Below, one piece after another: positions 1 through 64,000 of a stretch of DNA of 64,000 nt. The position numbers were made by a program, and so were the translations under genes. Position 1 is the first letter of the stretch. Every line of letters starts with the position of its first letter. The notes beneath the pieces were generated by a model. That model was not told the DNA's origin and did no database searches. It saw nothing but the letters and a program-made list of their open reading frames with translations. This DNA is from an uncultured Pelagibacteraceae bacterium (GTDB taxonomy: Bacteria; Pseudomonadota; Alphaproteobacteria; Pelagibacterales; Pelagibacteraceae): positions 1 through 64,000 of the forward strand of contig CACNYF010000001.1 of NCBI GenBank assembly GCA_902624535.1. Reading direction: 5' to 3'.

Positions 1-438
1 AATAATTCCTAAAGATTGAATTGGATTTTTTTTTAATCCATAAATAGTTAATGCACAAATAAATCTTGCCTTAATTTTTTTTGACTTCCAGTTTTTATCT
101 TTTTTTGATAGCTTTTGATATACTTTGGAAATTGCTAAATTAAAATCACCTTTTTTTCCACCCCATCTTGCTGAATAAATACCTGGTTGATTATTTAGCA
201 ACTCAATTTCAAGCCCAGAATCATCTGATATGCAAATTTTATTTGTTTTTTTTGAAAAATACTTAGCTTTGATTAATGAATTTTTAAGAAATGTATCTCC
301 ATTTTCTTTAGGGCTTTTGAGCCCGTAGTCCTTTGGAGAGGTAATAACATAGTATTTGGGCAATAAATCTTTTATTTCTTTTATTTTTCCCTTGTTATTT
401 GACCCTACAACAATTTCTATATTTTTTTTTTTTAACAT
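1..438 (-). CDS. rdgB: RdgB/HAM1 family non-canonical purine NTP pyrophosphatase, C-terminus cut by window edge (alternative in-frame start at 450)
   Basis: Reverse-strand translation MLKKKNIEIVVGSNNKGKIKEIKDLL...ISDDSGLEIELLNNQPGIYSARWGG; SDDSGLE and PGIYSARW motifs typical of RdgB/HAM1. Not in ORF track because no stop in window. Confidence 0.9.
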   Translation of the reverse strand, partial: MLKKKNIEIVVGSNNKGKIKEIKDLLPKYYVITSPKDYGLKSPKENGDTFLKNSLIKAKYFSKKTNKICISDDSGLEIELLNNQPGIYSARWGGKKGDFNLAISKVYQKLSKKDKNWKSKKIKARFICALTIYGLKKNPIQSLGII

Positions 439-474
439 CTGGAATTTCATGAAATTCTTACCATATAGGCTTTA

Positions 475-1113
475 ATGGAAAAAGAAGAAACACAAAGTAA
501 AGATGATCAAAATCTAAACGATGAAAACTCAGAGCTTAATATAGATAAAGAGGCTCCAGAAGAGAATGAAAAAAAAGACGAAAATGAGCAACTTTCGCCT
601 GAAGACGAAATTGCAAATCTTAAAGATAAAGTTGCTAGAACATTTGCTGAAATGGAAAACCAGAGAAGAAGGTTTGAAAAAGAGAAAGACGAAGCTTTTG
701 AATATGGTGGTTTCTCATTTGCAAGGGAAACACTTAATCTCCTAGATAATTTAGAAAGATCAAAACAAACTCTGGAAAGTGATGAAACTATAAAAGATAA
801 AGACACATTAAAAAAATTGATAGAGCATATTAATATTATTAATAAAGATATGATTTCAATCTTCAAAAAAAATAATATTGAGCCAATTAAAGCAATTAAT
901 GAAAAACTAGATCCAAATTTACATCAGGCCATGATGGAAGTTGAAGATGATACCAAAGATCAAGGAACAATTGTTCAAGAAATTCAAAAAGGTTTTATGA
1001 TGAAGGATAGGTTGTTGAGACCTTCATTGGTAGCTGTATCTAAAAAAAAAGTTGAAGAGAAACAGAATGACCAAAAAAACCAAGAAAATCAGGAAAAAGA
1101 GGCAAAAAATTAA
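475..1113 (+). CDS. grpE: Nucleotide exchange factor GrpE
   Basis: Acidic coiled-coil N-terminus, EMENQRRRFEKEKDEAFEYGG and LHQAMMEVEDD...GTIVQEIQKGFMMKDRLLRPSLVAVSK; upstream of dnaK. Confidence 0.96.
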   Translation: MEKEETQSKDDQNLNDENSELNIDKEAPEENEKKDENEQLSPEDEIANLKDKVARTFAEMENQRRRFEKEKDEAFEYGGFSFARETLNLLDNLERSKQTLESDETIKDKDTLKKLIEHINIINKDMISIFKKNNIEPIKAINEKLDPNLHQAMMEVEDDTKDQGTIVQEIQKGFMMKDRLLRPSLVAVSKKKVEEKQNDQKNQENQEKEAKN

Positions 1114-1174
1114 TTATTTATTATGGTTGTAGTTGTAAAATTAGCACTTATATGAGCATCAAACAGGACAGATT

Positions 1175-3097
1175 ATGAGCAAAGTAATAGGAATAGATTT
1201 AGGAACAACCAATTCTTGTGTAGCCGTTATGGAGGGAACGCAAGCAAAGGTTTTAGAAAATGCTGAAGGAGCAAGAACAACTCCTTCTGTTGTTGCATTT
1301 ACTGATGAAGGAGAAAAATTAATAGGTCAACCTGCAAAAAGACAAGCTGTTACAAATCCTGAAAATACAATATTTGCAGTTAAAAGATTAATTGGAAGAA
1401 ATTTTGATGACCCAACAGTTAAAAAAGATGTAGAAACTGCTCCTTTTAAAATAGTTAATTCTGACAAAGGCGATGCATGGATTGAAGCAAAAGGCCAAAA
1501 ATATTCGCCATCTCAAATTTCAGCTTTCACACTTCAAAAAATGAAAGAAACAGCTGAAAAATATTTAGGTTCAGAAGTAAAACAAGCTGTTATAACTGTT
1601 CCAGCATATTTTAATGATGCTCAGAGACAAGCTACTAAAGATGCAGGTAAAATAGCTGGCCTAGAGGTTTTAAGAATTATAAATGAACCTACGGCAGCAT
1701 CTTTAGCTTACGGTTTAGATAAAAAAGCCAATAAAAAAATAGCCGTGTACGATCTAGGTGGTGGAACATTTGATGTTTCAATTTTAGAATTGGGTGATGG
1801 TGTATTCGAGGTAAAATCAACTAATGGTGATACATTTTTAGGCGGAGAAGATTTTGATAATGCTATTGTAGATTATTTACTCTCAGAATTTAAAAAAGAA
1901 AATGGTATTGATTTAAAATCAGATAAATTAGCCTTACAGAGATTAAAAGAAGCTGCAGAAAAAGCGAAAATAGAATTATCATCTGCAACACAAACTGAGA
2001 TAAATCTTCCATTTATTACTGCTGATAAAACTGGACCAAAACACATTAACTTGAAAATGACTAGAGCTAAATTAGAGGCATTAGTCGAAGATCTGATTTC
2101 AAGAACAATTCCACCATGCAAAACTGCTCTAAAAGATGCAGGCTTATCTGCAAGTGAAGTGGATGAAATTGTACTAGTTGGTGGTATGACTAGAATGCCG
2201 AAAGTTATAGAAGAAGTAAAAAATTTCTTTGGGAAAGATCCTAACAAATCTGTAAATCCTGATGAAGTTGTTGCTATGGGCGCAGCAATTCAAGCAGGTG
2301 TCTTACAAGGTGATGTAAAAGATGTATTACTTTTAGATGTAACTCCTTTGTCTTTGGGAATAGAAACATTGGGTGGTGTATCTACAAAATTAATTGATAA
2401 AAATACAACAATTCCAACAAAAAAAAGCCAAGTATTTTCAACTGCAGAAGACAATCAACCTGCTGTATCAATTAGAGTTCTTCAGGGTGAAAGAGAAATG
2501 GCATCAGATAACAAAGTTCTAGGAAATTTTGAATTAGTTGGCATAGCTCCAGCACCAAGGGGTGTTCCACAAATTGAGGTAACGTTTGATATTGATGCAA
2601 ATGGTATAGTTAATGTATCAGCTAAAGACAAAGGAACTGGTAAAGAACAAAAAATTCAAATTCAAGCATCAGGAGGATTAAGCGATGAAGAAATTAATCA
2701 AATGGTAAAAGATGCAGAGTCTAATAAAGAAGAAGATAAAAAGAAAAGAGAAGCTGTTGATGCAAGAAATCAAGCAGATACATTAATTCATTCAACTGAA
2801 AAAAATTTAAAAGAACATGGGAGTAAAGTTTCTGATGCAGATAAAAAAGCAATCGAAGATGCATCAGCAAATCTGAGAAATGCTCTTAAAGGAACTGACG
2901 TAGAAGAGATTAAGAAAAAAACACAAGATTTAGTTCAGGCATCTATGAAATTAGGTGAAGCGATCTATAAATCACAACAAAATGCAAAACCTGAAGATGC
3001 TACGAAAGACGCAAAGAAAGAAGATACGAAAGACGATAACGTTGTTGATGCAGATTTTGAAGAAGTAAAAGACGAGAATAAAGAAAAAAGCGCCTAA
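1175..3097 (+). CDS. dnaK: Chaperone DnaK (Hsp70)
   Basis: [21 protein letters not shown]..., full-length Hsp70 motifs. Confidence 0.99.
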
Positions 3098-3125
3098 TAA
3101 AACAACTGTTTGTCTATAACATGTT

Positions 3126-4250
3126 ATGGCAAAAAGAGATTATTACGAAGTTTTGGGTGTAAACAAAAGTGCTTCTCCAGAACAAATAAAATCAGCTTAT
3201 AGAAAACTCGCAGTTAAACATCATCCAGATAAAAATAAAGGCGATAAAGGTGCTGAAGAAAAATTTAAAGAAGCATCTGAGGCTTATCACGTGCTCTCCA
3301 ATCCTGAAAGAAAGCAAAATTATGATAATTTTGGTCACGCAGCTTTCGAAAATGGAGGCGGTGGAAGAGGTGGTTTTGGAAATTTTGATTTTTCAAATCA
3401 TTTCTCTGATATTTTTGAAGACTTTTTTGGAGAAGGTTTTGGGGGAGGCCGTAGATCAAGGAGATCAAATAACAGGGGATCGGATTTAAGATATGATTTA
3501 TCAATATCTTTGGAAGAGGCCTTTTCAGGAAAGAAACAAGATATAAAATTTTCTACATCAGAAAAATGTGATACTTGTAGTGGTTCGGGTTCAAAACCTG
3601 GTCATCAAGCAGGAGTATGCTCGATGTGTGGTGGTCATGGTCAAGTTAGATCAAGCCAAGGTTTTTTTACAGTGCAACAAACATGTCCTCAATGTGCTGG
3701 TGCGGGAGAGGAAATTACTCATCCTTGCTCTAATTGTAATGGACAAGGTAAAAAACAGGCTTCAAAAAGATTATCTGTTACTATTCCAAAAGGAGTGGAT
3801 GATGGAACCAGAATTAGACTTTCAGGAAAAGGTGAAGCTGGATCAAGAGGCAGTAGTAATGGTGATTTATATTTATTCGTCAATGTTCATTCTCATGATT
3901 TATTTAAAAGATCTGATGAAAACTTATTTTTCGAGTGTCCGGTCTCAATAGCTGATGCTGCTCTAGGCACCTCGATTGAAATTCCAACAATTGATGGTGG
4001 TAAAGCTAAAATTAAAATTCCTGCTGGAACCCAAAGTGGTAAGCAATTCAGGTTAAAAGGTAAGGGTATGCCTTACATGAGAGGAAGTGATTTTGGAGAC
4101 CTTTATGTACAAGTAAATACTGAAGTTCCAATATCACTAAATAAAGAACAAAAAGAATTATTAGAAAAATTTAGAGAAATCGAAAATGAAAAATCTAATC
4201 CAAGTATTAAAAAGTTCTTTCAAAAGGCTAAAAGTTTCTGGAAAAACTAA
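3126..4250 (+). CDS. dnaJ: Chaperone DnaJ (J domain, G/F region, four CxxCxGxG zinc motifs)
   Basis: HPDKNKG HPD motif, [36 protein letters not shown]. Confidence 0.99.
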
Positions 4251-4277
4251 TCAATAGTGCTAATCTAAATCCTTACA

Positions 4278-5054
4278 ATGGGTAAAATTAATATAGCCAT
4301 AACAGGTTGCATGGGAAGAATGGGCCAACAACTCATAAAATCTGCTATTAAAGACAAGTCAACTAAATTAGTTGCTCTTACTGAAAATAGATCCATTCAT
4401 AAAAAAATTAGTGGGATTAAACCTGAATTAAATACTGAAAAAGCTCTTAACAAGGCAAATGTAATTATAGATTTCACAATACCAAAATGTACATTCGAAG
4501 TTTTAAAAATAGCTTCAAAACTAAAGAAAAAAGTAGTTATTGGCACAACAGGTTTTACAAAAAAAGAAGAGGATTTAATAAAGAAGTTTTCAAAAAAAAT
4601 TCCAATTTTAAAAGCTGGAAATATGAGTCTTGGTATTAATTTGCTAATGTACCTTACTGAAATCGCATCTGCATCACTGGGAAGTAATTATTTGTGTAAA
4701 GTTTTTGAAGTTCATCACAAACACAAGAAAGATCATCCTTCTGGAACAGCTTTGATGCTTGGAAGGGGAATTGCTGTTGGAAAAAATAAAGACTTTTATA
4801 AAATGATGGGAAAAAGATACTTAAATAAGAAAAAATTTCCTTACGGAAAGAAAATTAATTTCAATTCAATTAGAAAAGGTGAGATTATAGGAGAACACGA
4901 AGTTGCTTTTTCAAGCGGAAAAGAAATTATAAAACTAAATCATGAGGCTTTCGACAGAGCTTTATATTCAGAAGGAGCAATAACTGCTGCTAAATGGCTA
5001 ATAAATAAAAAACCAGGACTTTATTCAATGAGAAATCTTCTGAATTTCAAATAA
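4278..5054 (+). CDS. dapB: 4-hydroxy-tetrahydrodipicolinate reductase
   Basis: INIAITGCMGRMGQ N-terminus, EVHHKHKKDHPSGTAL motif. Confidence 0.96.
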   Translation: MGKINIAITGCMGRMGQQLIKSAIKDKSTKLVALTENRSIHKKISGIKPELNTEKALNKANVIIDFTIPKCTFEVLKIASKLKKKVVIGTTGFTKKEEDLIKKFSKKIPILKAGNMSLGINLLMYLTEIASASLGSNYLCKVFEVHHKHKKDHPSGTALMLGRGIAVGKNKDFYKMMGKRYLNKKKFPYGKKINFNSIRKGEIIGEHEVAFSSGKEIIKLNHEAFDRALYSEGAITAAKWLINKKPGLYSMRNLLNFK

Positions 5055-5707
5055 TGAATGAAATACAGAGAGCCAAAATAGTTTTAAAGATTCTTAATAA
5101 AACTTATCCGACAACGCCCATACCATTAAAGCATAGAAATATATTTACACTTTTAATATCAGTACTACTTTCAGCTCAATGTACAGATGTAAATGTTAAT
5201 AATGTTACAAAAAATATTTATCCTAAATACAATAAACCTAAGCATTTTGTAAAACTTGGAAGAAAGAAAATAGAAAAATTGATAAAAAGCATAGGCATTT
5301 TTAGAATTAAAGCAAAGAGCGTTTATAATCTTTCAAAGACTTTAGTGGAAAAATATAATGGTAGGGTTCCAAAAACTTTTGAGGAGTTAGAGGAACTGCC
5401 TGGAGTAGGGCATAAGACAGCAAGTGTAGTTATGTCCCAAGGTTTTGGATATCCTGCATTTCCGATAGATACTCATATACACAGACTTGCTCAACGTTGG
5501 GGTTTAACTAATGGAAAAAATGTTGTCCAAACAGAAGAAGATTTAAAGCGTTTATTTCCAAAAAAAAATTGGAATAAACTTCATCTTCAAATAATTTATT
5601 ATGGAAGGGAATATTGTAAAGCGAGAGAGTGTTACGGTATTTCTTGTAAAATTTGTACATCTTGTTATCCTAAAAGAAAAAGACCAATTAAAACAAAGAA
5701 AGCATAA
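5054..5707 (+). CDS. nth: Endonuclease III
   Basis: LLISVLLSAQCTDVNVN, ELPGVGHKTASVV HhH, C-terminal Cys cluster (CKARECYGISCKICTSC). Confidence 0.96.
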   Translation: MNEIQRAKIVLKILNKTYPTTPIPLKHRNIFTLLISVLLSAQCTDVNVNNVTKNIYPKYNKPKHFVKLGRKKIEKLIKSIGIFRIKAKSVYNLSKTLVEKYNGRVPKTFEELEELPGVGHKTASVVMSQGFGYPAFPIDTHIHRLAQRWGLTNGKNVVQTEEDLKRLFPKKNWNKLHLQIIYYGREYCKARECYGISCKICTSCYPKRKRPIKTKKA

Positions 5708-5708
5708 G

Positions 5709-6638
5709 ATGAAAATTCTAGGAATTGGAAACGCAATTGTAGATGTAATTTGTAAAGTTGACGAAAAATTTATTGAAAAAAATAAATTAACAAAAGGTAC
5801 AATGAAGCTGATTTTTGATGATAAAGAATTTCATTCTTTGATGACTGATCTTAAAATTGAAAAAACTATATCAGGAGGGTCGGTTGCTAATTCTATTGTA
5901 GGACTTTCACAACTGGGAAATGAAGTAGGTTTTATAGGTAAAGTAAGTGATGACGATTTGGGCGCTAAATATGAAAATGGATTAAAATCTGAAAATGTTC
6001 AATATTTTTACTTAAAAAAGAAAGAAGAATTGCCGACAGGAACATGTTTAATATTGGTAACACCTGATTCAGAAAGAACCATGTGTACATTTTTAGGTAC
6101 AGCAGGAAAAATTAATGAAAACGATGTAGATGCAAAAATTATAAAACAGTCTGAAATGATATTTTTAGAAGGCTATTTGTGGGACGAAGGTGAGCCTAAA
6201 AAAGCTTTTGAAAAAGCTATTAATAATGCAAAAAAAGTTGCCATGTCTCTATCTGATCAATTTTGTGTTGATAGACATAAGTCTCATTTCTTTGAATTAG
6301 TTAAAAATAAGTTAGATATTACTTTTGCAAATGAGCAAGAGGTAATGTCATTAATTGATGCTAAGAATTTTGAAGAAGTGATTGAGTTTGGAAAAAATTT
6401 AAACAAACAATTAGTTATAACAAGAGGAGATAAAGGAGCAATATTAATAAATGGTAGTGATGTGATTGAAAATGGGATTGAGAAGAGTCTTGATATAAAA
6501 GACCTTACTGGTGCTGGAGATTTATTCGCTGCTGGATTTTTACATGGATATTTAAACAATTATAGTAATATTGATTGTTTGAATAAAGGTAGAGAAATGT
6601 CATCCAAAATAATTCAACAAATTGGTGCTAGGCTTTAA
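5709..6638 (+). CDS. PfkB-family sugar/nucleoside kinase (adenosine kinase-like)
   Basis: MKILGIGNAIVDVICKV..., SGGSVANSIVGLSQLG, DLTGAGDLFAAGFLHG. ORF-track start 5601 overlaps nth by >100 bp; ATG 5709 preferred. Confidence 0.9.
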   Translation: MKILGIGNAIVDVICKVDEKFIEKNKLTKGTMKLIFDDKEFHSLMTDLKIEKTISGGSVANSIVGLSQLGNEVGFIGKVSDDDLGAKYENGLKSENVQYFYLKKKEELPTGTCLILVTPDSERTMCTFLGTAGKINENDVDAKIIKQSEMIFLEGYLWDEGEPKKAFEKAINNAKKVAMSLSDQFCVDRHKSHFFELVKNKLDITFANEQEVMSLIDAKNFEEVIEFGKNLNKQLVITRGDKGAILINGSDVIENGIEKSLDIKDLTGAGDLFAAGFLHGYLNNYSNIDCLNKGREMSSKIIQQIGARL

Positions 6639-6744
6639 TATTTTTTCTATTATAACTACCTTTCCCTTTTTTAGCCTTTATAATTCTAGGTTTATACTTT
6701 CTTGTAAAAAGCTCTTTGGCATGAATATTTTTTTTTTTAAGCAT
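6628..6744 (-). CDS. arfA: Putative ArfA-like alternative ribosome-rescue factor (38 aa)
   Basis: Reverse-strand ORF MLKKKNIHAKELFTRKYKPRIIKAKKGKGSYNRKNIKA; KKGKGSYxRK core and A-x-LFxxRxxKxR spacing match ArfA; ATG overlaps the stop of the upstream regulator. Confidence 0.65.
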   Translation of the reverse strand: MLKKKNIHAKELFTRKYKPRIIKAKKGKGSYNRKNIKA

Positions 6745-7300
6745 TTAATTTGTAACCATCTTTAAGACTAGTAATAAACAATTTGTCTCTAAACTTTTTT
6801 TCGATTTTTTTTCTTAACCTGTATATGTGAGTTTCAACCGTGTGTGTTTCTAGTTTGGACTTATGATCCCAAACTTCTTTTTGTAAATCGGTTATAGGCA
6901 CTGGATTTTTTGATTTATTTAAAAAAACAACAATCTTAGCTTCTTTTTCAGTCAATGGTAACTTTTCAGAATTTCTATTCATTACTCTAGAGTTTAAATT
7001 TATAATATACTTTCCTATTTTAATATTATTCTGCTCATTAAATTTGTGCTTTAAAAAATTAATATTAATTATCTCGACCAATTTTATTATATTAATTGGA
7101 TACTCTTTTATATTGATTTGATTATTTAATTTAGATTTTTTTTCTCCAGAAATAATTAGAAAATTTTTGTCGTTTTGTATTTCATCAATTTTGCTTATAT
7201 TACCTAACATTATTTTAAAATTAAAGTGATCTTCAAGCTCCATTAAAATGTTAAATAATACATCAAATTTGTATATTATTAATGTTTGTTGATCTAACAT
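6737..7300 (-). CDS. OmpR-type winged-helix transcriptional regulator with degenerate receiver-like N-terminus (ORF extends to 7318)
   Basis: C-terminus LTEKEAKIVVFLNKSKNPVPITDLQKEVWDHKSKLETHTVETHIYRLRKKIEKKF...GYKLNA is a Trans_reg_C domain. Confidence 0.8.
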   Translation of the reverse strand: MLDQQTLIIYKFDVLFNILMELEDHFNFKIMLGNISKIDEIQNDKNFLIISGEKKSKLNNQINIKEYPINIIKLVEIININFLKHKFNEQNNIKIGKYIINLNSRVMNRNSEKLPLTEKEAKIVVFLNKSKNPVPITDLQKEVWDHKSKLETHTVETHIYRLRKKIEKKFRDKLFITSLKDGYKLNA

Positions 7301-7311
7301 AAACATACAAT

Positions 7312-7806
7312 ATGACAATTGTAGTAAAAAATAAAGATACTCTTATTTATGACGATTTTATATTCAAATGTTGCGTAGGAAAATATGGTTTTACTAAAAA
7401 AAAAATTGAAGGAGATAAGAAGACACCAATTGGAAAATTTTCTCTGGAGTATATTTATTATAGATCTGATAAAAAAAACAAACCTAATACTAAGTTAAAA
7501 TCATTAAAAATAAAAAAAAATATGAGATGGTGTAATGATGTTAAATCAAAAAAAAATTATAATAAACTTATTAGAAAAAAAACAAAATTAAGATGTGAAA
7601 AACTTTTAAGGCATGACTATAAATATGATTATTTATTGCCCATAAAATTCAATTGGAATAAAACTAAAATTGGAAATGGAAGTGCTATTTTTATTCATCT
7701 AACAAAAAATTATAAACCTACAGCAGGATGCATAGGCATATCAGAAAAAGATTTTCTAATATTAATAAAGTTAATTAATAAAAATACAAAAATAAAAATT
7801 CTTTAG
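7312..7806 (+). CDS. L,D-transpeptidase (YkuD) family protein
   Basis: GDKKTPIGKFSL and GSAIFIHLTKNYKPTAGCIGIS catalytic H...GCIGI motif. Confidence 0.85.
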   Translation: MTIVVKNKDTLIYDDFIFKCCVGKYGFTKKKIEGDKKTPIGKFSLEYIYYRSDKKNKPNTKLKSLKIKKNMRWCNDVKSKKNYNKLIRKKTKLRCEKLLRHDYKYDYLLPIKFNWNKTKIGNGSAIFIHLTKNYKPTAGCIGISEKDFLILIKLINKNTKIKIL

Positions 7807-8465
7807 TATCTTTGACCAAATATTTCTGATCCTATTCTAACAAAAGTAGAATCATATTTTATTGCACTTATATAATCTGCTGACATTCCCATACTTAATT
7901 CTTTTAATCCAATTTTTTTGTTTAATTCTTGCATTCTCAAAAAATATTTTGTGCTATCCTGATTAAAAGGAGGTATGCACATTAGACCTACTATATTTAA
8001 ATTAAGATCTTTACAGTATTTATAAAAATCAAATAATTCTTCTTCAAGAATACCAGATTTTTGTTTTTCTTTTCCTAAATTGACTTGAATAAAAATTTTT
8101 GTTTCCATATTTTGCTCTTTTAGCTGATAGGAAATTTTGTCAGCAAGTTTCTTGCTATCTAATGAGTGAATGTAATCAAATATTCGAACAGCAAGTTTGA
8201 CTTTATTAGTTTGCAAGCCACCTATCAAATGTAATTTAATATTTTTATTTTTGTTTTTTATATTAGTCCATTTTTCTATTGCTTCTTGAACTTTATTTTC
8301 GCCATAATCTAGATGACCATGATCAATTAATGGCATTATATGATCAATTTTAAATGTTTTTGAAACAGCAATTATTTTTGGAGATACAATTGTTTTTTTT
8401 ACATTTTGTAGATTTGTATTAATATTTTCTTTAATCTTAAGTAAATTTTTTATTGTAACATGCAT
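7803..8465 (-). CDS. YggS/PLPBP family pyridoxal phosphate-binding protein
   Basis: IIAVSKTF, DYGENKVQEA, HLIGGLQTNKVK, GLMCIPPF, LSMGMSADYISAIKYDSTFVRIGSEIFGQR. Confidence 0.93.
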   Translation of the reverse strand: MHVTIKNLLKIKENINTNLQNVKKTIVSPKIIAVSKTFKIDHIMPLIDHGHLDYGENKVQEAIEKWTNIKNKNKNIKLHLIGGLQTNKVKLAVRIFDYIHSLDSKKLADKISYQLKEQNMETKIFIQVNLGKEKQKSGILEEELFDFYKYCKDLNLNIVGLMCIPPFNQDSTKYFLRMQELNKKIGLKELSMGMSADYISAIKYDSTFVRIGSEIFGQRY

Positions 8466-8987
8466 AATACTTTTCCAAATAAATTTTATTTTATAAATAC
8501 TTTTAAAAAAAATAATATTGATAAATTAAATGTTAATACAGGAGTAATTTTCAGAAATTATAACAAAAAAGTAAGTATTTATGAAATTATTCAAATAAAA
8601 AAATACTGTAAAAAAAGAGGTTTAAAATTTTTTTTATCAAATAATTTTAAGTTGGCTATTAAACTTGACTTGGATGGCAGCTATATACCTGCGTTTAATC
8701 AAAGCTTAAGGCACCTTAATTACAAAACTAAATCATCTTTTATTATCATGGGATCTGCTCATAATGTTAAAGAAATAAGAAAAAAAGAGGCTCAAAGAGC
8801 AAAATTTATTTTTATCTCGTCAATTTTTAAGAAAAATAAAAATTATTTAGGATTGTATAGATTTAGACTTCTCTCTAAATTAACAAACAAAAGTGTTATA
8901 GCTCTTGGTGGTATTTCAAAATTAAACCAAAAAAAAATTAGATTGTTAGACTGCTCTGGAATAGGTGGAATATCTTATTTTGAGTAA
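8460..8987 (+). CDS. Thiamine phosphate synthase/TenI family protein (divergent)
   Basis: ALGGISKLNQKKIRLLDCSGIGGISYF C-terminus; IMGSAHNVKEIRKKEAQRAKFIFISSIFKKNK resembles ThiE/TenI barrel motifs. Confidence 0.65.
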   Translation: MHNTFPNKFYFINTFKKNNIDKLNVNTGVIFRNYNKKVSIYEIIQIKKYCKKRGLKFFLSNNFKLAIKLDLDGSYIPAFNQSLRHLNYKTKSSFIIMGSAHNVKEIRKKEAQRAKFIFISSIFKKNKNYLGLYRFRLLSKLTNKSVIALGGISKLNQKKIRLLDCSGIGGISYFE

Positions 8988-9017
8988 AAAAAAAGGCCCC
9001 AAAAAAGGGGCCCTTTT
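8987..9017 (-). terminator. Intrinsic terminator: GGCCCC-aaaaaa-GGGGCC stem with T-tract on minus strand (for porin); weaker T-run on plus strand, so probably bidirectional
   Basis: aaaaaaaaGGCCCCaaaaaaGGGGCCctttt at 8987-9017 between convergent genes. Confidence 0.9.
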
Positions 9018-9037
9018 AAATAGTTTATTTTTGCAAA

Positions 9038-9961
9038 TTAGAATGCAAAAGTTAACACCATTTGATAACCTTCTCTATCGTCTGAAGAAGTGTTATTTAC
9101 GTTGTCAATTGAATGCATTGAAACTGCAACACCTAATGATCCAATTGTGTATGAAGCACCGATAGCTACAGCTTCTTGGTCATCAGATCCTACTTTTTCT
9201 CTAGTATTATTACCATAAGAAATAGTTAGATCATCATTAACTGCGTAAGATATACCAATACCAGTTGACTCTAAATCAGAAGAAGACTCGTTGTCTTGCT
9301 CTGATTTTTGGATACCAACTGTCGCTCCACCGATTGCATATTTAGCAAATAATGTGCTTTCATCTGATTTAGTTCCAGTTGTTACTTCAACATCACCTTG
9401 ACCAAAACCAATAGTTAACCCTTCCATACCAGTGTAAGTTACACCGTAGTCAGAATAAGACACATCGTTTTCTGCATCAGCAGCATTGATGTATGTTAAT
9501 GTTAGGTTAAGACCTGACTCATGCGCGTAAGTATATTTAAACGCATTGTTTGCAGCATGACCATTAATTACACTTGTGTCTCCACCTGTAATTACATCCC
9601 ACGGCTCTTCTGAAGCAGTTGGCATTACGTCATCGTTTGCTGACAAGAATGATGATCCACCATGTCCATCAAATCTTAGAACTCCAGCATCACCAAAGTC
9701 CATAGATAGTGAGTAATCATCTACACCAGTTGTACCATCTAGCTCAACGCTATATGTTACTGCGAAATCATTTACATCTCCTGTAGCAGAAAACGAAACT
9801 GAATCTCCCATTACCCAACCGTTACCTAGTGTTGCTTTTTCATCACCACCAGTATAGGTCATTGTAGCACTACCAGAAACTGACATTTCAGCAGCTGAAA
9901 CAGATCCAGCAACTAAAGAACCAGCAAGAGCTGTTAGTCCTATTTTTGTATATTTGTTCAT
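9038..9961 (-). CDS. Outer-membrane porin (Gram-negative porin family)
   Basis: Signal peptide MNKYTKIGLTALAGSLVAGSVSAAEMSVSGSATMTYTGG, repeated beta-strand pattern, C-terminal aromatic F (MVLTFAF); strong SD AAGGAGT. Confidence 0.9.
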   Translation of the reverse strand: MNKYTKIGLTALAGSLVAGSVSAAEMSVSGSATMTYTGGDEKATLGNGWVMGDSVSFSATGDVNDFAVTYSVELDGTTGVDDYSLSMDFGDAGVLRFDGHGGSSFLSANDDVMPTASEEPWDVITGGDTSVINGHAANNAFKYTYAHESGLNLTLTYINAADAENDVSYSDYGVTYTGMEGLTIGFGQGDVEVTTGTKSDESTLFAKYAIGGATVGIQKSEQDNESSSDLESTGIGISYAVNDDLTISYGNNTREKVGSDDQEAVAIGASYTIGSLGVAVSMHSIDNVNNTSSDDREGYQMVLTFAF

Positions 9962-9981
9962 ATTAAGTACTCCTTGTTTTT

Positions 9982-9999
9982 ATGTTTAATATTAAACAT
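9982..9999. promoter_or_regulatory. 18-bp perfect palindrome ATGTTTAATATTAAACAT upstream of porin start
   Basis: Direct inspection; 21-38 nt upstream of the porin ATG. Confidence 0.5.
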
Positions 10000-10177
10000 G
10001 ATTTTTCTATCAAAATTCTCCTAAAACTCACAAAAATTAAACTTTCTGCTTTAATTTATTATTAATGTGTTGCATATTTGCATCATAAAAAAACTTAGAT
10101 AAATATAGGTTTTTTTCGATTTTTTATATAAATCTATATAATTTAAAGTTTATCTAGTTAATTATATTAATTTTTTT

Positions 10178-10702
10178 ATGAAACAAAATTTTTTAAAGTT
10201 ATCATTGGTATTACCAGTTATTTGTATACTAATTTTAAGCTCTTGTAAAAACGCAGGTGATGCGCGTACAAGACCACCTAATGTAAAAGATAGAGTTCAA
10301 AAAAATATTGAGGAAGGCAGAGGAGTAAAGCTATTTAGCAATAACCAAAAAAACATAGGTGATTTTGATTTTGCAAGTTCAAATGAGTTATGGAGAGCAT
10401 CATTAGACACTTTAGATTTTATGCCCCTAGCTCTAGCAAATTATAGTGGTGGCGTGATAGTTACTGACTGGTACAGTGATAGTGATATAAATAATGAGTC
10501 AGTAAAAATTTCTGTGAGATTTTTAAGTAATGAAGTAAGAGCTGATGCATTAGTAGTTAAAGTTTTTTATAAAAACTGTTCAGTTCAACAAACTTGTAAG
10601 ATTACCGATAGGTCCGGAGCATTATCGGAAGAATTAACTAAAAAAATTTTAAGTAAAGCTGCCATTTATGAAAAAGAAAATAAGTCTAAAAAAAATAAAT
10701 AG
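10178..10702 (+). CDS. DUF3576-like outer-membrane lipoprotein
   Basis: Lipobox LILSSC; FDFASSNELWRASLDTLDFMPLALANYSGGVIVTDWYSD. Confidence 0.75.
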   Translation: MKQNFLKLSLVLPVICILILSSCKNAGDARTRPPNVKDRVQKNIEEGRGVKLFSNNQKNIGDFDFASSNELWRASLDTLDFMPLALANYSGGVIVTDWYSDSDINNESVKISVRFLSNEVRADALVVKVFYKNCSVQQTCKITDRSGALSEELTKKILSKAAIYEKENKSKKNK

Positions 10703-10750
10703 ACAAAAAAAACTTTCGTAATTTGAGAAATAATCACTAAATTTAGAAAC

Positions 10751-13294
10751 GTGGAAAGATATAATTTCAAAGAGTTTGAAGACAAGTGGCAAAAAATTTG
10801 GGAAAAAAGTAAAGATTTTCAAACCAAAATAGATAGGTCTAAAGAAAAATTTTATTGTCTAGAGATGTTCCCTTATCCATCTGGAAAGATACACATGGGA
10901 CATGTCAGAAATTACACGATAGGCGATGTTTTATCTAGGTATAAAAAGCTAAAAGGTTTTAATGTTTTGCATCCAATGGGCTGGGATGCATTTGGTATGC
11001 CGGCAGAAAATGCAGCAAGAGAAAACAAATTAGATCCTAAAGACTGGACAAATAAAAATATTAACACTATGAAAAATCAGCTTAAAAAGTTGGGATTATC
11101 AATTGACTGGGATAGAGAAATTTCTACATGTAATGAAGATTACTATAAACATCAACAAATTTTCTTCTTAGAACTACTTGAAAAAGGCTTAGTTTATAGA
11201 AAAGAGAATTATGTAAATTGGGACCCAGTTGACGAAACTGTCTTAGCAAACGAACAAGTCATAGATGGAAAAGGTTGGAGATCAGGCGCACTTGTTGAAA
11301 GAAAAAAACTAAGTCAGTGGTTTTTTAATATTTCAAAATTTTCTCAAGATTTATTAGATGGTTTAGAAGAACTTGAAACATGGCCTAACAAAGTAAAAAC
11401 TATGCAAAAAAACTGGATTGGAAAGTCATTTGGATGTGAAATTAATTTTGAAATCGAGGGCAATTTACCAATAAAAAATATAAAATGTTTTACAACAAGA
11501 CCTGATACTCTTTTTGGTTTTTCTTTTCTTGCTTTATCTGTAGATCACGAAGTTTCAAAATTTTATAACAACAATGAGGAATTCCTTAAGTTTAAAGAAG
11601 AGTGCTCTAAAACTGGCACTACTGAAGAAGCAATAGCAGTTGGTGAAAAAATCGGATTTAAAACTGATTTATTTGCAAAAAACCCATTGCGTCCAGAGCA
11701 AAAAGTCCCAGTTTATTTTGCTAATTTTGTCTTAATGGATTACGGTTTTGGAGCTGTATTTGGATGTCCCGGTCATGACCAAAGAGATTTTGATTTTGCT
11801 AAAAAATACAATTTAGAAATCAAAACTGTAGTCAAACCATATGAAGAAAATGATGATTTTAAGGTATCCAAAGAAGCATATTCTGGACCGGGTATAATTA
11901 TAAATTCAGAATTTTTAAATGGTTTCAAAGCTCCTGATGATTCTATTATAAAAACGATTAATATTTTGGAGAAAAAAAATTTAGGTAAAAAAAAGATAAA
12001 CTATAGATTAAAAGACTGGGGTGTATCACGTCAAAGGTATTGGGGATGCCCAATACCAATAATCTACGACGAAAATGGTAACCCTAAACCATTACCAAAA
12101 GAAATGTTACCTGTAAAACTTCCAGAAGATATTGACTTATCAGTTAAGGGAAATCCTCTTGATAATGAAAAAAATTGGAAAGAAATAACTATAGATGGAA
12201 AAAAATATACCAGAGAAACTGATACTTTAGATACATTTGTCTGCTCCTCTTGGTATTATTTAAGATTTTGCTCACCTAAAGAAAAAAGTTATGGATTTAA
12301 AAAAGAGGAGATCGATTATTGGATGCCTGTTGATCAATACATTGGTGGAGTTGAACACGCAATTCTCCATTTATTATACTCAAGATTTTTTATGAGAGCA
12401 ATAAATTATGAAAACAAAGATTTTAACATAAAGGAACCTTTTGAAAGTTTATTTACTCAAGGTATGGTGTGTCACGAGACCTATAAAGATGAAAATAATA
12501 ATTGGCTAAGCCCGGATGAAGTTGAAAAAGTTAATAATCAAATTGTTTTAAAGAATGACAATAAAAAATTAGTAAAAGTAGGGCCTTCCGAGTCAATGTC
12601 AAAATCAAAAAAAAATGTTGTTGACCCAGAATATATCATTAATAACTATGGAGCAGATTCAGTCCGATTATTTATTCTATCTGACAGTCCACCAGAAAAA
12701 GATGTTCAATGGTCTGAACAAGGAATGGTCTCATCTTATAAATTTATCCAAAAGCTTTGGAGCATGCATAACCAAATTAAAAATAAAATATTAGATGAGG
12801 AAAATCATCATTTAGATGAAGATCTAGAAAAATATACGAATAACTTAATAGCTAAAATTACTAATAATCTTGAAAAATTTAATTATAATGTGATAGTTGC
12901 AAATATGTATGAAACATATAATTATCTAATAAATTTTATTAAGGATAAACAAGATTTAAAAAACTTAGAAGAAAATTATAAAAAAATATTAGTTTGCTTT
13001 TTACCAGTAATTCCACATTTTAGTAGCGAGTGTCTTAGTGACCTGAACACAAATGAAGAAATAAAGTGGCCAGACTATGATAAATCTATTTTGGATAATG
13101 AGGAGGTAAAATTTGTTGTTCAAATAAATGGTAGAAAAAGAGCTATTTTAAATGTTAAGAAAGATATTTCAGAAAATGAACTTTTGAAGTTGGCAAAAGA
13201 TAACAATATTATTGATAAATATTTAAGTAATGCCGAAATAAATAAAGTAATTTTTGTACAAAATCGTTTAATTAATATTTTAACAAATGAATAA
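10751..13294 (+). CDS. leuS: Leucyl-tRNA synthetase (GTG start)
   Basis: [40 protein letters not shown] (KMSKS-type). Confidence 0.98.
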
Positions 13295-13745
13295 GCTATT
13301 AAAGATATTCTTTGCCTTATTTTTATTAAATGGATGTTCTTACGAACCATTACTAATAAAAAAAAATTATGACTTTTATTTTTTAGAAGTAAAATCAGAA
13401 GGTGAAAAAAAAATCAATAGAATTATTAAACAAAGATTCAAAGAGAGAACAAACATAGAAAGTGTCAAAAATTATCAAATATTTTTTGTATCAAAACTAA
13501 ACAAAGACATCGTATCATCTAACAAGAAAGGAGACCCAACAATCTATAAAATAAGTATTAATTTAAATTATAATCTTAAAAAAGATAATAACATTGTTTT
13601 TAAAAATGAAATTTTGAAACAATCAACATTTAATAATATTGACGATAAATTTGAATTGTTAAAATATGAAGAAAATATAATTGAAAATCTCTCAGAAAAA
13701 ATTGCAGAAGATATTTTAATATCGATGGCGTCTCTAACAAGATGA
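13287..13745 (+). CDS. lptE: LptE-like LPS-assembly lipoprotein
   Basis: Lipoprotein signal [10 protein letters not shown], located between leuS and holA as in other proteobacteria. Confidence 0.7.
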
Positions 13746-14719
13746 TATTTAAGAGTTTTCAATTAAGTAAATTAGATTTTGATAACTATAATTTATATCT
13801 TTTTTATGGGAAAAATGAAGGTTTTATAAATGAAGTTATCCAAGATTATTTTATTAATAATTTTGAAGGCGAAATTATAAAATACGATGAAAATGAGGTT
13901 TTAAATAATAACGAAGTCATCATTGGAGAAATTTTAAATAAGTCGCTTTTTTGCGAAAAGAAGATATTAATTATATCTAGAACGACTGATAAATCTGTTA
14001 AAATTATTGAAGAAATCATAGATAAAAACTTAAACGATATAAAAATAATTTATAAATCTAGCGCACTTGAAAAAAAATCAAAATTAAGAAATTTTTTTGA
14101 AAAAAATAAGAAAATAGTAATTATTCCATTTTATGAAGATGATCTTAAAAGTTTATTACCAATAGTAAATAATTTTATTAAAAAAAATGGAATAAGAATA
14201 TCTCGGGAAAGCATAAATTTATTAATTGAAAGAGCCAATGGTAGCAGAGAGACTCTTAATAAAGAGTTAGAAAAAATTTATAATTATTCTATCTCGGTAA
14301 AAAATTTACAACATGAAACAGTGAAAAAGCTTACAAATTTATCAGAGAACATTAATGTTAATGAGTTAGCTGATCAATATTTAATCAAAAACACAAAACA
14401 TGTAACTAAGATCCTTAACGAGAATAATTATTCTGATGAGGATTGTATGTTAATATTAAGAACAATTCTGATTAAATCAAAAAGATTATTAGGGATAATA
14501 GAGAAAAATAATATGGTAGGAAATATTGATGAAGTAATTAACAATATTCGTCCTCAAATTTTCTGGAAAGACAAAGAAAAAGTGAGAAAACAAGCAAATA
14601 TCTGGGATCTTAGAGAATTAAGAAGGAAAATTTATCAAATCAATGAAGTTGAAACTTTAGTTAAGAGTAGCTCTATAAACTCATTAAATATTGTTTCAAA
14701 TTTCATGCTAAATTATTAA
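13742..14719 (+). CDS. holA: DNA polymerase III subunit delta
   Basis: LYLFYGKNEGFINEVIQDY, IIYKSSALEKKSKLRNFFEK, leuS-lptE-holA synteny. Confidence 0.88.
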   Translation: MIFKSFQLSKLDFDNYNLYLFYGKNEGFINEVIQDYFINNFEGEIIKYDENEVLNNNEVIIGEILNKSLFCEKKILIISRTTDKSVKIIEEIIDKNLNDIKIIYKSSALEKKSKLRNFFEKNKKIVIIPFYEDDLKSLLPIVNNFIKKNGIRISRESINLLIERANGSRETLNKELEKIYNYSISVKNLQHETVKKLTNLSENINVNELADQYLIKNTKHVTKILNENNYSDEDCMLILRTILIKSKRLLGIIEKNNMVGNIDEVINNIRPQIFWKDKEKVRKQANIWDLRELRRKIYQINEVETLVKSSSINSLNIVSNFMLNY

Positions 14720-15567
14720 TAATTATCTTTAATAATGGATATAAGTCTGTCTAATTGATCAACCCCCTTATATTCAAAAATAAGGCTGCCTGAATTATTT
14801 TTTTTTGTTTTTAAGAAAACACGCATACCTATTTTGTCCATAAGTTCATTTTCTGTTGCAGCAATATTTGGATCCTTTGAATTTTTTTTTATTTCAGATC
14901 CCTTTTTTAAAAGTCTAACTAAATTTTCGCTTTGTCTTACTGATAATTTCTTTTTAATTATTTTCTCTGCTAAAAATATTGCATTTTCCAGTCCTATCAG
15001 AATTTTTGCATGACCCTGTGAGATTTTTCCATATCTAATCATATCAATTAATTTTTCTGGCAAATTTAATAATCTTAAAGAATTTGAAATATGAGATCTA
15101 CTTTTTCCTATAAATTGTGATACTTGTTCTTGATCGTAACCAAAATTATCAATGAGATTTTTGTAGCTCTCAGCTTCCTCAATAGCATTTAAATCTTTTC
15201 TTTGAACATTTTCTATAATTGCAAGTTCTAATGATTTTAAATTATCTGCCTGAATTATTGTGACAGGAACCTCGTGAAGTCCTGCCAATTGTGCAGCTTG
15301 CCATCTTCTTTCACCAGCAATAAGTTCATATTTGTTATCTTGATCATCTGATCTTCGAACTATTAAAGGTTGGATGATACCTCTTTCTTTGATTGAATTT
15401 TTCAATTCATCAAGTGACTCTTTTTCAAACATTTTCCTAGGTTGATTTTTATTTGGAACTATTGATCCAATATTAATTTTATTACTTGAAATTTTTATAT
15501 CACTATCTCCAATTAGTGAGGACAAGCCTCTTCCTAATCCTTTCTTATTTTTAAAAGGATTTATCAT
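14716..15567 (-). CDS. parB: Chromosome-partitioning protein ParB
   Basis: KGLGRGLSSLIGD, NQPRKMFEKESLDELKNSIKERGIIQPLIVR, YELIAGERRWQAAQLAG. Confidence 0.97.
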   Translation of the reverse strand: MINPFKNKKGLGRGLSSLIGDSDIKISSNKINIGSIVPNKNQPRKMFEKESLDELKNSIKERGIIQPLIVRRSDDQDNKYELIAGERRWQAAQLAGLHEVPVTIIQADNLKSLELAIIENVQRKDLNAIEEAESYKNLIDNFGYDQEQVSQFIGKSRSHISNSLRLLNLPEKLIDMIRYGKISQGHAKILIGLENAIFLAEKIIKKKLSVRQSENLVRLLKKGSEIKKNSKDPNIAATENELMDKIGMRVFLKTKKNNSGSLIFEYKGVDQLDRLISIIKDNY

Positions 15568-16364
15568 GCTGCACTCTCCACTTGCTTATCTTGGTCTAAA
15601 AATTCCTCTGTAAATTTGAAATATGCTTTACTTCCTGGGCAAACCCTATCATACAGAAGCACTGGTATGCCATGAGATGGAGCTTCAGATAATCTTACAT
15701 TTCTTGGAACTAATGTTGAGTAAACTTTTTCTTTAAAGTAGTTTCTGGCTTCTATTTCAACCTGCCCCGATAACCTATTTCTTTTATCAAACATGGTTAA
15801 CAAGATGCCTCTTATGTCTAATTGAGGGTTAAGCTTAGATTTAATCCTCTCAATCGTTTTCATAAGTTGTGTAAGACCTTCTAATGCAAAAAATTCAGTC
15901 TGCAGCGGTACTAGTAAAGAATCGGATGCCACTAAAGCCATAATTGTTAGAAGGCTAAGTGATGGAGGACAATCGATTAGGATATAATCATAGGTAGCTC
16001 TAGAATCGTTTAAAATAGCGGTTAATTCGTCCTTTAGTTTGAAAGCTCTTCTGCTGTCACCAGCAGTTTCTACTTCAAGACCTGATAAGTCGACATTTGA
16101 TGTGATTAGATTGAGATTTTCAAAGCTTGTTGGTTGTATTACCTCATAAATTTTCTTTTGTCCATTTAAGACATTATAGATTGATGCTTCTGAAGTTATA
16201 CTGTTGGACAATCCAAGACCAGTTGTTGCATTACCTTGGGGATCAAGATCTATAACAAGAACTTTTTTTTCCTTCATGGATAAACCTGCTGCTAAATTGA
16301 TTACGGTAGTTGTCTTTCCAACTCCACCTTTTTGATTAATGACTGAAATTATTTTTTTATACAT
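15564..16364 (-). CDS. parA: Chromosome-partitioning ATPase ParA (start at [17 protein letters not shown]-track extension to 16463 overlaps rsmG)
   Basis: INQKGGVGKTTTVINLAAGL deviant Walker A. Confidence 0.97.
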   Translation of the reverse strand: MYKKIISVINQKGGVGKTTTVINLAAGLSMKEKKVLVIDLDPQGNATTGLGLSNSITSEASIYNVLNGQKKIYEVIQPTSFENLNLITSNVDLSGLEVETAGDSRRAFKLKDELTAILNDSRATYDYILIDCPPSLSLLTIMALVASDSLLVPLQTEFFALEGLTQLMKTIERIKSKLNPQLDIRGILLTMFDKRNRLSGQVEIEARNYFKEKVYSTLVPRNVRLSEAPSHGIPVLLYDRVCPGSKAYFKFTEEFLDQDKQVESAA

Positions 16365-17001
16365 TCTTTTCTCTAAGATTTGAAATTTTAACAATAAAGG
16401 AACCATCATTTGTTGAACTTTTTTTTTCTTCATAGTCAAAAGTCCAAAACTTATGCGTATCATTTAAAATTTTTTTTCCACTCTTGCCTAAAAAAATAAT
16501 AATGTACTTAAAATTTTTAAAATTTGTTTTTGCTATTTGAAATATTATGGGCAGAGGTTTAAATGCTCTGCAAATAATTACATCAGTTTTTAAATTTTTT
16601 TCGTTAAAAATATTTTTTTGATGAATTTCAGAATTTAAATTAAATTTTTTAGTCATTTGTTTTAAGAACATGCTTTTGTGGTAGCTCTTTTCATAAAAAA
16701 TTAGCTTAAATACTGGTTTTTTTGATTTCATCAAAATACCTAAAACTATACCAGGTAAACCAGCTCCAGATCCAAGATCAGTACAAACTTTTATGTCATT
16801 TTTATTAATAAAATCAATGGTTTGTGCACTATCTTCAATATGCCTTGAATTTATTGACTTTTCTGTGCTTTTACTAATTAAATTTATAGAACTATTTCTT
16901 CTAATTATTTCTTTTGAATAATCATTAAGCTCTCTTAATGTTTCACGTGAAACATTTGAGAATGACAATTTGTCAATTTTTAAAATGTTCGAATCAATCA
17001 A
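16357..17001 (-). CDS. rsmG: 16S rRNA (guanine-N7) methyltransferase RsmG/GidB
   Basis: [15 protein letters not shown], located between parA and mnmG. Confidence 0.95.
16939..16954. promoter_or_regulatory. parS: parS centromere site, perfect 16-mer TGTTTCACGTGAAACA (inside rsmG)
   Basis: Exact match to the canonical ParB-binding parS palindrome, adjacent to parAB. Confidence 0.95.
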
Positions 17002-18869
17002 GCTATATGCTTAATAGACTTTCTTTTAAGATGAGACAACAAAATATATACAGCGGCCGGTGTAATTCCATCGATTCTTAAAGCCTGACCCATAGTTTTT
17101 GGTCTAATTTTCTTAAATTTAGATTTTACTTCATTTGAAAGCCCAGAAAAACTGTCATAATTTATGTTTTCTGGTATAATTAAATTTTCATCTCTTTTAA
17201 AAGCCAATATATCTGCCTTTTGTTTTTTTAAATAACCTTTATAATGAGAGCTTATTTCTAATTGTTCATCAATTTCACGTGAAACATATTTAATTTCTGG
17301 CCATATTTCTCTTATTTTTCTCATATTTACTGATTTCTGGCCTAATACTTGATATGCTGTACGACTAATACCATCTTTTGCGATATTTATACTAAATTTA
17401 GCAATTTTTGATGGCGTAATCGTTAACCTATCCATTTTAACTTTAATTTTTGTTAATTCTTTATGTTTTTCTTGGAATTTTTCCATTCTTTCTTTTAAAA
17501 CAAGTCCCGAATTTATTCCTTTATCTGTTAATCGAATATCTGCATTATCTGACCTTAAAGAAAGTCTATATTCTGCTCTTGATGTGAACATTCTATATGG
17601 TTCTGCAACACCTTTTGTTATAAGATCATCTATCATAACGCCTATATATGCTTCTGATCTATCTAAAATAAATGGTTCTTTCCCTTTTACAGCAAGAGCT
17701 GCATTTGCTCCTGCAATCAAACCTTGAGCTGCTGCCTCTTCATAACCAGTTGTTCCATTAATTTGCCCAGCAAGGAATAGATTTTTTATTTTTTTTGTTT
17801 CTAATGTTATAAAAAGCTCCCTTGGATCTACAAAATCATACTCGATCGCATATCCTGGCCTTAATATTTTTACACTCTCTAAACCATTGATTTTACTACA
17901 TATTTCTTGCTGCACATCTTCTGGTAAGGATGTAGAAATACCATTTGGGTATATTGTGTTATCATTCAATCCTTCTGGCTCTAAAAAAATTTGATGTCTT
18001 TCTTTATCTGCAAATTTTTTTATCTTATCCTCAATTGACGGACAATATCGTGGACCCACACCTCCGATGCTTCCTGAATACATTGCACTCCTTTTTAGAT
18101 TTTTAGAAATAATTTTATGAACTGCTTCGTTAGTATATGTCATTCGGCATGAAATTTGTTTATTAAGATTTTTTTTAGTTAGAAATGAAAAAAAGTAAGG
18201 ATCATCGTCTGCATGTTGCTCTTCTAAGTTTTTAAAATTTATTGTACGAGCATCAAGCCTTGGAGGTGTTCCAGTTTTTAATCTTCCTATTTTAAAATTA
18301 TATTTTTTTAACTGCTCGCTTAAACCTGTTGAGGGTTTTTCATTAAATCTTCCGGCAGGAGTTTTGCTATCGCCAATATGAATCAAACCATTCAAAAATG
18401 TTCCGGTTGTTAGAATTATCTTAGATGATTTTATTTCTTTACCAGATTGCGTAATAAATCCAATTATATTATTTTTTTTAAAAATAAACTTAATTACAGG
18501 ATCTGAAAAAATGCTTAAATTACAGTAGTTTACAAGTTTTTCTTGCATGAATTTTTTATATAACGACCTATCACTTTGAGTTCTAGGCCCTCTAACAGCT
18601 GGTCCTCTGCTTCTATTTAATAGTCTAAATTGAATGCCAGATTTGTCTGCTACCACACCCATAACTCCATCAAGGGCATCTATTTCCCTTACCAAATGTC
18701 CTTTGCCCAATCCACCAATTGCAGGATTACATGACATCTCACCTATTGTATCAAAGCTATGAGTAAATAATGCGGTATTAACACCTAATCTTGCTGATGC
18801 TGCTGCAGCTTCACAGCCAGCATGGCCCCCACCTATTACAACAACATCGAAGAATAACTCATTTTTCAT
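16998..18869 (-). CDS. mnmG: tRNA uridine-5-carboxymethylaminomethyl modification enzyme MnmG/GidA
   Basis: [46 protein letters not shown]. Confidence 0.99.
17271..17286. promoter_or_regulatory. parS: Second parS-like site AATTTCACGTGAAACA (14/16 to consensus), inside mnmG
   Basis: Retains TTTCACGTGAAA core; encodes VSREI in MnmG. Confidence 0.75.
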
Positions 18870-18945
18870 AGTTGTAATTTATTATTGATCTTAAAATTTA
18901 CAAGAAAACACTCAAAATTGTTAAAAAAATAAGCATTATAAACGA

Positions 18946-20277
18946 TTATTTGCCTATGCAAAAATCATTGAAAATTGATCCTAATACCTCTTCAACATCA
19001 ACTTTACCAACTATCATTCCAAGATATCTTACAGCCAATCTTAAATCTTCTGCTCCTTTATCGAAATCTTCAAGAGATTTTTTTTTTTGAAAATTTTTTA
19101 AATGTTCAACACAATTTTTTAGATTAGATCTATGCCTTTCTCTAGTAATGTAAATATCTTCAGATGAGATAAATTTATTTTTTAAATTTTCTTTAATCAG
19201 ATCAATCAATTGATCTAAATTTTTTTCTTTCTTTACGGATATAAATATTGGGTTATATTTTTCGATTTCATTGCTAATTTCATTAACACCCAAATCTGAT
19301 TTGTTTATTACTAAAATTGACTTCTTTATTGCAGATTCATTAAAAAAGTCTCTAAAATCTTGACTTTTAGGCTCTAGTACAATTATATTTAAATCAGCAT
19401 TTTTGGCCTTTTTTAGAGCCAATTTAATTCCTTTTTTTTCTATCTCATTTTTTGAAACTCTTATTCCAGCAGTATCTGATAAAATAACTGGGAAGCCGTC
19501 TAAATTTAAATGAGCCTCGATCACATCTCTTGTAGTTCCAGCAATTTCTGAAACAATTGCAATATCTCTTCTTGATAAATAATTTAAGAGTGAAGACTTG
19601 CCAGCATTAGTTGGGCCTACAATTGCAATTTTAAAACCTTCCCTAATTCTTTCTCCTACTCTTCGGTCATTTAATATTTTTTCTATTTCATTTCTAATAT
19701 AATCAGTTTCAGTATGAATATTTTCTAAAATATCATCAGGTAAATCATCTTCTGGAAAATCTATTTTTGCTTCAACATTAGATAGAATTTTTATCAATCT
19801 TGATCTTAAGGAATTAAATTTTTCTGAACTTTTTCCAGACATGATTTTAATGGCTTGCTGTCTTTGAATTTCTGTTTCAGAAGATATTAAGTCTGAGATA
19901 CTTTCGGCTTTTAAAAGATTTATTTTTCCGTTTTGAAAAGCTATCTTGGTGAATTCACCTGGATCTGCCAGTCTGCAGCCATCAATTTTTGATATTGTGT
20001 CTTGGATGGAATCTACGACTGCTTTGCTACCGTGAACATGGAATTCAGCCATATCCTCACCGGTGTAGCTGTATGGACCAGGAAACCATATTAATATTCC
20101 TTCATCTATAAGCTCATTATTGTTGATTTTGTTGAATTTTCTTAATGTTGCAACTCTTGGCTCTGGTGCTTTTTGCTTGGTTAAATTAACAATAACATCC
20201 TTTGTTTTCGAGCCAGATACTCTTATGACAGAAATTCCAGCAATACCTGGGCCTGAGGATAGGGCATATATTGTCAT
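18946..20277 (-). CDS. mnmE: tRNA modification GTPase MnmE/TrmE
   Basis: GEFTKIAFQNGKINLLKAES, GPTNAGKSSLLNYLSRRDIAIVSEIAGTTRDVIE, C-terminal FCIGK. Confidence 0.98.
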   Translation of the reverse strand: MTIYALSSGPGIAGISVIRVSGSKTKDVIVNLTKQKAPEPRVATLRKFNKINNNELIDEGILIWFPGPYSYTGEDMAEFHVHGSKAVVDSIQDTISKIDGCRLADPGEFTKIAFQNGKINLLKAESISDLISSETEIQRQQAIKIMSGKSSEKFNSLRSRLIKILSNVEAKIDFPEDDLPDDILENIHTETDYIRNEIEKILNDRRVGERIREGFKIAIVGPTNAGKSSLLNYLSRRDIAIVSEIAGTTRDVIEAHLNLDGFPVILSDTAGIRVSKNEIEKKGIKLALKKAKNADLNIIVLEPKSQDFRDFFNESAIKKSILVINKSDLGVNEISNEIEKYNPIFISVKKEKNLDQLIDLIKENLKNKFISSEDIYITRERHRSNLKNCVEHLKNFQKKKSLEDFDKGAEDLRLAVRYLGMIVGKVDVEEVLGSIFNDFCIGK

Positions 20278-20323
20278 TAAATTAATTATAGCTAGTATTA
20301 GAATTAAATATATAAATTTTTCT

Positions 20324-21163
20324 ATGATTATTTGGATTGCATCTTACCCAAAATGTGGAAACACTTGGGTGAGGTCACTTCTATCAGCGTATTATTTTTC
20401 TAATGATGGAGAGTTCAATTTTGATCTTTTGAAAAATATTAGACAATTTCCAAGTCCATATTTTTTTCCTAATAAAGTTAATAATGTTGAAGAAGCTTCC
20501 GCTAATTGGATACCTGTTCAAAAAAAAATCAAAGAAACCAAAAAAGTTTTTTTTTTAAAAACACACAATGTATATGGAGCATATAAAGGAAATAATTTCA
20601 CTTCTCCAGATTACACATTGGGGGCGATCAATATTGTAAGAGATCCTAGAAATGTAATTACTTCTTTGATGAATCATTTCTCAATTAATGAAGAGGATGC
20701 GCTTAAAATGATGAGCAATGTGAATAGAAATTTAAGAGATCGAAATGATAAAGATAATTATGCAACTTATTCTTTTATTAGTTCTTGGGACAAAAACTAT
20801 AGGTCTTGGAAATTAACTAAAAATATAAATAAAATTCTTATAAAATATGAAGACCTAGAAAAAGATATCGAGAATACTTTTTTGAAAATTATTAAGTTCA
20901 CGAATAAAATAATGAGAAAAAATGATGAAATTAATTTTGAGAAACTTAGGAAATCTATTAAAACAACAGAATTCGATCTACTAAAAAAAAAAGAGGAAAA
21001 AGAGGGTTTTGATGAAGCTATATACTCATCAGATAATAGTAAAACAAAGGCATTTTTTAATTTAGGAAGAAATAACGACTATAAAAAACTGTTAAATAAT
21101 AAAACAATTAAATCTATTGAAGAATTGTTTGGTGAAGAAATGAAAGAGCTTAGATATCTTTAA
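20324..21163 (+). CDS. Sulfotransferase-domain protein
   Basis: MIIWIASYPKCGNTWVRSLLSA (5'-PSB loop) and NIVRDPRNVITSLMNHFSI (3'-PB motif); start moved from 20120 to 20324 to avoid overlap with mnmE. Confidence 0.88.
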   Translation: MIIWIASYPKCGNTWVRSLLSAYYFSNDGEFNFDLLKNIRQFPSPYFFPNKVNNVEEASANWIPVQKKIKETKKVFFLKTHNVYGAYKGNNFTSPDYTLGAINIVRDPRNVITSLMNHFSINEEDALKMMSNVNRNLRDRNDKDNYATYSFISSWDKNYRSWKLTKNINKILIKYEDLEKDIENTFLKIIKFTNKIMRKNDEINFEKLRKSIKTTEFDLLKKKEEKEGFDEAIYSSDNSKTKAFFNLGRNNDYKKLLNNKTIKSIEELFGEEMKELRYL

Positions 21164-21165
21164 AT

Positions 21166-22437
21166 TTAAGAAGGTTTATTCATTGAATTAAAAAAATCAG
21201 AATTATTTTTAGTTTCTTTCAATTTAGAATTAATAAACTCAATTGCATCCATAGATCCCATGGGAGCAATAATTCTTCTTAATACGTTCATTTTTTGAAG
21301 GTCATTTTTCTCGAAGATTAACTCTTCTCTTCTAGTTCCAGATTTGGTTATATCAATAGCAGGAAATATTCTTTTTTCTGAAATTTTCCTGTCTAATATA
21401 GTCTCGCTATTACCTGTTCCTTTAAATTCTTCAAATATTACCTCGTCCATCCTACTACCCGTATCTATAAGAGCGGTAGCTATAATAGTCAGCGATCCCC
21501 CCTCTTCAATATTTCTTGCTGCACCAAAAAATCTTTTTGGTCTTTGTAATGCGTTTGCATCAACTCCTCCGGTCAATACTTTTCCTGAACTTGGGACAAC
21601 TGCGTTGTAAGCTCTGCCCAATCTTGTTATTGAGTCTAGAAGTATTACTACATCTTTTTTATGTTCTGTTAATCGTTTAGCTTTCTCAATTACCATTTCA
21701 GCAACTGCTACGTGCCGCTGTGCGGGTTCATCAAATGTTGAACTTATAACTTCTCCTTTAACAGTTCTTTGCATATCTGTTACTTCTTCAGGTCTTTCAT
21801 CGATCAGTAAGACCATCAGGTAACACTCTGGATGATTTGCTGTTATAGAATTTGCAATACTTTGTAAAATCATTGTTTTGCCTGCTTTAGGCGGTGAAAT
21901 GATTAATGATCTTTGTCCCTTTCCTATTGGGCTAACTAAATCAATCAATCTTGGAGTTAAATCTACCTTTTTGTCTACTTTCACAGCCTCAACTTCCATT
22001 ACTAGCTGTTTGTTAGGGTAAAGGGGGGTTAGATTGTCAAAAGCGATCTTGTGTTTAAATTTTTCGGTTTCTTCAAAATTAATTTTACTAACCTGTAGCA
22101 ATGCAAAATATCTCTCTCCCTCTTTAGGGGCTCTTATTGGTCCCTCAACGGTATCACCAGTTCTTAATCCAAATCGTCTTATTTGATTTGGGCTTACATA
22201 TATATCATCTGCTCCTGGTAGGTAATTGGATTCCATTGCTCTTAAAAAACCAAAACCATCTTGAAGTAACTGAAGAACGCCACCTCCAGTAATTTCTTCC
22301 CCTTTTTCTGCAAGTTTTTTTAAAATAGCAAAATAGATCTCTTGTCTTCTGAGTGTACTAGCATTTTCTATTCCTAAATTTTCAGCTTCTTTGATTAACT
22401 GCTCTGAGCTTTTTTCTTTTAATTCTTGTATATTCAT
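21166..22437 (-). CDS. rho: Transcription termination factor Rho
   Basis: [38 protein letters not shown]. Confidence 0.99.
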
Positions 22438-22526
22438 AATGGGAGGTTTTTAATTAGATATCCTTAATATAGTTATTTGACAAAGTAATTTCAACCCTAG
22501 ATATGCTTATTTTTTACCTTAAAAAG

Positions 22527-23057
22527 CTATTTATTTTCAATATTTATTTCATCTGCAAATAGTTTCACTTTATCCCAGTCTGTAAACTCATATGACATAC
22601 TCGTGTCGATTGGGCCTTTCGTAATAAACATTATAAATCTTATAATAAATTTATTAAAGAAATTGTAGTTTGGGTAATCTACTTTGCCTGCAAAAACGCT
22701 AATTAGGTTCGGCTTCCAGTCAGTTCTAGCAAAAAATTTTCTAATATATGGGTTTGTCTCTGGGGTATTTTTATTCTCTTTTCTAGCCACTACATTAACA
22801 GAAAAAAAAGCACAATATTTATTTTGCAAAATTTTTAAATTTTTATTAACGAACTTTAAAACAAGCGAATTATACCTACCATATCTTATGCTTGCTCCGA
22901 TAATAATCTTTTCATAATTTTCCATATTTAAATTTAATGCCTCATTAATCGATACAAGACTAACGGAAGATTTTTTGATTACACTTTCCATTATCCTTTC
23001 ACAAATTTTTTTAGTTTGGCCATCTGTGCTCGAATATATTATTAATGATTTTGTCAT
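22527..23057 (-). CDS. hemG: HemG-type flavodoxin-like protoporphyrinogen oxidase
   Basis: MTKSLIIYSSTDGQTKKICERI flavodoxin P-loop; IIIGASIRYGRYNSLVLKFVNKN; FTDWDKVKLFADEI; next to hemH-hemE. Confidence 0.85.
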   Translation of the reverse strand: MTKSLIIYSSTDGQTKKICERIMESVIKKSSVSLVSINEALNLNMENYEKIIIGASIRYGRYNSLVLKFVNKNLKILQNKYCAFFSVNVVARKENKNTPETNPYIRKFFARTDWKPNLISVFAGKVDYPNYNFFNKFIIRFIMFITKGPIDTSMSYEFTDWDKVKLFADEINIENK

Positions 23058-23063
23058 ATTTAC

Positions 23064-24056
23064 TTAAATACATCTTGTTACTAAACTTTTAATCAATTTA
23101 ATATGATCGTCATTATCATTAAGGCATGGAATCATATCAAAATTTTTTCCACCAGACTCCATGAAACTTTCTTTGCCTTGTATAAGTATCTCCTCCAAGG
23201 TTTCTACACAATCTGAAGAAAAGCCAGGACATATTGCTAGGACATTTTTTTTTCCATCATTTGGTAAACTTTCAAGGGTCTTATCTGTATAAGGTTGCAA
23301 CCATTCTTGTGGTCCAAATCTTGATTGAAATGTCGTTTTAATTTCTATGGCATTAAATTTTTCAGTCATCAATCTTGTGGTTTTGTAACAATAACAATGA
23401 TATGGATCGCCCTTATCAAAGTACTTTTTAGGAATACCGTGATAAGAGGCTAATATTAAATCTGGTTTCCAATCAATCTCACTAATTTTTTTATTTATAG
23501 AGTTTACTAATGCCTCTATGTATAATGGATGTGATTCATAGTGTGGTATTATTTGCAAAGATGGCTGCCATCTCATATTCATTAAAGACCTATAAACCTC
23601 ATCACAAACAGTTGCGGTAGTAGCTGCAGCATATTGGGGGTATAAAGGTAAAATCACTAAATTTTCACATCCTTCTGAATGTAGTTTTGCTATTTTGCTC
23701 TTGATACTTGGGTTCCCATATCTCATTGCAAAATCAATAATTAAATTTTTACTTTTAAAATGTGCAGAAGTTTTTTCTGTTTGTTTTTTTGTGTAATAAA
23801 GTAATGGAGACATGTTTTCATCCTTCATCCAAATTTCTTTATAGGCTTTTGCTGTTTTAGAGGGTCTAAAGGTTAAAATAAAAAGATTAAGAATTATTTG
23901 CCAAATAATTGGGTTGACCTCTATTACTCTCCTGTCAGACAAAAATTCTTTTAAGTATTTTCTTATATCAAACCAACTTGTAGAATCCGGAGTTCCAAGA
24001 TTGATCAATAAAACTCCAGTTTTTCCAAATTTTATAGGCGGATGTTGTTCATTCAT
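23064..24056 (-). CDS. hemH: Ferrochelatase
   Basis: KTGVLLINLGTPDS, AMRYGNPSI, LASYHGIPKKYFDKGDPYHCYC, CPGFSSDCVETLEEI. Confidence 0.98.
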   Translation of the reverse strand: MNEQHPPIKFGKTGVLLINLGTPDSTSWFDIRKYLKEFLSDRRVIEVNPIIWQIILNLFILTFRPSKTAKAYKEIWMKDENMSPLLYYTKKQTEKTSAHFKSKNLIIDFAMRYGNPSIKSKIAKLHSEGCENLVILPLYPQYAAATTATVCDEVYRSLMNMRWQPSLQIIPHYESHPLYIEALVNSINKKISEIDWKPDLILASYHGIPKKYFDKGDPYHCYCYKTTRLMTEKFNAIEIKTTFQSRFGPQEWLQPYTDKTLESLPNDGKKNVLAICPGFSSDCVETLEEILIQGKESFMESGGKNFDMIPCLNDNDDHIKLIKSLVTRCI

Positions 24057-25054
24057 TTATAATTTCTCACTATATTCACTAGTTCGTAGACCATATCAAC
24101 GGGCGTTTCTGGTAAAATTCCATGCCCTAAATTAAATACATAAGGATGATCTTTAAATATATCTAAATATCTTTTAATTTCTTTTCTTAAACTTTCTTTG
24201 TTTGACAAAAGAATTTCTGGATTTAATCCACCTTGTATTGGTATGTCTAAATATTTTATTATATCTTTGGGATCTACATCATAATCGATATTAACCATGC
24301 TAGGCTTAACAATTTTACTGAATTTAACATAATCAGAAATACCTCTTGGAAAACATATAACGGGTACACCTAAATTTTTTACATGATCTACTAGAGACAA
24401 TGTTGGACTATATAAAAATTTATCAAAATCATTTTGTATTAAGCCGGCCCAACTGTCAAAGATTTGAATTATTGTGGCACCTGCTTTTATTTGATTTTCT
24501 ATATGAGTCTTTATAAATTTATCTAGCAAATTTAAAATTTCGTTAATTAAAATCTTATCTTTGGAAAAAACTTCTGACAATCCATTTTTAGGTGAAACTT
24601 TATTAATCATATATACTAGCAGTGTCCATGGAGCTCCAACGAAGCCTATTAGGTCTTTGTTATCGAGTTGATTGCTATTTTTAAGATTTGATAACAATTT
24701 GTATACTGGTGAGAGTTTTTTTGTAAAGTTATCTTTGGTGACGTTCTGAAGTTTTTGTAACTCTAGACTCCCTAGATTTGGACCAAGATTTTTTTTAAAT
24801 TCTACAGTTTGACCCATTCCGTAAGGTACCATAAGTATATCTGAAAATATTATCGCAGCATCAAAACCAAATCTTTTTATTGGCTGTAATGTTATTTGTT
24901 CTGATAAATTATGATTTAGACATAATTTAATAAAATCTGGATTTGATTTTCTAATTTCTCGGAATTCTGGTAGATATCTTCCAGCTTGTCTCATTAACCA
25001 AACTGGATTTATTTTAGTATTTTTATTTATTAAACATTTTTGTATTGGTGTCAT
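24053..25054 (-). CDS. hemE: Uroporphyrinogen decarboxylase
   Basis: PVWLMRQAGRYLPEFREIR, GFVGAPWTLLVYM, NLGHGILPETPV. Confidence 0.98.
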   Translation of the reverse strand: MTPIQKCLINKNTKINPVWLMRQAGRYLPEFREIRKSNPDFIKLCLNHNLSEQITLQPIKRFGFDAAIIFSDILMVPYGMGQTVEFKKNLGPNLGSLELQKLQNVTKDNFTKKLSPVYKLLSNLKNSNQLDNKDLIGFVGAPWTLLVYMINKVSPKNGLSEVFSKDKILINEILNLLDKFIKTHIENQIKAGATIIQIFDSWAGLIQNDFDKFLYSPTLSLVDHVKNLGVPVICFPRGISDYVKFSKIVKPSMVNIDYDVDPKDIIKYLDIPIQGGLNPEILLSNKESLRKEIKRYLDIFKDHPYVFNLGHGILPETPVDMVYELVNIVRNYK

Positions 25055-25336
25055 TTATATTAAGATAATTATATTTAGTATTTATTATTAGTATGTATTG
25101 TTAATAACGTAAATTACTCAATTTCAACACTTTGTTAACTTTTTATACATTCAAGCATCTAAAAAACCCTATAAATTGTAGACTATTTAATTATTTTATA
25201 AAACTATAAAATTGTTAATAAGATATTCACATTAATTTTAAATGTTAATTAAATGAGAACAAAAAATACTTCTTTTATAATTTTACCAAATAAGAATTAT
25301 TTCTTAAATTAAAACTAATTTATAAACAATTTATAC
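25055..25336. other. oriC: Probable chromosomal replication origin (oriC) in hemE/ppsR intergenic region
   Basis: Divergent hemE/DUF299 context known from alphaproteobacterial origins; very AT-rich; repeated TGTTAATAA (25099-25107, 25213-25221) and TTTATACAT (25142-25150, 25330-25338); TTAA-N7-TTAA at 25238-25252; flanking genes mostly point away. Confidence 0.7.
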
Positions 25337-26158
25337 ATGAAAAATACATATCAAATATTTCTAATTTCAGATTCTACAGGTGAAACATTGGAAAGAATTT
25401 TCATGGCTCTAAAAGCTCAATTTAGTAACTTTGATTATGAACTTAATAAATTTTCCTTTACACGAACAGAGAGTCAATTATCAGCTATCCTTAAAAAGGC
25501 AAAGGGGAAAGATAGCCCTATTATATTATACACTGTAGTAAATAGTAAACTTGCAAAACATTTAGCAGAAAAGGCAAATAAAATTGGTATACCTTGTTTT
25601 GGTGTTTTAGGAGATCTAATTTTAAATTTTTCAAAAATTCTAAATCAAAAAGCGACTCATAAACCTAGTGGTCAACATATATTAAATGACGAGTATTACA
25701 AAAGAATTGAGGCGATTCAGTTTACAATGAACCATGACGACGGTAATCAAACAGATAATGTTCTCGAGTCAGATATAGTTTTAATAGGCGTTAGCAGAAC
25801 AAGTAAAACACCAACTTCTATTTATTTGGCAAATAAAGGATTAAAAACTGCCAATATACCACTAGTGAATGAAATGAAAATCCCGAAAGATGTGTTAGAA
25901 TCAAAAAATTTGTGTATAGTTGGTTTAGTAACAGAAGCCGAAAGACTATTTGACATCCGACGTAATAGACTTAGCTCACTTAAAGAGAATGAAGCATCTG
26001 ATTATACCGACTTAGAAAAAATTAAAGTTGAGGTTGAACAGTCAAAGAAAATTTTTAAAAGGAATAGATGGCCCACAATAGATGTAACAAGAAAATCTGT
26101 TGAAGAGACCGCCGCATCAGTTATTAAAATATATGAAATAAAAAATAAAAATGCTTAA
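25337..26158 (+). CDS. ppsR: Pyruvate, phosphate dikinase regulatory protein / DUF299 kinase-pyrophosphorylase
   Basis: IFLISDSTGETLERI, DIVLIGVSRTSKTPTSIYLANKG. Confidence 0.94.
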   Translation: MKNTYQIFLISDSTGETLERIFMALKAQFSNFDYELNKFSFTRTESQLSAILKKAKGKDSPIILYTVVNSKLAKHLAEKANKIGIPCFGVLGDLILNFSKILNQKATHKPSGQHILNDEYYKRIEAIQFTMNHDDGNQTDNVLESDIVLIGVSRTSKTPTSIYLANKGLKTANIPLVNEMKIPKDVLESKNLCIVGLVTEAERLFDIRRNRLSSLKENEASDYTDLEKIKVEVEQSKKIFKRNRWPTIDVTRKSVEETAASVIKIYEIKNKNA

Positions 26159-26732
26159 GTTAGTTTTGGCCTCAAAAAGTAAAGTAAGACATGAAATCTT
26201 ATTAAAATATAATATTAATTGCATAGTTGAACATTCAAATGTTGATGAAGAACCTGTAAAACAAAGTTTGTTAAAAGAAGGTGCAACTCCAGAAATTATC
26301 TCAAAAAATTTAGCTGAATTAAAAGCAAATAAAGTAAGCCAAAAAATATATGATCATTTTGTTTTGGGGGCAGATAGCGTTATAGACTTAGATGGAGAGC
26401 TAATTTCTAAACCTGAAAATCGAGAGCAAGCATTCAATATTTTGAAAAAATTAAATGGAAAAATGCACTATTTAATAAGTTCTGTGTGCATATCAAAAAA
26501 TGGATCAATGGTATGGAATTATACAGATAAAGCAAATTTAACGATGAAAGAATTTAATGACGATGACTTAAGAAGATATTTAAGCAAAATAAGAGACGAA
26601 GCATTATACGCTTATAATGTCTACCAAATTGAAGGTGAAGGAAAAAATTTATTTTCTAAAATTGAAGGAGATAAAAATACTATCATGGGTCTTCCCGTTG
26701 ATAAAATTAAACAATATATTGAGGGTTTATAG
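26151..26732 (+). CDS. maf: Maf family nucleotide pyrophosphatase
   Basis: LKLVLASKSKVRHEIL, LGADSVI, YAYNVYQIEGEGKNLFSKIEGD. Confidence 0.93.
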   Translation: MLKLVLASKSKVRHEILLKYNINCIVEHSNVDEEPVKQSLLKEGATPEIISKNLAELKANKVSQKIYDHFVLGADSVIDLDGELISKPENREQAFNILKKLNGKMHYLISSVCISKNGSMVWNYTDKANLTMKEFNDDDLRRYLSKIRDEALYAYNVYQIEGEGKNLFSKIEGDKNTIMGLPVDKIKQYIEGL

Positions 26733-27535
26733 TGAAAAAATATTTAGTAGTTGGAAATCCTATTGAGCATTCGTTATCACCTAAGCTTCAAAATTATTGG
26801 TTAAACTCTAACAATATTGAGGCAATTTACGGAAAATTACAAGTATACGATGATGATCTTAAAGAATTATGTAGTAATATTAAAAATGGAAAATTAGACG
26901 GCATTAACATTACAGTACCTTTTAAAAAAAAAATTATACCTCATTTAGATGTACTAAGTGGTCATGCATTAAGAACTCAATCTGTAAATACAGTTTGTCT
27001 TAACGACGGAAATGTTACTGGTTACAATACTGATATAGATGGATTTGAGCTTAGTATAAAAAGATTGGATTATGATGTTAGCAATAAAAAAGTTGTTATT
27101 TTAGGAGCTGGAGGGGTGGCACCTTCAATCATTTATGCTTTAAAAAAAATGAAAGCTCAACAAATTTATTTGAGCAACAGAACTAAAGAGAAAGCACAAA
27201 TATTAAAAAACTTATTTGAAGGAATAGAGATAATAGACTGGGGAGAGCTACCTGATTTTGATATGATTATTAATGCCACAAGTTTAGGATTAAAGGAAAA
27301 TGATAAATTTGGAATTGATTTTTCAATTAGTGGAAACAATAAACTGTTTTATGATGTTATTTACAATCCATTCAATACTGATTTTTCGGAAGCTGGAAAC
27401 AAATCAGAAAATATATTAGAGAACGGTTTAAATATGTTTTTATTTCAAGCTCAAAAAGCATTTAGTATATGGCACAAAATTGAACCAGAAATCGACCAAG
27501 GAGTAATAAAATTTTTAAAAAGCTATAATCAGTGA
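26732..27535 (+). CDS. aroE: Shikimate dehydrogenase (GTG start)
   Basis: YLVVGNPIEHSLSPKLQN, GINITVPFK, NTDIDGF, VVILGAGGVAPSIIYAL. Confidence 0.96.
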   Translation: MKKYLVVGNPIEHSLSPKLQNYWLNSNNIEAIYGKLQVYDDDLKELCSNIKNGKLDGINITVPFKKKIIPHLDVLSGHALRTQSVNTVCLNDGNVTGYNTDIDGFELSIKRLDYDVSNKKVVILGAGGVAPSIIYALKKMKAQQIYLSNRTKEKAQILKNLFEGIEIIDWGELPDFDMIINATSLGLKENDKFGIDFSISGNNKLFYDVIYNPFNTDFSEAGNKSENILENGLNMFLFQAQKAFSIWHKIEPEIDQGVIKFLKSYNQ

Positions 27536-28272
27536 GACTTAATAATAAAATTGCAATAATAACAGGCTCAGCCTCTGGATTTGGCAAAGGAATAGCTGAG
27601 AAGTTTACCGAAGAAGGAGCCAATTTAATATTAGTTGATTTAAATTCAAAATTATTAAAAAAAGTTTCTAAAAATTTATCTCAAGATTACTTTGTTGCCG
27701 ATGTATCTAAAGCCTCAAGTTTTAATTCTCTACTCAAATATGCTTATAAAAATTATAACTCTGTGGACATATTTGTAAATAATGCCGGCATAACACATAA
27801 ACCTAAATCTATGGAAAATGTAACTGAAAAAGAATTTGATAAAGTATTTAGTGTAAATGCAAAGTCGGTTTATTATTGTGGAAAATACTTTGTTCCAAAA
27901 ATGAAAAAAATAAAAAAAGGAGTTATTTTAAATGTTGCTTCAACAGCAGGTTTATCCCCAAGACCTAAATTAAATTGGTATAATGCTAGTAAGGGCTGGA
28001 TGATTACGGCTACGAAAGCCATGGCTATAGAATTGGCACCTTTTAAAGTTAGAGTTAATGCTATAGCCCCAGTTGCTGGAAAAACACCATTGCTAAAGTC
28101 GTTTATGGGAGGCAACACGCCAAAAAAAAAACAAGCTTTTCTATCAACAATACCAATGGGAAGATTTTCTACCCCTCAAGATATGGGGAATGCTGCATGT
28201 TTTTTGTGTTCTGATGAAGCAAGTATGATAACAGGAACAGTTTTGGAAGTTGATGGTGGGAGATGTATTTAA
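27532..28272 (+). CDS. SDR family NAD(P)-dependent oxidoreductase
   Basis: KIAIITGSASGFGKGIAEKF, NNAG, YNASKG catalytic motif. Confidence 0.93.
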   Translation: MRLNNKIAIITGSASGFGKGIAEKFTEEGANLILVDLNSKLLKKVSKNLSQDYFVADVSKASSFNSLLKYAYKNYNSVDIFVNNAGITHKPKSMENVTEKEFDKVFSVNAKSVYYCGKYFVPKMKKIKKGVILNVASTAGLSPRPKLNWYNASKGWMITATKAMAIELAPFKVRVNAIAPVAGKTPLLKSFMGGNTPKKKQAFLSTIPMGRFSTPQDMGNAACFLCSDEASMITGTVLEVDGGRCI

Positions 28273-28278
28273 ACTTAT

Positions 28279-28866
28279 ATGATTAGAGTTGGAATTATAG
28301 GAGCAATTGGATCTGGCAAGTCTTTTATATCTAAACTCTTCAATTCGCCTGTCTTTAATGCAGACAGGGAGGTGAATACCTTATACAAAAATAGTTTAGA
28401 GTGTTACGAGAAATTAAGAAAAAAACTCCCTCGATATGTTAAATCTTTCCCAATACCAAAAACTCAATTAATAAAAGCAATTAACGAAGATAAAAAAAAT
28501 CTAAAAAAGATATCTTCTGTGGTTCACCCATTAGTTAGAAAAAAAATGAAATTATTCTTAAATAAAAATAAAAAAAGTAAAATTATAATTTTGGATATTC
28601 CCTTATTAATAGAAAATAAACTTTATAATAAAAGAGATATATTAATATTCGTAAAATCTAATCAAAATAACGTGATAAATAGATTGAAGAAAAGAAAAAA
28701 TTATAACAAAAAAATTCTCTTAAATTTAAGAAAAAACCAAGCCAATTTGTTGAAAAAAAGAAAATTGGCAAATTATATTATCGATAATAATTTTGGTCCA
28801 AATATAATGAAAAAAAAAATTAATTCTTTAAAGAATAAAATTTTAGATGAAAGAAATAGTACTTGA
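28279..28866 (+). CDS. coaE: Dephospho-CoA kinase
   Basis: RVGIIGAIGSGKSFISKLF P-loop, FNADREVNTLY, IIILDIPLLIENKL. Confidence 0.93.
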   Translation: MIRVGIIGAIGSGKSFISKLFNSPVFNADREVNTLYKNSLECYEKLRKKLPRYVKSFPIPKTQLIKAINEDKKNLKKISSVVHPLVRKKMKLFLNKNKKSKIIILDIPLLIENKLYNKRDILIFVKSNQNNVINRLKKRKNYNKKILLNLRKNQANLLKKRKLANYIIDNNFGPNIMKKKINSLKNKILDERNST

Positions 28867-29515
28867 TACCGAAACCACAGGTCTTTCAGTGAAGGACGGT
28901 CACAGAATAGTCGAAATTGGTTGTATAGAAATTGAAAATTTAATACCAACCAAAAGTATTTTTCATTGTTATTTAAATCCTGAAAGAAAAGTTTCTGAGA
29001 GCGCATTAAAAGTTCATGGATACACAGATGATTTTTTAGCTGATAAAAAAAAGTTTAGTGATGTAGCAGATGATTTTTTAAAATTTATAGAAGGCAAAAA
29101 AATAATAATTCATAATGCAGAATTTGATATAGGTCATCTAAACAATGAGCTCTCGTTAATTAAAAAAAAAAAGATTTCAAAAGAAAATGTTGTTGATACT
29201 CTTGAAATCGCTAGAAATAAATTTCCTGGATCTGGAACAAGTCTAGATGCATTGTGCAAGAGATTTAGAATAGATAATTCTAAAAGAGAAAAACATACAG
29301 CCTTAATAGATTGTGAATTATTAGCTAAAGTTTATATCAATTTAATTGATCAAAAAGAGCCCATATTTCAATTTCAAAAAGAAATAATTAAACAGGAGAA
29401 CAAAAATAAAGAAGAGATAGTTTATTCAAAAAAAGTCATAAAACCATCAAAACAAGAGCTAGAAAATCATAAAGAATTTATGAAAAGAGAATTCAAAAGA
29501 AATTTCTTTAATTAA
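28847..29515 (+). CDS. dnaQ: DNA polymerase III epsilon subunit (3'-5' exonuclease)
   Basis: EIVLDTETTGLSVKDGHRIVEIGCIEI, IIHNAEFDIGHLNNEL, HTALIDCELLAKVYI. Confidence 0.96.
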   Translation: MKEIVLDTETTGLSVKDGHRIVEIGCIEIENLIPTKSIFHCYLNPERKVSESALKVHGYTDDFLADKKKFSDVADDFLKFIEGKKIIIHNAEFDIGHLNNELSLIKKKKISKENVVDTLEIARNKFPGSGTSLDALCKRFRIDNSKREKHTALIDCELLAKVYINLIDQKEPIFQFQKEIIKQENKNKEEIVYSKKVIKPSKQELENHKEFMKREFKRNFFN

Positions 29516-29939
29516 GTTTCTGTTGATAGAGTTTTTCAAAATCAATTTTTTTATCTAACTTCATGTCAGGAAATCCAGCATCTTTAATTGACTTTAAAAA
29601 AATTTTTTCTAAATCAGGATATATATCATTTTGTAAATCACAAAGTATAAGTCTTTCTAATTCGTCTTTTTTCATATTTTTATTTTTTAATTTAATTACA
29701 GTGGCATATGAAATTTCAAAATATGATTTTCTTTTGTTTTCATTTTTATCTTTGTAATTTAAATTTGTGATAACTTCGATAGTTTGATCTTTAATAGGAT
29801 TTGTTTTTATATTTAAACCAAGTGTATATTTTGTTATATTTTCTCTACTAAAAATAAATGTTTCAGCATTAGGAATTTCTATTGAGAGATCTTTAATATA
29901 ATTAAGAATTATTTCATAATTTTTTGTCATTATCGTCAC
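29508..29939 (-). CDS. secB: Protein-export chaperone SecB (divergent)
   Basis: YIKDLSIEIPNAETF, FEISYATVIKL; syntenic with fxsA and dnaQ. Confidence 0.85.
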   Translation of the reverse strand: MTIMTKNYEIILNYIKDLSIEIPNAETFIFSRENITKYTLGLNIKTNPIKDQTIEVITNLNYKDKNENKRKSYFEISYATVIKLKNKNMKKDELERLILCDLQNDIYPDLEKIFLKSIKDAGFPDMKLDKKIDFEKLYQQKLN

Positions 29940-30339
29940 TTATATCCTCATAATCACCTTCAATATAATTATTTTTTTTTTTATTTTTATTAATATTTGT
30001 TTTAACAAATCTTCTAAGCAAAATTTTTCTAGTAAATGGAATAACTAAAAGAATACCTATCAGATCAGTGGCAAATCCAGGTAAAATCAAGAGAAAAGCT
30101 GCAAATGCAAGAGTTGCACCTGATATAATTTCATATACTGGCATCTCGTTTTTTACTAATTGTCCAATTCCTGATTTTAAAGTATTAAATCCCTCATACC
30201 TCGCGTAAGCGACTCCAATCACGGCTGATGTTAATATAAGTAAAACCGTATTAAATGCGCCTATTTGTGATCCAATCTTGATAAATAAATATATTTCAAT
30301 AAGCGGAATACCTATAATTAAAATTAATGCTGTGTTCAT
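29914..30339 (-). CDS. fxsA: FxsA family membrane protein
   Basis: LIIGIPLIEIYLFIKIGSQIGAFNTVLLILTSAVIGVAYARYEG, LILPGFATDLIGILLVIP. Confidence 0.88.
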   Translation of the reverse strand: MNTALILIIGIPLIEIYLFIKIGSQIGAFNTVLLILTSAVIGVAYARYEGFNTLKSGIGQLVKNEMPVYEIISGATLAFAAFLLILPGFATDLIGILLVIPFTRKILLRRFVKTNINKNKKKNNYIEGDYEDISDDNDKKL

Positions 30340-30397
30340 TTGTCTATTATTTAATTAGCAGGTTGAAATTTCTCAACATAGTAAATATTATAAATAT

Positions 30398-30985
30398 ATG
30401 AGTTATAGCTTTGAATACATCGATATCATCCTTCTTGCAATGATTGCTGGTTTCATTTTTTTAAGATTACGAGGAATTCTAGGGAAAAAAACAGGTTTTG
30501 AAGAAGATATAGCGTCAAGCTTTGCTCATGAAACTCCACCCTCAAAACAAACAATTAATTTGAATGCTAGCACATTTGATGAAAATGCTAAAGAAGAATT
30601 TGTAGAAGGAGCAAAAATTGCATACGAGACAATCATTACAAATTTTGCAAAGGGAACATTAAAAGATATTAAAGCATTGTTAGATAAAAGTGTTTATCAA
30701 CAATTTGAAGATGCAATAAAAGATAGACAATCAAGACAACATTCTTCTGAAACAACATTTATTGGAATTAGTTCTGCAGAAGTAAAACAACACGAACAAA
30801 ATAAGAATATGCTTGAAGTAACAGTTGAGTTTGTAAGTGAAATTATTTCATGTGTAAAAGATAAAGATAATAAAGTAATATCAGGAGATCCAGAAAAAAT
30901 AAAAAAAGTATTAGATACTTGGAAATTTTCAAAAGATAGTAGATCTACAAATCCTAACTGGTTACTAATTGATACTCAAGCTTGA
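30398..30985 (+). CDS. Tim44/TimA-domain protein
   Basis: IDIILLAMIAGFIFLRLRGILGKKTG; EGAKIAYETIITNFAKGTLKDIKALLDKSVYQQF; alpha synteny with secB/fxsA. Confidence 0.85.
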   Translation: MSYSFEYIDIILLAMIAGFIFLRLRGILGKKTGFEEDIASSFAHETPPSKQTINLNASTFDENAKEEFVEGAKIAYETIITNFAKGTLKDIKALLDKSVYQQFEDAIKDRQSRQHSSETTFIGISSAEVKQHEQNKNMLEVTVEFVSEIISCVKDKDNKVISGDPEKIKKVLDTWKFSKDSRSTNPNWLLIDTQA

Positions 30986-31395
30986 CAAATAAGCTTTCAG
31001 ATAAAGATAAAAAAGATTGGCAAAAATTTTTAGATAGTTCAGAAAAACTTCTGAATAAAGACGTTGATAATTTAAATAATAAGATTAATTCTGAAAGAAC
31101 AATCGATCTTCATGGATATACTTTGGAAGATGCTAACAAAAAAATTTCAGAATTTATTGAGAATTGTTATGTAAACAAAGTAAAAAAAGTAAATGTTATT
31201 ACTGGAAAAGGAATGAGATCTAAAAATTTAGACGATCCTTATCAATCTAAAGATCTAAGTATTTTAAAATATTCAGTGCCAGAATATATTAAAAGTAATC
31301 CTGAATTAATGAGTAAGATTATTAAGATTGATTTAGAGTCTGTTCTCAGCCCCTCAAAAGGAAATTTTGATATATTTTTAAAAACTATAAAATAA
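30982..31395 (+). CDS. Smr/MutS2-domain protein (TTG start)
   Basis: [24 protein letters not shown]...[11 protein letters not shown] Smr motifs. Confidence 0.85.
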
Positions 31396-32752
31396 ATTTT
31401 GAAAGATCTGTATCTTTTACTAATTCTCCAATATTATCTTTTATATATTTACCATCGATGGTAATTTTTTCTCCAGCTCTGTCAGTTGCTGTAAAACTAA
31501 TTTCATCTAATACTCTCTCAATTATAGTGTGTAATCTTCTTGCTCCAATATTTTCTACTGATGAATTGACCTCACTTGCTATGTGAGCAATAGTATTTAT
31601 TCCATCTTCTGTAAATTCCAAATCTACTTTTTCAGTTTTTAAAAGCGCTTTGTACTGTTTAATTAAACTGTTATCTGGCTCTTTTAATATTCTAATAAAA
31701 TCTTCACTGTTAAGTGCATCAAGCTCTACTCTTATAGGCAATCTCCCTTGTAATTCTGGCAAAAGATCGGATGGTTTTGCTAATTGAAAAGCACCTGAAG
31801 CAATAAATAAAATATGGTCAGTTTTAACAGGTCCATATTTTGTATTAACGGTTGTTCCCTCTATTAATGGTAATAGGTCTCTTTGAACGCCTTCTCTCGA
31901 TACATCACCACCAACACGGTCTGTTCTTGCTGAAATTTTATCAATTTCATCCAAGAAAACTATTCCATTATTCTCTGTTGAATCTTTTGCTGACTTAATA
32001 ATTTTGTCTTGTTCAATAAGTTTGTCAGACTCCTCGTTTATTAAAATTTCATGTGATTCTTTAACAGACATTTTCTTTTTTTTAGGTTTTTGACCCATAG
32101 ATTTTCCAAGCATGTCAGAAATATTAATCATTCCAACGTTTGCACCCGGCATTCCAGGTATTTCAAATGACGGCATTTGATTAGACTCGCTAATAGCTAT
32201 TTCAATTTCATTATTATCTAAATCCCCATCTCTTAGTCTTTTTCTAAAACTTTCTCTTGTTGCTACACTAGCTTTATTGCCAACTAGTGCGTCTAAAACT
32301 CTTTCCTCAGCTAATTTCTGTGCTTGAGCGTGGACTTCTTTTCTTCTTTTTACTTTTTCCATTGCAATTGCTATTTCCAAAAGATCTCTAACAATTTGCT
32401 CAACGTCGCGTCCTACATAACCAACTTCTGTAAATCTTGTTGCTTCTACTTTTACAAATGGTGCTTCTGCTAATTTAGAAAGTCTTCTAGAGATTTCAGT
32501 TTTACCAACACCAGTAGGTCCAATCATTAAAATATTCTTTGGAAGAACCTCGTCTTTCATATCATCTTTTAATGCTTGTCTTCTCCATCTATTTCTTAAA
32601 GCAATAGCAACAGCTCTTTTGGCTTTATTTTGCCCAACAACAAATCTATCTAATTCTGAAACAATTTCTCTCGGTGATAATGAATTTGCTATTGTTGTTT
32701 TTTCTTTTTCTACCTTTTCTTTAGGAAATGTTTTTACATTTGAGTTTTCCAT
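31385..32752 (-). CDS. hslU: ATP-dependent protease ATPase subunit HslU
   Basis: [47 protein letters not shown]. Confidence 0.99.
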
Positions 32753-33267
32753 TATATTTTCTCCATACTCAAATTATCATTAGTAAATACACATATATCA
32801 GAAGCAACTTTAATTGATTTTTTTGCAATTTCTTCAGCAGACATATTTGTATCCATTAAAACTTTTGCAGCTGCTAAAGCATAATTTCCACCTGAACCAA
32901 TTCCAATTACATCTCCCTCAGGTTCAAGAACATCACCTGTTCCAGAAATTATAAAACTTTTTTCTTTATCACCTATTGCCATTAAGGCTTCTAATCTTCT
33001 TAAATATTTGTCTGTACGCCAGTCTTTTGCTAATTCTACAGCAGCTCTAGTTAGGTTACCTGCATGCTTCTCAAGCTTTGACTCTAATCTTTCGAACAAT
33101 GTTAAAGCATCTGCAGTAGATCCAGCAAAACCTGCGATCACATTTCTTTTCTCAATTTTACGAACTTTGTTAGCTGTTTTCTTAATGACCGTATTGCCCA
33201 TGCTGACTTGACCGTCACTAGCCACAACTACGTCATTATTTTTTCTTACAAGCACAATTGTTGTCAT
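32752..33267 (-). CDS. hslV: ATP-dependent protease peptidase subunit HslV
   Basis: [46 protein letters not shown]. Confidence 0.99.
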
Positions 33268-33357
33268 GGACTATAGATGGATATGAATTTTAATAGTTCA
33301 AGCCCAGGTTTAGTATTATTGATATAATCAAAAATACCTATATACCTAATTTAAATT

Positions 33358-33948
33358 ATGAAAAGAAAAGCAAAAATATCTAGAAAAACAAAAGAAACTA
33401 ATATTAGTGTGGATCTTAATATTGATGGTAAAGGTAAGTACAAAGTTGACACAGGAATAGGGTTCTTAGATCATATGCTTGAGCAGTTATCTAAACACTC
33501 ATCAATGGATTTAACAGTTAAAGCTAAAGGTGACACACACATAGATCTTCATCATACAACTGAGGATACAGGAATTGCTATTGGAGAATGCTTAAAAAAA
33601 GCATCGAAAAAGTTTGTAGGCATTAAAAGATATGCCCATATTTTATTACCGATGGATGAAACATTAACAAGAGTTGCAATAGATGTTTCAAACAGACCTT
33701 ATTTGATATGGAATGTAAAATTAAAAGTTGAAAAACTTGGTGAGATGGACACTGAATTGTTTAAAGAATGGTTCCAAGCCTTTTCTCAAGCGGCAGGAAT
33801 TACATTGCACGTTGAAAATATTTACGGTGACAATAGTCACCACATCATAGAGTCTTGTTATAAAGGCTTGGCAAGGACCTTAAGAGCTGCACTAGAATTA
33901 GATCCTAGGAATAAAAGTACAATTCCTTCTACAAAGGGCTCCTTATAA
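33358..33948 (+). CDS. hisB: Imidazoleglycerol-phosphate dehydratase
   Basis: [33 protein letters not shown]. Confidence 0.98.
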
Positions 33949-33953
33949 AATTA

Positions 33954-34580
33954 ATGGACGTCATAATTGTTGACTATAAATCTGGAAATATTAGCTCAGT
34001 AATTAACTCCTTTAAGGAAGTTGCTAAAGATAAAGTAAATATCAAAGCAACCTCAGATTTAAATAAAATTAAATCTAGTGATAAGGTAGTATTGCCAGGG
34101 CAGGGATCATTTAAGAGCTGTATAGATGGCTTAAATAGCATAAATGGTTTGATTGATACCTTAAGTGAATTTGCGTTAAATAATAAAAAACCTATTCTAG
34201 GTATTTGTGTAGGTCTACAAATGTTTGCTGATGTTGGCTATGAAGAAGTTGAAACTAAAGGATTAGGATGGATTTCAGGCAAAGTTTCTAAAATTGATAA
34301 CCAGGATGGAAAATATAAACTTCCTCATATTGGTTGGAACCAAATAAATATTGTTAAAGAAAGTAAAATTTTTAAAGATATAGAAAATAATTCACATATG
34401 TATTTCGTTCATAGTTATGAATTTATTCCAATAGATAACTCGGTCACTACTGCAATAACAGATTATTCATCAAACATTGTTTGTGCTGTAGAAAAGGAAA
34501 ATATATTCGGAACACAGTTTCATCCTGAAAAAAGTGATAAGACTGGTTTAAAAATAATCAATAATTTTATAAATTTATAA
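33954..34580 (+). CDS. hisH: Imidazole glycerol phosphate synthase, glutamine amidotransferase subunit
   Basis: VDYKSGNISSV, LPGQGSFKSC, PILGICVGLQMF, GTQFHPEKS. Confidence 0.97.
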   Translation: MDVIIVDYKSGNISSVINSFKEVAKDKVNIKATSDLNKIKSSDKVVLPGQGSFKSCIDGLNSINGLIDTLSEFALNNKKPILGICVGLQMFADVGYEEVETKGLGWISGKVSKIDNQDGKYKLPHIGWNQINIVKESKIFKDIENNSHMYFVHSYEFIPIDNSVTTAITDYSSNIVCAVEKENIFGTQFHPEKSDKTGLKIINNFINL

Positions 34581-34581
34581 A

Positions 34582-35721
34582 ATGAAAAAATTTATTTTAG
34601 CGATTGTTATATATTTATTATGTTTTCAAAATTATGCCAATGCAAAAGTTAAATCAGAACATATAACTTTTCCAAAACATTTTTATACTGAACAGATAGG
34701 GGTTTGCTTTGCAGCAGGAAATGAAAGTTTTAAATCTAATTATACTAAAACTAGAATTGAAAGCCTAATTAATTTGGATTGGATGAGTGAATGGGCAAAA
34801 GGAAATTCAAGAAGTGTAAATCATGAAAATTTGACTGGTCCAATGACGTTATTTGCGGTTACCACACATACTGCAATTGGAAATAATGATAAAGAAGAAA
34901 TTAATTTAGCTAAAAATGTTCTAATACAAATGGCAAAGGCAAATATCCTGTATGACACAATAGGAAGAGAAGAATTAAAAGAAAAGCCTAGATGTTGGAA
35001 AGACGGAAATCCAGAAGCACCTTGTTGGTATCATGCCTATGAATTTGCAAGAGATGCTTTCACAAATTACATGATTATTGCTACTTATTTAAAAGATCAT
35101 TTAAGCAAAGAAGAACTAAAGACAGTAAATAAATATATAAAAAAAATGCATAAAAAATTTATAAAACCAGAGGAATTTGCGAATAAAAAAAAAGGTTTTT
35201 ATGCAATGGGAAACGGAGGTATTCCAAATTTAGTTTATGCGAGTTGGACAAATAATAAAAAATTAGCTGCGAAAGAAATAAATTTTAGATTCAATTATAT
35301 AGATAAAGTATTCTATGAAGATGGATATATTAATAATAACTCATTTAGAGGGTATAGAGGTTTATGGTATCACTCTTATGGATTAAATTCCGCATTAGGA
35401 TATATCTATTTAGCTGACTTATGGGGTGCAAAAATTCCAAAAAAGATTATCAAAAAAGTAACGAAAGCAGCAGAGGTCCTAAATTTAGGAATTACTGATT
35501 ACGAGAAATTTGCTTCTAGAAAGTATGAAGGAGATCAAACTAACAACCAATACAAAAAGAAAAATGCAAGAATGCATACTCATCAAGATGCATTGGCAAT
35601 TGATATTTTGATGGAGATGATTACTGGGGTAAAACTAGAAAATGACCCAACTTATTTATATAAAAGACCTGTTTCAGGCATTGATGATTTAATTGGATTT
35701 AATGCAAATTGCGTAAAATAA
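34582..35721 (+). CDS. Secreted protein, possibly alginate/polysaccharide-lyase-like (alpha/alpha toroid); function uncertain
   Basis: Signal peptide; NNNSFRGYRGLWYHSYGLNSALGYIYLADLWG loosely resembles PL5-type lyase core. Confidence 0.45.
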   Translation: MKKFILAIVIYLLCFQNYANAKVKSEHITFPKHFYTEQIGVCFAAGNESFKSNYTKTRIESLINLDWMSEWAKGNSRSVNHENLTGPMTLFAVTTHTAIGNNDKEEINLAKNVLIQMAKANILYDTIGREELKEKPRCWKDGNPEAPCWYHAYEFARDAFTNYMIIATYLKDHLSKEELKTVNKYIKKMHKKFIKPEEFANKKKGFYAMGNGGIPNLVYASWTNNKKLAAKEINFRFNYIDKVFYEDGYINNNSFRGYRGLWYHSYGLNSALGYIYLADLWGAKIPKKIIKKVTKAAEVLNLGITDYEKFASRKYEGDQTNNQYKKKNARMHTHQDALAIDILMEMITGVKLENDPTYLYKRPVSGIDDLIGFNANCVK

Positions 35722-36644
35722 TGAAATTTTTTTTTCCATCTTTGTTAATTTTGTTTATCAATTTTTTTTCAACTTTTTCCTTTTCTAAAGAATTAGATGT
35801 TGGAGTACATAAAGTCATCTTTCCTAATAAATTAAATATAATTAACTGGAATGAAACAATTTATTCTTCAGCTTTCTGTAAGGAGTTTTCAAATTGCTTT
35901 GGATTTGTAGATGATAAAGCTTTAGATATAATTGAACAACTAAACACTGGAAAAAATTATGAAGATATAAAATTGATACAGCCCATCATAAAAAAATATA
36001 ATAAAATGCTAAATTCTTTCTCTGAAAGTAACTTTAAAAGTTTAATGAAAACCACTAAATCAATATTAAAAAAAAATAAATCTGGAACAATTTATACTTA
36101 CATGAGGTCTGAAGAGAAAATAACGGAAAGTGATTTCTTTAATGACTATGAGATAGAAATTGATGAAATACGAAAAATGAATAAAAGTGGACTTAAAAGT
36201 TACTCAAAAAAATTGAAAAAAGAAATAACATCAGGAAAAGGTTATTACATGTTTATGGACGGATTGTTTGTAAACTTTGATAAATTTCTCATATCAAAAA
36301 ATTCTAATAACATACCTTATTTAATCTTTAATGGAGAAATTACTTATCTGCTAGGATCCTCTAAAACAAAATTAGGTAGAATGGTTTATTATGTTTCAGA
36401 GATTAATAATAATTTATTTATTTTAGATGGATTTTGTATTGTTAATTGTAAAAGTTTTTTTTCAGACTTTGATAATATTATTAACAAGTCATTTAATAAT
36501 TCTATCCAGAAAACAAGTATAATTAATAGTAATGATGAAAATTCTAATATTGTTGAACAGTTTGAGCAGCTAAATAGTTTATATAAATCAGGTGTCCTAA
36601 CTAAAGAAGAGTTTGAAAAAGCTAAGAAAAAAATTCTAAATTAA
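35721..36644 (+). CDS. Secreted/anchored protein of unknown function with C-terminal SHOCT domain
   Basis: ATG 35721 overlaps upstream stop (TAATG); C-terminus VEQFEQLNSLYKSGVLTKEEFEKAKKKILN is SHOCT-like. Confidence 0.7.
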   Translation: MKFFFPSLLILFINFFSTFSFSKELDVGVHKVIFPNKLNIINWNETIYSSAFCKEFSNCFGFVDDKALDIIEQLNTGKNYEDIKLIQPIIKKYNKMLNSFSESNFKSLMKTTKSILKKNKSGTIYTYMRSEEKITESDFFNDYEIEIDEIRKMNKSGLKSYSKKLKKEITSGKGYYMFMDGLFVNFDKFLISKNSNNIPYLIFNGEITYLLGSSKTKLGRMVYYVSEINNNLFILDGFCIVNCKSFFSDFDNIINKSFNNSIQKTSIINSNDENSNIVEQFEQLNSLYKSGVLTKEEFEKAKKKILN

Positions 36645-36645
36645 A

Positions 36646-36765
36646 ATGAAAAAATTGTTAATTATTTTATTTTGTATATTGGCTTCTTGTCAAAGCCCTT
36701 ACGAAATTAAAAGAAATAGTTCAGATAATTTAAAAAATATGAATGTAACAACCGACGGAAAATAA
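36646..36765 (+). CDS. Small putative lipoprotein (39 aa)
   Basis: MKKLLIILFCILASCQSPYEIKRNSSDNLKNMNVTTDGK; lipobox LASC; not in ORF track (<60 aa). Confidence 0.55.
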   Translation: MKKLLIILFCILASCQSPYEIKRNSSDNLKNMNVTTDGK

Positions 36766-36772
36766 AATCAAA

Positions 36773-37489
36773 GTGAAAATATTTCCAGCAATAGATATCA
36801 AAGATAAAAAGTGTGTTAGATTAGTCAAAGGAGACTTTGAAAATAAAACTGAGTATGAAATATCTCCTGTGGAGCAAGCTGGTAATTACAAAGATAATGG
36901 TTTTAAAAATTTACATATCGTTGATTTAGATGGCGCATTAACTGGAGATCCAATCAATATTGATATTATTAATGATATAATTAGAAAATTTGACCTTGAA
37001 ATAGAAATAGGAGGTGGAGTTAGAAATTTTGAGACTATTCAAAAATATATTGATGCTGGTGTTGAAAAAGTAATCTTAGGAAGTGCTGCTATAAGAGATA
37101 GAAGATTTTTAGAAGAAGCTTGTAAAAAATTCCAAAATCAAATTGCTTTAGGTTTGGACGCCAAAGATGGATACCTTGCAATCTCAGGATGGACAGAAGA
37201 ATCTGATAAATTAACGACTGAATATTTAAAAAAAGTAAATAACTATGGGGTTGGCAGAATCATTTACACTGATATTAATAGAGACGGAACAAAGCAAAGT
37301 CCAAATTTTGAAGAAACACAAAAGGTGGCAGATCTTTCAAATTGTCCAGTAGTTATATCTGGAGGTGTTTCATCAATTAATGATATTAAAAAAGCTAAAA
37401 ATTTAACTAATATCGAAGGTGTTATAGTCGGGAAAGCTATATACGATGGAGATATAAAGTTAGACGAATTGGCAAAGGAAATAATTTAA
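36773..37489 (+). CDS. hisA: Phosphoribosylformimino-5-aminoimidazole carboxamide ribotide isomerase (GTG start)
   Basis: IFPAIDIKDKKCVRLVKGDF, IEIGGGVRNFETI. Confidence 0.98.
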   Translation: MKIFPAIDIKDKKCVRLVKGDFENKTEYEISPVEQAGNYKDNGFKNLHIVDLDGALTGDPINIDIINDIIRKFDLEIEIGGGVRNFETIQKYIDAGVEKVILGSAAIRDRRFLEEACKKFQNQIALGLDAKDGYLAISGWTEESDKLTTEYLKKVNNYGVGRIIYTDINRDGTKQSPNFEETQKVADLSNCPVVISGGVSSINDIKKAKNLTNIEGVIVGKAIYDGDIKLDELAKEII

Positions 37490-37579
37490 ATGAAATCGTT
37501 TGATTATTTTAGTCTCTATCTTGTTGTAATAGTTTTGTGTTTAGTGAGTGTAAATTGCCTTTATAGGATGTATTTTTAA
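37490..37579 (+). CDS. Putative 29-aa single-TM microprotein between hisA and hisF
   Basis: [32 protein letters not shown] directly follows hisA stop, stop 2 nt before hisF start. Confidence 0.35.
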
Positions 37580-37581
37580 TA

Positions 37582-38334
37582 ATGCTTAAAAATAGAATTA
37601 TTCCTTGTTTAGATGTTAAAAAAGGTCGTGTTGTGAAAGGTATTAACTTTGTTGACCTTAAAGATGCAGGAGATCCTGTTGAACAAGCAAAAATTTATAG
37701 CGACGGCGGTGCAGATGAAATTTGCTTTTTAGATATTACCGCTTCAAATGAAAATAGAGATACAATTTATGAAGTGGTAGAGAAAACTTCTAAGAAATGT
37801 TTTGTACCTTTAACGGTTGGAGGTGGTGTTAGAAGTATAGATGACATTAATAAATTACTTCATTGTGGGGCTGATAAAGTATCTATAAATACAGCTGCTG
37901 TTCAAAATTCAAAAGTTGTTGAGGATAGTTCAAGAAAATTTGGATCGCAGTGTATTGTTGTTGCAATTGACGCTAAAAGGGGCAAAAATGGATGGGAAAT
38001 ATTCACACATGGTGGTAGAAAATCAACAGGTATAAATGCAATAGACTTTGCGGTAAAGATGGAAAAATGTGGTGCAGGGGAGCTCCTAGTGACTTCTATG
38101 GACAAAGATGGCACACAGACTGGATACGATATAGATCTTATGAAAGAAATATCATCAATAGTTAATATTCCCGTTATTGCATCTGGTGGAGTAGGTAGTT
38201 TAGATCATTTGGTAAATGGAATAAAAGCTGGTGCAAGCGCTGTTTTAGCTGCATCTATTTTTCATTATGGTAAATATTCAATTAAGCAGGCAAAAGAGTA
38301 TTTGGATTCAAAATCAATTCCAATGAGAATCTAA
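37582..38334 (+). CDS. hisF: Imidazole glycerol phosphate synthase cyclase subunit
   Basis: [34 protein letters not shown]. Confidence 0.98.
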
Positions 38335-39087
38335 ATGAAAGAAATTAAACTTTATATTGGTATACCTTGCTATAATAACAGCATCTCGGTTCCAACTTTT
38401 CATAGTTTGCATAAACTTAGTAAATTTTTTTATAAAGAAAAAATTGAATTTAATATTTTCACACTAGGTCAAGAGTCATTAATTCCAAGAGGTAGAAATT
38501 TCTTAGCGTCTAAAATGTATGATGATGAAGAAAATTATACACATTTACTTTTTGTAGATGCTGATATCGGTTTTGAAGTCCAAAACTTAATTAGATTAAT
38601 TAAGCAAGATAAAGAAATTACGTGTGGAGTTTACCCGAAAAAGAATATTTATTGGAAAAGATTACTAGATAGATTAAAGGATGGAAAAAATATTGATGAA
38701 AAATTTTTAAATGAAAATTCCACAAATTTTGCTTTAGATTTTGAGGATCCAACTAATATCAAAATTAAAAATGGTTTTACGAAATTAAAACATGGTGCAA
38801 CTGGATTTATGCTAATTAAAAGAGAAGTTTTCAAAGTTATGAGAGAAAAATATCCTGAACTGAAATACGAAGCTGATGACGGATATGGAACAATATATGA
38901 TTTTTTTAAAACGGGTATTATTGAAGATAAGCAAACAAAAAGATATGCCTCAGAAGATTATTATTTTTGTCACTTATGGAGAAATATTGGCGGTGAAGTT
39001 TGGGGTGATCTTGAGTCAGCATTAACACATATGGGTAGTCATGAATATCACGGTAAAGCTTTGTCACTTTTAAAGAAGAAAGAGTAA
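38335..39087 (+). CDS. Glycosyltransferase-like protein (GT-A type)
   Basis: KLYIGIPCYNNSISVPTFHSLHKL, LLFVDADIGFEVQNLI (DxD), KHGATGFMLIKREVF. Confidence 0.7.
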   Translation: MKEIKLYIGIPCYNNSISVPTFHSLHKLSKFFYKEKIEFNIFTLGQESLIPRGRNFLASKMYDDEENYTHLLFVDADIGFEVQNLIRLIKQDKEITCGVYPKKNIYWKRLLDRLKDGKNIDEKFLNENSTNFALDFEDPTNIKIKNGFTKLKHGATGFMLIKREVFKVMREKYPELKYEADDGYGTIYDFFKTGIIEDKQTKRYASEDYYFCHLWRNIGGEVWGDLESALTHMGSHEYHGKALSLLKKKE

Positions 39088-39089
39088 AT

Positions 39090-39362
39090 ATGCTTAATAT
39101 TTTAGAAGATTTAATTAAACTTGCACGAGAGAGGAAAAGAAATCCGGTTGAAGGCTCATATACTAATAAACTTTTAGAGGATAAATCTTTAGCAAAGAAA
39201 AAGGTTTTAGAAGAGATAAATGAACTTATAGAAGCTGTAGAGCAAGACTCTAATAAAATCCATGAAGCAGCAGATGTTTTATACCACTTAATCATGTACC
39301 TTGAAAAAAGTGGAATAAAAATAGAAGAAGTCATGGAAGAATTAAAACAAAGAAAGAAGTAA
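39090..39362 (+). CDS. hisE: Phosphoribosyl-ATP diphosphatase
   Basis: SYTNKLLEDKSLAKKKVLEEINELIEAVEQD...EAADVLYHLIMYLEKSG. Confidence 0.92.
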   Translation: MLNILEDLIKLARERKRNPVEGSYTNKLLEDKSLAKKKVLEEINELIEAVEQDSNKIHEAADVLYHLIMYLEKSGIKIEEVMEELKQRKK

Positions 39363-39363
39363 T

Positions 39364-39936
39364 TTGAGTAAAATGAAAAAATTATTAATATTTTTAACAT
39401 ATATTTTATTTGTCTGTAATAATGGATTGGCAAAAACAATTGATCAAAGATTAGAAAGTATAGAAAAACGACTAGAGAATATTGAAAATAGTTTAAAATT
39501 TTTAGATTTAATAAATAATTTATCAGAAGAAACGAGTAATTCTTCAACTAAAGCTAAGACCTTAAAGTCAAAAGATAATAATAAGAGTAAAGTTAAATTT
39601 GAGTTATTAAAGATTGGGTGTGAAAAAGAGGATTTTTCAACAAAACTTAAAATTTACTACACTTTAAAAAATGATTATCAAAAAACAATAAAATTGATTG
39701 ACGCAAATTTTATTATAAATAATTTATTTGATGAGAAATTGTATGGAGCAAAAATTCTTAGAAGTGCTTATGTAGACTCAAAAAAAGAAAAAAAATTTTC
39801 CGCTCAAATTGATAAAACTTTTGATATAGATAACAGTTGTTCAAAGTTAGAACAGTCAAGTTTGGAAGATTACAAAATAATTTTTAGAGTTGATAAAATT
39901 GCTTTTGAAGATAATTCAATATTAAATTTTAAATAA
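39364..39936 (+). CDS. Secreted coiled-coil protein of unknown function
   Basis: Signal-like N-terminus (MKKLLIFLTYILFVCNNGLAK), DQRLESIEKRLENIENSLKF coiled coil. Confidence 0.55.
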   Translation: MSKMKKLLIFLTYILFVCNNGLAKTIDQRLESIEKRLENIENSLKFLDLINNLSEETSNSSTKAKTLKSKDNNKSKVKFELLKIGCEKEDFSTKLKIYYTLKNDYQKTIKLIDANFIINNLFDEKLYGAKILRSAYVDSKKEKKFSAQIDKTFDIDNSCSKLEQSSLEDYKIIFRVDKIAFEDNSILNFK

Positions 39937-41202
39937 TTATAATTTATTTGGCAACCAGGTTGAGAATATTGGAAAGAGTATCATTAGTATTCCATAAATT
40001 ATTCCAACGATTGTAAATAGAGGAACTTCTTTAAAAGCTTTGGCTGGATTTTCTTTGATCACACCTGCAGCTGTATAAATACCAACGCATACGGGGGGTG
40101 TGATCATTCCTATTCCCGCAAAGGCAACGAACACCACATAAAGATGAAGTAAGCTTTGGTTAAATGATAATGTGATTGCTGCAAAAATTGGAACAGTTAA
40201 ATAAAATACAGGTACAATTTCAATAAACGTTCCAAGAATTAAACAAATTGCTCCAAGCATTATCCAAAATAAATTTACGCTCACACCTTTATCTGTGAAG
40301 AAGGTAATAATTTTTTGAGGAGCCTGAGTGTAAGTTAAAACAACACTTAAGAATGTAGCAGTTGCTATAATTGCAAAAATAACTGCTGTTATGATTGCTG
40401 TTTCTCTTAAACAGCTCATCAAAGATGAAAATGTAAGTTCACGGTAAATTAAAAATCCTATAAGAACTGCATAGACACCCGCAACTGCCGCAGATTCAGA
40501 TGGAGTTAGTATTCCAGCATAAATTCCACCTAAAATTATAACTGGAGTGATCAAAGCCGGAAGTGCGGCTATGAAAGAACTTACTCTTTCTTTAAAAGAT
40601 GCCTTCTCATCTGTTCTAATATGCCTGCATTTAAACAAAACTAGAAGGACCATCAAAACAAGTAGAACTAAGCCTGGAATAACACCTGCAGCAAATGTTT
40701 TAGAGACTGGAACATTAGTTAGAGCACTAAATAGTATGGCTGCATTAGATGGAGGTATCAATGCCTCTAAAAGAGCAGCAGAAGCAGCTAGAACAACAAC
40801 AAAAGGAGTTGGATAACCTTGTTCAATCATCTTTGGCATCATGATTGTTCCAACTGCAGTAATTGCAGCTAAGATAGAACCACAAAAAGCTGCAAAGAAA
40901 CCCATCGCAATAACCATAGCAACACCCAATCCGCCTGGCCAATGTCCAACTAGTGTTGTTGTGAACTTAACTAATCTCGATGCAGCACCTCCTTTTAACA
41001 TTGCCATTCCGGTGAATATGAATAATGGAACAGCGATTAGAACGTGTTTTGTTAATGCACCAAATGAAACTTGAATTAAAACTGACCAAGGTAAATTTAA
41101 TCCTGCAATAGCCGCTAAAGAACTTCCTAGGCCGAAAACTAAAAAAATTGGAACTGAAATGACTAATGTTACAAGAGAAATAATAAAAGCTAATCCAAAC
41201 AT
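39937..41202 (-). CDS. dctM: TRAP transporter large permease (DctM)
   Basis: HVLIAVPLFIFTGMAMLKGG, PPSNAAILFSALTNVPVSKTFAAGVIPGL. Confidence 0.93.
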   Translation of the reverse strand: MFGLAFIISLVTLVISVPIFLVFGLGSSLAAIAGLNLPWSVLIQVSFGALTKHVLIAVPLFIFTGMAMLKGGAASRLVKFTTTLVGHWPGGLGVAMVIAMGFFAAFCGSILAAITAVGTIMMPKMIEQGYPTPFVVVLAASAALLEALIPPSNAAILFSALTNVPVSKTFAAGVIPGLVLLVLMVLLVLFKCRHIRTDEKASFKERVSSFIAALPALITPVIILGGIYAGILTPSESAAVAGVYAVLIGFLIYRELTFSSLMSCLRETAIITAVIFAIIATATFLSVVLTYTQAPQKIITFFTDKGVSVNLFWIMLGAICLILGTFIEIVPVFYLTVPIFAAITLSFNQSLLHLYVVFVAFAGIGMITPPVCVGIYTAAGVIKENPAKAFKEVPLFTIVGIIYGILMILFPIFSTWLPNKL

Positions 41203-41697
41203 TTATTCTTTCCCTGAAAGTTTTTTAAAATTATCTAAAATAAGCTCTAATGAAGTTAATGCTAAAATTAAAAAACCAACTGGAAATGCTAAGAACATCC
41301 ACCAGATAGGAATATTAATTTCTAATTCCATCATTTGTCCTAAATTGTAATACATTGTTGTTGCATCAACTCCTGCTTTAAAGAATACACATGCAGAAAT
41401 TAAAGCTATTAAATTTACAATTGTTCCAATAATATTTTTTGATTTTTCAGATAAATAGTGACTTAAAAAGTCAACTTTAATATGTTGCCCTTGTTTTAAT
41501 AAAGGACCAAGTAATGGAAAAACCAGCCAACTCACCATTACGGGTGGTAATTCAATAAACCACGCAAATCCTGTACCTGTGATAAATCTTGTTGTGGCGC
41601 TTAAAGCTAAAGCTGCCACCATTAAAAAGACAATGAACATTGCGAGCGAAATTGCAGCTTTTGCTAGCAAATTATTAATAGCTCGCAATGCCCTCAT
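41203..41697 (-). CDS. dctQ: TRAP transporter small permease (DctQ)
   Basis: Four-TM DctQ architecture, adjacent to dctM and dctP. Confidence 0.88.
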   Translation of the reverse strand: MRALRAINNLLAKAAISLAMFIVFLMVAALALSATTRFITGTGFAWFIELPPVMVSWLVFPLLGPLLKQGQHIKVDFLSHYLSEKSKNIIGTIVNLIALISACVFFKAGVDATTMYYNLGQMMELEINIPIWWMFLAFPVGFLILALTSLELILDNFKKLSGKE

Positions 41698-41725
41698 AAT
41701 CTTTTTAGAAAAAGTTTAACTTCTT

Positions 41726-42742
41726 CTAATTGCTCTTGGCATATGCTTGTGCTGCCTCTAGGGCGTCAGCATCAATCATTTTAGCCATTGCTGGCATTAC
41801 TTCATCTTTCATAAGCTTATCAAACTTAGCTTTTTCAGCTCCTGAAAGTGTAGTAACAACCCCACCTCTTTCTTGGAATTTTTTAAGAGTACTTTCTCCA
41901 GTATCCATAATTAAGTCAGTTGATCTTTTTCCAATTTCTTTTCCAACATCCATTATGATTTTTTGTAAGTCTGGAGATAGACTATTAAACCAAGTTGAGT
42001 TTGCCATAATATATGCATCAGCATAATATTGATAAGGCTTTTGAGCGTATTTTAAAAACTCCCACCAGCTATATGCTTCTATGCTTCCCGGAGGACTGTT
42101 AATCGTATCAATCATTCCAGTTTGTAATGAAGTATAAACTTCACCTGTAGGCAACGATACTCTGTTTGCTCCTAAAGCATCCCACATTGGCTCTTCACTT
42201 TTTAAAAGTCTTCTAGCCTTAAGACCTTTCATAGCATCTATACCTGTTAATTCTTTTGCGCTTGAAAAAGTCATTACAGGTCCAACTGGGTTATACATTA
42301 CTAATGTTGAATTAGTTTTTTTTGTTAATTCACCCCAAATTTCTTTTCCTTTAGGTGAATTTTGAAAAAAACCTCTTTGTTGTTCCCACGAATTAAATAA
42401 TCCTGGGAATGAAGCAACATTAAAGTTTTTGTTTATTGGTGGAAAACTTACCACTCCAACAATTCCTCCAAGTTCAACTGCACCAGAAGTTACCGCTCCC
42501 ATTACTTCTCTAATTCCAAATAATTGTTTAGATGGATAAACTTCGATTTTTAATTTTCCTTTTGCTCTTTTATTTACTTCATCTGCAAAAATTTGAGCAT
42601 GTTTTGCACTGTGGTGCTTCGGACTCCAGTGAACAGATAATCGTCCCACTATTTCTGAAAAAGCAGCTGTTGAAGTAAGAACAAATGAAAAAATAAACGT
42701 TAAGCTAATAATAGCTTTATAAATTGATTTAAATTTATTCAT
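41726..42742 (-). CDS. dctP: TRAP transporter substrate-binding protein (DctP)
   Basis: Signal peptide; SAKHAQIFADEVNKRAKGKLKIEVYPSKQLFG. Confidence 0.93.
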   Translation of the reverse strand: MNKFKSIYKAIISLTFIFSFVLTSTAAFSEIVGRLSVHWSPKHHSAKHAQIFADEVNKRAKGKLKIEVYPSKQLFGIREVMGAVTSGAVELGGIVGVVSFPPINKNFNVASFPGLFNSWEQQRGFFQNSPKGKEIWGELTKKTNSTLVMYNPVGPVMTFSSAKELTGIDAMKGLKARRLLKSEEPMWDALGANRVSLPTGEVYTSLQTGMIDTINSPPGSIEAYSWWEFLKYAQKPYQYYADAYIMANSTWFNSLSPDLQKIIMDVGKEIGKRSTDLIMDTGESTLKKFQERGGVVTTLSGAEKAKFDKLMKDEVMPAMAKMIDADALEAAQAYAKSN

Positions 42743-42832
42743 TTTTCCTCTCTTTTTTAAAAATTGATCTTATTAGTTGCATATATTTTAACAATGCAAA
42801 ATTTTAATAAATTTAATAGAATATTTTTCTAA

Positions 42833-43324
42833 ATGAAGCGCAATGGTTTCACATTAATTGAATTACTTGTTGTAGTGGCAATAATAGGTATATTAGCTGC
42901 AGTTGGAGTTGTTGCCTATAGTGGATATACTAGTGGAGCAAAGAAATCAGCGGCTAATTCAAATCATCAAGCAGTAGTCAAATATATAACTACAGAAGTA
43001 TTAAAGTGTTCAATAGGTGAGAGTACAGCTATGGATGGAGAATTGGATTGCACAAAAAGTGGCACATCTAACTGGAAAAATGATGTAGCACAAACAACCG
43101 TAAAAGTTTTAAATAGAAATTTTAAGAATCCTTATGACACCTCCAAATCACCAGTTTCGCATGGTGGAAATATAACTAACGATACAGATGTTGGATATAA
43201 TAGGCTGAGATCTCCTGGAACAACAATTAAAGTTTGGACTTGTGTTAAAACTCCTTGCTCTGGAACTGAATGTAGTATTCCAAACCACGTTTGTAGTGGT
43301 GATATTGATATAAGTGGTCTTTAA
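42833..43324 (+). CDS. Type IV pilin-like protein, copy 1
   Basis: MKRNGFTLIELLVVVAIIGILAAVGVVAYSGYTSGAKK class III/IVa N-methylation motif. Confidence 0.88.
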   Translation: MKRNGFTLIELLVVVAIIGILAAVGVVAYSGYTSGAKKSAANSNHQAVVKYITTEVLKCSIGESTAMDGELDCTKSGTSNWKNDVAQTTVKVLNRNFKNPYDTSKSPVSHGGNITNDTDVGYNRLRSPGTTIKVWTCVKTPCSGTECSIPNHVCSGDIDISGL

Positions 43325-43325
43325 A

Positions 43326-43805
43326 GTGTCAAAAAAAAACGGTTTTACTTTAATTGAACTTTTAGTGGTTGTTGCAATAATTGGAATTTTAGCTGCTGTT
43401 GGAGTAGTTGCTTATAGTGGCTATACAAGTGGCGCAAAAAATAGAGTATGTCAAAAGCATTTTGCTGATTTAAAAAGACTGATCAATCAACATTGGGCGC
43501 TTTGTGATATTGAGGGGAAAGTATCTTTAAAAACTCAGTATACAAATAATACTGAGGGAACAGCAAGAGACGTTAGTTGCACTAATTTTGGAACAATTGC
43601 GGGAGAGACGGTAAAGCATTTTACTAATTATGCCAAAAGTCCATATGAAAAATTAGATTATAATTTAGGAATATTATCTTATATAGGTGATCCTCCAAAA
43701 GACGGTCAATTTGCTTATTATCCTGAGACAGATGGATTTAAGCTTAGAGTAAGATGTAATGGAAAAGTAGATATTTACCAATGGCCAAAAGCTCAATTTC
43801 CTTAA
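43326..43805 (+). CDS. Type IV pilin-like protein, copy 2 (GTG start; ORF track 43314)
   Basis: KKNGFTLIELLVVVAIIGILAAVGVVAYSGYTSGAKN identical prepilin helix to copy 1, different C-terminal domain. Confidence 0.88.
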   Translation: MSKKNGFTLIELLVVVAIIGILAAVGVVAYSGYTSGAKNRVCQKHFADLKRLINQHWALCDIEGKVSLKTQYTNNTEGTARDVSCTNFGTIAGETVKHFTNYAKSPYEKLDYNLGILSYIGDPPKDGQFAYYPETDGFKLRVRCNGKVDIYQWPKAQFP

Positions 43806-43858
43806 AAATTTTTCTCAATAGACTTAACAAGATTATAAGGATATTTTAAAAAAATTTT

Positions 43859-44224
43859 ATGGAATACGATGATAATAATATATTTGCAAAAATCTTAAGA
43901 GGAGAAATTCCTTGCAATAAAATCTATGAAGATGATTATGTTTTATCTTTTTATGATATTAACCCTCAAAAAAAAATTCATGCTTTAGTAATTCCAAAAG
44001 GAAAATATATTGATCTAGATGACTTCAATTCAAATGCTTCAAATGATGAAATAGTAGGTCTAATGAAAGGAATAACAACAGTTTCAAAAAAACTAGGAAT
44101 TTCATCGATTGGTGGTAAAGGTTATAGAGCACTTACTAATATTAGTGACTATGGAGGACAAGAGGTGCCTCATTTACATTTTCATTTATTTGGTGGTGAA
44201 AAAACTGGAAAAATGGTTTTGTGA
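43859..44224 (+). CDS. HIT family nucleotide-binding protein
   Basis: NIFAKILRGEIPCNKIYEDDYVLSFYDINPQ, GGQEVPHLHFHLFGG. Confidence 0.95.
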   Translation: MEYDDNNIFAKILRGEIPCNKIYEDDYVLSFYDINPQKKIHALVIPKGKYIDLDDFNSNASNDEIVGLMKGITTVSKKLGISSIGGKGYRALTNISDYGGQEVPHLHFHLFGGEKTGKMVL

Positions 44225-44730
44225 TAACTAAAGTTGACAGAAAGTATCTGGAAATTAATTCTCCTGAGGAAATAAATTCATCTGAACCAAAAATAAATTG
44301 TAGGATTGAGCTCAAAAATCCTCCAGATTTTCAAATAAATAAGTTTTTTTACAAGCAAATTGGAAAAAGCTATCGTTGGATAGATCGACTTGTTTGGGAC
44401 GATGCAAAATGGATGAATTATACAGACAATTCTAATTTAGAAACTTATATACTGAGAGAAAATGATGATTTGATTGGCTTTTTCGAGCTCTTATTTCATC
44501 CAGAAACAAGAAAATGTGAAGTCGCCTATTTTGGAATTTTAGATCAATATATCGGAAAAAATTATGGAAAATATCTTTTAACAGAAGCTCTGAGGTTAGG
44601 TTTTAGAAAAAAGACTAAAAAAGTTTGGTTACATACTTGCTCTCTAGATCACAAACATGCCCTAAAAAACTATTTAGGAAGAGGGATGAAAGTTTTTAAA
44701 TCCGAAACTATTAATTTAGATATTAGTTAA
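44221..44730 (+). CDS. GNAT family N-acetyltransferase (GTG start)
   Basis: CEVAYFGILDQYIGKNYGKYLLTEALRLGF, HTCSLDHKHALKNYLGRGMKVFKSE. Confidence 0.88.
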   Translation: MITKVDRKYLEINSPEEINSSEPKINCRIELKNPPDFQINKFFYKQIGKSYRWIDRLVWDDAKWMNYTDNSNLETYILRENDDLIGFFELLFHPETRKCEVAYFGILDQYIGKNYGKYLLTEALRLGFRKKTKKVWLHTCSLDHKHALKNYLGRGMKVFKSETINLDIS

Positions 44731-45277
44731 TATAATTTTGAACTCTGAATGTCTTTTCATCAATCATTATATTTAATTTTATATTAAATAATTTTGTTTC
44801 AACTTTATTTTGATAAATATCAGTTGTTGTCCATCCTTTAATTTCATAATTTTTTTTATCAAAAAAAATATTTAATAAATTATTATTATGTGTAATTTCA
44901 AAAGAAAATGTTTCATCATTTTCTTGAACTACTTCAACTTGGTCTAATTTACTTATTAAAAATTTTTTATCTAAAATTAAATTAAGTGGAGTATCTTTTA
45001 GTTTATACCTCAAATAGTTTGAAATTTTTTTACTGTTAATTACTAGTGATCTTCCATTAGATACTAAAATTTTGTTATAAATATCATCATATTTACATAA
45101 AATTTTTTTTGGATACAAAATTACACATTCGCCTTTCTCAGTTTTTTTTCCAATTTTTTGTATAAATTTAAACGATATATTATTTGTCTCTTGTAACTTA
45201 TTTTTTATCAGTTCCTTTGAAGATGCAAAAATATTAATTGGATAAAAAAATATTAAAATAAAAATTATGTATTTCAC
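44723..45277 (-). CDS. lolA: LolA-like outer-membrane lipoprotein carrier
   Basis: NNISFKFIQKIGKKTEKGECVILYPKKILCKYDD; downstream of ftsK. Confidence 0.75.
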   Translation of the reverse strand: MKYIIFILIFFYPINIFASSKELIKNKLQETNNISFKFIQKIGKKTEKGECVILYPKKILCKYDDIYNKILVSNGRSLVINSKKISNYLRYKLKDTPLNLILDKKFLISKLDQVEVVQENDETFSFEITHNNNLLNIFFDKKNYEIKGWTTTDIYQNKVETKLFNIKLNIMIDEKTFRVQNYIN

Positions 45278-47355
45278 TAATTTAAAACTTCTCTTTTGCC
45301 TACATGGTTAGCTTTACTTACCTCACCATTTAATTCCATTTGATCAATAATTCTCGCAGCTCTATTATATCCAATTTGTAACTTTCTTTGCAAAAATGAA
45401 GTAGACGCTTTCCTCTCCGACTTAATTATTTCTAAAGCTTCATTATATAATTCATCAGTTTCTGAATTGTCTTTATTTTTTTCATTAATCTCTTTTTCAT
45501 CTGCAAAGTTTAAAATTTCATCAACATAGTCTGGCTCTGCTTGATTTCTTAAAAAGTTATTTACTTTATCTATCTCTATTTCAGATACATACGGTGCATG
45601 TATTCTTGTTATTCTGTTTGCGGAAGACATATATAACATGTCACCTTTCCCTAAAAGCTGCTCAGCTCCTTGCTCACCTAAAATAGTCCTACTGTCAATT
45701 TTAGAAGTTACTTGGAATGAAATACGAGTAGGAAAATTAGCTTTTATTGTTCCAGTTATCACGTCAACACTCGGCCTCTGCGTTGCCATTATTATATGAA
45801 TTCCAGCGGCTCTAGCCATTTGAGATAATTTTTGAATGTAGTTTTCAATTTCTTTTCCAGCTACTAACATTAGATCTGACATTTCATCAACAATAACAAC
45901 AATATAAGGCATTTTAACTTTGTGCTTTTCATTATAACCATCAATGTTTCTTACACCCACTTTTGTCATTAGTCTGTATCTACTCTCCATTTCTTTAACA
46001 ACCCAACCTAAAACAGATGCAGCTTTTTTTGCTTCAGTTATAACTGGACATAATAAATGTGGTATACCTTCATAAGTTGAAAGTTCTAACATTTTAGGGT
46101 CTATCAAAATGAATTTACAAATTTCTGGTGTGTGTTTGTAAATTAAAGATAGAATAATTGTATTAATACATACAGATTTACCAGATCCAGTTGTTCCGGC
46201 TATCAATAAGTGAGGCATAATACTCAAATCACTTGTTATTGGTTCACCAGATATACCTTTTCCAAGTGCAATTGGTAATTTTATATCTTTTCTTTTAAAA
46301 TTTTTATCTGAAATAATTTCTCGTAAGAAAACGTTTTCTCTTGAAATTTTTGGCAATTCAATACCCACAGTATTACTTCCAGGTATAGTTGCTATTCTTG
46401 CAGACTCAGAGCTGGTATTCCTTGCAATATCCTCAGATAAATTAATAATTTTAGATACTTTTACCCCAGCCGCAGGCTCAAATTCATTGAGAGAAACAAC
46501 AGGTCCATGACTTATTTTTTTTATTTTTCCTTCAACACCAAAATCAAGAAGTATTTTTTCTAAACCTTCTGCATCTATTTTAATGTCATCCTTTTTATTA
46601 GAGTCTTTTTCTGGTTTTTTTAAAAAATCAATTAAAGGTAATTTAATTTTTACATCACTTAAAATTGATTTGTTATTAGAAAACAAATCTTCTTGAACAG
46701 GAGGTTCCTTAGATTTTTCAATTATAGTATTTTCTTTAAAAGTATTTTCTTGAGAAATTAAATTGTCTTTTTTTGATGAAATGAGTTCTTTTATAATAGT
46801 GAAAGAACTTAAAATATGTGAAATTTTAAAATTAGTACTTAAAAGAAAAAATAATAATATAAAAAATATTAATATATAATAACTTATAGTTTCATTAATT
46901 TTCAAAAATTCTGCAATTATGGTTTCCGACATTAAATCACCTACAAAACCATTGTTTCCATTTATTATTAACCAATACGTCTCTTTATGGAAAATACCAA
47001 AGAAAAATGTTGCAATAATAATGTAAAGAATTATGAAAAAAATATTTTCTATAATAACTATTAATTTTTTATTAATTGTTATTGATAATCCAGTGAAAAA
47101 AAGTGAAAAAGGAATTAATAGAGATATTATACCGATTGACTGAAAAAATATATCAGCAACAAAACTTCCTCTAAAACCAAGAAAATTTTTTATTTCCTGA
47201 TTTTCAGGAAATATAAAATTTGGATCTTCTGGCGAATAGCTAATTAGAGACATAAATAGTAATATTGAAGTAACTATTAAAAAAATACCTAATAGTTCCG
47301 CTAATCTCCTTATTATAAAATCGCCTATTTTATTGATATAATTTTTAAATATCAT
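45277..47355 (-). CDS. ftsK: DNA translocase FtsK/SpoIIIE
   Basis: MPHLLIAGTTGSGKSVCINTII, VVIVDEMSDLMLVAGKEIE, C-terminal gamma winged helix (ASTSFLQRKLQIGYNRAARIIDQMELNG). Confidence 0.97.
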   Translation of the reverse strand: MIFKNYINKIGDFIIRRLAELLGIFLIVTSILLFMSLISYSPEDPNFIFPENQEIKNFLGFRGSFVADIFFQSIGIISLLIPFSLFFTGLSITINKKLIVIIENIFFIILYIIIATFFFGIFHKETYWLIINGNNGFVGDLMSETIIAEFLKINETISYYILIFFILLFFLLSTNFKISHILSSFTIIKELISSKKDNLISQENTFKENTIIEKSKEPPVQEDLFSNNKSILSDVKIKLPLIDFLKKPEKDSNKKDDIKIDAEGLEKILLDFGVEGKIKKISHGPVVSLNEFEPAAGVKVSKIINLSEDIARNTSSESARIATIPGSNTVGIELPKISRENVFLREIISDKNFKRKDIKLPIALGKGISGEPITSDLSIMPHLLIAGTTGSGKSVCINTIILSLIYKHTPEICKFILIDPKMLELSTYEGIPHLLCPVITEAKKAASVLGWVVKEMESRYRLMTKVGVRNIDGYNEKHKVKMPYIVVIVDEMSDLMLVAGKEIENYIQKLSQMARAAGIHIIMATQRPSVDVITGTIKANFPTRISFQVTSKIDSRTILGEQGAEQLLGKGDMLYMSSANRITRIHAPYVSEIEIDKVNNFLRNQAEPDYVDEILNFADEKEINEKNKDNSETDELYNEALEIIKSERKASTSFLQRKLQIGYNRAARIIDQMELNGEVSKANHVGKREVLN

Positions 47356-47416
47356 GAATCAAAACTGCATTTGTCACTTTGTATCATTTAATTTTTATTG
47401 TTAAAATTATTTTGTT

Positions 47417-48499
47417 ATGAAAATTTGTCTTATAGGCCAAAATTTAACAAATTTGATTCTTGCCTACCTTTTTGCTGAAAAAAAACTCAATGTTGACATA
47501 TATTTAAATAAAAAAATTCAAAAGGCAAAAACAAATAGAACAATAGCTTTATCGAGTGAGAATTTTGATTATTTAAAATCTTTAACAAAATCGAATATTA
47601 AACACTGGAAAAGTAAAGAAATTAAAATTTTTACTGAAGATTCTCGATCTAAAGAAAAAATTAATTTTAATAAAAAAAATAAAGAAGTTTTTAATTTAAT
47701 ATCCTATTCTGAATTAAAAGAAATTTTTTTAAAAAAAGTAAAAAAATCTAAATTTGTAAAATTCTTTAATTCAGACACTCTTAGTCAAAACATTTTAAAG
47801 ACAACTAAAATTTATGATTTAGTAATAAATAGTGAAAACAAAAATTTTATTTCAAATAAATTTTTTTCAAATAAAATAAAAAAAGATTATAGAAGTAGAG
47901 CATATACATTTCTAATAAATCATCCACGTAAAGAGAATAATATAGCTATTCAAGTTTTTACAAAATATGGACCTTTGGCATTCCTGCCATTGTCTAGTAA
48001 TAAAACTTCAATAGTTTTTTCTTATAAGGGGATGAAATTAGATGATGAAAAAATAGTCGATATATTCAAAAAATATAATTCATTCTATTCATTCACTAAA
48101 ATTAGTAAAATTGAAAAGTTTAGTCTGAGTTTTGAAATGCTTAGAAATTATACTTATGAAAATATACTTGCTTTTGGTGATCTAATACATCGCATACATC
48201 CACTTGCGGGACAAGGATTTAATATGACAATTAGGGATATTAAAATAATATCAAAAATAGTTAATGAAAGAATATCCTTAGGTCTTCCAATAGATATCTC
48301 TGTTGCTGAAGATTTTCAGAATTCAACAAAACATCTTAATTATCTTTATGGAAGAGCAATAGATGGAATATATGAATTTTTTAGATTAGATAACAATATT
48401 AACAACTCAATTTCAAAACCAGTTTTTAATATTTTAAATAATAATTCTATTTTTAAAAAATATTCTAATATTTTATCAGATAAAGGATTGAATTTATAA
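47417..48499 (+). CDS. UbiH/UbiF/Coq6-like FAD-dependent monooxygenase
   Basis: NILAFGDLIHRIHPLAGQGFNMTIRDI (GD-x-H-x2-P-x-G-x-G-x-N motif). Confidence 0.85.
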   Translation: MKICLIGQNLTNLILAYLFAEKKLNVDIYLNKKIQKAKTNRTIALSSENFDYLKSLTKSNIKHWKSKEIKIFTEDSRSKEKINFNKKNKEVFNLISYSELKEIFLKKVKKSKFVKFFNSDTLSQNILKTTKIYDLVINSENKNFISNKFFSNKIKKDYRSRAYTFLINHPRKENNIAIQVFTKYGPLAFLPLSSNKTSIVFSYKGMKLDDEKIVDIFKKYNSFYSFTKISKIEKFSLSFEMLRNYTYENILAFGDLIHRIHPLAGQGFNMTIRDIKIISKIVNERISLGLPIDISVAEDFQNSTKHLNYLYGRAIDGIYEFFRLDNNINNSISKPVFNILNNNSIFKKYSNILSDKGLNL

Positions 48500-48500
48500 A

Positions 48501-49142
48501 TTATTGAAGAGTAGTATTTTCAAACTCGTCTTTAATATAATTATTTAGTATTTGTTCCATTTTCTCTTTTCTAACATTTATATCAAGACTTTCTAATAAT
48601 ATCTGTTTTTCTTCTAATGAGAACGGTGATGCCATTGATAAATCATTAAGAGTTTGGCTAAGATCTTTCTTTTCTAAATCTTTTAAGTTCACAATATATC
48701 CTTGTTTTTTAAAAAATGTTTTCATGTTCTCCATAATTAATTTTAAGTCAGAAAAGTTAACTTCATTGCTTTTTTGCATTATATCTTTTGAAAAATGGTC
48801 GTATTGAACACTGCACTCACGGTACATTTTGTCAGTATTTAATTCTGAGTCAATTTTGTATCTGCAAATCCCATTTAAAATAATAAGTATCCTACCGTCC
48901 TCTGTTTCATTGAAACTTGTGATTTTGCCAATACACCCAATTTTATATAGATCAGGTTTTTTTAAAGACCCAGTTTTTTTTGGTTGTATCATTCCAATCA
49001 TCCTATGCTTTTTCATGCTGTCATTTACCATTTGTAAATATCGAGGCTCAAAAATATTCAGTGGAACAGTTGTCCCAGGAAACATTATAAAATTTGATAA
49101 TGGGAAAATTGGTATAGTTTTCGGTAATTCTTCGAACTTCAT
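48501..49142 (-). CDS. LON peptidase N-terminal-domain protein
   Basis: TIPIFPLSNFIMFPGTTVPLNIFEPRYLQMVND. Confidence 0.88.
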   Translation of the reverse strand: MKFEELPKTIPIFPLSNFIMFPGTTVPLNIFEPRYLQMVNDSMKKHRMIGMIQPKKTGSLKKPDLYKIGCIGKITSFNETEDGRILIILNGICRYKIDSELNTDKMYRECSVQYDHFSKDIMQKSNEVNFSDLKLIMENMKTFFKKQGYIVNLKDLEKKDLSQTLNDLSMASPFSLEEKQILLESLDINVRKEKMEQILNNYIKDEFENTTLQ

Positions 49143-49264
49143 AACTCAATTATAATAAATCTTTTCAAGGTTACAACTATACAGAAATGTTTCGTAGTCG
49201 CATTTAACTATTTAATAACTTGCTAAATTCAAAAAAACCTCTTAGTTTTGTCATCTAAGAATAA

Positions 49265-49339
49265 GCGGGCATAGCTCAGTGGTAGAGCGTCTCGTTGCCA
49301 ACGAGAAGGTCGTGGGTTCAAGTCCCATTGCCCGCTCCA
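49265..49339 (+). tRNA. tRNA-Gly (anticodon GCC), CCA encoded
   Basis: GCGGGCA acceptor paired with TGCCCGC, T discriminator + CCA; TCTCG-TTGCCAA-CGAGA anticodon arm; GGTTCAAGTCC T-arm. Confidence 0.97.
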
Positions 49340-49355
49340 TTAAAGGAATTATATT

Positions 49356-49694
49356 ATGAGTGATTTAGCAAATAAAAAATGTATCCCGTGCGAAGGCAAC
49401 ATCCCACCATTTAACACAGAAGAAATTCATAAATATTTAAAACAAGTTGATGGATGGGAAGTTATAGAGGATAAAATCGATGGATTTCATTTAATGAAAA
49501 ATTTTAAATTTGATGATTTTTTACAAAGTCAAGAATTTGTGAATAAAGTTGGAGAAATTGCTGAAAAAGAGGGACATCATCCTGATCTGTGGTTTGGATG
49601 GGGTTATGCAAGAATTAAAATATTTACTCATGCAATCAAAGGTCTTGCTGAGAGTGATTTTATTTTAGCTGCCAAAATAGATAAGATAAATTGA
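49356..49694 (+). CDS. phhB: 4a-hydroxytetrahydrobiopterin dehydratase (PCD)
   Basis: FNFDDF-like FKFDDFLQSQEFVNKVGEIAEKEGHHPDLWFGWGYARIKIFTHAIKGLAESDF. Confidence 0.92.
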   Translation: MSDLANKKCIPCEGNIPPFNTEEIHKYLKQVDGWEVIEDKIDGFHLMKNFKFDDFLQSQEFVNKVGEIAEKEGHHPDLWFGWGYARIKIFTHAIKGLAESDFILAAKIDKIN

Positions 49695-51254
49695 TTAGTG
49701 ATTAAAGTGTCTTGTTTTGGAAAATACTAAAATAGTATTTGTTTTGTTAGCAAATTTAATAATTTCATCATCATTTTTTGAACCCGACGGTTGAATGACC
49801 GCTGAAATTCCTGCTTGTACCAATTTTTCTATACCATCCACAAATGGGAAAAACGCATCAGATGCAGCTAAGATTTCATCACTATCGCTTATTTTCTGAA
49901 ACTTTTTCATTTTGTCAATTGCTATTTTGCAACTATCTAACCTACTTGGTTGACCAGAACCTATGCCTATTGTCTTGTAATCTTTTGTAATGACTATCGC
50001 ATTCGATTTTACACTTCTGCATATATTAAATGCAAAAATAAGTTTGTTTAAAGTTTTATTCGTAGGTTTTATTTTAGATACAATTTTAAAATCTTTCTTA
50101 GAAAAATTTTGAGTATCTGGATCTTGAACTAAAATAGAATTAAATTTATTTATAAAATTAAATCTAAAATTTTTTTCTACTTTACTAGAATCAATTAGCC
50201 TTAAGTTTTTTTTCTGTCTTAAAAGTTTGACTGATTTTTCGTCAAATCCATTTGCGACTATTACCTCAAAAAATATTTTATTAATCTCTTTAGCTAAACT
50301 AATATTTAATTTAAAGTTACATGATACAATACCGCCATAGGCACTAATTGGGTCACTTTCTAAAGCCTCTTTAAAAGATTTAATTTTGTTTGGATTAGTG
50401 GAAACTCCACAGGGATTAGCATGCTTAATTATTGCTACACCTTTATTTTTTGGTAAATTTTTAGATATATTTAAAGCTGAATAAAGATCGTTATAGTTGT
50501 TGTAACTTAGTCGTTTTCCGCTGATTTGAATAATTTCCCCTTTGTTATTTTGTGAATATATTGCCGCCTTTTGATGAGGGTTTTCTCCATATCTTGTCTT
50601 CTCAACTAATTTTCCGGAAAATATATTCTTAATTGGGAAAAGGTTTTTGGACTTCTGATTTAAATAATTAAAAATTTTTGATTCATAATATGCTGTTTCC
50701 ATAAATGCATCTTCAGCCAATTTTTCTCTAAATTTTAAATTCGTTGAACCTCTATTTTTACTTAATTCAATAGTTAAATCTTCATACTGTTTTGTGTTAC
50801 TTAGGATAACTACATCATTATAATTTTTTGCAGCCGCTCTAACCATTGTTGGTCCTCCAATATCTATATTTTCAATTATATTTTTATGACCAGAATTACT
50901 TAATAAAACTTTTTCAAATGGATAAAAATTTATTATAACTAGATCTATATTTTCATAATTGTTAATTTTCATTTCTTTTTGATGTTTTTTATTGTGCCTA
51001 ACATTCAAAATCCCAGAATGAATTTTTGGATGCAATGTTTTTACTCTTCCATCTAGAAGCTCTTTTGAATTTGTAAATTTAGATACTTCTAAGCATTTAA
51101 AACCCATACTTTTAATTTTTTTGTATGTGCCACCTGAGCTTATTATTTTGATTTTATATTTTTTTAGTAAATTTAATAATGGCCTTAAATTGGATTTATC
51201 TGACAATGAAATTAAAGCAGTCCTAATTTTTATTGTATTTTTTCGAATGCCCAT
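49695..51254 (-). CDS. purH: Bifunctional AICAR formyltransferase/IMP cyclohydrolase
   Basis: TALISLSDKSNLRPLL, DGRVKTLHPKIHSGIL, RYGENPHQKAAIY, KHANPCGVS. Confidence 0.98.
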   Translation of the reverse strand: MGIRKNTIKIRTALISLSDKSNLRPLLNLLKKYKIKIISSGGTYKKIKSMGFKCLEVSKFTNSKELLDGRVKTLHPKIHSGILNVRHNKKHQKEMKINNYENIDLVIINFYPFEKVLLSNSGHKNIIENIDIGGPTMVRAAAKNYNDVVILSNTKQYEDLTIELSKNRGSTNLKFREKLAEDAFMETAYYESKIFNYLNQKSKNLFPIKNIFSGKLVEKTRYGENPHQKAAIYSQNNKGEIIQISGKRLSYNNYNDLYSALNISKNLPKNKGVAIIKHANPCGVSTNPNKIKSFKEALESDPISAYGGIVSCNFKLNISLAKEINKIFFEVIVANGFDEKSVKLLRQKKNLRLIDSSKVEKNFRFNFINKFNSILVQDPDTQNFSKKDFKIVSKIKPTNKTLNKLIFAFNICRSVKSNAIVITKDYKTIGIGSGQPSRLDSCKIAIDKMKKFQKISDSDEILAASDAFFPFVDGIEKLVQAGISAVIQPSGSKNDDEIIKFANKTNTILVFSKTRHFNH

Positions 51255-52855
51255 TTAATTTCCTGAGTTATATCTTTTATTTTGCCTGATAAACATATAT
51301 TTTGGTTTTCACTAGTTACATTTTTATTACCGAAATATATACCTGATTCAATATTTATAATCTCGCAATTAGTTGAAAATTTCCATCCAGAATTTTCAAT
51401 TTCAATTAGTATAGTTTTGTTATCTAGAGTTTTTGTTAATTTAACACCTGGTTCCATATGAAATCTGATATCATATTTTTTTGCCTCTAACTTGTTTTTT
51501 GAAATTAGTTTGTCGGTTCCTATCAATTTATTTTTTTCAACGAAATATTCTAAAGATCTTTCATATAAAATTCCAAATTTTTTTAAAAAGCCATTATGAG
51601 ATGCTTTGATTAACCAATAGTTTTTTTCATTAACAATATTTTTATCACTAATTTTCAAACCATTTTCTAATGTTTTATAGTTTCCATTGTTTCTAAATGA
51701 ACAACTTGAATGATTATCAATTACAAGTGATGAATGAGCAGCAGTAGATTTTGAAATTAGATTTAATTTGTTTTTATAATCCTGAAAGTAACCAGAATTT
51801 GAAATAAGTTTTTTTTCTTTGTAGAAGAATTCAAATGAAAGAGCTCCACTTTGATAGTTGTGTGAAAAGGTTTTTTGGGGTGAATTTCCAACATCCATTG
51901 CAAGAATACAATTTTTGTTTTTTAAAATGGCATATCCTCCTACTTCATTACTTGAATTTTCAAACTTATATTTATAAAGTGAAAGATATTTATTAAATTC
52001 CTTTAAATAATTTTGATAATTTCCATTGAATAGTAAACTTTGTTCGATTTTAGAAAAAACAGAATAAGATTTTCCTAGATAGAAAATTATTTCATCAAGG
52101 TATTCAGGTATATCATTAAAAGACTCCTTTAATAATTCTCTAACAAGAACAAAATATTTTAAATAAAAATTTAATTGCCTGATACTTCTCGTTTTTGGAA
52201 AATACTCATCATCAAAAGAATTAATAATAATTTTTCTTAGTAATTCTAATCCATAATTTAAAAATTTTTCATTTGCGTATGATAATCCTGTAATTATTAT
52301 TGCTATACAGCCTAATAATTTGTCATTAACAGATCGAGATTTGCGTATTTCATTTATTAAATGATTAACCTGTTTATTTACAGAAATATTAAATTTATTT
52401 TTATATTTAGAATCACTTTCATCATATGATAATTTAGAGTTTGCAATCCAAGATATTATTCTCTTTGATAAAATATCTGTTTGCCATGTTAATGAATTAT
52501 AACTTTGATTTTTTTCAATCCATTTAATAATTATTGATTGTGTAATACTTGGTGAAGATTTTAAATCAATACTAAATAACCAATAAAAATTATTTAGTTT
52601 ATTGAGGTTATTACTACTTAATAATTCACTTTCCCAAATATTATCTTTATCTAATTCTTCAATTTTAATTTTTTTTTTATCATATTTAACCAAGCAGCTT
52701 AAAATACTTAGACTTGGTCTATAGGAAATGTTGCTTATCTCAATTTTTGAAATTTTATTATTATAAAATCTTGATTTTAAGTATAAATTTTTTATTTGAT
52801 TTTTAGTGTAGTAAAAAAATTCATTTATTAAAATTAAAGAATTTTTTAAATACAT
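51230..52855 (-). CDS. Heparinase II/III family protein
   Basis: YQSGALSFEFFYKEKKLISNSGYF, STAAHSSLVIDNHSSC; upstream of purH as in many alphaproteobacteria. Confidence 0.8.
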   Translation of the reverse strand: MYLKNSLILINEFFYYTKNQIKNLYLKSRFYNNKISKIEISNISYRPSLSILSCLVKYDKKKIKIEELDKDNIWESELLSSNNLNKLNNFYWLFSIDLKSSPSITQSIIIKWIEKNQSYNSLTWQTDILSKRIISWIANSKLSYDESDSKYKNKFNISVNKQVNHLINEIRKSRSVNDKLLGCIAIIITGLSYANEKFLNYGLELLRKIIINSFDDEYFPKTRSIRQLNFYLKYFVLVRELLKESFNDIPEYLDEIIFYLGKSYSVFSKIEQSLLFNGNYQNYLKEFNKYLSLYKYKFENSSNEVGGYAILKNKNCILAMDVGNSPQKTFSHNYQSGALSFEFFYKEKKLISNSGYFQDYKNKLNLISKSTAAHSSLVIDNHSSCSFRNNGNYKTLENGLKISDKNIVNEKNYWLIKASHNGFLKKFGILYERSLEYFVEKNKLIGTDKLISKNKLEAKKYDIRFHMEPGVKLTKTLDNKTILIEIENSGWKFSTNCEIINIESGIYFGNKNVTSENQNICLSGKIKDITQEIKWAFEKIQ

Positions 52856-52856
52856 C

Positions 52857-53516
52857 TTACATTGATTTTAGAGTTTCTATATTTTTTCTAATATCACCAT
52901 TGTTTTCTTTGAATATTGTTGTTCCAGAAACTAATATATTTGCTCCTGCTGATATAACCTCTTTTGAATTAGAGAAATTTATTCCACCATCAACCTCGAT
53001 ATCAAATTTTAAGTTATTATCTTTTTTTACTTGATAAAGTTTTTTAATTTTTTCAATTACTTCTGGTATAAATTTTTGACCACCAAAACCCGGATATACA
53101 CTCATAATTAAAACTAAATCTATTTCTTTTAATAATTTTTCAATGACACTTATTCCCGTATTTGGATTTAAAGATATGCCTACTTTTTTCTTTAATTGTT
53201 TTATAAGTTTAATCGACTCAATCAAATTGTCGGTTGCCTCAGGGTGAATTGTTATTATATCAGATCCTGCTTCAGCAAAATTTTTTATATATTTATGAAC
53301 TGGTGAGATCATTAAATGTACATCAAAAGGTAATTTTGTATAATTTCTAAGTGTTTTTATCACTGGGGGACCAATTGTAATATTGGGAACAAAATGTCCA
53401 TCCATTACATCGACATGAATTAAGTCAGCGCCACCATCTTCTAATCTTTTTATTTCCTCACCTAATTGGCTAAAATCTGCAGAAAGTATTGAAGGCGAAA
53501 TTTGTATATTTTTCAT
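52857..53516 (-). CDS. rpe: Ribulose-phosphate 3-epimerase
   Basis: ISPSILSADFSQLGEEI, LIHVDVMDGHFVPNITIGP, VYPGFGGQKF. Confidence 0.98.
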   Translation of the reverse strand: MKNIQISPSILSADFSQLGEEIKRLEDGGADLIHVDVMDGHFVPNITIGPPVIKTLRNYTKLPFDVHLMISPVHKYIKNFAEAGSDIITIHPEATDNLIESIKLIKQLKKKVGISLNPNTGISVIEKLLKEIDLVLIMSVYPGFGGQKFIPEVIEKIKKLYQVKKDNNLKFDIEVDGGINFSNSKEVISAGANILVSGTTIFKENNGDIRKNIETLKSM

Positions 53517-53563
53517 TAATAACTAAAAACTAGTACTATCAATTTTTGAATATATTTGAATTA

Positions 53564-53899
53564 CTATTTACCAAATATTTTATAAATTTCTGCAGCTATT
53601 TCACTTTCTAATGGAAACGATAACATTCCCATAACAGAATAACCCATTAAATAAGGCATTAAATAAAATCTAAATATATAAAAAAACCAAGCTACATAAA
53701 GTGGAACTAATGGTCCTATAATGAAACTGGGAGTTATGAATTTAAAAATTTTAATAATTGGATTTGTGTATTTTACAAATACTTTCATAAAAAAGAATTC
53801 AGAATCTTCTTTTTGAAAAATATTCATTGCGGATCTTCCAATTAAAGTCCACATGATTATACCCAAAATGTAATCTATTACTAAAATATATAATGGCAT
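53564..53899 (-). CDS. Small integral membrane protein, possibly YggT-like
   Basis: Two hydrophobic segments flanking VKYTNPIIKIFKFITPSF. Confidence 0.5.
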   Translation of the reverse strand: MPLYILVIDYILGIIMWTLIGRSAMNIFQKEDSEFFFMKVFVKYTNPIIKIFKFITPSFIIGPLVPLYVAWFFYIFRFYLMPYLMGYSVMGMLSFPLESEIAAEIYKIFGK

Positions 53900-53910
53900 T
53901 TATCTGAAAA

Positions 53911-53937
53911 AATGGGGGCGGTATCCGCCCCCAAAAA
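53911..53937 (-). terminator. Intrinsic terminator downstream of the symporter gene: GGGGGCGG-TAT-CCGCCCCC flanked by A/T runs
   Basis: 8-bp perfect GC stem at 53914-53932, T-tract in minus-strand orientation. Confidence 0.9.
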
Positions 53938-53944
53938 ATTTAAT

Positions 53945-55783
53945 TTAGTGTTGCTTACCAAGTATTGTCTTACCTGATGGAACACGAACTTCGTCTACCA
54001 TTTGCTGTGTAGCTTTATCTGGTTCTTCAGTCATTAAACTTACTACAACCATTACAACTAAACAGACCGACGCTCCGATTATACCGAAACGTAAATGGTC
54101 AATACCCAACCAAGGTGCATTACCCATAAACTTAGGATACACATAAATTAGATAAGCTGTTCCTGATGCAAGACCTGCTATCATACCTGCTATTGCTCCT
54201 TGTCTTGTTGCTCTCTTCCACCATACACCAAGTATTAATGGGAAGAACAATCCTGACATTGCAAAGTCAAATGCCCAAGCAACTGCACCAAGGATACTAG
54301 TGATCCTCATCGATGCAATGTATGCTCCAGCGGCACCAATAACTATTAGAAGTGCTCTAGCAACTAACAATCTTTTTCTTACATCTGCTTTTGGATCAAT
54401 GATTTTGTAATAGATATCATGTGATAAAGCGTTTGCGATAGCAAGAATTAGACCATCGGCAGTTGACATCGCAGCAGCCATTCCTCCTGCAGCAACTAGT
54501 CCAGAGATCACGTATGGTAATCCAGCAACCTCAGGAGTTGCTAGTACAACTACGTCTCCTCTCATGAACCATTCATTTAACTGAAGAATACCATCTCCGT
54601 TAAAGTCTGCTATGAAGGCTTGTTTTACATTAATCCAAGCATTTACCCACTCAATTTGCATAATTTCAGCAATTGGTTTTCCAATAATACCTGTTGGTAA
54701 GTTTGGATCTATTAGTGAGATTTTGGACAATGTTGCAAGCATTGGTGCTGAAGTATAAAGCAATGCAATAAAGAATAGTGACCACGCTACTGATTTTCTT
54801 GCAGCTTTTACACTTGGAGTAGTGAAGTATCTCATTAAAATGTGTGGTAAAGAAGCTGTTCCTACCATCATACATAGTGCTAATGAAATAAACTTCCATG
54901 CAGCCATTCCACCTTCTGGCACACCTGCGTGCGATACAGCGATAGATTTTAGACCACCTGGTACACCTGCAGCTTTGACGTCTGCAGCAGCATTTTTAAC
55001 TAATCCAAATTGAGCTTCAAGATCACCTAATCTAGCCACTTCCTCACCCAACATAAAGTGTGGAAAGAAACCAAATCCAGATTTGTTACTAATCCAGAAT
55101 ACTGGAATTAGGTAAGCAATAATCAATACTATGTATTGTGCAACTTGTGTCCAAGTTACCGCTCTCATTCCGCCTAGCATTGAACAAAGTAAAATACTTA
55201 CTAGTCCAACCCAAACTCCTAATTCAAATGGAATACTTAGTGCTCTAGATGCAATTGTTCCTGTTGCGTTAATTTGAGCTGTTACATAAGTGAAAGATGC
55301 CAATGTTAAAACAACTACAGCACAGAACCTTGCAAAGTTTCCGCCGTATCTTGTTCCAATGAAATCTGGCACAGTATAACATCCAAATTTTCTTAAGTAT
55401 GGTGCTAAAAGTGATGATACTAAAACGTATCCCCCAGTCCATCCGACTAAGAAAGCCATATAAGTATAACCACCAAAGTAAATACCACCAGCCATTGCAA
55501 CGAATGAAGCACCTGACATCCAGTCAGCTGCAGTTGCCATTCCGTTAAATACTGTTGGCACCTGTCTACCAGCAACATAATAAGCGTCGACTTGTACAGT
55601 TCTAGATAAATACCCAATCAAGGCATATATACAAACTGTAAAGGCGACAAACAAAATACCAATTGTTTTAGCGGTCATACCTGCTTGCTCCGCTATCGCC
55701 ATCAATATGATGAATACAATGAAGCCCCCAGTATATGTTCCGTAAATTTTTGGTAGGTTGTCAATAAAATTGCCTTTAAACAT
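53945..55783 (-). CDS. actP: Sodium:solute symporter (VC_2705/ActP-like acetate/monocarboxylate symporter)
   Basis: VDAYYVAGRQVPTVFNGMATAADWMSGASFVAMAGGIY; paired with DUF4212 protein and acs nearby. Confidence 0.88.
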   Translation of the reverse strand: MFKGNFIDNLPKIYGTYTGGFIVFIILMAIAEQAGMTAKTIGILFVAFTVCIYALIGYLSRTVQVDAYYVAGRQVPTVFNGMATAADWMSGASFVAMAGGIYFGGYTYMAFLVGWTGGYVLVSSLLAPYLRKFGCYTVPDFIGTRYGGNFARFCAVVVLTLASFTYVTAQINATGTIASRALSIPFELGVWVGLVSILLCSMLGGMRAVTWTQVAQYIVLIIAYLIPVFWISNKSGFGFFPHFMLGEEVARLGDLEAQFGLVKNAAADVKAAGVPGGLKSIAVSHAGVPEGGMAAWKFISLALCMMVGTASLPHILMRYFTTPSVKAARKSVAWSLFFIALLYTSAPMLATLSKISLIDPNLPTGIIGKPIAEIMQIEWVNAWINVKQAFIADFNGDGILQLNEWFMRGDVVVLATPEVAGLPYVISGLVAAGGMAAAMSTADGLILAIANALSHDIYYKIIDPKADVRKRLLVARALLIVIGAAGAYIASMRITSILGAVAWAFDFAMSGLFFPLILGVWWKRATRQGAIAGMIAGLASGTAYLIYVYPKFMGNAPWLGIDHLRFGIIGASVCLVVMVVVSLMTEEPDKATQQMVDEVRVPSGKTILGKQH

Positions 55784-56040
55784 TAATCATCCTCCTTTTC
55801 GGTAAAACCAAACTCTTCATCGATTTTTTCCTGTCTATTTGCAAACCAAAAAATTAGGACCACAAATGCAATGATGGAACCTTGCGCACACATGTAATAC
55901 GCTAATGGATATCCCATAAAACTTGAAGTGTTTAAGTCAGAACCAAACATGAAGATCAGATAACCGAAAACAAACCAAATAATTAATGTAATTATCATTA
56001 ATCCTTTGGTTTTTTCCCAGTGCTTTTCTTTGTTTGACAT
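55783..56040 (-). CDS. DUF4212-like small symporter subunit
   Basis: KHWEKTKGLMIITLIIWFVFGYLIFMFGSDLN...PLAYYMCAQGSIIAFVVLIFWFANRQ. Confidence 0.9.
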   Translation of the reverse strand: MSNKEKHWEKTKGLMIITLIIWFVFGYLIFMFGSDLNTSSFMGYPLAYYMCAQGSIIAFVVLIFWFANRQEKIDEEFGFTEKEDD

Positions 56041-56151
56041 TATTTTAATCCTCCCTATAGGTTAAAGATATAATTCATACTCATTTAAAGTGATATTTAA
56101 AGAGTAAAAAATGGCATATATTTATAGTAAAAGTTGTAATATCGGTTCTAA

Positions 56152-56781
56152 ATGGGCATCAAATACAAATTAAAGCTCAAAGATTTGAAATTTGAGTATT
56201 TAAAAGAATATTTCATTCCATTCTTAAAATATTTTAAAAAAACAAAAAAAATTGAAAACTATTCTGACTTAAAAGAATTTATCCAAAAAAAATCTGCATG
56301 GGTAAGTCAAGTAACTCTTTATGGATATTTGAAAACTAGAATGGGGGCAAAATATGTATTGATGTTTGAAGATGAAATATTTTTAGGATCGATTAACAAA
56401 GCTAAATGGAATATTTATTCAACTGCATTACAGGATTTAACTTTTTATACAATCTCTTTTTTAAAAAATATCAGAAATCAACATGATACAGAAAAAGCAA
56501 ATGAAATTTATTTTGAAATTTTGGATAATGAACTTAAGAAAAATGAAATGCCAAAGGAAATATATGAGAATGCAAAAAAAAATTTTCTTGAAAGATATCA
56601 AAAGATTAATTGGAATGAATATCATGAGTCATTACCATTTAATACCAGCGCGCTGTCATTATATGAATGGTCTCCAATCGCTGAAGAATTAAAATCATTA
56701 GACAAAAAAATAGTTTTGAATTCTATGATCTTAAAATGGGATAATGTTAAAAAGGAATTTATTGAATTAATAAATTTTTAA
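56152..56781 (+). CDS. Conserved hypothetical protein between symporter and acs
   Basis: 209-aa ORF with good coding character ([28 protein letters not shown]); no family I can name with confidence. Confidence 0.7.
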
Positions 56782-58799
56782 GTATTTTTTCTATTTTCAA
56801 CTAAGCTTTTTACTACACTTGGATCTGCCAAAGTTGTTGTGTCACCTAATTGATCATGCTCATTAGCTGCTATTTTTCTAAGTATTCTTCTCATAATCTT
56901 GCCTGATCTAGTTTTTGGAAGTCCAGGTGAAAATTGAATAAGATCTGGTGTAGCTATTGGACCAATTTGTTTTCTAACCCACAGTTTTAAATCTCTCTCC
57001 AAATCTAAAGTCGATTTTTCTCCCACATTTAGAGTTACGTAACAATATAAGCCATTACCTTTAATATCATGAGGATATCCAACAACAGCAGCCTCAGCAA
57101 CTTTTGGATGAGCTACAAAAGCACTTTCTATTTCTGCAGTTCCAAGATTATGTCCTGAAACAATAATTACATCATCAACCCTACCTGTAATCCAGTAATA
57201 TCCATCTTTATCTCTTCTACATCCATCTCCTGTAAAATATTTACCATCAAATTGAGAAAAATAAGTATCAATAAATCTTTGATGATCGCCATAAACTGTC
57301 CGCATCTGACCGGGCCAAGATTGTGCAATACATAATCTACCCTCAGCTTCCCCTTTTAAAACTTTTCCATCTTTATTTACTATTAATGGTTTAATCCCAT
57401 AAAATGGTTTTGTTGCTGAACCCGGTTTCAAATTTATAGCCCCTGTTTGTGGACTAATTAATATTCCACCAGTTTCAGTTTGCCACCAAGTATCGACAAT
57501 CGGACAATTAGAATCTCCAACAGTTTTATAATACCACTCCCATGCTTCGGGATTGATTGGTTCACCTACGGTTCCTAATAATTTCAGTGATTTTCTTGAT
57601 GTTTTTTTAACAGGCTTATCACCTTCTCTCATCAAAGCTCTTATTGCTGTAGGAGCAGTATAAAAAATATTCACTTTATATTTGTCAACGATTTGCCACC
57701 ATCTTGAACTATCAGGATAAGTTGGAATTCCCTCAAACATTATTGTTGTTGCCCCATTTGATAATGGTCCATAAATAATATAGCTATGTCCTGTTACCCA
57801 ACCAATATCAGCAGTACACCAATAAATATCTTTAGGTTTATAATTGAATATATATTGATGGGTCATTGACGCATACACCATGTACCCTCCCGTTGTATGC
57901 ATTACACCTTTAGGTTTTCCTGTTGATCCTGAGGTATATAAAATAAATAAAGGATCTTCTGCATTCATTTCTTCAGGTTCACATTTATTTGAAACTTTTT
58001 TTGTTAATTCGTGGTACCAAACATCTCTTCTTTCATCCCAATTTATTCTATTACCCGTTCTTTTAACAACAACACATTTTTTTACATTCGGGCAATTTAC
58101 TAAAGCTTCATCAGCAATTGATTTTAGGGGTATAATCTTTCCACCTCTTATACCTTCATCTGCAGTAATAAGATAATCAGATTCACAGTCGTTTATTCTT
58201 CCAGAAATACTATCCGGAGAAAATCCTCCAAAGATTATTGAATGCACTGCCCCTATTCTTGCACAAGCTAACATAGTATATGCAAGTTCTGGTATCATAG
58301 TTAAATAAATTGTTACTCTATCACCTTTTTTAACTCCTAATTCTTTAAGACCATTTGCAGCTTTAGAAACTTCTTTGTGTAACTCTTTATAAGAAATTTT
58401 TATTTGAACCTTTGGATCATCTCCAACCCATATAATCGCAGTTTTATCTTTATTTTTTTTTAAGTGTCTATCAATACAGTTTGCTGATGCATTAAGAGTA
58501 CCATCATAGAACCATTTTATCTTAACATCAGATTTGCTATATTTGACATCTTTAATTTTTGTATATGGCTTTATCCAATTAATTCTTTTTCCCTCTTTTT
58601 TCCAGAAGCCATCATTATCCTTTATAGAAGCTTTATATTTTTTTTCATATTGAGATTTATTTACTAAAGCTTTACTAATCCAATCTTTCTTTGTTTTATA
58701 TATAAGTTCTTTGTTTTGTTTTAGCGATTTAGTTTTAGACTTAAATTTTTTTTTAGAGATGATTTTTTTCTTTTTTTTTTTTACTTTTTTTTTTGGCAT
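56778..58799 (-). CDS. acs: Acetyl-CoA synthetase (with Lys-rich N-terminal extension)
   Basis: [56 protein letters not shown]. Confidence 0.98.
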
Positions 58800-58813
58800 G
58801 GATTATAAATTTC

Positions 58814-59227
58814 TTAGATACTACTCATCTTCAAAATAATTTTCCAGCATTTAGTGTCGATTGGCATGACAGACAGTCTGCTTTGTTTTATTAGTGCAAT
58901 ATCTTTTAAATCTTTATTTTTTTTAATGTTTTTGAGAGAAACAGGTGTTTTTAGTTTACTTTTATACTTAACTTTTACTGCTACAAATCGCTTCTCTTTA
59001 TCTGTTGGGTCGATAAATGCTGTTTTAATTACTTCAACAATCCCAACGATTTCTTTACCAATATTTGAATGGTAAAAAAAACAAAGATCACCCCTCTTCA
59101 TCTTTTTCAAATTATTTGCTGCTTGATAATTTCTTACTCCATCCCAATTTGCACCTTTCCTGCCAGCTTTAATTTGTTGATCTATCGACCACACATCTGG
59201 TTCTGACTTCAATAACCAATACGACAT
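58814..59227 (-). CDS. EVE-domain protein
   Basis: YWLLKSEPDVWSIDQQIKAGRKGANWDGVRNYQAANNLKKMKRGDLCFFYHSN. Confidence 0.95.
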   Translation of the reverse strand: MSYWLLKSEPDVWSIDQQIKAGRKGANWDGVRNYQAANNLKKMKRGDLCFFYHSNIGKEIVGIVEVIKTAFIDPTDKEKRFVAVKVKYKSKLKTPVSLKNIKKNKDLKDIALIKQSRLSVMPIDTKCWKIILKMSSI

Positions 59228-59266
59228 TTTATTTATTTAAATATATTATATTATGTTAATCTATAA

Positions 59267-60115
59267 ATGATTCTTTGGTTAGCATCATATCCAAAAAGTG
59301 GAAATACATGGGTTAGAATATTTTTATCTACTTTAATTTATTCCAAAGATAATATTGTAAACTTTGAAGATCTTAGCAGAATAAGAACATTTCCAAAAAT
59401 TAGAGATTTTAATGGATTATGTAAAAATGTCCAAAATAGGGATGAATTAATACAAAAATGGATAACAGCCCAAGAAGCCCTTAATTTAAACACTGACATA
59501 AAAATTTTTAAGACACATAATGTTATGTGTAATGTAAAGGGTCATAATTTTTCAAATTTAGAAAATTCTTTGGGAGTTATATACGTTGTTCGTGATCCTA
59601 GAAACGTATTATCATCAATTATGAATCATTTTTCAATCTCAGACCAAAATGAAGCAAAAAATTTTATACAGAATGATTATAATTGGATAGGATTGACAAA
59701 AAATGGTGCCAAAAAAGTTACTGAAATTCCAATTTATATTGGCTCCTGGGGATTTCATTATAATTCTTGGAAAGTATTACCCAAAAATTATTTACTTATA
59801 AAATATGAAGATTTGTTAAATGATCCAGAAAAAGAATTTTTCAAAATATATGAATTTATAAAAAAATTTATTAAAATTGATAAAGAAAAAAAAGTTATAA
59901 AAAAAATTATCGATCAAACATCATTTGTAAACTTACAAGAGAAAGAAAATGAAAATTTATTTACAGAAAATGTTTTTGATTTAAAAAGTAAAAAAAAAAT
60001 TAAATTTTTTAATTTAGGTCCAAGAAATAATTGGAAGCATATGATCGATGAAAAGATCAGCCAAGAAATACAAAATACGTTTAAAAAAGAAATGTCAGAA
60101 TTGGGGTATTTGTAA
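59267..60115 (+). CDS. Sulfotransferase-domain protein (paralog of 20324-21163)
   Basis: MILWLASYPKSGNTWVRIFLST; YVVRDPRNVLSSIMNHFSIS. Confidence 0.9.
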   Translation: MILWLASYPKSGNTWVRIFLSTLIYSKDNIVNFEDLSRIRTFPKIRDFNGLCKNVQNRDELIQKWITAQEALNLNTDIKIFKTHNVMCNVKGHNFSNLENSLGVIYVVRDPRNVLSSIMNHFSISDQNEAKNFIQNDYNWIGLTKNGAKKVTEIPIYIGSWGFHYNSWKVLPKNYLLIKYEDLLNDPEKEFFKIYEFIKKFIKIDKEKKVIKKIIDQTSFVNLQEKENENLFTENVFDLKSKKKIKFFNLGPRNNWKHMIDEKISQEIQNTFKKEMSELGYL

Positions 60116-60198
60116 TTTTATCCCAGTGCCATTACTCATAGTTTATTGTTGCTTTATCGATCAAACATTGGGTTCTGATTTAATTAACGAACGATTTA

Positions 60199-61269
60199 TT
60201 ACAAAACTACACCAGCTCCTTTTAAAAATTTTGCATTTGCATCCAAGGCTAATCTTGGATTAGCTCTTAAATCCATATTATCAAATTTTTTTATTTTATA
60301 TTTTTCTAGACCAACCAATGCAATCATAGCTGCGTTGTCCCCACATAGTTTAATATCTGGAAAAATCGCCTGAAAGCCATTCTCATTACTTACTTCGATT
60401 AGTTTTTTTCTTATACCTTTATTTGCCGCAACTCCTCCCGCAACAACAAAAGATTTTTTACTAATAGAGTTTTTTAAAAATTCTTTAAAAGCAATCTTAG
60501 ATTTAATATACAATATTTCTTCTATAGTTTTTTGAAAAGACGCTGCTAAATCATATTTTTCTTGTTCTGAATCTATATATTTTGTTATTCTTAGTATTGC
60601 AGTTTTAAGTCCTGCAAATGATAAATTGCATCCACCTTTATTAATTATTGGTTTGGGTAATTTATATTTATTTGGATCACCTTTTTCAGCAAATTTTTCT
60701 AACTTTGGACCACCTGGAAATTCTATTCCTAAAAGTTTTGCAGTTTTATCGAATGCTTCTCCTAGAGCATCATCAATTGTAGTTCCTAACCTTTTATAAT
60801 TACCTAATCCATTCACACTTAAAAATTGACTATGTCCACCTGAAATCAACAGTAGTAAATAAGGATAACTAATATTAGTGTGAAGCTTTGGACTTAAAGC
60901 ATGACCCTCTAGATGATTTACGCCAATAAATGGAACATTTAAAGATGATGCAAGCGATTTTGCAAAATTTAAACCAACACTAAGACATATTATCAATCCA
61001 GGTCCAGTTGTTGCTGCAACAGCAGATACTTTATCAAGGCTTATACCACTTTCCTCTAAAGCTTTTTTTGCAATTAAATTAATTTTTTCAACATGTGACC
61101 TTGCCGCTAATTCTGGAACAACTCCCCCAAATTCTTTATGAATGTCAAATTGACTTGAAACTATATTTGATAAAATTTTTGGTATACCACTTTCGTTATC
61201 TTGAATAATTGAAACCGCTGTTTCATCACAACTTGTCTCAATTCCTAATATTATTGGGTTTTTATTCAT
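60199..61269 (-). CDS. tsaD: tRNA N6-adenosine threonylcarbamoyltransferase
   Basis: ILGIETSCDETAVSII, GGVVPELAARSHVEKI, VNHLEGHALSP, VAGGVAANKGIRKKL. Confidence 0.98.
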   Translation of the reverse strand: MNKNPIILGIETSCDETAVSIIQDNESGIPKILSNIVSSQFDIHKEFGGVVPELAARSHVEKINLIAKKALEESGISLDKVSAVAATTGPGLIICLSVGLNFAKSLASSLNVPFIGVNHLEGHALSPKLHTNISYPYLLLLISGGHSQFLSVNGLGNYKRLGTTIDDALGEAFDKTAKLLGIEFPGGPKLEKFAEKGDPNKYKLPKPIINKGGCNLSFAGLKTAILRITKYIDSEQEKYDLAASFQKTIEEILYIKSKIAFKEFLKNSISKKSFVVAGGVAANKGIRKKLIEVSNENGFQAIFPDIKLCGDNAAMIALVGLEKYKIKKFDNMDLRANPRLALDANAKFLKGAGVVL

Positions 61270-61327
61270 AAATTATTTTTTATAATTAATACAATTAATC
61301 TATAAGAATGTAATAAAAATAACTTTT

Positions 61328-62239
61328 ATGAAAAGAGCTAATCTTGTAATTGGGACTCGCGGAAGTAAGCTAGCAATGATTTACGCAGAAAATGTGAAAA
61401 AAGAACTAAAAAAATATTATTCTAAAGAGATTGAATTAAAAAAAATAGTAACAAAAGGAGATCAAAAGCAAGATGAGAGACTATCTGAAATAGGAGGCAA
61501 AGGATTATTTTCAAAACAAATTGAAAAAGATTTATTAAATAAAGATATAGATATTGCAGTACATGCTTTCAAGGATATGCCCACTGAAGAAACTAAAAAT
61601 CTTTTAACTAATAATTTTTTAAAAAGAAATTCTCCTAATGAAATTTTAATAAGTAAAAATAATATAAAATTTGAAGATTTAGAGCCAAACTCAATTATTG
61701 GCACATCATCATATAGACGAGAATATCAACTTAAGAAAAAAAGACCCAACTTAAAATATAAACTTATCAGAGGAAATGTTGATACTAGAATTCAAAAGTT
61801 AGAAAAAGGGGAATATGATGCAATAATTCTCTCAAAAGCAGGAGTAGATGCTTTAAATCTACAACATAAAATTTCGCAAGAATTCAGTGTTGATGAACTT
61901 ATACCTTGTGCGGGCCAAGGAATTATAGCAATTCAATGCAGAGAAGATGATAATGAAATTAAAAAATTACTTGAAAACATTAATGATCAAGAAACAAGAA
62001 CTGTCGCAAAAGCAGAAAGAGAGGTCTTAAAAGTTCTTGAGGGAGATTGTGACACTGCGGTTGGTGTATTTGCAAAATCAAATGGTAAAAAAGTAGATCT
62101 ATTTACCGAATTGTTTTCTGTCGATGGAAAAAATAGATATTTCATAAAAAAAAGTCTTCAAAAAGATAATATTGAGTCTACTAGTAGAATGGTGGGAGAA
62201 GAGCTTAAATTAAAATCAAAAGGTTCTTATAAAAATTAA
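61328..62239 (+). CDS. hemC: Hydroxymethylbilane synthase
   Basis: LVIGTRGSKLAMIYAENVKKEL, GGKGLFSKQIEKDLLNKDIDIAVHAFKDMPTE, GDCDTAVGVFA. Confidence 0.97.
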   Translation: MKRANLVIGTRGSKLAMIYAENVKKELKKYYSKEIELKKIVTKGDQKQDERLSEIGGKGLFSKQIEKDLLNKDIDIAVHAFKDMPTEETKNLLTNNFLKRNSPNEILISKNNIKFEDLEPNSIIGTSSYRREYQLKKKRPNLKYKLIRGNVDTRIQKLEKGEYDAIILSKAGVDALNLQHKISQEFSVDELIPCAGQGIIAIQCREDDNEIKKLLENINDQETRTVAKAEREVLKVLEGDCDTAVGVFAKSNGKKVDLFTELFSVDGKNRYFIKKSLQKDNIESTSRMVGEELKLKSKGSYKN

Positions 62240-62240
62240 A

Positions 62241-62939
62241 ATGCATATATTATTAACCAGACCATTAGATGATAGCAGAGAATTAATTTTAAAATTTACT
62301 TCGATGAAACATAAAGTTTCTCATTTACCACTATTACAAATAAAAAAAATAGAAACACAAGAAATAGATTTTAGCCAATTCAAAGGCTTCATTTTCACGA
62401 GCGCTAATTCTTTAAAAAATCTCAATATTTCAAAAATAGATAAAAAAATAATTTGTTTTTGTGTTGGTCTTGCAACAGAAAGAAAGGCAAAAGAATTAGG
62501 CTTTCAAAATATTTTCTGCGCCGAAGGTAACGTAAATAATCTTAAAGAAATAATTTTACAAAACTTTGACCCAAAGATTGGAACAATGGCCTACATTAGC
62601 GGAGAAATTGTTTCTTATAATCTTGATGAAGACTTAATTTCAGAAAACTATATTATCAAGAGAATTATAAATTATACTGCAATACCAAATGAAAATTTAA
62701 GTGACGATTTTTTAAAAGATATTAAATCTTCTGTGCCAGAAATTGTTTACATATATTCTGAAAATAGTGCGAAGACATTTTTTACGTTAATAAAAAAATA
62801 TAATTTAGATAATATTTGGATGGAAACTAACCTAATGTGTATGGGCGAAAAAGCATCATCAGTATTGAATGATATAAAATGGAAAAAAATTTTTCTTTTT
62901 AACCCTGGTGAAGAGGAGTTTTTGCTATATAAAATTTAA
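62241..62939 (+). CDS. hemD: Uroporphyrinogen-III synthase-like protein
   Basis: ILLTRPLDDSRELILKF, GFIFTSANSLKNL; follows hemC. Confidence 0.82.
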   Translation: MHILLTRPLDDSRELILKFTSMKHKVSHLPLLQIKKIETQEIDFSQFKGFIFTSANSLKNLNISKIDKKIICFCVGLATERKAKELGFQNIFCAEGNVNNLKEIILQNFDPKIGTMAYISGEIVSYNLDEDLISENYIIKRIINYTAIPNENLSDDFLKDIKSSVPEIVYIYSENSAKTFFTLIKKYNLDNIWMETNLMCMGEKASSVLNDIKWKKIFLFNPGEEEFLLYKI

Positions 62940-62941
62940 AA

Positions 62942-64000
62942 ATGGACGTTTTAAATAAACTAAATGACTTATTTTTTTCTGTTTGGAAGCAGGGAATCCT
63001 TGGGGTAGATTTCTTTCAGATAATAGTCGGTCTTGGAATATTTGTATTATTTTTAATATTTAGAGGTCTAATCAGCAAACTTGTAATAAAAAAATTAGAA
63101 TTAATTTCAAAAAGAACAACCAATAAATTAGATGATACTTTTGTAAAATCTATGGAAGGTCCTGCAAGGTTTCTTCCAATTGTTCTTGGTATATTTTTTG
63201 CTAGTTACTATATGTCATTTGATAATGAGACTAGGGGTTTCATAGATAACGTTAACAGAACTCTAATAACAATTTTAATATTTTGGATAATACATCAGAT
63301 AATTGAGCCTATATCATATATTCTAAGTGGATTAGATAAAGTCCTGACAAAAGAATTAATAGGCTGGATTATAAAGTCTCTTAAAATTTTAATTTTTATT
63401 TTAGGTGCAGCAGCTGTTCTAGAGTTATGGGGGATTAAAATTGGACCAATAATTGCGGGATTAGGTTTATTTGGAGTAGCAGTAGCATTAGGTGCTCAGG
63501 ATTTATTTAAAAATTTAATCTCCGGAATTTTAGTTTTAGTTGAAAAAAGATTTAGAATTGGTGATTGGATTAAAGTTGAGGGAGTTATCGAAGGGGTTGT
63601 TGAGAACATTGGATTTAGATCAACTGTTATAAGAAAATTTGATAAATCACTGGCAATTATTCCTAATTTTCAATTTGCAGAAAATGCAGTGATTAATAAT
63701 ACAAGAAAGACTAACTGGGCTATTAGTTGGATAATAACTCTTCAATATGACACTACAATTGATCAATTGAAAACAATAAGAGACGAAATTGAAGATCACA
63801 TAAATAAAGGAGATGATTATGACCAATCCGTAGGAGTCGCTGTTAGAATAGATAAATTTTCAGATAGCTCGATTGATATGTTTGTTAGATGTTTTACAAA
63901 AACAAATAGTTGGACTAATTATTTACAAGTAAAAGAAAATTTGGCAATTGAAATTAAAAAAATTGTTGAGGGTAAGGGAGCTGCTTTTGCTTTCCCGAGT
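62942..64000 (+). CDS. MscS-family mechanosensitive channel, 3' end cut by window
   Basis: Open frame MDVLNKLNDLFFSVWKQG...LGLFGVAVALGAQDLFKNLISGILVLVEKRFRIGDWIKVEGVIEGVVENIGFRSTVIRKFDKSLAIIPN; absent from ORF track because no stop in window. Confidence 0.92.
   Translation, partial: MDVLNKLNDLFFSVWKQGILGVDFFQIIVGLGIFVLFLIFRGLISKLVIKKLELISKRTTNKLDDTFVKSMEGPARFLPIVLGIFFASYYMSFDNETRGFIDNVNRTLITILIFWIIHQIIEPISYILSGLDKVLTKELIGWIIKSLKILIFILGAAAVLELWGIKIGPIIAGLGLFGVAVALGAQDLFKNLISGILVLVEKRFRIGDWIKVEGVIEGVVENIGFRSTVIRKFDKSLAIIPNFQFAENAVINNTRKTNWAISWIITLQYDTTIDQLKTIRDEIEDHINKGDDYDQSVGVAVRIDKFSDSSIDMFVRCFTKTNSWTNYLQVKENLAIEIKKIVEGKGAAFAFPS

Follow-up and report, generated by a model that had tools for sequence, protein, structure and literature searches.

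Does the long AT-rich gap between hemE and ppsR serve as the chromosomal origin of replication (oriC) in a SAR11 bacterium (Pelagibacteraceae)? We addressed this question in a 64-kb window of DNA, contig 1 of a 992-kb assembly that comprises 48 contigs and is 71% complete. A comparison of ppsR gave uncultured Pelagibacteraceae as the closest named relatives, which places the window in SAR11. An earlier note on this window had proposed an oriC with degenerate DnaA boxes at the site, citing origins of Caulobacter and Rickettsia near hemE and DUF299. The precedent is confirmed in the literature, where the proven origin of Caulobacter and the predicted origins of Rickettsia lie between hemE and COG1806 (PMC1914354; PMC8959179). 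The location of the SAR11 gap follows this alphaproteobacterial precedent and is therefore expected. Some earlier knowledge of a SAR11 origin exists as well, because a figure in PMC4033161 marks the oriC of HTCC1062 as manually identified; no location for it was found there.

Composition and conservation of the hemE/ppsR gap

The gap spans positions 25055-25336 (282 bp), and a re-scan of the window reproduced these coordinates together with all of the motif positions previously listed for it. It is the longest non-coding gap of the 64-kb window (the runner-up has 216 bp) and contains 15.2% GC compared to 29.1% for the window as a whole, in agreement with its description as unusually long and AT-rich. 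The left flank is hemE (24053-25054, minus strand), an ORF whose orthologue in the closed relative G012 matches the URO-D family, and the right flank is ppsR (DUF299, Kinase-PPPase, COG1806; 25337-26158, plus strand), with a PF03618 match at 25355-26125. The observation that the flanking genes point away from the gap applies to the whole stretch between parB and dnaQ, with one exception, a plus-strand ORF at ~20.3-21.2 kb. A plus-strand ORF at 20120-21163, sulfotransferase-like according to its sequence-based name, opposes the block from parB to hemE, in which all other genes are on the minus strand.

The divergent hemE/ppsR arrangement with a gap of 261-285 bp was retained in 50 of 50 genus-mates that carry both genes; across the Alphaproteobacteria, 29 of 30 sampled loci kept the divergent pair, many of them with similar elements. 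Among 101 genomes of relatives of the window, ppsR was detected in 52, all of which belong to its genus. No ppsR was detected in any sampled genome of the sister family, in which hemE faces maf over a gap of ~270-280 bp that retains the trio-like repeats, the box, and the length. The reverse situation was found in G183, a closed genome from another genus of the Pelagibacteraceae: hemE has moved to 718 kb, close to where the terminus is inferred, and the gene now opposite ppsR is rho. The rho/ppsR gap keeps the order TAG TTT TGT TAT TAG GTCA TGTTTATAATGGGGTTAATTA, and the core, the skew origin, and parS all remain beside ppsR despite the move of hemE. Each of these two lineages lacks one flanking gene at the site, and together they distinguish the origin core from the genes beside it. 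The core survives the loss or move of either flanking gene, so it is not simply the promoter of hemE or of ppsR.

DnaA boxes and DnaA-trios

Alignment of the 50 gaps revealed seven positions that are box-like in 68-98% of the genomes, against ~2.5% per position by chance; the alignment rows share ancestry, and these percentages are not independent counts. The claim that degenerate DnaA boxes are conserved in relatives is thus supported. The most conserved position is the predicted anchor box TTATTAACA (25099-25107, minus strand), at whose column 98% of the 50 genomes are within one mismatch of TTWTNMACA. Across the relatives, the sequence at this column is TTATTCACA in 26 genomes, TTATTAACA in another 8, and TTATCCACA in a single one. 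The boxes of this strain, although degenerate, are therefore orthologues of consensus boxes.

Three further predicted boxes follow on the plus strand at a spacing of 11 bp, namely position 2 (ATTTCAACA, 25121-25129, box-like in 80% of genomes, with TTATTAACA or TTATCAACA in relatives), position 3 (TTGTTAACT, 25132-25140, 68%), and position 4 (TTATACATT, 25143-25151, 74%). Toward ppsR lie position 5 (ATATTCACA, 25223-25231, plus strand, 74%, with TTATTCACA in relatives), position 6 (TAATTAACA, 25243-25251, minus strand, 82%), and position 7 (TTATAAACA, 25320-25328, plus strand, 82%), the last of them beside the ppsR start. The repeat TGTTAATAA at 25213, which the earlier note had stressed as a box, fared less well: this minus-strand site (TTATTAACA, 25213-25221) is box-like in only 36% of the genomes and appears to be lineage-specific. 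The motif TTTATACAT at 25330 extends into the start of ppsR.

Four sites within one mismatch of TTATNCACA occur in the gap, a count exceeded by no 282-bp window of the 64 kb and reached in ~0.1% of dinucleotide shuffles (mean 0.67). The gap of this strain has no perfect TTATNCACA box, its boxes being at least one mismatch off the consensus. The 50 orthologous gaps together contain 104 occurrences of TTATYMACA, versus 4.6 in shuffles. Among the 282-bp windows in the sampled 1.0 Mb of G012, a closed genus-mate, the one at the gap ranked first for TTATNCACA, for TTATCCACA (at most one mismatch), and for TTATYMACA, and second by the loosest box count. Single short AT motifs carry little weight, as had been cautioned: the window contains 89 copies of TGTTAA and 15 of TTAA-N7-TTAA, near the expectation from composition. 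A gapless matrix built from 47 alphaproteobacterial cores outside the family missed the site in the window as well as in G012 and G183, a failure that we attribute to variable spacing and to the GC-rich composition of most genomes of the class.

Next to the anchor box, the plus strand contains four predicted DnaA-trios (25083-25094; NAN rule, PMC8287927) and a 4-nt spacer GTAT (25095-25098), giving the order TAT TAT TAG TAT GTAT TGTTAATAA. Among 47 unique relatives, the spacer between trios and anchor box is constant at 4 nt, T is conserved at -16, -13, -10, and -7 from the box at frequencies of 0.96, 1.00, 0.94, and 0.91, and A follows one base past each such T at 0.85, 0.62, 0.74, and 0.87. 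The published rule for a basal unwinding system calls for a box within two mismatches of TTATCCACA, a spacer of at most 16 bp, and at least three NAN trios (PMC8287927). In the window, TTATTAACA is two mismatches off, the spacer has 4 nt, and four trios are in register; AT-rich DNA readily satisfies this rule alone, and the weight lies on the conserved register. By longest run, the median was reached by 11% of shuffles for the sister family and by 46% for the class sample. As these longest-run tests are weak in single lineages, the trio claim rests on the column periodicity. The layout of box, spacer, and DnaA-trios is common to this gap and to the basal unwinding system of Bacillus subtilis and others, whereas most of the trios in this gap read TAT instead of TAG, and their activity is predicted. 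The stretch adjoining hemE (25055-25098, 9% GC) is a candidate unwinding region, as judged from its position beside the trios and the box. The hemE/ppsR gap of L248, an AT-rich alphaproteobacterium, is ~1067 bp long and contains perfect TTATCCACA boxes and seven consecutive trio-like triplets.

Strand skew, parS, and alternative functions of the gap

Raw GC skew tracks gene orientation in G012, so we compared the third-position GC skew, which differs between leading- and lagging-strand genes and provides a test independent of gene direction. For G012 (1,343,202 bp, 1.0 Mb sampled), the best origin was at 1.27 Mb within a broad maximum of about 1.23-1.32 Mb, and the gap is located at 1.262 Mb. 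For G183 (1,211,322 bp, 0.8 Mb sampled), the best position was 160 kb, with 140 kb within 1 log unit and ppsR at 141 kb. The GC-skew check proposed for the site thus placed the origin of both closed relatives at the gap and not at dnaA, 63-72 kb away. In G061, a genome of the sister family, third-position skew showed no clear origin, and hemE falls within a broad cumulative minimum.

At a distance of 8.1 kb from the gap, positions 16939-16954 form a perfect parS, TGTTTCACGTGAAACA, of which 0.03 copies would be expected in the window by chance; it is the sole perfect copy in the 992-kb assembly, and a second, degenerate copy is found at 17271-17286. The adjacent minus-strand ORFs were named parB (14716-15567) and parA (15564-16463) from their sequences. 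As a general rule of ParABS systems, parS is origin-proximal. Each of nine other Pelagibacterales genomes contains exactly one parS at a threshold of at most one mismatch (9/9), at a computed distance of 7-20 kb from the hemE/ppsR gap or its equivalent. A single parS per chromosome is a low number relative to many bacteria.

These data bear on two other explanations of the conserved gap. It could be maintained solely because hemE and ppsR, which diverge from it, have their promoters and leaders there; promoters are surely present too, and the alignment of relatives shows a conserved ATAC directly before the ppsR start. However, the core is kept where ppsR is lost and where hemE has moved away, the conserved blocks coincide with DnaA boxes and trios, the gap is where skew and parS place the origin, and an Rfam search of the gap found no RNA, all of which makes promoter function as the sole cause of conservation very unlikely. 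Alternatively, the true origin could lie beside dnaA, as in many other bacteria, with the gap acting as a DnaA-titrating or regulatory cluster. The dnaA gene is indeed in the same general region of the closed relatives (in G012 on the hemE side at 1.199 Mb, ~63 kb from the gap; in G183 at 69 kb), and the skew maxima are broad; it was not found in the 71% complete assembly of this strain, and the window's contig starts 25 kb from the gap. Against this location, the third-position skew likelihood at dnaA is lower than at the best origin by ~5 log units in G012 and ~7 in G183, the dnaA locus of G012 has no box cluster of this kind among the top-ranking windows, and parS lies beside the gap; we give an origin at dnaA almost no credence.

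The original reading as an oriC with degenerate DnaA boxes is thus strengthened by conservation in 50 genomes, by skew in two closed relatives, by the nearby single parS, and by a core that persists where either flanking gene is gone. Judged from sequence comparison, the hemE/ppsR gap is very probably the oriC of the SAR11 (Pelagibacteraceae) chromosome.

CtrA and the proposed mode of initiation

The gap shares with alphaproteobacterial hemE/COG1806 origins the divergent flanks, a standout cluster of DnaA boxes, an AT content above average, and a switch of strand skew at the site, the latter observed in two closed relatives rather than in the window's own genome. The CtrA sites of such origins are a different matter, and this gap lacks support for them. 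A single TTAA-N7-TTAA element at 25238 had been taken as a match to the CtrA consensus and would be the sign of a CtrA-regulated, Caulobacter-type origin. This assignment does not stand: the element is no more frequent in the 64-kb window than chance predicts, the closest relatives do not keep its spacing, and position 6, a conserved DnaA box, lies at the same site. A search of G012 yielded four Trans_reg_C regulators, one of which is PhoB by the curated cut-off; none of the four reached the CtrA cut-off, the best score being 133.5 of 350 bits, on PhoB. The name of the CtrA model suggests that it was built from the Rhodobacter group, and the search in G012 is therefore not a full test. In addition, ctrA is reported to be absent in Pelagibacter (PMC2877005). 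Taken together, CtrA regulation of this origin appears extremely unlikely. CtrA sites are not universal, as some Wolbachia and Ehrlichia origins are without them (PMC1914354); because they are optional in hemE/COG1806 origins, their absence does not exclude the SAR11 gap from this group. No GANTC sites were found in the gap either. An OmpR-type regulator with a winged helix and no clear receiver domain is encoded in the window at 6737-7318 (minus strand), and a similar protein occurs in G012 at 1,244,375, ~17 kb from the origin.

Compared with Cori of Caulobacter crescentus, the SAR11 gap is alike in its divergent flanks, AT-rich region, and combination of strong and weak DnaA boxes (PMC1914354, PMC8959179), but it measures 282 bp, all of its boxes are degenerate in this strain, and CtrA sites are unsupported, with no CtrA found. 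The predicted Rickettsia and Wolbachia origins are likewise on the hemE side, very AT-rich, and poor in DnaA boxes; most of them contain predicted CtrA and IHF sites (PMC1914354), whereas the SAR11 gap has no supported CtrA sites.

We propose that DnaA would bind both the anchor box (25099-25107) and the weaker boxes on the right of it, where the three boxes spaced at 11 bp, approximately one helical turn, may align DnaA on one face of the DNA. From the anchor box, DnaA would extend across the 4-nt spacer onto the trios at 25083-25094 and melt the 9%-GC stretch (25055-25098) beside hemE, where the helicase would be loaded. Replication forks would then leave in both directions, ParB at the one parS, 8 kb from the gap, would segregate the new origins, and CtrA would take no part. 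Tentatively, SAR11 may possess a minimal origin with weak, phased DnaA boxes, AT-type trios, one parS, and no CtrA or GANTC sites, at which initiation is set almost only by the level and nucleotide state of DnaA; we consider this generalization possible but more doubtful than probable.

The present analysis adds a map of the elements, the finding that the core persists with a flank lost or moved, and the single parS; these additions were not found in the literature searched, although this does not establish that they are unpublished. SAR11 bacteria are among the most abundant cell groups of the ocean. A base-level origin map could allow origin-to-terminus read ratios to be used as a gauge of growth rate in SAR11 metagenomes, gives assemblies a fixed start point, and would provide a naturally occurring example of an origin without CtrA in the Alphaproteobacteria. 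If the proposal of a minimal, DnaA-set origin is true, it could explain loose cell-cycle control in the streamlined cells of SAR11.
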